Below, piece after piece: positions 1-36,735 of a DNA stretch of 36,735 bases; position 1 is the stretch's first letter, and each line of letters begins with the position of its first letter. The translations under genes and the position numbers were made by a program. Origin of the DNA: a virus; the IMG/VR virus record IMGVR_UViG_3300030419_003628, positions 1 through 36,735 of that record; one strand, written 5' to 3'. A model generated the notes under the pieces. That model worked only from the letters and a program-made list of their open reading frames with translations. It did not search any database and was not told the DNA's origin.

Positions 1-459
1 CTTACTTCTATGGGTAATAATCGGTATGGAGTCAATGAATCTTTCAAGCGTAGTACAGATATTACTTTACAGTTAAGTAATGAAGAACTTCCGGATAATA
101 TTATACGAATAGCATTAACCAAGGGTGTAGATAAGTATGTTAAGAAGTTTCCATTTTTAACTAAAATAGATTATTGGAATCTTAGTACTGATTATAACAT
201 ACAAAAATATACCGAAGGTGAAGGGTATTATGAAATGCATTGTGAGCATAATGTACCACATACAAATAGAATTCTTGCATGGATGATTTATCTAAATGAT
301 GCAAAGTGTGGTACTAGATTTTATTATCCTAAGAGAGATATAAGAGCAAAGAGAGGAAGATTAGTTATATGGCCAGCATTTTGGACACATCCACATTCGG
401 GTATTACACCAAATAGGGGTGTTAAATACATTTCTAGTGGATGGTGTAACTTTCATTGA
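1..459 (+). CDS. 2-oxoglutarate/Fe(II)-dependent dioxygenase, 3' part
   Basis: Probably a prolyl-4-hydroxylase-like 2OG-Fe(II) oxygenase, which would use 2-oxoglutarate, O2 and Fe(II) to hydroxylate an unknown substrate. The frame is open to the first base of the window, so the true start is probably upstream; an ATG exists at 10. The C-terminal double-stranded beta-helix signature is visible: MHCEHN supplies an H-x-E/D-type metal pair, AWMIYLND is a core strand, GRLVIWPAFWTHPHSG carries the distal His, and GVKYISSGW is the closing strand with the basic residue expected to bind 2-oxoglutarate. Such oxygenases are frequent in T4-like cyanophages, often near structural genes. The HxE rather than HxD pair is a mild variant. 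The stop codon lies inside the -35 box of the next promoter. Family call fairly sure; substrate unknown. Confidence 0.8.
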   Translation, partial: LTSMGNNRYGVNESFKRSTDITLQLSNEELPDNIIRIALTKGVDKYVKKFPFLTKIDYWNLSTDYNIQKYTEGEGYYEMHCEHNVPHTNRILAWMIYLNDAKCGTRFYYPKRDIRAKRGRLVIWPAFWTHPHSGITPNRGVKYISSGWCNFH

Positions 460-484
460 CACTATACATATAATAGTCTATAAT
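456..484 (+). promoter_or_regulatory. perfect sigma70 consensus promoter
   Basis: TTGACA at 456-461 and TATAAT at 479-484 are both exact consensus hexamers separated by exactly 17 bp. The -35 box overlaps the stop codon of the dioxygenase. Transcription would start near 490, about 18 nt before the ATG of the glycosyltransferase gene, with a GAAGG at 491-495 as possible ribosome binding site. A host sigma70-type holoenzyme would recognise it, unlike the late motifs elsewhere in the window. An alternative TATAAT at 469-474 is only 7 bp from the -35 and is unlikely to be used with it. Confidence 0.75.
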
Positions 485-507
485 TGAATTGAAGGTATTA
501 CGAAACT

Positions 508-1275
508 ATGGCAAAAGGATTTACTGTTAAAGCCAATGCACCTAAACCTAAGAAAGAGGAGTGGGACATTGATGCTATTAAAGCAAGAATGAAAGGAAAG
601 ACAATTGTATTTTGTCTTCCAGGACGTGGATGTTCTTACACATTTCTGAAAAACTTTGTGCAACTCTGTTTTGACTTGGTACAAAACCAAATGTCTATCC
701 AGATCTCACAAGATTATTCGTCTATGGTGAATTTCGCACGTTGTAAGTGTTTAGGTGCAAATGTATTACGTGGACCTAAGCAAATTCCTTGGGATGGAAA
801 ACTTAAGTATGATTACCAATTATGGATTGATAGCGATATAGTCTTTGACTCTACCAAGTTCTGGCAGTTATGTGATCTTGCTGTTCCTGCTGAAGGTGAT
901 GAGAGACGTATTGCTGCTGGTTGGTATGCAACTGAGGATGGGCAAACTACATCTGTCGCACACTGGTTGGAAGAAGATGACTTCCGCAAGAACGGTGGAG
1001 TTATGAATCATGAAACCGTTGAGAGTATTACCAAGCGTAAGAAGCCTTTCACCGTAGATTACACTGGTTTTGGTTGGGTCATGATTAAGAAGGGTGTATT
1101 TGAGGATCTTGAGTATCCTTGGTTTGCTCCTAAGATGCAAGTCTTTGAGTCTGGTAATGTTCAAGACATGTGCGGCGAAGACGTATCTTTCTGCTTAGAT
1201 GCAAAAGAAGCGGGTGATGAAATCTGGTGCGATCCTCGGATACGTGTTGGTCACGAAAAAACTCGTATTATCTAA
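508..1275 (+). CDS. GT-A fold glycosyltransferase (family 2/Anp1-like)
   Basis: Predicted 255-aa nucleotide-sugar-dependent glycosyltransferase. After a short basic N-terminus, the IVFCLPGRG strand (about residues 31-39) resembles the first beta strand of a GT-A fold. WIDSDIVF at about residues 106-113 contains the DSD version of the DxD motif that holds the metal and the nucleotide sugar. GEDVSFC near residue 222 fits the acidic catalytic ED region, and a late His (VGHEK) often co-ordinates the metal in this fold. It is probably the first gene of the unit driven by the sigma70-like promoter at 456-484. Its TAA overlaps the ATG of the next gene (TAATG), implying translational coupling. It could glycosylate virion or cell-surface components, but sugar and acceptor are not deducible. 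Confidence 0.8.
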   Translation: MAKGFTVKANAPKPKKEEWDIDAIKARMKGKTIVFCLPGRGCSYTFLKNFVQLCFDLVQNQMSIQISQDYSSMVNFARCKCLGANVLRGPKQIPWDGKLKYDYQLWIDSDIVFDSTKFWQLCDLAVPAEGDERRIAAGWYATEDGQTTSVAHWLEEDDFRKNGGVMNHETVESITKRKKPFTVDYTGFGWVMIKKGVFEDLEYPWFAPKMQVFESGNVQDMCGEDVSFCLDAKEAGDEIWCDPRIRVGHEKTRII

Positions 1276-1442
1276 TGCAAATCGCAAACCACGGTGATAT
1301 AGTTGAAGTATCAAATCTCACAACAGATGAGTTGTGGGATATGGTAGCACTTTTCACCACCGAACTTTCTCGTAGAGATGATGTTCAGTATCGTGTGTGC
1401 GCGACATCCGAATCAGTTAAACAAAAACTATCTAAATTATGA
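1275..1442 (+). CDS. hypothetical 55-aa protein
   Basis: Not recognised. I place the start at ATG 1275, which overlaps the preceding stop as TAATG, rather than at the upstream in-frame ATG 1227 that lies inside the glycosyltransferase gene. The product begins MQIANHGDIVEV and continues with a predicted helix (LTTDELWDMVALFTTELSRR) and a short C-terminal amphipathic segment; it is soluble with no Cys pairs beyond a single Cys. There is no clear Shine-Dalgarno, so translation probably depends on coupling. Its TGA overlaps the ATG of the next gene (ATGA), making it part of a chain of four interlocked micro-genes. Confidence 0.6.
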   Translation: MQIANHGDIVEVSNLTTDELWDMVALFTTELSRRDDVQYRVCATSESVKQKLSKL

Positions 1443-1537
1443 TTATTATGACAATTGCTGCGTGGCTCGGTTTACTTGTTGTCCTTGGCATTTGCTTTGG
1501 AGTCTGGTATCTTAACCTTTACAATCCTCATGGATAA
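1439..1537 (+). CDS. 32-aa single-pass membrane micro-protein
   Basis: A short ORF with ATG at 1439 overlapping the previous stop (ATGA) and TAA at 1535-1537 overlapping the next ATG at 1530. The translation starts MIIMTIAAWLGLLVVLGICF and continues GVWYLNLYNPHG. Almost all of it is one hydrophobic helix of about 22 residues followed by an aromatic belt (W, Y, Y) and a short polar tail, the classic look of a single-pass phage membrane peptide. No function can be named; holin, inner-membrane anchor or host-modulating peptide are only possibilities. The interlocked starts and stops on both sides are the best evidence that it is real. Confidence 0.6.
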   Translation: MIIMTIAAWLGLLVVLGICFGVWYLNLYNPHG

Positions 1538-1697
1538 ACGATACAATATACTTTATAAGAATAAAGTTATTCATGAGAATCTCACTATAGAAGAGTGTAG
1601 TGGGATTCTTCAGGATTTTGCAGATCGTTTTTACAATGGTAAGAATGATGAAATTAACCCTAGTTTTATAGAAATGGAGGAATTAAAGAATGGCTAA
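1530..1697 (+). CDS. hypothetical 55-aa protein
   Basis: Not recognised. The start is ATG 1530, which lies inside the end of the membrane peptide gene (8-nt overlap); the frame is open upstream to 1455 but that part is shadow. The product begins MDKRYNILYKNKVIHENLT, a beta-hairpin-like start, followed by IEECSGILQDFADRFYNG, a likely helix, and an acidic tail. This beta-beta-helix layout is common among small T4-like phage proteins of unknown role. Its TAA overlaps the ATG of the following basic peptide gene, and the GGAGG at 1676-1680 inside it serves as that gene's ribosome binding site. Confidence 0.6.
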   Translation: MDKRYNILYKNKVIHENLTIEECSGILQDFADRFYNGKNDEINPSFIEMEELKNG

Positions 1698-1833
1698 AGC
1701 AGTTGCATGGAATAGTGGTAACTTTGTGGAAGCAAGACCGAAAAAAACTCGTCAAGGAACAGGCAAACATAGTAAATACGCCGCGTCGTCTCGTAATGCT
1801 GCTCCTAAAAAATATCGAGGACAAGGTAAATAA
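1690..1833 (+). CDS. 47-aa Lys/Arg-rich basic protein
   Basis: ATG at 1690 with GGAGG at 1676-1680, 9 nt upstream, one of the better Shine-Dalgarno sites in the window. The product starts MAKAVAWNSGNFVEARPKK, then a very basic, Ser/Gly/Tyr-rich stretch (TRQGTGKHSKYAASSRN) and ends KKYRGQGK. No hydrophobic core is visible, so it is probably disordered until it binds a nucleic acid or an acidic partner. I recall similar small basic proteins with the KKTRQG...KYRGQGK pattern in cyanophage genomes, annotated as hypothetical. It is the last gene before the terminator at 1841-1863. Confidence 0.6.
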   Translation: MAKAVAWNSGNFVEARPKKTRQGTGKHSKYAASSRNAAPKKYRGQGK

Positions 1834-1836
1834 ATA
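1829..1836 (+). promoter_or_regulatory. late-promoter-like octamer AATAAATA
   Basis: AATAAATA overlaps the stop codon of the basic protein and differs by one base from the T4 late box TATAAATA. It lies 44 nt before the ATG at 1880, further than the other copies in this window, and only 4 nt before the terminator stem. If used, its transcript would start at or near the hairpin. Confidence 0.4.
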
Positions 1837-1840
1837 TAAG

Positions 1841-1863
1841 GGACTCGAAAGAGTCCTTTTTTT
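1841..1863 (+). terminator. rho-independent terminator
   Basis: GGACTC (1841-1846), loop GAAA (1847-1850), GAGTCC (1851-1856), then seven T (1857-1863). The six-pair stem is perfect and the loop is a stable GNRA tetraloop. It would end the transcript that starts at the sigma70-like promoter at 456-484, just after the 47-codon gene. Confidence 0.85.
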
Positions 1864-1879
1864 ATTGCAAGAGGGTACA

Positions 1880-2080
1880 ATGACCGCACAAAATGATTTT
1901 TTAGACAACCTTGCCAATCATCAACATCAAAAAATGCTTCGAGAAATAGCAAATGATGCTATAACACCTAAAAAAACGAATAAAAAAGTGCAAAATGACC
2001 TCTATGAGAAGCAAATTGATGATGATTTCTATGAAGGATTGGATTATGACGACCAAATGATACCCAGTGCAGAATTTTAG
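1880..2080 (+). CDS. hypothetical 66-aa acidic protein upstream of gp25
   Basis: Not recognised. The start is ATG 1880 with GAGGG at 1871-1875; the frame is open further upstream (to 1703) but that part runs through the terminator and the basic peptide gene. The product is highly polar: MTAQNDFLDNLANHQHQ then a Lys-rich centre (TPKKTNKKVQ) and an acidic C-terminus (DDDFYEGLDYDDQ). It has no membrane segment. It lies immediately before the gp25-gp6-gp7 baseplate genes, so a structural or assembly role is conceivable, but nothing in the sequence proves one. Confidence 0.6.
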   Translation: MTAQNDFLDNLANHQHQKMLREIANDAITPKKTNKKVQNDLYEKQIDDDFYEGLDYDDQMIPSAEF

Positions 2081-2092
2081 TCATAAAAACTT

Positions 2093-2100
2093 AATAAATA
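2093..2100 (+). promoter_or_regulatory. late-promoter-like octamer before gp25
   Basis: AATAAATA in the 41-nt gap before gp25, ending 22 nt before the GTG start. It matches the T4 late box in seven of eight positions and fits the regular placement seen before gp8, the fibre gene and others. Confidence 0.55.
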
Positions 2101-2121
2101 AACAATAATCGCTGTATTTAA

Positions 2122-2523
2122 GTGCCACTAGAACGGGTTAGCCAAGGATTTAAGGATATTAGCATGACTTTTCAAGCTAATCCGCTTAATTTTGACCTGA
2201 TTGGTCTTAAAAATGAAAATGCAATCGCCAGATCTGTAAGAAATATCGTTTTTACTCTTCCTGGAGAGAAATTTTTTGATGAAAGTTTTGGATCACGCAT
2301 TTCTGCATCACTTTTTGAGAATATTGATGATATTTCTGCTTCCGAAATTGTTGATGAGATCACAGAATCCGTCACTAATTACGAACCAAGGGTAAATTTA
2401 CTCGATGTACAAGCATTTCCCAATTTTGATAACAATCAATTTGATGTGGCTATCATATATGAGATTATAGGAGCTGATGTTCCTCCACAAGAACTACAAT
2501 TCGCCTTACAGTCAACAAGATAA
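2122..2523 (+). CDS. 25: baseplate wedge subunit gp25
   Basis: Homologue of T4 gp25, a wedge component of the gpW/gp25 lysozyme-like fold family that seats at the inner baseplate and contacts the first sheath ring. Length 133 aa against 132 in T4. The family signature is visible: LKNENAIARSVRNIVFTLPGE from about residue 29, then KFFDESFGSRI, the usual GE-x-F-x-P/E-x-FGS motif. The start is GTG at 2122 (GTG CCA CTA), the first codon after a late-type promoter gap, with no clear Shine-Dalgarno. It is followed directly by gp6, whose ATG comes immediately after the gp25 stop, so the two are probably co-translated. Confidence 0.92.
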   Translation: MPLERVSQGFKDISMTFQANPLNFDLIGLKNENAIARSVRNIVFTLPGEKFFDESFGSRISASLFENIDDISASEIVDEITESVTNYEPRVNLLDVQAFPNFDNNQFDVAIIYEIIGADVPPQELQFALQSTR

Positions 2524-4449
2524 ATGGCATTAGTTAATTTTTCTAACCTTGATTTTGGTCAGGTTAAGACATCACTTAAAGAATATCTTAAAGCAAATTC
2601 GACTTTTACGGATTATGACTTTGAGGGATCCAATCTTTCATCTTTAATTGATGTATTAGCATATAACACCTATATTACTTCGTACAATGCCAATATGGTT
2701 GCTAACGAAGTCTTTATTGATAGTGCCACTTTAAGAGAAAATGTAGTTTCTTTAGCACGAAATATTGGATATTTACCAAAATCAAGAAAAGCAGCAACTG
2801 CAACTGTTAGTTTTTTCGTAGATTGTACAGATATTAGTCCAACTCCTGCTTCTGTAACCCTTAAAGCAGGTCCAGTGGCGGCAACTTCGGGTACTTTTGG
2901 TAATCAATCATTCATTTTCTCAATTGTAGATGATATTACCGTTCCTGTATTAGATGGAGTTGCTAATTTTAACCAAATTAGCATTTATCAAGGGTCTTTA
3001 ATCACTTCTACCTTTACTCAGAGCTCTCAAACACCAAATCAGAAGTTTATTTTACCAAATGCGGGTATTGATACCTCATTATTAAAGGTAACTGTTAAAC
3101 CAAACCAAACTTCTACCACTGAAACCACTTATACTACTCAAGATAGTCTTTTTGACGTAACAAAAGAGTCAAAAGTTTATTACATTCAAGAAATTGAAGA
3201 TGAAAGATATGAAATTTTCTTTGGAGATGGAGTTTTTGGTAAAAAATTAGAAGAAAATAATTTTGTTACTGCATATTACATTATTTCTAGTGGAGATTCT
3301 GGAAATGGAGTCAGTCAATTTGAATTTGCGGGAAATTTAGAGTATGCACGTAATGGATTGTCATATACGGTGACTGCTGGCATCTCTTTAATCACTACAG
3401 ATCTTGCTGCAACAGGTGGTGAGAATATTGAGACTGTAGAATCCATTAAAAAGTATGCACCACGCATTTATGCTTCTCAAAATCGTTGTTTAACGGCAAA
3501 TGACTATGAAACACTAATTCCAACTCGAATTTATCCGGAAACTGAGTCAATTTCAGTTTTTGGTGGAGAAGAATTGGTTCCTCCTCAATATGGAAAGGTC
3601 TTTATTAGCATAAAACCCAAAACTGGCGACTTTTTACCCAATCTGATCAAAGAAAACATCAGAACCAAGTTAAAGAAGTATGCTGTTGCAGGAATTGTCC
3701 CTGAAATACTTGATTTGAAGTATTTGTATATTGAAATTGACTCAAAAATCTATTTTAACTCCAATTTAGCATCTTCAGGAGCTGCTGTTTCAAGTATTGT
3801 TCAATCTAATGCTAATAAGTATGCAGAATCTTCTGAAATGAACAAATATGGTGCAAGATTCAAGTATAGTAAGTTCTTAAACATTATTGATCAGAGTAAT
3901 GAGTCTATAACATCGAATATCACAACAGTTTCGATGAGAAGGGATCTTAGATGTGTATTAAATACTTTTGCAGAGTATTCTATTGGATTTGGTAATGAAT
4001 TTCATATAAGAAGTATGAATGGATACAATATTAAGTCTACTTCATTTAGAATAAGTGGAATTAACGCTGATGTATACATTTCTGACATCCCAAATTCAAA
4101 TACTGAAGATGGATCTCTTTTCTTATTCACTCTTCCTAATGTATCTTCCCAATCACCAACGATTGTAAGGAGAAATGTTGGAGTTATTAATTATAAGAAA
4201 GGAATTATTACTCTCAACCCAATTAATATATTATCTGGAAAAATAAAGGATGGACAAAGCATTATTGAAATGTCAGTATGTCCAAAATCAAATGATGTGA
4301 TCGGATTACAGGATCTTTATTTGCAACTAGATATTAGTACAAGTAATTTTGAAACTATTGTTGATGAAATTGCTTCTGGAATGGATCCAGCAGCATCTGA
4401 TTATATTGTTACCTCAAGTTATGCTAACGGGAACTTAGTAAGATCATAA
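2524..4449 (+). CDS. 6: baseplate wedge subunit gp6
   Basis: Homologue of T4 gp6, the wedge protein that forms the ring holding the baseplate together; 641 aa against 660 in T4, with a baseplate-J-like core. Recognisable stretches are the N-terminal LIDVLAYNTYITSYNANMVA (residues about 39-58), TLRENVVSLARNIGYLPKS (about 69-87), YEIFFGDGVFGKKL (about 228-241), the TGGENIETVESIKKYAPR segment near residue 298 and the NRCLTANDYETLI segment near 320, which is typical of J-like proteins. The gene starts at the base after the gp25 stop and is separated from the gp7-like gene by one base, so the three wedge genes form one unit. Confidence 0.92.
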   Translation: MALVNFSNLDFGQVKTSLKEYLKANSTFTDYDFEGSNLSSLIDVLAYNTYITSYNANMVANEVFIDSATLRENVVSLARNIGYLPKSRKAATATVSFFVDCTDISPTPASVTLKAGPVAATSGTFGNQSFIFSIVDDITVPVLDGVANFNQISIYQGSLITSTFTQSSQTPNQKFILPNAGIDTSLLKVTVKPNQTSTTETTYTTQDSLFDVTKESKVYYIQEIEDERYEIFFGDGVFGKKLEENNFVTAYYIISSGDSGNGVSQFEFAGNLEYARNGLSYTVTAGISLITTDLAATGGENIETVESIKKYAPRIYASQNRCLTANDYETLIPTRIYPETESISVFGGEELVPPQYGKVFISIKPKTGDFLPNLIKENIRTKLKKYAVAGIVPEILDLKYLYIEIDSKIYFNSNLASSGAAVSSIVQSNANKYAESSEMNKYGARFKYSKFLNIIDQSNESITSNITTVSMRRDLRCVLNTFAEYSIGFGNEFHIRSMNGYNIKSTSFRISGINADVYISDIPNSNTEDGSLFLFTLPNVSSQSPTIVRRNVGVINYKKGIITLNPINILSGKIKDGQSIIEMSVCPKSNDVIGLQDLYLQLDISTSNFETIVDEIASGMDPAASDYIVTSSYANGNLVRS

Positions 4450-4450
4450 C

Positions 4451-7400
4451 ATGCCAGAAAAGAGAATCCAATTTAGTAATATTGTTCAGAATCAGCTGCC
4501 AGCGTATACGCGGACAGAATTCCCCTTAGTTTCTGAATTTTTAAAGCAATATTACTTGGGACAAGAATATCAAGGAGGTCCCCTAGATTTAATCCAAAAT
4601 ATTGATCAATATACTAAAGTTAGTGAACAAACTAACTTAGTTGACTCTGTTGGACTGTCTACTTCAGTAGATGCTTTCACAGATGTGATTCCTGTGGATA
4701 TGTCAATTTATCCTGCAGGAACAAATGGATTTCCAGATTCTTATGGATTGATTAAAATTGATAATGAGATTATTACATATACAGGAACTGCTGCAACTTG
4801 TTTTACTGGTTGTGTACGTGGATTTTGCGGTATAAGCTCATATAGAACAGAAAATAAGCCAGATGTACTAGTTTTCGATTCAACCACCTCAGAGGAGCAC
4901 ACAGGTGGGTCTAAGATCCAAAATTTAAGTACTTTATTCCTTAAAGAATTTTTACTCAAAACAAAACATCAACTTTTACCTGGTTTAGAAGATCGTCCTT
5001 TACATGAGGATCTTGATCAGAACATTTTCATAAAACAAGCAAAAGATTTTTATCTGAGTAAAGGTACAGATAGATCTTTTGAGATTTTATTTAAATCTTT
5101 ATATAATGAAGATGTACGTATCATTAAACCAAGAGATTTTCTCTTTACACCATCTAATGCTAACTTTAGAGTTACCAGAGACTTTGTAGTTGAAAATATT
5201 GTAGGAGAAGGTAATCCAATACATTTGGAAAATTCTACATTAAAGCAAGATGAATATAAAGCTGAATTTTCTAAGGCATATGCTCCAATTAGTAGAGTAG
5301 AACCAATTAATACTGGAGCAGGAACAACTTATTATAAATTAAGTATTGATGCTGGATATAATAGAGATGCAAGAGTTGATGGATCAATTTATGGTGAATT
5401 TAATGTTCATCCTAAAACAAGAGTAATTGGACAAGTATCAGCAGGTACTACATCTCTAGATGTTGATTCTACAGTAGGATTTCCAACTAGTGGCGAATTA
5501 TATTGCACTTATAGTGATGGAGAAGCAGGTATTGTTTCTTATACATCTAGAAATTTAACTCAGTTCTTTGGATGTACTAATATTAATGGAACTATTTCTA
5601 ATGCAACTAATGTTGGGGTGAATACCTATGTATATGGTGTTTCTTCAGAAGATGCAACTAAAAACGTTAAAGTAAGAATTGGTGCGGTATTAGATAAGTT
5701 TGATTATCCCGATAATACACAAGGATATGGAAAAGATGATATTGCTAAGATTAAGACCTTAGGTATTGAAGATAAAACCTTTAAAGGAAAGGATTGGTTC
5801 TATAATGTAGCATCTAGTTATAAAATTTTAAGTGTATCACTAATTGACTCTTCTGATTTTACATATAGAGTCGAATTAAGTGTAGATCATTACTTAAAGG
5901 TAGGTGATCAAATATCTGTTCTTCAGGGATCAGATGAATTGCAGACTTCTACTGTTCTTAATATTAATTCTGCAAAATCTTTTAATATTAAGGGTCAGGG
6001 AATTATTTCTGATTCTAGTAGTTTAACTTTTAGAAGAAATATCTTAAAGGGAGTATCTAACACCTTCCCAAATGTAACTCCTTATTCTACGAACGTACAA
6101 AATGTTTATAGAAGAAATAATGACAATTATCTAGTTGCATCTAGTTCAATTCCTTCATATTATGCTCAACCATTAAATGTTAATAGTCAAGCTGTAGTAT
6201 TTTCTGGAACATTTAGTGGTACTGATTTTTTAATTAAGCAAACTGGGGATCATGGATTCTATACTGGTGATGCAGTTTGGTATTCTCCTGAAAGAGTGGA
6301 AGTATCATCTTTTGATTCTTTTGGAAATAAAGTAACTAATATTGTTGATGGAACAGAATTATTTGACGAAGGTTTATATTTTGTAAAAAGAGTAGATGCT
6401 TCAACAATTAAATTAGCAACAAGTAGAACTAATATTTCTAATGGATCTTATAAATCTATTGATACTACAACAACTGTTGTTAATAATAGATTAGAACCTT
6501 ATGATTTTAGGTTTAAGACTTTACAATCACAGGATATTTTAAGAGAGTTTGTTCCTCCAGTAAGAAATAATGAGGAACCAGTTAAAACTGTACCAGGATT
6601 TACTGGTTTACTTGTTAATGGTGTTGAAATTGTAAACTATAAAGCTAGTGATAATATTCTGTATGGTCAATTAGATCATGTTGATGCTTCTTCTCCAGGA
6701 AGAGATTATGATGTAATTAATCCACCTATTCTTCATATTTCAGATAATGCAGGAATTGGAGCTACTGGATATGTTGCTGTTAGTGGTAGTTTACAAGATT
6801 TAAGAATAATTGATCCTGGTTTTGATTATGAAGAAACACCCACTGTAACTGTTAATGGTGGTAATGGTAGTGGTGCAGATGTTTCTGTAGTTATGAAGCA
6901 AATTAATCATAAAGTTGATTTCTTTGCAGATGCTGCTTCTCAAAAAATTGGTATTGGTACAACTGTTAATAATGCATTCCAAATTGGTTTTAGTACTTAT
7001 CATCAATTTAGAAATGCTGAAAGAGTTCTTTATTACACTTATAGTCAAACTCAGGTTGGTGGATTAACTACTAATGCCCAATATTATGTTAATACTAATC
7101 CTGGTGTAACTACAGTAACTCTTCATAAGACAGAAGGAGATGCTATTTCTGGAATTAATACTATTACTTTAACATCAAATGGTATTGGAAAACAGGCATT
7201 AGCATCTGTAAATAAAAAATTAGTAGTCTCAGCATTTAATGTAATTAATAGTGGATCTGGATATGAGAATAAGCAAACTACTACTGCTCCCAGCGGAATT
7301 AATACAGCGACTGATACTGTCACTATCAATAATCATGGATATAATTCTGGTGAGATAATAAAGTATACTGCTGATGTTACAGCACCTGGTGGATTGACAA

Positions 7401-10400
7401 GTGGAACTGAATATTATTTGACAAAGGTTAATAATAATAGTTTTAAATTATCAAGTGTTGGTGTAAACACTAATGATAAAAAAATTAATTATAGAACCAA
7501 ACAATATATTGATTTTACTTCTATTGGTGTTGGTACACATAATTTTAATTATCAACCAATTACAGTTACATTAAAAGGTAAAGTTGGTATATCTTCAATA
7601 TCAGGAAATACTTTCCAATGTGAGGTTCAACCTATTGTTAGGGGTGAAATTAAATCAGTTCATTTAAGTGATAATGGAGTTGGATACGGATCATCTGAAA
7701 TTATTAATTTTGAAAGACAACCAGAATTTAATTTAATTGCTGGTTCTCAGGCACAATTAGAACCTGTTATTAATAATGGACAAATACAAGAAGTATTAGT
7801 TAATAATGTTGGTAAAGAATATAATTCTCCTCCTGATTTAGTATTAATTGGTGATGGTGTTGGTGGTGTTATCACTCCTGTACTTGAAAATAATACAATA
7901 ACTTCAGTTAAGGTTATTGAAAAGGGTGCTGGATATACTCAAGCAAATACATCAATTAACGTTGTTGTTCCTGGATCTGGTGCTGAATTTGATGCAACTA
8001 TCGAAAATTGGAGAATAAATTTATTCCAAAGACATTATGATAATTTCACTGGAGATGATGGTTTTATTGCCGATGAGTTTAATCAGAATAAAGGATTACA
8101 GTATTCACACATATATGCACCAAGGAAGCTCAGAGAGGCGCTGTATGGCACTGTAGGCGCTGGATCGACTGTTTCTAAGACTTTATATGGTAAGAGAGAT
8201 TTAACCCGCGTAAACAGTCTAGAAGTCGCCTCTACGGATCACTCACCAATCATTGGATGGGCATATGATGGAAACCCCATTTACGGACCTTATGGATATT
8301 CTAAGAAGCAGGGTGGCGTAGTTAGACAAATGAAAACTGGGTATGTACTCAGTCTAAAAACTGGAAGACCTCCTATCAGTGAATTCCCTGCAGGATTCTT
8401 CGTTGATGATTATATTCATAATACAGTAATTGATGAAACAGTTCTTGATGAAAATAATGGAAGGTTTTGTGTTACTCCAGAATTTCCTAATGGAACCTAT
8501 GCATATTTTGCTACAGTTAATGATGGTGTTGCAGATGGATCTGGACCATTTGCTGGATATAAGAGACCTACTTTCCCATATTTAATTGGTAATAGTTATA
8601 ATTCTACTCCAAATCAATTTAATTTTGATTCATATTCTAATCAGGAACAATATCCTTTAAATAAAACAGAATGGATTAGAAATACTGTTGCATATAATCT
8701 TATTGAAGGAAACTTAGAATATGAATATGCATATATTCCAAATAAATTAAAACAAGAAGTTGAAATTAAAGCAGTAGTTCCTGGAATAATCAATAAGATA
8801 GGAATACAAACTTCTGGAACACAATATCGTGTAGGAGATAAGGTATTATTTAATAATGCAGAAACTGAAGGAGAAAAGGCATCTGCTGTAGTATCTAAGG
8901 TTATTGGAAAGGATGTAACTAACATAAGTGTTGCTACAAGTAGTATTACAAGTGTAGAAGTTTATCCAGGACAAAAAGGACAATATATTCTTTATTCCAA
9001 TAAACCCCATGGATGGGCAGATGGAGATATAATTGGGATTAGTGGTTTATCTACTACATCAGCTGCAATTGGTGGTAACTGGAAAGCAGGTATTAGTACA
9101 GCGACTTTCTCTTTATCTGGTGTTGGAACTAATCCAACTGGAATTGGTAGTGATGGAGTAACTGGAATTATTACATATTTCCCAGTTGAGGGTGATTTTA
9201 GTAAGATTGATCCTAATGATATATTAAAGATTGGTGATGAGAAAATTAAGGTACTTGCAGTAGAACCTGAAAATAATCGTATTAGGGCTTTAAGAGCTCA
9301 AGAAGGTACTTCCGGTGCAGCACATACTGTGACTACAGTTCTTTATGAAGATCCTAGAAAAGTTACAATTGATGCTGGATTTAGTACTACCTATACCGTT
9401 AAACTTAATACAGAACTTTATTTTAAACCTACAGTTACTGCTTCTGTTGGATCTTCTGTTATAAGTCCTGCAGGAACTGGTATTGGTAGTACTGCAACTG
9501 CAACTGCAGAATTAGATACTTTCATGAATACAGGTGGAACTGTATTAAGTATTTCAGTAACTAGTGCTGGAGACAGTTATTCTACAGCACCTGCTGTAAC
9601 TATTACTGGTCCTGGAATATTAACAGCAACAGCAACAGTTTCAGTAGCAAATTCTCAAATAAATCCTGCTTCTGTTTCTATAGGGCAGTCTGGTGCTGGA
9701 TATGTAACTACTCCCACTCTTACTATTAGCGCACCAACCTTAGGGTCAGGAATTGATACTCTAGCAGTTGGTATACCTACTATTTCACCTGCTGGTGTGG
9801 TTACTGCGATTGCTTTTGATTGGGGTCCTGCTTATCCTTGGGTATCTGGTGCGGGTATTGCTACAATTGGTTATGGATATACTACAGCACCTACATTAAC
9901 ATTTACTGATCCTACTGGGATTGTAACTGCTACTGCAACTGCCACATTGAGTGGAGAGACTGTAGGTTCTATTGCTGTTGGAAATAGTGGATTTGGATAT
10001 AAGTCCGCACCAACTGTTACAATTGCTGATCCTGATAGTGCTCCTGTTTATGAAACTGGTGTTGGATTAGGTGCAACAGTACAACTTTCTGATAATCCCA
10101 ATTATCCTAGTAAGAGAACTTGTGGTACACCTGTTGGTGGATTTCCTAGAGGTAGAAGTGCTGCAGGTGCTGGATTAACTGACATTAAGGTTCCATATAA
10201 AACTATTTTCCTTCCTAATCATGGATTTGTTACTGGTGATCAAGTAGATTATTATCCCAACTTAGGAGAAGGTCTTTTAGTACAGGATCAGGTTGTTAGT
10301 GAACCAACTTCCGGAACTTTTGTTGGTAACACTACTTCTGTTTTACAAAGTGGTCAACGTCTTTTCATTGCTAAGGTAACTGATGATTTAATTGGTATTG

Positions 10401-13400
10401 CAACCGTTAGAGTTGGATTAGATACTATTGGTAATAATTGGGTTGGTATTGCGGAAAGTGTTAGACAGTCTTCTACCTTAGCAATTACTGGGGTAGGTAC
10501 TGGAGTTGAGCATAGTTTTAAAACTGTATATAATCCAATTACTTGTGAAATTTCTAGAAATTTAGTAACAGTATCTACTGGATCTACACATGGTTTACTT
10601 GATGATGATGAAGTCGATATTACTGTTAATCCTTCATCTATATCAACAACATTTACTGTTCAATATAATGATTATAATAGAAGAATTGTAATTAATCCTA
10701 AAGATTTCACAGCAGCAGGAGTTAATACCACTACTAATGAAATTACCATTAATAATCATGGATTTGTAGATGGTCAAAAGATTATTCATACCGCAACTAC
10801 ATCATCTGTTGGGCTTGTTAATAATACAATTTACTATGTTGTTAGAGTAGATGATAATACTCTTAAATTGTCTGAGAATAAGTATAAAGCAACTCTTTTA
10901 AAACCAGAAATTATTGGAATTACTAGTGCTTCTGCTGGAACTCTTAATCCTGTTAATCCATTAATAAAAGTTTATAAGAATCAACCTGTCGTTTTTGATC
11001 TTTCTAGTTCAACGTTAGGTTATGTAAATCAAGCAACTACATACTCAGCATTTGAGTTCAATTTATATGCAGATCAAAATCTCACTAAGAAATGGGATAC
11101 TGATGAAATTACTGAAACATTTAATGTAGTAAGAACAGGAAAAGCGGGTGTAGATGCTGATGCTAAAGTAGAATTAAGAGTTAATAAGGATATACCTTCT
11201 CTTTTATACTATACACTTGATATTTTAGAGGAAAGTAATGTTCCTGCTGTTAAAAAGTCCATTATCAGAAGAGATTCTGAGGTTAAGGATGCTAATGAAA
11301 TTGAAACACTTTCTAGTGGTTATGATGGTGTACATAAGGTTTCTGTTGGTGCAACTAATTCCTTTACATATACTCTTGGAGTAAAACCAGAAAAATCTTC
11401 TTATATTTCTAGTACGTCAGTTTTAAGTTATGAAACAGAATCTGAGACTGCTTTTGGTGGAGTAGCGGGATTTGAATTAAAAGATGGTGGACAAAATTAT
11501 TATTCTGTTCCTGGAATTACTACTATTGTTTCTGAAACTGGAAAAGGTGCTCTTATTGATGTTAAAGCAGACTCTATAGGAAGAATTAAGAGAGTTCATC
11601 TTAAGGATATTGGATATAATTTCCCATCAGACACTACTTTAAGACCAAGTGTTGGATTACCTCAAATTATAACAATTGAAAATTTAGCATCTATTAAATC
11701 TATTGGAATAAGTTCTGTTGGTAGAGGATATACCACTGCACCAAAACTTATTGTTTTTGATGGAATAACCAATAAGCAAGATAAGAATATTGATCTTGAT
11801 TATAACTTAGGTGATCAACAAGTAAGTATTCTTAAAAATACTAGAGGACTTAGCAATGTTCAACCAACTATTATTCCTACTAATGCAACTAATGGTGTAG
11901 GAATTAATACAGTTGGATTTAATACAGTAACTAAAGATGTAAGTGTTACTTTAGCTGTTGGATTTAGTACTGCTGGATCATTCCCATTTGTGGTAGGTGA
12001 TAAAGTATTAGTCGAAGGTGTAAGTGTTGGTCTTGCTACAACTGCAAGAGGATATAACTCAGCAGAATATGATTATAAGTTATTTGAGATAACTGCTGTT
12101 GATCCTAACATTGGTGGTCTTGGTATTGTTACTTATAGTGTATATGATTATTATAGTGATCTAGATCCTACTGTAACTCCTGGAGAATTTAATCAAGCTA
12201 ATTCTGTTGGTAGATTAATTCCTGAAAAATATTTCCCAATATTTGATGTTAAATTAGGAGTACATGATTACTTAAAAGGTGAAATTGTATCTTCTAATTC
12301 TGCAATTGGTGAAGTTGAGAATTGGGATGCAAAATTAGGAGAATTGAGAGTATCTGCTAGTGAAGACTTTAAGATAGATGAGGTTATTATTGGTAGGACA
12401 TCTGAGACTCAAGGAGTTGCTTCTTCTATAACAACCTATGAATCTGATATCATAACCAACGTATCGTCTGAAAGAACAGATGGATGGGAAACTGATTCAG
12501 GTGTTCTTAATTATAATATGCAAAGAATTCAAGATAGTTTCTACTATCAGAATTTCTCTTATTCACTCAGATCTAAGGTTCAATATGAAACATGGGATGA
12601 TGTAGTAAGTTCACTGAACCATGCTATAGGTCATATTAAATTCTCTGATATGCAAGTTGATTCATTGAATGATAATTCAATGACTGTGGGATTAACTACT
12701 GAATCTACCTCCTATGAAGTTGTTAGTGATCTGTATGGAATAGGTAATGTAAATTGTTTCCATGATTTTGATTTAGTAAGAGAAAATTCTAAAAATGTTC
12801 AAGGAAAAGTAGTTTCTGACGAAATAATATTTGATAGTAGAGTATTGATGGATTATGACGAATCCATTGGTAATAGAGTTCTTTCAATTGATGATGTAAG
12901 TGGATCATTTAATCATCGTCCTAGAGCAACACAGTATAGTATTGCAAATGAATTTGATCTATCTACTACCAGATCAAGAAAGACTTTCCATTATATTCAG
13001 GATAAGAGATTTACTGGTCAAAGACAATTATTAGTATCTACTGTAATTCATGATTACATGTTTGGATATCTAAACGTTTATGGTAACGGTGGCAATGTTT
13101 ATGATATTGGATCATTTGATTTTGCAATTGCTGGTGGTAAAGGTCAATTACGTTTCTATCCAAGAAATTATAAAGTTAATGATTATCATCTTACAAGTGT
13201 TTCTTATAATTTAGAGGATGAATATCTTGGAATCGGTACTACTTCTGTTGGTGTAGCATTAATAGAATCTCATAGTACAGAAGCAGCTAAATCAGATGCT
13301 TCTACTGTTATTGTAGGAATTGCAAGTACATATCGTTCTGCAAAAGTATTAGTTTCTATTAATCCAGATCAATCTAAAACATCTAGTGGAGAATATGAGT

Positions 13401-16400
13401 ATGATGAATTGAATATTATTCATGATGGAAGTACTATAGATCTTGCTGAGTATGGTCAATTAATTACTGTTCCTGGTGATGTTAATGCCACAGGATTTGG
13501 AACTTATTCATGTGCATATAGTGGTAGTGATATCCAACTTCTTTGGCATCCTGATAGTAATAATGCTGGTGTTGGAACTACTGCTGTTCTTAATACAATT
13601 ACAATTGGTATTGGTAATTCCGATTACAGTGGAATTGGAACCTTTACTATGAAGCATAGTAAGTTTGATACTAGATCTACTACTATTGCTTCTGCTTCTG
13701 TCGGTACAACAAGTGTTATTGGAGAATATATTACTCAAGTTTCTTCTACTGTTGAGGGTTACGATGCTGGTTACTTTATAGTACAACTTACAGATACCAC
13801 AAATGGTTCTTATAATATGGCAGAAATGCTTATTATGGATGACTATAATTTAGATGATGGTGGTAATACCATGGATCTTGAATATGGTAATAATGGAGTT
13901 TCTGGAATAGCAACATTAGGATCTAGAATAGTTGCTGATACTAATGCAGGTGTAGCAACAGTTCAGTTGTTATGTACTCCAACAGCAAATCTTGGTATTC
14001 AGGCACAAGTGTTCATGCAAGCACTTAAGATTGAAGATGATAGCAAACAGAATATAGAATTTAATAATGGTGCTGTTACTAGTGAATATAGTGATTATGA
14101 GGGAACTGAAAGAGATATTAAGAAAGCATTTGATATGCGTCATGCAACCACTCCAATTTTCGATAGAAGTTTCACTGGTGATTCGGATGCTATTGTAAGT
14201 GTTGATAATGATACTATTACAATTCCAAATCACTTCTTTGTAACTGGTGAGAAAGTTACATATACACACGTAGGAACAGGTAGTTCGGGTGCTGTTGGAA
14301 TTGCCGCAACAGATGGTTTTGCTGGAGTTGGTAATACTACACTTCTACCGTCTGAAGTATTTGTTGTTAAAATTAATGAGGATAAAATTAAGTTAGCAGC
14401 CACTGCTGAGAAATCCTTACGTCAGATTGCAGAAACAGTTGATATTACAACAGTTGGTGTTGGTACTTCTCATAGATTTACTTCTCAAGATCAGAATGCA
14501 AGAGTTATTGTCAGTCTTGATAATGTTATACAGTCTCCTGTTGTAGCAACAGCAGTCACAACTACTCTTGAAAGACAAGCATATACTACTGATGATATTG
14601 TTTATTTTGTTGGATTAACATCATTTACTGGTGCAGATCTGTTTAGGGTGGGTAGTGAAATTATGAGAATAGACTCTGTTGGTGTTGGTACTACTAATGC
14701 TATTAGAGTTAGAAGACAATGGTTAGGAACAACCCTTGCAGGGCACTCTACTGGAGCATTAGTAACTAAGGTTCAGGGTAATTATAATATTGTTGAGAAT
14801 GTTCTGAACTTCACTGAAGCACCTTATGGATATACTCCATTAAGTTCTACAACTAATCCACCTGATGATAGAGATTGGACTGGAATAGCAACGTCTTCCA
14901 GCTTTAATGGTAGAGTCTTTATGCGTTCAGGTGAAACAGATAGTTCTAATAAAACTTATTATAATAATTACATATTTGATGATCTTTCTGCTGACTTTAA
15001 CGGAACTACTGCAAGTTTTGATCTTAAGACTAGTGGATCCGATGTAACTGGAATTGCTACTGAAAATGCTGTTATTCTCCTTAATGATGTATTCCAAGGA
15101 CCTGTTTCTAACTATGATCTAAGCGAAAATGCAGGTGTTACAAGTATTACCTTTACTGGAGCAGGTACTTCTATTGCTTCTGATGTTAATACTTCACAGT
15201 TACCTATCGGTGGTGTAATTGTTTCTGTAGGTTCTACCGAAGGTATGGGTTATCAACCTATAGTTGCTGCTGGTGGTACTGTAGTTGTTTCTTCTGCTGG
15301 TACTGTTAGTGCTATTACTATAGGATATAGTGGATCTGGATATAGATCTGGTATTGGTCAAACAGTTCGGGTTGCTATCCAAACATCAAGTCTTATTGGT
15401 GCAGAAGTTGTAAGATATGGAACTGCTACAGTTGGAAATAATGGAACTATCACTGGAATCGCAATTACTAATACAAATGTAATTTACAAACCCAGAGATA
15501 TTCAGAATGTTGGATATAATTCTGCAACTGGTATCACAACCATCACTACTGCTACTGCTCATGGGTTGTCAAATGGAGATTCTATTAAGTTAAGTGGAAT
15601 CGCCTTTACTTGTGATTATGCAGATGCAGTAAGCATCTCTACTGTTGGTTATACTACCTCAACAGGTATTATGACCGTCACTACTTACAGTGCTCATGGT
15701 TTATCAACTAGTGGTTCTAGAAGCAATGTAATCTTTAGTGGATTAGCATTTACATGTGCATTAGATGGTGGTGTTTATCAACACATTTATCCAAGAAATA
15801 AAGATAGGGTATTTAATACTGCAGTTTCTGTTGCATCAACAACTTCTACTACTATTACAGTAGATGTTACTGCTGCTAAGTCTTTAGATCAATATGCTCA
15901 TACATTTGTTGGACCAGGAACTGAGGCAGTTATTGCTGGTGGTGCTTATGGTCATAAGTTTATTGGTATTGCTCAAAGTGCTGTAGTTTCTGGTGGTGAT
16001 TATCTCCACACATTTGTAAGTTCCGGTGTTGGTAGTGTTTCTGTTACTGGTATTGGAACTACTACTGCTACAGATGCTACTTATGATGCAGGAACTGGTG
16101 ATTTAGTTCTAACAATAGTTGGTCATGGTGCTACAACAGGTAATACTATTGGAATTGATACTGGTGGTATTGTCTTTACTTGCTCAATGGATAATGATGG
16201 TTCTAACCATGCATATCCTCGTTCCACCGACCCTCTCGCTGGATATGGAGTTACAGATATTACCTCAACCACTGATGATACTATTACTATCAACGTTGGC
16301 ACATCTGCAACGGTTGCTCATGCTGTAGAAAATGCAATTTATGATGCACCTACTGGTATTTTGACAATGACAATACCTTCTCATGGATTGTCAAGTGAAC

Positions 16401-18874
16401 GTAGCATTAGGTTCACTCCTTATAGTTTGGCATTTACATGTGATATGGATCAGCATGGTAGTATTCATACATATCCACGCACAACTGATCCTGCTTATAA
16501 CACTGCTGTTTCTATATCTGCTACTACAACTGATACAATTACTGTAAATGTTGGAGCATCTACTCAGACCAACTATAATGTTACTGCTGCTAATTATGGT
16601 GCTGCTACAGGTATTCTAACAATGACTGTTGGTGCAGGTCACAGTATTGTTGCTGGAGATAGCATTAAGTTTAAGAAAGAATCTTTAACCTTCACATGTA
16701 CTAAAGATAGTAATGCTACTAGACATAAGTATCCAAGAGAAGGTGACCCAACATATAATGGTACTGTAGTAACTGCTGTTAATAGTACTACTGAGTTTGA
16801 GGTTAATATTGGTATTTCTACTGTCCTTAGTCATTATACTGGAGTTGGTAGTGCTAAATGTCAACCTTGTATAGTTGCTCCAAGAGCAGTTAATAATTCC
16901 ACAAGTAAGACTGATCCAGCAGAACCTGGATCAAATATCCTATCTATTGTTGATGATTATTCATTCATTGTAGATACTGGAGTTTCTACACTTCCACATA
17001 ATTATGCAAGAGGTGGAACAGTTGAGAAACCACTTAAGGTTGTTATTGATGAACCATTATCTTATACAAATATTCCTCTAGATTATACTACTCCTGCTGC
17101 TGGTGTTGGTACTAATGCAACAATTGATATTGTTGTTAGTATGGGTGGTAGTGTAAGAGACTTTAGAATTAACAATTCTGGGAATGGTTATGGTAATACA
17201 GAAGTTCTTCAGATTCCTTATGGTGGAGATACTGGTATCCCAACAACTTCTTCCTTTACTAATAATCCATTTGAGTTAACTATTGATGAAATTTATAGTG
17301 ATGAGTTTAGTGGATGGTCATTAGGAACTTTAGAAGCATTAGATGATTGGGATAGTAAGTTTGATGGAAATACAGTTGTATTCCAGCTTCAGAGAGCAGG
17401 AGATACTATTTCTATCAGATCTTCTAAGGGATCTAAGATTAATGTTCAAGATGTTATTCTAGTCTTTATTAATGATATTCTTCAAGTTCCTGGTAAGGGA
17501 TATAAGTTTAATGGTGGTAGTAACGTAACCTTCACTGAAGCACCTAAGGTGGGTGATACCTCCAAGATTCTTTTCTATAAAGGAAGTGCTGGTATTGATG
17601 TTAAATCTAAGGAAATAATTGAAACAGTTAAGAAGGGTGATAATTTAACTATTGAAAATGGTTCACAACCTTATTACCTTAAAGAAGATGTAAGAGGTGT
17701 AAGTACGGTAACTTCTACCGATACCGTACAAACCGTACCTTATTTTGGTCCTGGTAATACTGAGAATGAAGATCTACTAAGACCAGTTGTATGGTGTAAG
17801 CAAACTGAAGATAGAGTTATTAATGAAGAATTGGTAGGAAAGGATAGAGAGTTGTATAATGCAAATCTCAATCCAACTGCTTATAGTATTAAAACTGTTG
17901 GAATTGGTTCTACTGTAATCTATGTTTCTAATGTAAGACCATTCTTTGATCCTAATAACGAAAATGAGAGTGCTACTTTACGTGGTACAATCCAGGATAA
18001 GATTGACCTTATTACACAACAAACTCTAACAGGTGCTGCTGGAACTGCGCTAGTTTCTACTGGAGGTACAGTTACGGGTGTTACTATTTCTGATGGTGGT
18101 GTAGGGTATTCTACTGCTACCGTAAGTTTTGCTTCTACTACTGGTGTTTCTACATCTACACAGGCAATGGGATCATTGACCATTGGTGCTGCAGGAACTA
18201 TAACAGGTGTTGCAATTACAAATCCAGGAGTTGGTTATACACAAACTAGCGTTCCTTTGGTAATCTTCTCTCCACCTACACTTACATCTGAAACTGATAC
18301 TGTAAGATCTTATGAAGGAGATTCTGGTGTTATTGTTGGATTTGGTACTACAACCATTTCTAGTGGAACACAACTTATATTTGATCTATTCATTCCACTT
18401 GATTCTTATCTAAGAGATAGTACTCTTACAGGAACAGCAGTTACAATTTGTGGAATCAAGACTGGTGACTTCTTTATGGTCAATGATTCTAATGTTGGTG
18501 TTGGATCTACTAGAATAACTTCTGTAGATACGGGTGATAATACAATTGGAATTGGTTATTCTTATGCAGATAATGTTTATGAAATTGCTGACTGTGAAGG
18601 TCAATATATAAATGTGACCGGTGTTGGATTCACTTATATTAAACGGGTATTTGCCAAGATCGATGGAGAAATGTCAGGAGCTCCTGCTTCAGGAATTACT
18701 TCCTCTAACTATCAAGGATCATATAGTTGGGGTAAAATTATAGTTTCTCGTTCTGAAGAAAATTCTTATACTGCCTATACTCAAAGTGGTATTGGCACAA
18801 ATAACTCAACTGGTATTTCGACTTCTACTATCATTAGAAGGACAAATCCACTCAAATCTAAGAGTTATACCTAA
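4451..18874 (+). CDS. 7: giant gp7-like baseplate wedge protein (4807 aa)
   Basis: One uninterrupted frame about 4.7 times longer than T4 gp7 (1032 aa). The N-terminus (RIQFSNIVQNQLPAYTRTEFP; FLKQYYLGQEY; DFYLSKGTDRSFEILFKSLY) matches the cyanophage proteins usually called baseplate wedge initiator gp7. Further along are DNEIITYTG-type modules (residues about 73-130 and 327-365), a YHYH-type domain (about 1260-1360, with IGWAYDGNPIYGPYGY, LDENNGRFCVTPEFPNGTYAYF), a cluster of GxGYxxAPxVTI repeats (about 1700-1870), NHGF/YYV repeats, and five or so 85-residue repeats (about 3690-4135). The C-terminus repeats elements known from cyanophage structural proteins (NDVFQGP, NDILQVPG). It lies between gp6 and gp8, the expected gp7 position. 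The gp7 name rests on position and the N-terminal core; the large middle and C-terminal parts may act as fibre- or pin-like extensions of the baseplate. Confidence 0.82.
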   Translation: MPEKRIQFSNIVQNQLPAYTRTEFPLVSEFLKQYYLGQEYQGGPLDLIQNIDQYTKVSEQTNLVDSVGLSTSVDAFTDVIPVDMSIYPAGTNGFPDSYGLIKIDNEIITYTGTAATCFTGCVRGFCGISSYRTENKPDVLVFDSTTSEEHTGGSKIQNLSTLFLKEFLLKTKHQLLPGLEDRPLHEDLDQNIFIKQAKDFYLSKGTDRSFEILFKSLYNEDVRIIKPRDFLFTPSNANFRVTRDFVVENIVGEGNPIHLENSTLKQDEYKAEFSKAYAPISRVEPINTGAGTTYYKLSIDAGYNRDARVDGSIYGEFNVHPKTRVIGQVSAGTTSLDVDSTVGFPTSGELYCTYSDGEAGIVSYTSRNLTQFFGCTNINGTISNATNVGVNTYVYGVSSEDATKNVKVRIGAVLDKFDYPDNTQGYGKDDIAKIKTLGIEDKTFKGKDWFYNVASSYKILSVSLIDSSDFTYRVELSVDHYLKVGDQISVLQGSDELQTSTVLNINSAKSFNIKGQGIISDSSSLTFRRNILKGVSNTFPNVTPYSTNVQNVYRRNNDNYLVASSSIPSYYAQPLNVNSQAVVFSGTFSGTDFLIKQTGDHGFYTGDAVWYSPERVEVSSFDSFGNKVTNIVDGTELFDEGLYFVKRVDASTIKLATSRTNISNGSYKSIDTTTTVVNNRLEPYDFRFKTLQSQDILREFVPPVRNNEEPVKTVPGFTGLLVNGVEIVNYKASDNILYGQLDHVDASSPGRDYDVINPPILHISDNAGIGATGYVAVSGSLQDLRIIDPGFDYEETPTVTVNGGNGSGADVSVVMKQINHKVDFFADAASQKIGIGTTVNNAFQIGFSTYHQFRNAERVLYYTYSQTQVGGLTTNAQYYVNTNPGVTTVTLHKTEGDAISGINTITLTSNGIGKQALASVNKKLVVSAFNVINSGSGYENKQTTTAPSGINTATDTVTINNHGYNSGEIIKYTADVTAPGGLTSGTEYYLTKVNNNSFKLSSVGVNTNDKKINYRTKQYIDFTSIGVGTHNFNYQPITVTLKGKVGISSISGNTFQCEVQPIVRGEIKSVHLSDNGVGYGSSEIINFERQPEFNLIAGSQAQLEPVINNGQIQEVLVNNVGKEYNSPPDLVLIGDGVGGVITPVLENNTITSVKVIEKGAGYTQANTSINVVVPGSGAEFDATIENWRINLFQRHYDNFTGDDGFIADEFNQNKGLQYSHIYAPRKLREALYGTVGAGSTVSKTLYGKRDLTRVNSLEVASTDHSPIIGWAYDGNPIYGPYGYSKKQGGVVRQMKTGYVLSLKTGRPPISEFPAGFFVDDYIHNTVIDETVLDENNGRFCVTPEFPNGTYAYFATVNDGVADGSGPFAGYKRPTFPYLIGNSYNSTPNQFNFDSYSNQEQYPLNKTEWIRNTVAYNLIEGNLEYEYAYIPNKLKQEVEIKAVVPGIINKIGIQTSGTQYRVGDKVLFNNAETEGEKASAVVSKVIGKDVTNISVATSSITSVEVYPGQKGQYILYSNKPHGWADGDIIGISGLSTTSAAIGGNWKAGISTATFSLSGVGTNPTGIGSDGVTGIITYFPVEGDFSKIDPNDILKIGDEKIKVLAVEPENNRIRALRAQEGTSGAAHTVTTVLYEDPRKVTIDAGFSTTYTVKLNTELYFKPTVTASVGSSVISPAGTGIGSTATATAELDTFMNTGGTVLSISVTSAGDSYSTAPAVTITGPGILTATATVSVANSQINPASVSIGQSGAGYVTTPTLTISAPTLGSGIDTLAVGIPTISPAGVVTAIAFDWGPAYPWVSGAGIATIGYGYTTAPTLTFTDPTGIVTATATATLSGETVGSIAVGNSGFGYKSAPTVTIADPDSAPVYETGVGLGATVQLSDNPNYPSKRTCGTPVGGFPRGRSAAGAGLTDIKVPYKTIFLPNHGFVTGDQVDYYPNLGEGLLVQDQVVSEPTSGTFVGNTTSVLQSGQRLFIAKVTDDLIGIATVRVGLDTIGNNWVGIAESVRQSSTLAITGVGTGVEHSFKTVYNPITCEISRNLVTVSTGSTHGLLDDDEVDITVNPSSISTTFTVQYNDYNRRIVINPKDFTAAGVNTTTNEITINNHGFVDGQKIIHTATTSSVGLVNNTIYYVVRVDDNTLKLSENKYKATLLKPEIIGITSASAGTLNPVNPLIKVYKNQPVVFDLSSSTLGYVNQATTYSAFEFNLYADQNLTKKWDTDEITETFNVVRTGKAGVDADAKVELRVNKDIPSLLYYTLDILEESNVPAVKKSIIRRDSEVKDANEIETLSSGYDGVHKVSVGATNSFTYTLGVKPEKSSYISSTSVLSYETESETAFGGVAGFELKDGGQNYYSVPGITTIVSETGKGALIDVKADSIGRIKRVHLKDIGYNFPSDTTLRPSVGLPQIITIENLASIKSIGISSVGRGYTTAPKLIVFDGITNKQDKNIDLDYNLGDQQVSILKNTRGLSNVQPTIIPTNATNGVGINTVGFNTVTKDVSVTLAVGFSTAGSFPFVVGDKVLVEGVSVGLATTARGYNSAEYDYKLFEITAVDPNIGGLGIVTYSVYDYYSDLDPTVTPGEFNQANSVGRLIPEKYFPIFDVKLGVHDYLKGEIVSSNSAIGEVENWDAKLGELRVSASEDFKIDEVIIGRTSETQGVASSITTYESDIITNVSSERTDGWETDSGVLNYNMQRIQDSFYYQNFSYSLRSKVQYETWDDVVSSLNHAIGHIKFSDMQVDSLNDNSMTVGLTTESTSYEVVSDLYGIGNVNCFHDFDLVRENSKNVQGKVVSDEIIFDSRVLMDYDESIGNRVLSIDDVSGSFNHRPRATQYSIANEFDLSTTRSRKTFHYIQDKRFTGQRQLLVSTVIHDYMFGYLNVYGNGGNVYDIGSFDFAIAGGKGQLRFYPRNYKVNDYHLTSVSYNLEDEYLGIGTTSVGVALIESHSTEAAKSDASTVIVGIASTYRSAKVLVSINPDQSKTSSGEYEYDELNIIHDGSTIDLAEYGQLITVPGDVNATGFGTYSCAYSGSDIQLLWHPDSNNAGVGTTAVLNTITIGIGNSDYSGIGTFTMKHSKFDTRSTTIASASVGTTSVIGEYITQVSSTVEGYDAGYFIVQLTDTTNGSYNMAEMLIMDDYNLDDGGNTMDLEYGNNGVSGIATLGSRIVADTNAGVATVQLLCTPTANLGIQAQVFMQALKIEDDSKQNIEFNNGAVTSEYSDYEGTERDIKKAFDMRHATTPIFDRSFTGDSDAIVSVDNDTITIPNHFFVTGEKVTYTHVGTGSSGAVGIAATDGFAGVGNTTLLPSEVFVVKINEDKIKLAATAEKSLRQIAETVDITTVGVGTSHRFTSQDQNARVIVSLDNVIQSPVVATAVTTTLERQAYTTDDIVYFVGLTSFTGADLFRVGSEIMRIDSVGVGTTNAIRVRRQWLGTTLAGHSTGALVTKVQGNYNIVENVLNFTEAPYGYTPLSSTTNPPDDRDWTGIATSSSFNGRVFMRSGETDSSNKTYYNNYIFDDLSADFNGTTASFDLKTSGSDVTGIATENAVILLNDVFQGPVSNYDLSENAGVTSITFTGAGTSIASDVNTSQLPIGGVIVSVGSTEGMGYQPIVAAGGTVVVSSAGTVSAITIGYSGSGYRSGIGQTVRVAIQTSSLIGAEVVRYGTATVGNNGTITGIAITNTNVIYKPRDIQNVGYNSATGITTITTATAHGLSNGDSIKLSGIAFTCDYADAVSISTVGYTTSTGIMTVTTYSAHGLSTSGSRSNVIFSGLAFTCALDGGVYQHIYPRNKDRVFNTAVSVASTTSTTITVDVTAAKSLDQYAHTFVGPGTEAVIAGGAYGHKFIGIAQSAVVSGGDYLHTFVSSGVGSVSVTGIGTTTATDATYDAGTGDLVLTIVGHGATTGNTIGIDTGGIVFTCSMDNDGSNHAYPRSTDPLAGYGVTDITSTTDDTITINVGTSATVAHAVENAIYDAPTGILTMTIPSHGLSSERSIRFTPYSLAFTCDMDQHGSIHTYPRTTDPAYNTAVSISATTTDTITVNVGASTQTNYNVTAANYGAATGILTMTVGAGHSIVAGDSIKFKKESLTFTCTKDSNATRHKYPREGDPTYNGTVVTAVNSTTEFEVNIGISTVLSHYTGVGSAKCQPCIVAPRAVNNSTSKTDPAEPGSNILSIVDDYSFIVDTGVSTLPHNYARGGTVEKPLKVVIDEPLSYTNIPLDYTTPAAGVGTNATIDIVVSMGGSVRDFRINNSGNGYGNTEVLQIPYGGDTGIPTTSSFTNNPFELTIDEIYSDEFSGWSLGTLEALDDWDSKFDGNTVVFQLQRAGDTISIRSSKGSKINVQDVILVFINDILQVPGKGYKFNGGSNVTFTEAPKVGDTSKILFYKGSAGIDVKSKEIIETVKKGDNLTIENGSQPYYLKEDVRGVSTVTSTDTVQTVPYFGPGNTENEDLLRPVVWCKQTEDRVINEELVGKDRELYNANLNPTAYSIKTVGIGSTVIYVSNVRPFFDPNNENESATLRGTIQDKIDLITQQTLTGAAGTALVSTGGTVTGVTISDGGVGYSTATVSFASTTGVSTSTQAMGSLTIGAAGTITGVAITNPGVGYTQTSVPLVIFSPPTLTSETDTVRSYEGDSGVIVGFGTTTISSGTQLIFDLFIPLDSYLRDSTLTGTAVTICGIKTGDFFMVNDSNVGVGSTRITSVDTGDNTIGIGYSYADNVYEIADCEGQYINVTGVGFTYIKRVFAKIDGEMSGAPASGITSSNYQGSYSWGKIIVSRSEENSYTAYTQSGIGTNNSTGISTSTIIRRTNPLKSKSYT
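9540..10060 (+). repeat. cluster of GxGYxxAPxVTI repeats inside the gp7-like gene
   Basis: Four close copies coding SAGDSYSTAPAVTITGPG, QSGAGYVTTPTLTISAP, TIGYGYTTAPTLTFTDPTG and NSGFGYKSAPTVTIADP, spaced by about 40-60 codons. Each is followed by an Ala/Thr-rich strand (such as TATATV). Diverged copies of the same unit occur elsewhere in this gene and in gp8, gp14 and the DUF4815 protein gene. Confidence 0.75.
15510..16860 (+). repeat. about five tandem 85-codon repeats inside the gp7-like gene
   Basis: Each unit reads roughly Y-x-x-x-T-G-[IL]-x-T-[IMV]-T ... HGL ... [IL]xFTCxMD ... YPRxxDP ... V-[ST] ... TDTITVNVG. Approximate copies start near 15510 (partial, ending after FTCDYADAV), 15645, 16070, 16330 and 16580; the last is followed by LSHYTGVG near 16840. 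Copies are well diverged at nucleotide level, so the expansion is old or under strong diversifying drift. Boundaries are approximate, read by eye. Confidence 0.75.
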
Positions 18875-18880
18875 TTACTT

Positions 18881-18892
18881 AATAAATAAATA
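18881..18892 (+). promoter_or_regulatory. tandem late-promoter-like boxes before gp8
   Basis: Two overlapping AATAAATA octamers (18881-18888 and 18885-18892) in the 31-nt gap after the gp7-like stop. The second ends 14 nt before the gp8 ATG. There is no visible Shine-Dalgarno between box and start. Confidence 0.55.
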
Positions 18893-18905
18893 AAAACTTC
18901 AAACA

Positions 18906-20456
18906 ATGGCCGCAATTATAACTGATCAGATTAGAATATTAAATGCGAAGAATTTTCTTTCTGGGGTAACATCTACCGCAAACGCATATTATTCTTTTAT
19001 TGGTCTACCTAACCCAGGCGATATCGAAAGTGACTGGGATACCAATCCCCCTTCACCAAAGGATAACTTTGATGAAGAGGATAATTATTGGGATAGTATG
19101 ATTGCGTTGAAGAAAATTAATTCTTCTGATGCTCGACAAGTTGTTACTAGAAGATTATGGACATCGGGAACTACTTACGATATGTATCGTAGTGATTATA
19201 GTAGAACTAATACTGCAAAGGTTTCTGGAGCAACTAATCTATATGCAGCTACTTATTATGTAATGAATACTGATTATAGGGTTTATATTTGCCTCCAAAA
19301 TGGAATGGATCCAGATAACCCTAATGGAAGACCTTCTTTAGATGAACCAACATTTACCGATTTAGAACCTAAGAAAGCTGGTACTAGTGGAGATGGATAT
19401 TTGTGGAAGTATCTTTATACTATTAAACCTAGTGACATTGTGAAGTTTGAGTCTACTGATTTCATTCCTGTTCCTACTGATTGGTCTACTAATTCAGATG
19501 TTGCTTCTGTTAGAGATAATGCTGTAGATGGTTCAGTTAAAATTGTAACTATTACAAATCGTGGTGTTGGTTTAGGTACTGCTAATAGTACATATACTAA
19601 AGTTCCTATTAAAGGTGATGGAACAGGTGCAGAATGTACTATTGTCATTAATAATGATCAAAAAGTTTCTGAAGTAACTGTTTCTACAGCAGGACAAAAT
19701 TATACTTACGGTAATGTTGATTTAGAAGGAGGTGGTGTTCCCACAGGAACTACTCGACCTGCTTTTGATGTTATTATATCACCTCCTGGTGGTCATGGTG
19801 CTGATGTTTACCGAGAATTGGGTGCTTATAATGTTTTATTATATTCTCGTATTGAAAACGATGTAGAGAATCCTGATTTCATAACAGGAAACCAAGTTGC
19901 AAGGGTAGGTGTTATAGAAAACCCTAAAGCAACAACAGGATCACTTTTATCTGCTGATAAAGCAAGTGCATGTGGTGCATTAAGATTAACTGGAACTGGA
20001 TATAGTTCTGCTACATTTGATGCTGATGCTTATTTTACACAAACTGTATCGTCAGGAACTACTGCAGTAGGGAGATGTATTAGTTACGATCAAACTACTG
20101 GAGTTCTAAAATTTTGGCAAGATAGGACAATGGCCGGTTTCAATACCGTTGGAACGGCACAGACAGATCCCACATATGGATTTGATTTAACTGAATTCAC
20201 TGCTACTCCTGGAACCAATGGTAGTTTAACTATCACACCCACTAGTGGTTCTAATTTAGCAATTGATACTTCATTCACAGGTGTTTCCACCTCAATAAAT
20301 AATAGAACATATTACCTTGGACAGGAGTTTACCAGTGGGGTTGCTTCTCCTGAAGTTAAAAAATATTCAGGAAATATAATTTATGTTGACAATAGACCTT
20401 CTATAACTAGGTCTAAAAATCAAAAAGAAGATATTAAAGTTATTTTGCAGTTCTAA
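18906..20456 (+). CDS. 8: baseplate wedge subunit gp8
   Basis: Homologue of T4 gp8, a dimeric wedge protein; 516 aa against 334 in T4. The N-terminal half has the cyanophage gp8 pattern: IRILNAKNFLSG, YYSFIGLPNP, DNYWDSMIALKKI, VVTRRLWTSGTTYDMYRSDY, then YVMNTDYRVYICLQNG and GDGYLWKYLYTI. The C-terminal end with NRPSITRSKNQKEDIKVIL is also typical. The extra length is in the middle, where Gly-rich repeat-like segments occur (NRGVGLGTANSTY near residue 218 and TAGQNYTYGNVDLEGGG near 260) that resemble the GxGY units of the gp7-like protein. It stands in its own late-promoter gap and is followed after 6 nt by the DUF4815 protein gene. Confidence 0.88.
   Translation: MAAIITDQIRILNAKNFLSGVTSTANAYYSFIGLPNPGDIESDWDTNPPSPKDNFDEEDNYWDSMIALKKINSSDARQVVTRRLWTSGTTYDMYRSDYSRTNTAKVSGATNLYAATYYVMNTDYRVYICLQNGMDPDNPNGRPSLDEPTFTDLEPKKAGTSGDGYLWKYLYTIKPSDIVKFESTDFIPVPTDWSTNSDVASVRDNAVDGSVKIVTITNRGVGLGTANSTYTKVPIKGDGTGAECTIVINNDQKVSEVTVSTAGQNYTYGNVDLEGGGVPTGTTRPAFDVIISPPGGHGADVYRELGAYNVLLYSRIENDVENPDFITGNQVARVGVIENPKATTGSLLSADKASACGALRLTGTGYSSATFDADAYFTQTVSSGTTAVGRCISYDQTTGVLKFWQDRTMAGFNTVGTAQTDPTYGFDLTEFTATPGTNGSLTITPTSGSNLAIDTSFTGVSTSINNRTYYLGQEFTSGVASPEVKKYSGNIIYVDNRPSITRSKNQKEDIKVILQF
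20294..20301 (+). promoter_or_regulatory. possible internal late promoter inside gp8
   Basis: AATAAATA within the gp8 coding region, about 160 nt before the start of the 2531-aa structural gene, which has no such box in its own 6-nt gap. It may be chance in AT-rich sequence. Confidence 0.2.
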
Positions 20457-20462
20457 GTAATC

Positions 20463-23400
20463 ATGCCACAGCAAACCAATCTAAACGTATCCCCATACTT
20501 TGATGATTACGATCCGACGAGTGATTATCATAAGGTGCTGTTTAAGCCTGGCTATCCTGTACAGGCAAGAGAATTAACTGGACTTCAATCTATACTGCAA
20601 AATCAAATTGAGAAGTTTGGTCAGCATTTCTTTAAGGAAGGTGCTAAAGTAATTCCTGGAAATACGGGATATACTCAATTATATTACTGTGTGCAATTAG
20701 CTAATAATTTTCAAGGTATTCCCGTTGCTGCATATGTTGATCAATTAATTGGTACACAAATTACTGGAGCAGATTCTGGAGTAACTGCAGTTGTAGATAA
20801 AGTTTTACTTCCAGAGGATTCTGAGAGGAATAATCTTACACTCTATATTAACTATTTAAAATCCAATACTAATAATAATTCAACTCAAGAATTCTCAGAT
20901 GGAGAAGAATTAACTACCAATATAACCATTTCATCAGGATTATTGGGTAATACTACTATTGCTCCTGGATCCCCTTTTGGAATAACTCTTGCAAATAATT
21001 GCACTGCAACAGGATCTGCTTTCCAAATTCAGGAAGGTGTATATTTTATTCATGGAAATTTTGTAAATGTAGAAACAGAAACCCTTATTCTTGATCAATA
21101 TAGTGCAACTCCAAGTTATAGAATAGGATTAAATGTACAGGAACAAATAATTACTCCTGATTTAGATGAAACACTTAATGATAATTCTCAAGGATATAAT
21201 AATTATGCTGCTCCTGGTGCTGATAGATTAAAGATTACAACTTCACTTTTTAAAAAATCTTTAGATGATTTCGATGATGATAACTTTGTAGAATTAGGAA
21301 CAGTTAATAATGGTGTTCTAAAAGCAATAGTTAGATCTGGATTCGGTGTAGGTCCTAATGGTGGTGTCTTCTATGAAGACTTGACCAATGTAATGGCAAG
21401 AAGAACTTATGATGAATCTGGAGATTATGTTGTTCGTCCTTTTGATATAGCTGCCTTAAATTCTTTAAATGATAATATTGGAAATAGAGGAGTATATCAA
21501 GAAGGTCAATTTACTCCTGGTGGAGATAATCCAGCAGACGACCTTATGCTTTATAAGGTTTCTCCTGGTAAAGCTTATGTTCGTGGATATGAAATAGAGA
21601 CTTATCAACCAACATTCTTGGATGCACCAAAACCAAGAACAACAGAAACTCTTTCTGATCAGCAAATAATTTATAACACTGGTCCAACTTTTAAAATTAA
21701 TAATGTTTATGGATCTCCTACCGTAGGTACAGGTAATACTTATACTGTAAGTTTAAGAGATCAAAGAGTTGGAGTAAGTTCTAGAAGTCCTGGTGGTAAT
21801 GAAATCGGGGTTGCTAGAGTCTATGATATGCATCTAGAATCTGGATCTTATAAGAGTATTAGACAATTAAATGAATGGGATATTTCTTTATATGATGTAC
21901 AAACAGTAACTAATATTACCTTAAACCAACCAACTACTCTTTCTACACCTACCTTTATTAAAGGTCTGAATAGTGGTGCAACTGCTTATCTTAAGGATTC
22001 TGTTACTGCAGGAGCAGGATTAACAGTTTATGAGCAAGATGGCGATTTTATTCCAAATGAAGCACTTTCATTTAATGGGATTAAAAATGGAAGAGTTGCA
22101 TTAGCGATTACTGCCCATACTATTAATGATGTAAAATCAATATTTGCAACTGATGATAAAACAGTTGGATCTGCCAAAACATTCTCGGCTGATATTGCTC
22201 AGAAAACAGAATTTAGTATAGGTATAGCAACTATTTCTGGACAATCTACTGGTGTATGTACAATATCTGCTGCTAATCCTGTCTTTGTTGGATTAGTAAC
22301 AACAGGAGATTTAATTAGCTTTACTGATGGTAGTGTATCCGTTGATCCAATATTTGGTAGAATAACTGGTATTAATGTTGATGCAGATAATGAATTCGCA
22401 TCTACAGTTGAGTTTGTTGGAGTCCATACTCAAAGAGGAATTACTTCAGGTGATATACCAACTTCAGCTGTTACAGTAACTGATCTTAAAATATTAACAA
22501 CAGATCTTGCACCAAATGAGGATGCTACTCTTTATACTGCACTTCCAAAAACTAATATAGCAGATGTTGATCTAACTAATGCTTCACTTTCTATTAGAAA
22601 GTCATTTACCGTTAATATTACTAGTAATAAATTATCTTCTGCAGTTTCTTGTGGTGCTAGTGAAAGTTTCTTAGCATTTGATGAGGAAAGATATTCTCTT
22701 ATAAGATCTGATGGAAATATAGAGCCTTTAGATGCTAGTGATTTCCAATTTAGTGATGTAAGGACTTTGCAGATTTATAATTTAGGTGCTAATGATACTG
22801 GAGCACAGTTAGTTACTACAGTTAAGCAGTTAAAGCCAAAAGCAAAAGAAAAACTAATTAAGAGGGTAAATTCTTTAGTTGTAGATAAGTCTACTACAGA
22901 AGGTTCTGGTATTGGTACTACTACATTTAATGATGGATTAACGTATGGTTCTTATCCATGGGGTACAAGAGTTCAGGATGAGGTAATATCCCTCAATACT
23001 CCTGATATTATTAATATTCATGGTGTATTCGAGTCTGCTGATACTGGGCAAGCATATTCACCCAAGATGATTCTTTCTTCTATTACTAGTTCTTCCACTA
23101 CTACTGGTGAATTAATAGTAGGTGAAAAGTTAATAGGATCAGTATCTAATGCTATTGCTATAGTTGCTGGGAAAGTAGCAAATTCTGCTACTCAAATTGA
23201 ATTTATCTACAAAAATGATAATGCTTTTAAAGAAGGTGAAGAAGTAACATTTGACGAATCTAAGGTAAAAGGAACTGTTACTACTTTAGATGTTCCTAGT
23301 TTTGATGTTTCTACTGAATATACTTTCACAACAGGTCAGGAATCTACTTTCTACGATTTTGGTAGAATAAAGAGAAAAGCAAATGTAGAAGCTCCTAAGA

Positions 23401-26400
23401 AGCAATTGAAGGTTTACTTTACTAGTGCCTATTATTCATCTACTGATGATGGAGATATTACTACTGTAGATTCTTATAAAGAATTTAATTATGGTAAAGA
23501 AATAAAAGCGATTAATGGTATTTCTAATGCTGATATTATAGACATTAGACCTAGAGTTAGTGATTATACTACTGCTGAAAGTTCTAGATCTCCATTAGAA
23601 TTTTATGGTAGATCTTTTGATGGAGCAGGTAATTCTGCTGGTAGTATATTAGCATCTGATGAGGCTATTAATGTTACTTATTCTCATTATTTGGGAAGAG
23701 TTGATAGAATCTTCTTATCTAAGGAGGGTAAACTTCAAGTTGTTTATGGACAACCTTCAGATCAACCAGAAAGACCAAGCCCAGTCGAAGATGCAATAGA
23801 ACTTGCTACTGTTACATTACCACCTTATCTCTATAGTGTTGGTCAAGCTGATATTAGCTTCTTGAATCATAAGAGATATAGAATGGTCGATATTAAGAAA
23901 CTTGAGAATAGAATCAAGAATCTTGAATATTATACTTCTCTTACTCTTTTAGAGTCTAATACTGCAAATATGTTTATTCCTGATAATGATGGAATGAACA
24001 GATATAAGTCAGGTTTCTTTGTTGATGATTTTAATACTATTAAACCTCAAGAAGATCAGTTAGCTATTAATAATAGTCTAGATAGGAAGTTTAAGCAGTT
24101 AAGACCAAGACACTATACTAATGCAATTGATTTGATGTTTGGTCCTGTTACTAATGTTGATAAGTCACAAGATTTGGGATTTGCAACTATTGAAGGATTG
24201 AATGTAAGAAAAGCAAATGATGTTGTAACTCTTGATTATTCTGAAGTTGAATATATTAAACAGTCATTTGGTACTAGGTCAGAAAGTGTTACTCCTTTCT
24301 TGATTAGTTTCTGGCAGGGTACAATGGAATTGACTCCTGCATCAGATACATGGGTTGATACTACTAGACTAGAAGCTAAAATTATTGAAACTGAAGGAAA
24401 CTTCAATGAAGTGATGAGAAATGCTGTTGATAATATGAATGTAGATCCCCAAACAGGATTTGCACCTGTTGTATGGAATGGTTGGGAAACTAATTGGACA
24501 GGAACTGATACTATTGATAGAACAACAAGACGTACTGAAGTTGCAGAAGGTGCTAGATTTGGTAGAGGTGGTTGGATTAATGGTGGATCTGGAGTTGCAC
24601 AATGGGTCGCTAGGACTACTGAAACAACTATTGAGGAGACTGTAAGGGAAACTATACAAACTGGTGTAGAAACTAGAACAGGGACAAGAACTATTGTTAC
24701 TGAACAATGGGATAACCATTCAGTTGGTGACAGAGTTGTAAGTAGAGATTTGGTTCCATATTGTCGTTCTAGAAACGTTACTTTCGTTTCTAAGAAGATG
24801 AAGCCTCTTACAAGAATGTATGCGTTCTTTGATGGGGAAGATGTGACCAAGTATTGTGTACCAAAACTTCTTGAAATATCAATGAAGTCAGGCACATTCC
24901 AAGTAGGAGAAACTGTTAAAGGGTATATTATTGATCCTGGGCTAAATCCAATTAATGCTTTTAGTGAAGGAGTTGATCCAACTATTACATTTAGAGTTGC
25001 ACAATCTAATCATAAAGAAGGTCCATATAATGTTCCTTCTAGGATCTATCCAGAAAATCCATATACTGGGCAAACAATTCCATCAACTTATTCATCCACT
25101 TCAGACTGTTTAAATGTGGATATGTATGCTCTTTCTAATGAAGCACAAGGAGAATTTTTTGGACTTGTTGCAAGTGATATGATTCTTAAGGGATCGACAT
25201 CAGGTGCAGAAGCAACTATTACTGACGTAAGGTTGATTTCTGACTTAGGTGCAGATCTTGTTGGAAGTTACTATATTCCTAATCCTAACAATGTTAATCA
25301 TCCTCGATTTGAGACTGGTACAAAAACCTTTACTTTAATTAACGATGAAGATAATGATCAGGATAACTGCAATACCATTGCCGAAGAAGCATACACTGCT
25401 TCTGGAACTATGGAAACAGTTCAGGAAAATATTATTTCTGTAAGAAATGCTAGATTAGAGCAAAGACAGGAATTCCAGGAAAGAAATGTAAATAGGAGTC
25501 TTGGAACCGAGGTGATTGATACTAATATAATAGATCAAAGGAATATGGGAGAAAGAGTTGTTGGTTGGTATGACCCTCTTGCACAATCATTCTTAGTTGA
25601 GGATGAGAGTGGAGTATTCCTGACTAAATGTGATGTATTCTTCCGTTCTAAGGATGATATGGATGTTCCAGTGGTTTTCCAATTGAGAACCATGAAGAAT
25701 GGATATCCAACACAACATATTCTTCCTTTCTCTGAAATAGTTCTTGATCCTACAGATATTACAACTTCTAGTGATGGATCTGTTGCTACCACTATAGAAT
25801 TTAAGGCACCTGTATACGTTGAGGGTGGTCAAGAGTATGCAATTGCTTTGGCATCCAACTCAACCAAGTATAGTGTATACATTTCACGGATTGGTGAACA
25901 AGATTTAATTACTCAAACTTACATATCTAACCAGCCTTATTTGGGATCGCTATTTAAGTCTCAGAATGCCTCTACTTGGGAAGCAAGTCAGTGGGAAGAT
26001 CTTAAGTTTACTCTTTATAGAGCAGACTTTGTAGAAGAAGGAACAGTTGAATTTTATAACCCAGAATTGACAAAAGGAAATAAACAGATTCCTCAGTTAA
26101 TGCCTAATCCTTTAGAATTGGTATCTAAGGAAGTAAGAGTAGGACTTGGTACTACAACAGCAGATTCCACTTTAGAACTTGGAAATACTGTCTATCAGAT
26201 GGGAACTCTTGCTACAGGTAATTTGGCAGGGGTTGCTGGTACTGCAGCAGGACCTGCTCTGAATGTTATTAATGCTGGTCTTGGATATTCACCTATTGAT
26301 GGAACAAAGACCTTTAGTGGAGTTAATCTTGTTACTATAACCGGTAACGGATATGGAGCACAAGCAGATATCTATATCTCTAGTGGAACTGTTGGAGTTG

Positions 26401-28058
26401 CTACTATTGTAACTGGTGGTACAGGATATCAGGTAGGTGACGTTGTTGGATTTACAACTCTAGGTCTTAACTCCGTTGGACGTGGAGCAAGATTATCAAT
26501 CGTCTCTATTGGTAATACTAGTGAACTGGTTCTTGATAGTGTACAAGGAGAATTCCTTGTAGGATCTGCAAATACTATGATGTATGTTCAGAGTAATGGA
26601 ACAGTTAGAGAACTTAACTATGAACATGGTGGAGATGTTACTATAGATTCCACTTATGGAATTAGAGCAGTTCCTGAGAAAGATGGTTTACACATCAAGG
26701 TTAACCATAGGAATCATGGAATGTACTTTAACAACAACCAAGTTGCAATTTCTGGTGTAGAATCAGATATTAAACCCACTAAGTTGGCAGTTGCATATAA
26801 TCTTGGAGATACCGGATCTATATCTGTAGAAGATGCCTCTGAATTCTCTACATTTGAGAACGTTGGTGTTGGAACTACGAACTGTGGATTCTTGAGAATT
26901 GGTAATGAACTTATTGAATATACTTCTGTTTCTGGTAATGTTATTGGTGGTAATATTGTAAGATCTGCATCCAAGGTTGATAGTGGACCTGCTCTTTCTT
27001 ATCCAGTAGGAACACCAGTGTATAAGTATGAAATTGGTGGAGTTAACTTGGCACGAGTTAATAAAACTCATTCTCTTTCAGATGTAACTCTGTCTGATCC
27101 AATTAACTTTGATTCATATCATGTTAAGTTGGATATGTCCACTAAATTTGATGCTAATGATGCTAACGATGATAGAAGTAATGATACTGGTTTCCCTAAA
27201 CTATTCGTAAGTAAGAGTAAGTCTGCTGGCGGATATAAAGTATTTGCCACTCAGAATATGGCATTTGAAGTTATTAGACCTCAGGTTGGCGCAGTTACGA
27301 TTCAAGGTACTGCTCTTACTGGACAAATCAGAACAACTACTGCTACGAGTATGAGTGGAAGTGAAATTCCATGGATTGATAATGGTTTCGAGGCTGTTTC
27401 TCTTAATCAGACAAATTACTTGACTACTCCTAGATTGGTTGCGTCTAAAGTAAATGAAGATGCTAACTTGACAACAGTTACAGGTAATAAGTCAATGCAA
27501 ATGAGATTATATCTCAATACTGTTGATACTCGCGTAAGTCCTGTTATTGATTCCCAAAGGGTTAATACAATTCTTACAAATAATAGAATTAACAAAGTAA
27601 TTGATGATTATGCAACGGATAATAGAGCAAATTCTGTTCTTGATGATCCAACCGCATGTCAGTATATTTCTAAGGAAATTATGCTGGAAAATAATGCCAC
27701 ATCACTTAAGATAATCGTTGATGCACATATTCATAAAGATGCTGACGTTCGTGCATTCTATGCTATCAGTGATCATATGGGATTTGAGCCTATATTCGTT
27801 CCATTCCCTGGATATAAAAACCTCAATCAAAGAGGGGAAATTATTCAGAGAGATAAGAGTGATGGACAATCCGATAAGTTGATTGAAAAGGTTAATGATT
27901 ATGGATTTAATGCTTCTACATTACACTTTAAGGAATATACCTTTACTGAAGATGATTTACCATCCTTCAGATCCTATAGGATAAAGATTGTTATGACATC
28001 CACTAGTCAGGTTTATGTTCCTAGACTTAAAGATCTTAGAGCAATTGCTTTAGCATAA
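20463..28058 (+). CDS. large DUF4815-type virion structural protein (2531 aa)
   Basis: The N-terminus (NVSPYFDDYDP; VLFKPGYPVQARELTGLQ; ILQNQIEKFGQHFFKEG; VIPGNTGY) is the DUF4815 signature found in large baseplate-peripheral or tail-fibre-attachment proteins of T4-like cyanophages. Later landmarks are HKRYRMVDIKKLENRIKNLE (about residue 1138), a T/R/E-rich stretch (about 1355-1420), GWYDPLAQSFLVEDESG followed by CDVFFRSKD (about 1700), GxGY-like repeats (NAGLGYSPIDG, TGGTGYQVGD, about 1938-1995), an IDNE-type module (GNELIEYTS, about 2145) and a conserved-looking C-terminus (VDAHIHKDADVRAFYAISDH; PRLKDLRAIALA). It lies where T4 has gp9-gp10-gp11-gp12, so a gp10-like or fibre-anchoring role in the outer baseplate is likely. 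I leave the symbol empty because direct homology to one T4 protein is not visible. Confidence 0.8.
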   Translation: MPQQTNLNVSPYFDDYDPTSDYHKVLFKPGYPVQARELTGLQSILQNQIEKFGQHFFKEGAKVIPGNTGYTQLYYCVQLANNFQGIPVAAYVDQLIGTQITGADSGVTAVVDKVLLPEDSERNNLTLYINYLKSNTNNNSTQEFSDGEELTTNITISSGLLGNTTIAPGSPFGITLANNCTATGSAFQIQEGVYFIHGNFVNVETETLILDQYSATPSYRIGLNVQEQIITPDLDETLNDNSQGYNNYAAPGADRLKITTSLFKKSLDDFDDDNFVELGTVNNGVLKAIVRSGFGVGPNGGVFYEDLTNVMARRTYDESGDYVVRPFDIAALNSLNDNIGNRGVYQEGQFTPGGDNPADDLMLYKVSPGKAYVRGYEIETYQPTFLDAPKPRTTETLSDQQIIYNTGPTFKINNVYGSPTVGTGNTYTVSLRDQRVGVSSRSPGGNEIGVARVYDMHLESGSYKSIRQLNEWDISLYDVQTVTNITLNQPTTLSTPTFIKGLNSGATAYLKDSVTAGAGLTVYEQDGDFIPNEALSFNGIKNGRVALAITAHTINDVKSIFATDDKTVGSAKTFSADIAQKTEFSIGIATISGQSTGVCTISAANPVFVGLVTTGDLISFTDGSVSVDPIFGRITGINVDADNEFASTVEFVGVHTQRGITSGDIPTSAVTVTDLKILTTDLAPNEDATLYTALPKTNIADVDLTNASLSIRKSFTVNITSNKLSSAVSCGASESFLAFDEERYSLIRSDGNIEPLDASDFQFSDVRTLQIYNLGANDTGAQLVTTVKQLKPKAKEKLIKRVNSLVVDKSTTEGSGIGTTTFNDGLTYGSYPWGTRVQDEVISLNTPDIINIHGVFESADTGQAYSPKMILSSITSSSTTTGELIVGEKLIGSVSNAIAIVAGKVANSATQIEFIYKNDNAFKEGEEVTFDESKVKGTVTTLDVPSFDVSTEYTFTTGQESTFYDFGRIKRKANVEAPKKQLKVYFTSAYYSSTDDGDITTVDSYKEFNYGKEIKAINGISNADIIDIRPRVSDYTTAESSRSPLEFYGRSFDGAGNSAGSILASDEAINVTYSHYLGRVDRIFLSKEGKLQVVYGQPSDQPERPSPVEDAIELATVTLPPYLYSVGQADISFLNHKRYRMVDIKKLENRIKNLEYYTSLTLLESNTANMFIPDNDGMNRYKSGFFVDDFNTIKPQEDQLAINNSLDRKFKQLRPRHYTNAIDLMFGPVTNVDKSQDLGFATIEGLNVRKANDVVTLDYSEVEYIKQSFGTRSESVTPFLISFWQGTMELTPASDTWVDTTRLEAKIIETEGNFNEVMRNAVDNMNVDPQTGFAPVVWNGWETNWTGTDTIDRTTRRTEVAEGARFGRGGWINGGSGVAQWVARTTETTIEETVRETIQTGVETRTGTRTIVTEQWDNHSVGDRVVSRDLVPYCRSRNVTFVSKKMKPLTRMYAFFDGEDVTKYCVPKLLEISMKSGTFQVGETVKGYIIDPGLNPINAFSEGVDPTITFRVAQSNHKEGPYNVPSRIYPENPYTGQTIPSTYSSTSDCLNVDMYALSNEAQGEFFGLVASDMILKGSTSGAEATITDVRLISDLGADLVGSYYIPNPNNVNHPRFETGTKTFTLINDEDNDQDNCNTIAEEAYTASGTMETVQENIISVRNARLEQRQEFQERNVNRSLGTEVIDTNIIDQRNMGERVVGWYDPLAQSFLVEDESGVFLTKCDVFFRSKDDMDVPVVFQLRTMKNGYPTQHILPFSEIVLDPTDITTSSDGSVATTIEFKAPVYVEGGQEYAIALASNSTKYSVYISRIGEQDLITQTYISNQPYLGSLFKSQNASTWEASQWEDLKFTLYRADFVEEGTVEFYNPELTKGNKQIPQLMPNPLELVSKEVRVGLGTTTADSTLELGNTVYQMGTLATGNLAGVAGTAAGPALNVINAGLGYSPIDGTKTFSGVNLVTITGNGYGAQADIYISSGTVGVATIVTGGTGYQVGDVVGFTTLGLNSVGRGARLSIVSIGNTSELVLDSVQGEFLVGSANTMMYVQSNGTVRELNYEHGGDVTIDSTYGIRAVPEKDGLHIKVNHRNHGMYFNNNQVAISGVESDIKPTKLAVAYNLGDTGSISVEDASEFSTFENVGVGTTNCGFLRIGNELIEYTSVSGNVIGGNIVRSASKVDSGPALSYPVGTPVYKYEIGGVNLARVNKTHSLSDVTLSDPINFDSYHVKLDMSTKFDANDANDDRSNDTGFPKLFVSKSKSAGGYKVFATQNMAFEVIRPQVGAVTIQGTALTGQIRTTTATSMSGSEIPWIDNGFEAVSLNQTNYLTTPRLVASKVNEDANLTTVTGNKSMQMRLYLNTVDTRVSPVIDSQRVNTILTNNRINKVIDDYATDNRANSVLDDPTACQYISKEIMLENNATSLKIIVDAHIHKDADVRAFYAISDHMGFEPIFVPFPGYKNLNQRGEIIQRDKSDGQSDKLIEKVNDYGFNASTLHFKEYTFTEDDLPSFRSYRIKIVMTSTSQVYVPRLKDLRAIALA

Positions 28059-28059
28059 T

Positions 28060-28284
28060 ATGGAACATTACAAAATTGATGGTAATAAAGATCTTGCGAG
28101 AGATCCACGAACAGGTTCTATAGTGAATGTGAATAGCTATGATTATGATCACTATATTGGATCTAGAGAATCTAAAAAAGCAAAGAATGAAAGTCTTGAT
28201 ACTATGAAGAATGATCTTGATGGTTTAAAAAGTGAAATGAACGAAATCAAATCACTACTTAAGGAATTAGTCCATGGCAACTAA
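28060..28284 (+). CDS. 74-aa coiled-coil protein
   Basis: Starts one base after the stop of the DUF4815 protein. The N-terminal half (YKIDGNKDLARDPRTGSIVN) resembles small proteins I recall from this place in other T4-like cyanophages, where the pattern DLxRDxxTGAIVNxN recurs. The C-terminal half (ESLDTMKNDLDGLKSEMNE) has heptad-like spacing of Leu/Met/Ile, ending with IKSLLKEL, and should form a short coiled coil. It may be a minor virion or assembly factor linked to its large neighbour. The last 11 nt overlap the next gene, suggesting coupled translation. Function not known. Confidence 0.75.
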   Translation: MEHYKIDGNKDLARDPRTGSIVNVNSYDYDHYIGSRESKKAKNESLDTMKNDLDGLKSEMNEIKSLLKELVHGN

Positions 28285-28675
28285 GAAGATAACATTTGAT
28301 CCAGATGCTGGAGTGCCAGTAGGCTCAAATTTAACCATCTATACTGGTGCCGATTTTAACGCTACATTTGATGTCTATAACACATCAAACGCTATATACA
28401 GTCAAGCTAACGGTGGATTTACTACATCTTGGAGTGGTTCATCTCAACTACAAAAAGGAGCAGGTGTTGGAGCAACAACAGTTCCTGCAGCAACTTTTAC
28501 TGTTGGAGTAACTACTGCAGGTAAAATTACATTAGCGTTGGGTTCCACTGCAACTGATAATCTTTCTCAAGGTAGATATCTTTATAATGTTTTGGTTAGT
28601 AGTGGTGGAACAATCTATAATATGATAGATGGTAATATCTTAGTTTATACAGGTATTTCATCTGCTCCATCCTAA
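28274..28675 (+). CDS. 133-aa beta-rich putative virion protein
   Basis: ATG 28274 overlaps the end of the coiled-coil gene by 11 nt. The product is Gly/Thr/Ser-rich and beta-predicted: SNLTIYTGADFNATFDVYNT, a middle with FTVGVTTAGKITLALGS, and LSQGRYLYNVLVSSGG with a closing MIDGNILVYTG. That layout (an N-terminal strand pair about an intrinsic tension/DV-Y-N segment and a late RYxYNVxV strand) recalls the Ig-like or BppU-like N-terminal domains that attach receptor-binding parts to baseplates, though the resemblance is loose. It sits between the outer-baseplate gene and the neck genes. I rate it a likely minor structural protein; name and position in the virion unknown. Confidence 0.7.
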   Translation: MATKKITFDPDAGVPVGSNLTIYTGADFNATFDVYNTSNAIYSQANGGFTTSWSGSSQLQKGAGVGATTVPAATFTVGVTTAGKITLALGSTATDNLSQGRYLYNVLVSSGGTIYNMIDGNILVYTGISSAPS

Positions 28676-28678
28676 ATA
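28671..28678 (+). promoter_or_regulatory. late-promoter-like box CCTAAATA before gp13
   Basis: CCTAAATA overlaps the stop codon of the upstream gene and ends 20 nt before the gp13 ATG. It matches six of eight positions of TATAAATA. The same octamer, again built on the stop codon, precedes gp15. A GAGG at 28684-28687 may be the gp13 ribosome binding site. Confidence 0.4.
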
Positions 28679-28697
28679 TTATAGAGGTATAATATAA

Positions 28698-29555
28698 ATG
28701 TCCCAACCATCAACCAGATCTGAATTAAAGCAATATGCTCTCCGGCAATTAGGAGCTCCTGTGCTGGAAATTAATCTGGCAGATGAGCAGTGTGAAGATA
28801 TAATGGATGATGCTATCCAGTTTTTTCAGGAAAGGCATTTTGATGGGGTTAGTCCTACATATCTAAAGTATAAAATTAGCGAACAGGATATTGATAGAGG
28901 AAAGGCCACCATGAGAGGTGGTACTGGTGATACAACCGCTGGTATAACTACAGATACTGTTACAACAACAGTTGCTGGTATAAGTACTACATTTGAATTC
29001 TATGAAAATAGTAATTATTTACAAGTACCTCCAGATATTATTGGAGTAACAAAGATATTCCATTTTGATGGTGCCAATACTGTCACTAATAATATGTTTA
29101 GTGTTAAGTATCAGTTATTCCTTAATGACATTTATTTTTGGGGTTCTACTGAACTATTGACCTATGCAATGACAAAGACTTATCTTGAGGATATTAATTT
29201 CTTATTAACTACTCAAAAACAAATAAGATTTAATCAGAGAAGTGATAGATTATATCTTGATATTGATTGGGGTAGTGTGACTAAAGGAGATTATTTTGTT
29301 ATCGATTGTTTTAGAGCAACAGATCCAAGTGATTATGCGCGGGTTTGGAATGACTCATTTTTAAAGAAATATTTGGTTGCTTTGATGAAAAAGCAATGGG
29401 GTCAAAATTTACTAAAATTCCAAGGAGTTAAACTACCTGGTGGTGTTGAATTAAATGGACGACAAATCTATGATGACGCAGAAAAAGATTTAGAAATTAT
29501 TCGAGAAATGATGTCCAATACTTATGAAATGCCACCGCTAGATATGATAGGATAG
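28698..29555 (+). CDS. 13: neck protein gp13
   Basis: Homologue of T4 gp13, which with gp14 closes the filled head and forms the neck to which the tail joins; 285 aa against 309 in T4. The N-terminus reads STRSELKQYALRQLGAPVLE, followed by DEQCEDIMDDAIQFFQERH and later NDIYFWGSTELLTYAMTK and WNDSFLKKYLVALMKKQWGQ, all typical of cyanophage gp13. A Thr/Gly-rich loop around residues 74-95 (TGDTTAGITTDTV) looks like a small insertion. It is followed after 4 nt by gp14, and the pair is probably coupled. Confidence 0.92.
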   Translation: MSQPSTRSELKQYALRQLGAPVLEINLADEQCEDIMDDAIQFFQERHFDGVSPTYLKYKISEQDIDRGKATMRGGTGDTTAGITTDTVTTTVAGISTTFEFYENSNYLQVPPDIIGVTKIFHFDGANTVTNNMFSVKYQLFLNDIYFWGSTELLTYAMTKTYLEDINFLLTTQKQIRFNQRSDRLYLDIDWGSVTKGDYFVIDCFRATDPSDYARVWNDSFLKKYLVALMKKQWGQNLLKFQGVKLPGGVELNGRQIYDDAEKDLEIIREMMSNTYEMPPLDMIG

Positions 29556-29559
29556 AGTT

Positions 29560-31035
29560 ATGGTACTTAATCCTTTCTTTCAGCAAGGTGCTAAATCTGA
29601 GCAAAGTTTAGTACAAAGTCTTATCAACGAACAGTTGAAGATGTATGGTGTTGAGGTGCATTATTTACCTCGCAAATACATGACGGAGAATACTGTTATA
29701 AGAGAGGTGGTTCAGTCAAGATTTGATGATGCGTATCCATTAGAAGCATATGTTGATACTTATGATGGATATGGAGATAACCCTGTTATACTATCAAAGT
29801 TTGGTATAGAGCAAAAGAATGAGATAACTCTTACTATTTCTAGAGAAAGATTTGAGGACTATATTACACCTTTAATAAAGAACGAATCTAATATTAAATT
29901 ATCAACGAGACCTAAAGAGGGGGATTTGATTTATTTCCCATTAGGAGATCGTTTATTTGAGATTAAGTATGTTGAGCATGAGAAACCATTTTATCAACTA
30001 CAAAAGACTTATGTTTATGAATTGAGATGCGAACTCTTCCGTTATGAGGATGAGGTTATTGATACTGGTATCGAAGCAATTGATGATGAATTGGTCGGAG
30101 ATGATTATGATGGTACTACAGATGATGGTCTTAATACTATCATTGGACCGACTCAAACACTTACCTTGGTTGGTACAGGTGCAACTGCATGGGCATACAC
30201 TGGCATTGTAACTGAAGGTGGTATTAGAAAAGTTGTTATTGCCAACAGAGGTGGTGGTTACATATATCCACCAAACGTGGGATTTGGTTCTGCTCCATCA
30301 ACAGGAGTAACAGGTATTGGATCTGTCCATGAAATGCAAGGTGGAATGACTGTATGTAATGATAATATTGCACCGAATATGAAGTCCGTTCAGAGTATTG
30401 TTATTGTTAACCCAGGTTCTGGATATACTGTTGCTCCAGGAATAGCAGTTACTGCAGTTGCTTCAGGATCCGGAAGTGGATTTATAGGAACTGTTCATAT
30501 TGGTGATGGTACTTTAGGTGTTGTAACTGTTACTGACGGTGGTGGTGGATTTAGTACAACTACTCCAACTGTTACATTTAACACTCCACTATCCTTTACT
30601 AATACTGGTATTGGTACAACTGCTACTGGTGTTGCTGTTGTAAGTGCTGCTGGTACTATTACATCTATTAGATATACTAATGCTGGTTCTGGTTACACCA
30701 CTGGTGACCTACCAATATCTGTTACTATTGCATCTCCATCAACAGATTCTGAGGGTAACTTTATCTTTAATGAATTGGTAAGAGGATCTACTTCTGGATG
30801 TGAAGCAAGGATGAGAACATGGGATGCTACTACGAACGTATTGGAGGTAGCCTCTATAACTGGTACATTTATACTGGGAGAGACTATTGTAGGCGCTGCA
30901 TCTAGTGCTTCTCGTGTATTAAGGAAGATTGATCTTGATCCATTGGATGATGGATTTGCAGATAACTTAAATATTGAGACACAAGCAGATTCTATTTTAG
31001 ACTTTACTGAACAGAACCCATTTGGTACGCCCTAA
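29560..31035 (+). CDS. 14: neck protein gp14 with a repeat-module insertion
   Basis: Homologue of T4 gp14, partner of gp13 in head completion, but 491 aa against 256. The first 195 residues are a normal gp14 (NPFFQQGAKSEQSLVQSLI; YGVEVHYLPRKYMTENTVIRE; GDLIYFPLGDRLFEIKYVE; VYELRCELFRYEDE), and the C-terminus (DDGFADNLNIETQADSI, then DFTEQNPFG) is also a normal gp14 end. Between them lies an added part: four GxGY-like repeats (NRGGGYIYPPNVGF, NPGSGYTVAPGIAV, DGGGGFSTTTPTVTF, NAGSGYTTGDLPISV) and a GE-x-[IV]-x-G-x-[ST]S module (residues about 398-457). Both units also occur in the gp7-like protein. The insertion may decorate the neck. Confidence 0.9.
   Translation: MVLNPFFQQGAKSEQSLVQSLINEQLKMYGVEVHYLPRKYMTENTVIREVVQSRFDDAYPLEAYVDTYDGYGDNPVILSKFGIEQKNEITLTISRERFEDYITPLIKNESNIKLSTRPKEGDLIYFPLGDRLFEIKYVEHEKPFYQLQKTYVYELRCELFRYEDEVIDTGIEAIDDELVGDDYDGTTDDGLNTIIGPTQTLTLVGTGATAWAYTGIVTEGGIRKVVIANRGGGYIYPPNVGFGSAPSTGVTGIGSVHEMQGGMTVCNDNIAPNMKSVQSIVIVNPGSGYTVAPGIAVTAVASGSGSGFIGTVHIGDGTLGVVTVTDGGGGFSTTTPTVTFNTPLSFTNTGIGTTATGVAVVSAAGTITSIRYTNAGSGYTTGDLPISVTIASPSTDSEGNFIFNELVRGSTSGCEARMRTWDATTNVLEVASITGTFILGETIVGAASSASRVLRKIDLDPLDDGFADNLNIETQADSILDFTEQNPFGTP
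30200..30740 (+). repeat. GxGY repeats inserted in gp14
   Basis: Four units of roughly 45 codons, each ending in a Gly-rich turn and a beta strand, lying between the normal N-terminal and C-terminal parts of gp14. They match the repeat clusters in the gp7-like gene in motif, not in exact nucleotides. Confidence 0.7.
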
Positions 31036-31038
31036 ATA
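31031..31038 (+). promoter_or_regulatory. late-promoter-like box CCTAAATA before gp15
   Basis: CCTAAATA contains the gp14 stop codon and ends 22 nt before the gp15 ATG; same form as the box before gp13. Confidence 0.4.
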
Positions 31039-31059
31039 TAATATAGTAGGAATTTAACA

Positions 31060-32064
31060 ATGTTTGAATATTTTTATAACGAAATCTTGAGGAGGACCAT
31101 CATTGCGTTTGGTACTCTATTTAATGGTATCACTATTAAGAATGAGGGTTCCGTTGTAAGAGTTCCTTTGGCTTATGGTCCTACACAAAAGTTTTTAGCA
31201 AGACTTACGCAAACTCCAGATCTTAATAAGGCAACCGCAATTACTTTGCCACGTATGTCTTTTGAGTTTACTGGTCTTACTTATGATCCTACTAGAAAGG
31301 TTACTACTACTCAACAGTTTACTGTAAAAGATCCTACTACTGGAGAGGAATCTAAAAAGGCATATATGCCAGTTCCTTATAATATGCAGTTTGAACTTGC
31401 TATTATGTGTAAGTTAAATGATGATGCATTACAAATTACTGAACAGATATTACCATATTTCCAACCTGCATATAACGTAACCGTTGAGTTGGTAGAATCA
31501 ATTAAAGAGAAAAGAGATATTCCTATTGTCTTAGAAAACATTACAATGCAGGATGATTATGAGGGAGACTTTACTCAAAGAAGAGTTCTCCTTTATACTC
31601 TAAGATTTACTGCAAAGACTTACATGTTCGGTCCTGTTTCTTCTGCTACGAAGGATATCATCAGGAAGTCTACTGTTACATACATTGCTGGTGGTGCTAA
31701 GAGTGTTGAGAGAGATGTTCAGTACTCTGTACAACCAAGAGCACTTAAGAGTTATAAGGGAACTGTTCTTACTAACTTGGCAGCAAATGTTGGAATTGCT
31801 GATGAGGTCATTAAAGTGGATGATGCAAGCGGAATTACTGCTGACAGCACATCCTTAAGTTATCTTGATCTTAATGGAGAGGAAATCTTTGTTAAGAGTA
31901 AGACTGATAATGACTTAGTAGTTACTAGAGGAGCAGATGGAACAACTATTGCATCTCATCTTAAGGGAGATCCTGTTAAGTCCATCACAGATACTGATGA
32001 TGCATTGATCCCAGAGGGTGATGACTTTGGATTTGATGGTACTACTACTGGATTTATTGATTAG
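31060..32064 (+). CDS. 15: tail sheath stabiliser/terminator gp15 with C-terminal extension
   Basis: Homologue of T4 gp15, the ring that caps the tail and joins it to the neck; 334 aa against 272 in T4. The N-terminus (MFEYFYNEILRR, FGTLFNGITIKN) and the internal LPRMSFEFTGLTYDP, QITEQILPYFQPAYNVT and RRVLLYTLRFTAKTYMFGPV segments align with T4 gp15 by eye, including the ILPYFQP motif. The last ~90 residues are an added module: DEVIKVDDASGIT, LDLNGEEIFVKSK, LVVTRGADGTTIASHLKGDP. The same pattern (ID-x-E-x-[IV]-x-[VY] then a [VT]RG/GA-HxxG turn) appears in the gp7-like and DUF4815 proteins. gp16 follows after 2 nt. Confidence 0.92.
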   Translation: MFEYFYNEILRRTIIAFGTLFNGITIKNEGSVVRVPLAYGPTQKFLARLTQTPDLNKATAITLPRMSFEFTGLTYDPTRKVTTTQQFTVKDPTTGEESKKAYMPVPYNMQFELAIMCKLNDDALQITEQILPYFQPAYNVTVELVESIKEKRDIPIVLENITMQDDYEGDFTQRRVLLYTLRFTAKTYMFGPVSSATKDIIRKSTVTYIAGGAKSVERDVQYSVQPRALKSYKGTVLTNLAANVGIADEVIKVDDASGITADSTSLSYLDLNGEEIFVKSKTDNDLVVTRGADGTTIASHLKGDPVKSITDTDDALIPEGDDFGFDGTTTGFID

Positions 32065-32066
32065 TC

Positions 32067-32492
32067 ATGGCAACTGAATTTACCAAATTAGATAAAACTT
32101 TTAATGTTACTCCAGAAGTAGTAGAAGAAAAGAAATCTATTGAGAGGGTAAATCCAGCTCCTGATAGACTTACTAAAGATGATATTACTAGAGATTATGA
32201 GTATACAAGAGGGAATCTTTATAGTATAATTGAGAAAGGACAGGAAGCGATTGATGGTATCCTTGAATTAGCTCAAGAAAGTGAAATGCCAAGAGCATAT
32301 GAAGTTGCTGGACAATTAATTAAAAGTGTCTCTGATGCTACTGATAAATTGATGGATCTTCAGAAGAAATTGAAGGATGTTAATGCAGAAGAAAAATCTG
32401 GTCCTACCAATGTAACTAATAATGCTTTGTTTGTGGGATCTACTGCGGACCTTGCAAAATTAATCAAAGGAGAAACGTCCAAAAAGGTCTGA
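32067..32492 (+). CDS. 16: small terminase subunit gp16
   Basis: Homologue of T4 gp16, the ring-forming small terminase that selects DNA and regulates the packaging motor; 141 aa against 164. Shared features are RDYEYTRGNLYSIIEKGQEA (equivalent to the T4 DDYGVVRRNMHFQQQ stretch), the central coiled-coil helix pair (ESEMPRAYEVAGQLIKSVSD; ATDKLMDLQKKLKDV) and the C-terminal NVTNNALFVGSTADLAKLI, which matches the T4 NATVFMGSPTELM end. It is coupled to gp15 and, unlike T4, is separated from gp17 by five other genes. Confidence 0.9.
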   Translation: MATEFTKLDKTFNVTPEVVEEKKSIERVNPAPDRLTKDDITRDYEYTRGNLYSIIEKGQEAIDGILELAQESEMPRAYEVAGQLIKSVSDATDKLMDLQKKLKDVNAEEKSGPTNVTNNALFVGSTADLAKLIKGETSKKV

Positions 32493-32500
32493 AATAAATA
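32493..32500 (+). promoter_or_regulatory. late-promoter-like octamer before the fibre gene
   Basis: AATAAATA starts at the base after the gp16 stop codon and ends 25 nt before the GTG start of the fibre gene. Confidence 0.55.
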
Positions 32501-32524
32501 TAACTGTAGATGGAGTATTTTTAG

Positions 32525-34975
32525 GTGCCACTCAAAAAGCCGTCAGAATTTTATCTTAAGAATCCTTCCACCTCTATGGATGAGGTTAAGGAGGGTCTTA
32601 ATGTTGCTGCACCTGAAAAGATAGAGAATCTTAATGAAGCATTTAATGTTTTTAAGACCAATCTAAATCACATTCAGACAATCTCTGATTTTACTAATAA
32701 GTTTGATACTTTTGAGTCTAATGTTGCTAAGGTAGAATTACTCTCAAAGAATGTAGAAGAGATAAGAGAAAATATTGATAATCTTATTAAGCAAGAAGAT
32801 TTAGATGAAGCCATGACGGCACATCTTTTCTTTGTAGAGGAATCCATAAAGAATGTTCAGGATAAGGTAAAGACTCTAAATTCTAAGAGTGTTTTAAATA
32901 TAAAGGAAGAATTTGCTACTTTATCATCTACCGTAAATAATTTTGTAGGTGTAGAAGTACCTGCATATAAAACATTAATAGTAGATTCTGAAAGAAGAGT
33001 TGATAATAGGTTTAGTAATTTTAAGGAGGATTTGACTTCTCAAGTGGAAGGAGTTCATGATGAGATACGTTCTAGTTTGGTTAAGGTAACTAAGAATATT
33101 GAATCTATTAATGAAAATAAGGTTTCTTCAGTAAAAGAAGAAGTTAAAGGTATTGGTAAAAAAGTAGAAAATTTAGTGGAAAAGGTTTTACCATCCTATA
33201 AAAAGTTCTTTGCCGATACTCAAATAAATGTTGAGGAAAGGATCTCTCACATAAGTGATACAGCACAGGAAATTGAAGATCAATATAAATCCAATATCAA
33301 TGATATAAAAGAAAAATTTGAGGAATTTGTTGGTCAAGAAGTCCCTAAGTATAAGGATCTTTTAGTAGAAACTAAAGTAAAAAGTGAAAAGGAAATCAAA
33401 GAGATATCCAATGAAATGGGTGTTAGAATTTCCCTTATTAATAAGAGTGTTGATGATCTTCAAGAAAGAGTTGATAATAAAGAGATTGAATTAAACGAAA
33501 ATTTAATTAAAAAGACTGAAGAGATTGAGGATCTTCTTGAAGACCTAACTAAATTATCCAACACTTATGACGCACTTCAGAAAGATTTTAGACAAAGAGA
33601 AGTTGCTGAAAGTAAGAAATTGGACGGATATGAAGAGAGATTGACAGGTTTCTCTAAGAGAATTGATAATATAGAAGACACTCTCACAGAAAATATTTGT
33701 GAATTGCAAGAGAATTTAGATACTAGTACTTCTAAGTATTATGAGGAGATGAAGAACACAGTAGTTCCTACTGTAGTTAATTTTGAACAAAGATTATCAT
33801 CTCAACTTAAAGAGATGAAAATAGATTTTGCGGTAAATGAAAAGCATATTAAGGATTTACAAGAAGATTTTAAAGGTATTGTAAATAAGTTACGTGTAGA
33901 TACCTTAGTAGAAGAAGTTACTGAAACTAATGAGAAAAATTTATCTAAGGTAAGAACTGAATTAATTAATAAAGTCAATCGTTTAGAAGAAATTATAGAA
34001 ATATATGAGGAGAAAATTTCACCAAAACTTAAGGTGGGATCTGTTACCATAAATGAGGGTCTATTAAATATTAAACCAGATACAGATAATTCGGATCCTC
34101 TTACTCCTTTAGATCAGAATTATGTAACTGTAGAAGATTTACAAAATCACTATAAACTTTTTATTAATAGAGTTCAGCAACAATTAGCAACTCTTGGTGG
34201 AGGTGGTGAAGTATTTCTTGCACGTATGCAGGATGTTGATGTTGGTGCAGGTATACAAACTAACAATTGGGTTTTAGCATGGGACACTAGTTCGGAATTA
34301 TTTGTTCCTTCCGAAGGTGGTTCTGCTGGTGCTGCGGGTACTTGGGCATCAAGTAGTGTTGGTGTTAGTACCACTAAGAATGTAGGTATAGGAACTGATC
34401 CAAATGCTTCTTATAAGTTATATGTAAGTACTGGAAGTACAGTAGATACTGTTGCTTATTTTGATGGTAGTATTAGTGTTGGTGGAACTACTTATTCTGA
34501 AGATGTCAAGAATATTGATTCTATTGGTATTATTACTGCTCGATCCGATATAAGAGGTTCTGGTAATTTATCCATAACTGGTATTACTACATTATCTTCA
34601 TCAGCAGGAACTGGTGCAGTTAAAACTGGAATGGGAAATACTGCTTTGATTGTTGAGGGTCATGGTCGTATAACTGGTGTTTTAACGGTAGGACAATCAA
34701 GTATTACTATTGATGGAAGTAATAATAAGGTACAAGTTGGTACAGGAATTACTTTAGATGCTGCAAATGGTGTAATCCAAGCACCTGATCTTAAAGTAAC
34801 AGGAACATCTGGAACACTAAATCCACCAGTAATGACTACAACACAAAGAGATGATCTTGACCCCGATACAGGATCTCTTATTTTTAATTCTACAAGTGGT
34901 CAGTTAGAAGTTTGGAATGGAACGTCATGGGCTGGCGTAGGTGCTGTTAATAACCTCACAATATCCAACCTCTAA
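32525..34975 (+). CDS. coiled-coil fibre protein, fibritin/whisker-like candidate (816 aa)
   Basis: Starts with GTG (GTG CCA CTC); the N-terminus reads MPLKKPSEFYLKNP, a form I recall from cyanophage fibre-like proteins. Residues about 30-540 are a long Glu/Lys/Ile/Asn coiled coil, with repeated breaks of the form FVGxEVPxYK (near residues 139, 218, 267 and a weaker one at 411) that look like hinges. The C-terminal ~250 residues are a beta-rich fibre head with IGIITARSDI/ITGITTL-type repeats and a final TTTQRDDLDPDTGSLIFNS / QLEVWNGTSWAGV segment, a common phage fibre ending. In T4 the neck whisker gene wac is just before gp13; here a whisker-like gene lies between gp16 and gp17. It could instead be a tail or side fibre. 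A trimer is expected. Confidence 0.7.
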   Translation: MPLKKPSEFYLKNPSTSMDEVKEGLNVAAPEKIENLNEAFNVFKTNLNHIQTISDFTNKFDTFESNVAKVELLSKNVEEIRENIDNLIKQEDLDEAMTAHLFFVEESIKNVQDKVKTLNSKSVLNIKEEFATLSSTVNNFVGVEVPAYKTLIVDSERRVDNRFSNFKEDLTSQVEGVHDEIRSSLVKVTKNIESINENKVSSVKEEVKGIGKKVENLVEKVLPSYKKFFADTQINVEERISHISDTAQEIEDQYKSNINDIKEKFEEFVGQEVPKYKDLLVETKVKSEKEIKEISNEMGVRISLINKSVDDLQERVDNKEIELNENLIKKTEEIEDLLEDLTKLSNTYDALQKDFRQREVAESKKLDGYEERLTGFSKRIDNIEDTLTENICELQENLDTSTSKYYEEMKNTVVPTVVNFEQRLSSQLKEMKIDFAVNEKHIKDLQEDFKGIVNKLRVDTLVEEVTETNEKNLSKVRTELINKVNRLEEIIEIYEEKISPKLKVGSVTINEGLLNIKPDTDNSDPLTPLDQNYVTVEDLQNHYKLFINRVQQQLATLGGGGEVFLARMQDVDVGAGIQTNNWVLAWDTSSELFVPSEGGSAGAAGTWASSSVGVSTTKNVGIGTDPNASYKLYVSTGSTVDTVAYFDGSISVGGTTYSEDVKNIDSIGIITARSDIRGSGNLSITGITTLSSSAGTGAVKTGMGNTALIVEGHGRITGVLTVGQSSITIDGSNNKVQVGTGITLDAANGVIQAPDLKVTGTSGTLNPPVMTTTQRDDLDPDTGSLIFNSTSGQLEVWNGTSWAGVGAVNNLTISNL

Positions 34976-35550
34976 TGAAAAAGTTTAGAGAGTATATTAA
35001 GGAAGCTGCACCCACTAATGCAACTGGATCACAGATTTCTAATTTTGATCCTTTACTTTTTCCTCAAGATATAGACCTTTTGGATCAGGGATATCAGACT
35101 CCTGCAGAACCTGGATTAAGTAAGTGGGCAAGATGGGCTAACGTATATCCCGTGATGAAAGTATCTCTTGACGACAACTTGGGAGATGGTCCATCTATTG
35201 ATGCAATGGTTCGTGCATCACAGCAATATACTAATATAATGGATAGAAATGTTCAGGACACGATAAAGAAGAACTATTCTAAATTCATGGGAGAATCTAA
35301 AGAAAAGTTGACATGTCCTGATGGTATGAGATATGATAAGAAGTTGAATGCCTGTGTTCCTTTAATCAGTAAATCCAAAACCATTGGACGTTGGTGGGGT
35401 GTAGGAAGACATCATCATCAAACTACTAATGGAAATGGCAACGGTAATGGGTCCGATAACGGTAATGGAAGTGGCAATGGCCATTCTGGCAATGGTAATG
35501 GTGGCAGCAGCAACGGTGGGGGTGGCAATGGTGGTGGAAACGGAGGATGA
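34975..35550 (+). CDS. 191-aa protein with capsid-targeting-like leader and Gly/Asn-rich tail
   Basis: ATG overlaps the stop of the fibre gene (TAATG). The first 11 residues, MKKFREYIKEA, follow the same pattern as the T4 internal-protein capsid-targeting leader (M-K-x-[FY]-x-E-[FY]-I-x-E-A), and IKE|A is a good site for the T4-type prohead protease gp21. That suggests a protein packed in the head and cleaved there, possibly injected with DNA. The middle has DPLLFPQDIDLLDQGY, SKWARWANVYPVMKV and a short Cys motif (CPDGMRYDKKLNACVP). After an RWWGVGRHHH segment the last 40 residues are almost only Asn, Gly and Ser. No enzyme fold is recognised. It lies between fibre and DUF2997 genes. Confidence 0.7.
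   Translation: MKKFREYIKEAAPTNATGSQISNFDPLLFPQDIDLLDQGYQTPAEPGLSKWARWANVYPVMKVSLDDNLGDGPSIDAMVRASQQYTNIMDRNVQDTIKKNYSKFMGESKEKLTCPDGMRYDKKLNACVPLISKSKTIGRWWGVGRHHHQTTNGNGNGNGSDNGNGSGNGHSGNGNGGSSNGGGGNGGGNGG
35428..35547 (+). repeat. low-complexity Asn-Gly/Ser tract
   Basis: Forty codons made almost entirely of GGN, AAY and AGY; it begins as alternating Asn-Gly and becomes Gly-rich at the end of the 191-aa protein. The short-unit repetition (such as GGTAATG and GGCAATGG) makes slippage and length variation likely, and it is GC-richer than its surroundings. Confidence 0.85.
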
Positions 35551-35556
35551 TAAATA
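35549..35556 (+). promoter_or_regulatory. late-promoter-like octamer GATAAATA
   Basis: GATAAATA overlaps the stop codon of the 191-aa protein and ends 22 nt before the DUF2997 ATG. It matches the NATAAATA consensus I recall for cyanophage late boxes. Confidence 0.5.
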
Positions 35557-35577
35557 ACTTAACATATAATGTAACAA

Positions 35578-35787
35578 ATGGCACAACAGTCTATTAAGTT
35601 TACAATTCGACAAGACGGCACGGTAACTGAAGAAGTTATGGGTGTTGTTGGAGCTGACTGTGAAAATCTCACTAAAAGAATTGAGGAGAGATTGGGAGTA
35701 GTAGAAAGAGTCGAACATAAACCAGAGTACTATCAACAAAAACAAACAGAAGATGTCTCACTTCACATGCATCAAAACCAAAATTAA
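35578..35787 (+). CDS. DUF2997-family protein
   Basis: A 69-aa protein of the DUF2997 family: IKFTIRQDGTVTEEVMGVVG, then C-x-x-x-T-x-x-[IL]-E (CENLTKRIEERLG) and a late PEYYQQK. In cyanobacteria DUF2997 proteins are often encoded beside Ycf35 (DUF1257), and here the two overlap by 35 nt, so the pair appears to have been acquired and kept together. The family has no known reaction; the conserved Cys may bind metal or be redox-active, which is only a guess. The C-terminal His/Gln-rich end (HMHQNQN) is read in the same bases as the start of Ycf35. No clear Shine-Dalgarno. Confidence 0.82.
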   Translation: MAQQSIKFTIRQDGTVTEEVMGVVGADCENLTKRIEERLGVVERVEHKPEYYQQKQTEDVSLHMHQNQN

Positions 35788-36145
35788 AGAAAGACCGTAT
35801 TTGATTGAAGCACTTCAACTCATGGGACATGATGTTGAGGAAAATAAAGTATTGGTTATTAATAATCCATCTCATGCAGAACAGCATCCAGATTTTCATG
35901 CAGAAGTAGCGATTAGAAATGATATTGGATTTAGATGGAATAAGAATCTAGAAACTTATGAGTTAGTTGCTGAACTTGATACTTGGGATTTAGATGTTCC
36001 TGTTAGCAGATTCATTGATAAACTTACTCAACAATATGCTAGAGCAACCCTTCATAACACTGTAAAAGAAGAAGGATTTGAGGTTCAGGAGGAATGGGAA
36101 ATGACTGATAATACCATAGAATTGACAGTTACTCGTTGGGTTTAA
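35753..36145 (+). CDS. ycf35: Ycf35-like protein (DUF1257)
   Basis: A 130-aa homologue of Ycf35/DUF1257, a protein conserved in cyanobacteria and in some algal plastid genomes whose function is not established. The family start MSHFTCIKTKIKERPYLIEAL is clear, and so is the C-terminal half (FIDKLTQQYARATLHNTVKE, then EGFEVQEEW and TIELTVTRWV), which corresponds to the family Q-x-YA...V...EGF...I.L.V.R pattern. The length is normal for the family. The start lies 35 nt inside the DUF2997 gene in a different frame. A cyanobacterial-lineage gene here supports a cyanobacterial host and suggests a host-derived (auxiliary) gene pair. The position between the terminase subunits is unusual compared with T4. 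Confidence 0.85.
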   Translation: MSHFTCIKTKIKERPYLIEALQLMGHDVEENKVLVINNPSHAEQHPDFHAEVAIRNDIGFRWNKNLETYELVAELDTWDLDVPVSRFIDKLTQQYARATLHNTVKEEGFEVQEEWEMTDNTIELTVTRWV

Positions 36146-36151
36146 TAAATA
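36144..36151 (+). promoter_or_regulatory. late-promoter-like octamer before the 121-aa gene
   Basis: AATAAATA overlaps the end of the Ycf35-like gene and ends 25 nt before ATG 36176. An AAGGAG at 36155-36160 is a strong ribosome-binding sequence but sits 15 nt from the start, longer than usual. Confidence 0.5.
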
Positions 36152-36175
36152 CCTAAGGAGACCTGCGTTCTTTCA

Positions 36176-36541
36176 ATGAAATCCTTTAGTCAATTTGAAG
36201 AATCTGTAAAGATAGAAGATGCTAATGGAAATCTATCTGCGGAGATAATCGATATTATTAAACCAGAGCCTCTTAAACCCACTTATAACAATATCCAATG
36301 GGAGGATTTGTCAGAAGTGAGAAGGATGCCTAATTATAATAAGCCTGGAAATATAATACAAATTCATTTAGCATGGAGAGGGAAGACATTTGTTATTCAG
36401 ATGTTTTTTCCTTCAGTTAAGAAACCTTCTAGAAAAGAAGTTATAGACCAGATGCAAAAGGTATATCCTGGTGCTAGACTTTGGAGTTATCATGTGTCTG
36501 AATACGATGCGGGGGAGCCGATTCTTCAAGCAGGAGATTGA
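36176..36541 (+). CDS. 121-aa conserved-looking hypothetical protein upstream of gp17
   Basis: The function is not recognised. The N-terminus MKSFSQFEESVKIEDANG resembles the M-K-x-F-x-x-F leader seen on T4 internal head proteins and on the 191-aa protein of this window, but the cleavage site is poorer (no clear [IL]-x-E-[AG]). The rest is a compact soluble domain: WEDLSEVRRMPNYNKPGNI, IIQIHLAWRGKTFVIQMFFP, RKEVIDQMQKVYPGARLWSYH and a short end GEPILQAGD. The alternating beta-alpha order and absence of membrane segments suggest a small folded domain. It ends 2 nt before gp17, so translation is probably coupled to the large terminase. Similar genes are, as I recall, common just before gp17 in cyanophages. 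Confidence 0.7.
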   Translation: MKSFSQFEESVKIEDANGNLSAEIIDIIKPEPLKPTYNNIQWEDLSEVRRMPNYNKPGNIIQIHLAWRGKTFVIQMFFPSVKKPSRKEVIDQMQKVYPGARLWSYHVSEYDAGEPILQAGD

Positions 36542-36543
36542 TT

Positions 36544-36735
36544 ATGCCAACGATGGATGAGGTTTACCTAGGTAATCCGTTATTAAAAAAAGCGAATGTC
36601 AAGCAAGAATTTACTAAAGAGCAAATTTTAGAATTTGTTGCTTGTAAGAATGATCCTGTTTATTTTGCAAAACAGCATGTAAAGATTGTTAGTTTGGATG
36701 AAGGTCTTGTCCCTTTCCAACCTTATGATTTTCAA
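36544..36735 (+). CDS. 17: large terminase gp17, 5' part
   Basis: The first 64 codons of the large terminase, which carries the ATPase that drives DNA into the head and the nuclease that cuts it; the gene runs off the window before the Walker A motif. The N-terminus (LGNPLLKKANVKQEFTKEQI, then FVACKNDPVYFAKQHVKIV and VPFQPYDFQ) matches the T4-type gp17 pattern, in which NDPxYFAxxHxKI and a following P-[FY]-x-x-YxFQ lead into the ATPase domain. The gene starts 2 nt after the preceding stop, with AGGAG at 36532-36536 as a good ribosome binding site. Confidence 0.9.
   Translation, partial: MPTMDEVYLGNPLLKKANVKQEFTKEQILEFVACKNDPVYFAKQHVKIVSLDEGLVPFQPYDFQ

Follow-up and report, generated by a model that had tools for sequence, protein, structure and literature searches.

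The window analysed here, a virus record of 36,735 nucleotides (IMG/VR record IMGVR_UViG_3300030419_003628, positions 1 to 36,735), carries at 34975–35550 on the plus strand a gene for a 191-residue precursor protein (P0001). The open reading frame is real, and the protein starts with MKKFREYIKEAAPTNATG. It overlaps by one base the fibre-like gene upstream (32525–34975, +), which is the neighbour in most relatives, and SSM2_108, the relative in S-SM2, shows the same overlap. Homologues of gp13 to gp16 lie upstream, and the order on the 3' side is DUF2997, DUF1257, a second small leader-like ORF and the terminase large subunit gp17, of which only the start is present (36538–36735, +) because it is cut by the window end. 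Since the record, a virus fragment of 37 kb, ends in gp17, gp20 to gp23 lie outside it, and a search for the window's own gp23 by way of its gp17 yielded no close relative with both genes. The overlapping DUF2997 and DUF1257 genes (35578–36145) sit amid phage head genes and occupy the same position in L060, L081, L082 and L119. The second small ORF (36176–36541, +), whose homologues precede gp17 in relatives, has the targeting-like N-terminus MKSFSQFEES; it retains F4 and F7, and with Glu at position 8 it has no [IL]xE cut site. An ORF of S-SKS1 (113009) that starts with MKNFKQFLSES appears, by eye only, to be a relative of it with a proper site.

Residues 1–10 of P0001 (MKKFREYIKE; 34975–35004, +) form a capsid-targeting leader that agrees, with identical spacing, with the capsid-targeting sequence of T4 wherever a position has been found to count. 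Targeting of T4 IPIII depends on residues 4 and 7 and its processing on residues 8 and 10, L/I-x-E being the motif behind which gp21 cleaves (PMC9026906); by these rules, F4 and Y7 would serve targeting and I8 and E10 processing. P0001 thus shows both the aromatic residues at 4 and 7, I/L at 8 and Glu at 10 of a T4 internal head protein and the [IL]-x-E near the N-terminus of a gp21 substrate. As read from the sequence, IKE at 8–10 is the only [IL]-x-E within all 191 residues, and the predicted cut, E10|A11 (I8-K9-E10|A11; 35002–35007, +), lies at the same junction as that in gp23 of the pelagiphage Mosig (FLSE|AAPTNATG). A T4-type leader with a gp21-type site had been proposed in the preliminary description, and both proposals were supported: the family conserves exactly those residues that act in T4 IPIII (PMC9026906), the junction is identical with the gp23 maturation site, and each of the nine T4-like genomes tested, all complete or nearly so, encodes a gp21-type protease (PF03420), the window record itself stopping in gp17. 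Prohead targeting followed by a single gp21 cut after Glu10 is a well-supported prediction.

The leader is a property of the family. Among 34 representatives less than 80% identical to each other, the strict form was matched by 22 and the loose form by at least 26, with one mis-trimmed row (L076) scored as a miss. K2, F4, F/Y7, I/L8 and E10 are constrained and positions 3, 6 and 9 are free; Glu10 is conserved in at least 90%, and in many members P1' is Thr, Ser or Gln. About a quarter of the members lack the canonical leader, and the junction is kept behind unrelated leaders in ILRE|SPTN (L009), GPLPE|AAPTN (L088) and NLKE|AAPTN (L096). The first of these resembles the 10-residue N-terminal propeptide of the T4 vertex protein gp24 (MAKINELLRE|S), the shell pentamer protein, for which we saw no further similarity to the family. 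These data widen the range of the T4 targeting leader to take in an abundant marine phage group.

A survey of N-termini for the leader, as suggested in the same description, returned a clear signal: across eight T4-like genomes, the pattern M[KR]x[FYL]xx[FY][IL]xE occurred at 12 N-terminal methionines and at none of 6647 internal ones (Fisher p 1.7e-7), against a chance expectation from residue frequencies of about 1.3e-5 per N-terminus. T4, taken as positive control, gave IPII and IPIII. A looser pattern also picks up T4 thymidylate synthase, so that a single match proves little and the case rests on family conservation. In cyanophages, the pattern picks out the cytidylyltransferase/NMNAT T4-GC190 (MKKFSAFLNEA in S-SM1), which resembles the family in its leader and has been detected in S-SM1 virions (PMC3037559), but differs from it in having an enzyme domain and no gp23 arm. 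Such proteins have been reported in several other cyanophage virions as well, with the caveat of the S-CREM2 authors that co-purification is possible (PMC9602691, PMC10665884). Residence of the 191-residue protein in the head is likely.

The comparison with T4 IPII and IPIII covers the 10-residue leader, F/Y4, F/Y7, I8, E10|A11 and the small, variable nature of the protein. Nothing similar follows the leader: as to homology of the mature part to IPI, IPII or IPIII, the tblastn hits included no T4 record, and there was no significant match to a PHROG or Pfam family. The 191-residue protein would work like a T4 internal protein, with no homology beyond the leader. The T4 internal proteins, moreover, have no copy of the gp23 N-fist, whereas P0001 carries one. 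The similarity to T4 internal proteins that had initially been put forward stood for the leader, while the extension to residue 30, which matches gp23, had been overlooked.

This extension, residues 11–30 (AAPTNATGSQISNFDPLLFP; 35005–35064, +), reproduces the N-fist, with which mature gp23 begins and which occupies residues 66–91 of the T4 protein (PMC7136217). Comparison of the family and gp23 profiles with hhalign aligned 30 columns (P=93, E=3e-7) up to residue 30 and found no gp23 similarity past that residue. Against gp23 of Mosig, the match of residues 10–30 spans the maturation site, FLSE|AAPTNATGSSIANWDPILIS, and includes the NFDP end. When viral contigs were scanned for DNA encoding EAAPTNATG, all 80 among the matches listed were gp23 genes at their maturation sites, and PHROG 696 ('major head protein') was matched by 8 of 50 family members, via the arm where coordinates were displayed. 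Homology of the whole protein to gp23 was rejected: P0001 has no capsid-protein body, the core compared with gp23 at a probability of 0.4, and the similarity is confined to residues 1–30 instead of running over the full length.

The copied N-fist favours a role at the shell, for which it is a plausible anchor. Alternatively, the gp23-like stretch could be a mere extension of the gp21 substrate, in a core factor for assembly that is cut and then lost. The site and flank are indeed those of gp23, and three scaffold proteins of T4 (gp22, gp67 and gp68) undergo degradation and exit the head (PMC9958956). However, P0001 has a single [IL]xE site, and T4 IPII and IPIII as well as cyanophage GC190 have leaders with no arm beyond the site, which indicates that cutting does not require the arm; we consider this alternative improbable.

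Arms of gp23 vary widely among these phages, and the arm of the family protein resembles that of its own genome's gp23. In 13 nonredundant genomes, arm similarity was 0.446 within and 0.267 between genomes (permutation p=0.0003), the idea having been drawn from three of the 13 and the remaining ten being new to it; a larger set of 17 pairs gave p=0.0002, although it includes L087, whose gp23 is cut off and whose pair is to be disregarded. A genome found later and likewise new to the hypothesis (L246) also has an arm that matches its own gp23. Examples are S-SM2, with QPTNAVGNGGYTSSGGQTVAGFD in the family protein and TPTNSVGNGGYTSAGGQTVAGYD in gp23, and G018, with QPTNSGGNPQAYSGAATGTGPVAGF and APTNSGGNPQAYSNAATGSGPVAGF, respectively. 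In S-SM2, 19 of 22 arm residues are identical, and 14 of these 19 use different codons. Recent copying of the arm DNA from gp23 was accordingly rejected for S-SM2 and G018, since most codons differ, which leaves selection on the peptide, or an old conversion followed by drift, as the source of the similarity. Several genomes (G009, G016, L061 and L077) show no such match, as would be expected where exchange of the gene also takes place.

Behind the arm lies a core, residues 31–95 (35065–35259, +; LLDQGYQTPAEPG..VYPVMKVSL..GDGPSIDAMVRAS), which is conserved in the family and has no similarity to gp23. A profile scan of viral contigs found 205 relatives, of which 80 were retrieved, and what follows the core in them varies: nothing, a Cys and Asn-Gly part, DUF192, a basic part or a PHROG 3286 tail. 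In P0001, an exchangeable module at residues 108–146 (35296–35412, +) with C114, C127 and an RHHH start is followed by an Asn/Gly-rich tail at residues 152–191 (35428–35547, +), which is probably disordered (pLDDT <50) and is common to L002 to L005 and L009. The Cys module follows the leader directly in L002 to L005, with no core in between: L003 to L005 consist of leader and Cys module, and in L002 the same leader is fused in frame to the module, the core having been lost at a short CTAA match. An AF2 model of P0001 built with 51 family sequences (pLDDT 56, pTM 0.19) contained only a leader helix, a low-confidence helix at 75–105 and a small hairpin; it is too poor for a fold search, and a search of PDB sequences with the family profile gave weak, scattered matches only. 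DUF192 fusions were seen in L060, L106, L107 and L130, with PF02643 confirmed in L060, L106 and L130, and a stand-alone DUF192-like gene lies near the window's closest relatives, in some cases (L236, L244, L247, L257) adjoining leader proteins.

The changing C-terminal modules, DUF192 and basic parts among them, resemble exchangeable cargo and, together with a leader like that of the T4 internal proteins, could point to an effector injected in the T4 manner, as the preliminary description supposed, in which the leader would load the protein into the head, gp21 would free it and, after entry with the DNA, the variable C-terminal part would act in the host. The most conserved parts, however, are the gp23-like arm and the core, not the cargo, some members (112–120 residues) stop after the core, and the N-fist copy suggests the shell over the free interior; an injected effector is therefore possible, albeit rather unlikely. 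The mosaic C-termini, and the way in which L002 lost its core in frame, might also be read as recombination debris, with pieces of gp23 and of other genes brought together fortuitously next to a fibre gene and no function in the head. Against this, there are more than 200 relatives, the genomic places are three and fixed (beside gp16/gp17, directly behind gp23 and before gp61), the leader is constrained residue by residue and the peptide is kept although codons differ, making debris very improbable. The same genomic places bear on whether the protein is an accessory of the tail fibre, serving as adaptor or chaperone and coupled in its translation to the fibre-like gene: the one-base overlap and the frequent adjacency to that gene in most members fit such a role, but no fibre gene adjoins the members behind gp23 or those before gp61, and leader and arm would be left unexplained, so that we regard it as very unlikely.

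Taking these observations together, we propose the following hypothetical sequence of events, in which leader targeting, one gp21 cut, residence in the head and docking at the shell are jointly the probable explanation: (i) guided by its capsid-targeting leader of 10 residues, the precursor would be co-assembled into the prohead; (ii) the gp21-type prohead protease would cut it once, between Glu10 and Ala11; (iii) the mature protein of 181 residues would be retained in the head; (iv) its new N-terminus, AAPTNATGSQISNFDP, a peptide of the type that forms the N-fist at the start of mature gp23, would probably dock at an N-fist-like site of the shell during maturation and expansion; and (v) the docked protein would hold the conserved core and a lineage-specific C-terminal module, here the Cys/His and Asn-Gly parts. 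The leader, the cut site, the N-fist copy, the modular build and the genomic places are evident from sequence, and cleavage, residence in the virion and shell docking are inferred from them. Docking via the N-fist copy is the putative mechanism that we favour. It suggests that phages may attach other proteins by duplicating the N-terminal peptide of their own capsid protein.

The same arrangement of leader and N-fist copy exists in T4 itself. The 54-residue gp61.1 (NC_000866 18966–19130; L184 467–631, minus strand) consists of MKTFKEFIKE, DMVAGDSGGNPENISIGTTSGAVVNKGP and a Lys-rich end, and aligned with the cut and N-fist region of T4 gp23 it scored 82, the next-best T4 ORF reaching 41 and none of 5000 shuffles matching it. 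The leader-like start with a gp23 N-fist-like stretch is found in T4, SP18 and Mineola, and the N-fist-like part is kept in ten gp61.1 relatives from other Straboviridae, two of which are annotated 'gp23-like' or 'putative major capsid protein'. With their own gp23, covariation of the arm was weak (p=0.08; T4 and eight of the ten relatives), because the gp23 arm hardly varies in Straboviridae. P0001 shares the N-fist copy, and some marine family members with a terminal PHROG 3286 tail occupy the place of gp61.1. P0001 itself differs from gp61.1 (PHROG 1823/2086; PHROG 3286 in cyanophages) in having no match to any of these PHROGs, no Lys-rich tail, an extra core and a position by gp17 rather than before gp61. 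In several Straboviridae, a conserved N-terminal domain of about 110 residues replaces the leader of gp61.1 (L205 77–541, L206 77–544, L208 77–568, L209 98–580 and L212 65–541; PHROG 2086 in L205 and L208).

The link between gp61.1 and the gp23 N-fist is not described in the available portions of the literature found on either; it connects the unstudied gene 61.1 with head maturation and is testable in T4. We tentatively suggest that T4-like phages might carry a general class of N-fist mimics, gp61.1 included, that are sent to the prohead by a leader, cut by gp21, occupy N-fist-type sites of the shell, tether exchangeable cargo and co-evolve with the capsid, an extension that we hold possible without yet leaning towards it.

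That the protein represents an unannotated class, as first supposed, was supported by the members in S-SM2 and S-SKS1, both labelled 'hypothetical protein'. The cyanophage origin assumed at the outset is likely, given relatives in Synechococcus phages and on contigs with pstS-like and hli-like genes. On the unannotated single-cell marine virus contigs AG-345-O18 and AG-341-P01 (L009 3957–4574, L011), the family gene adjoins hli-like genes, and AG-345-O18, the longer contig, carries a pstS-like gene as well.
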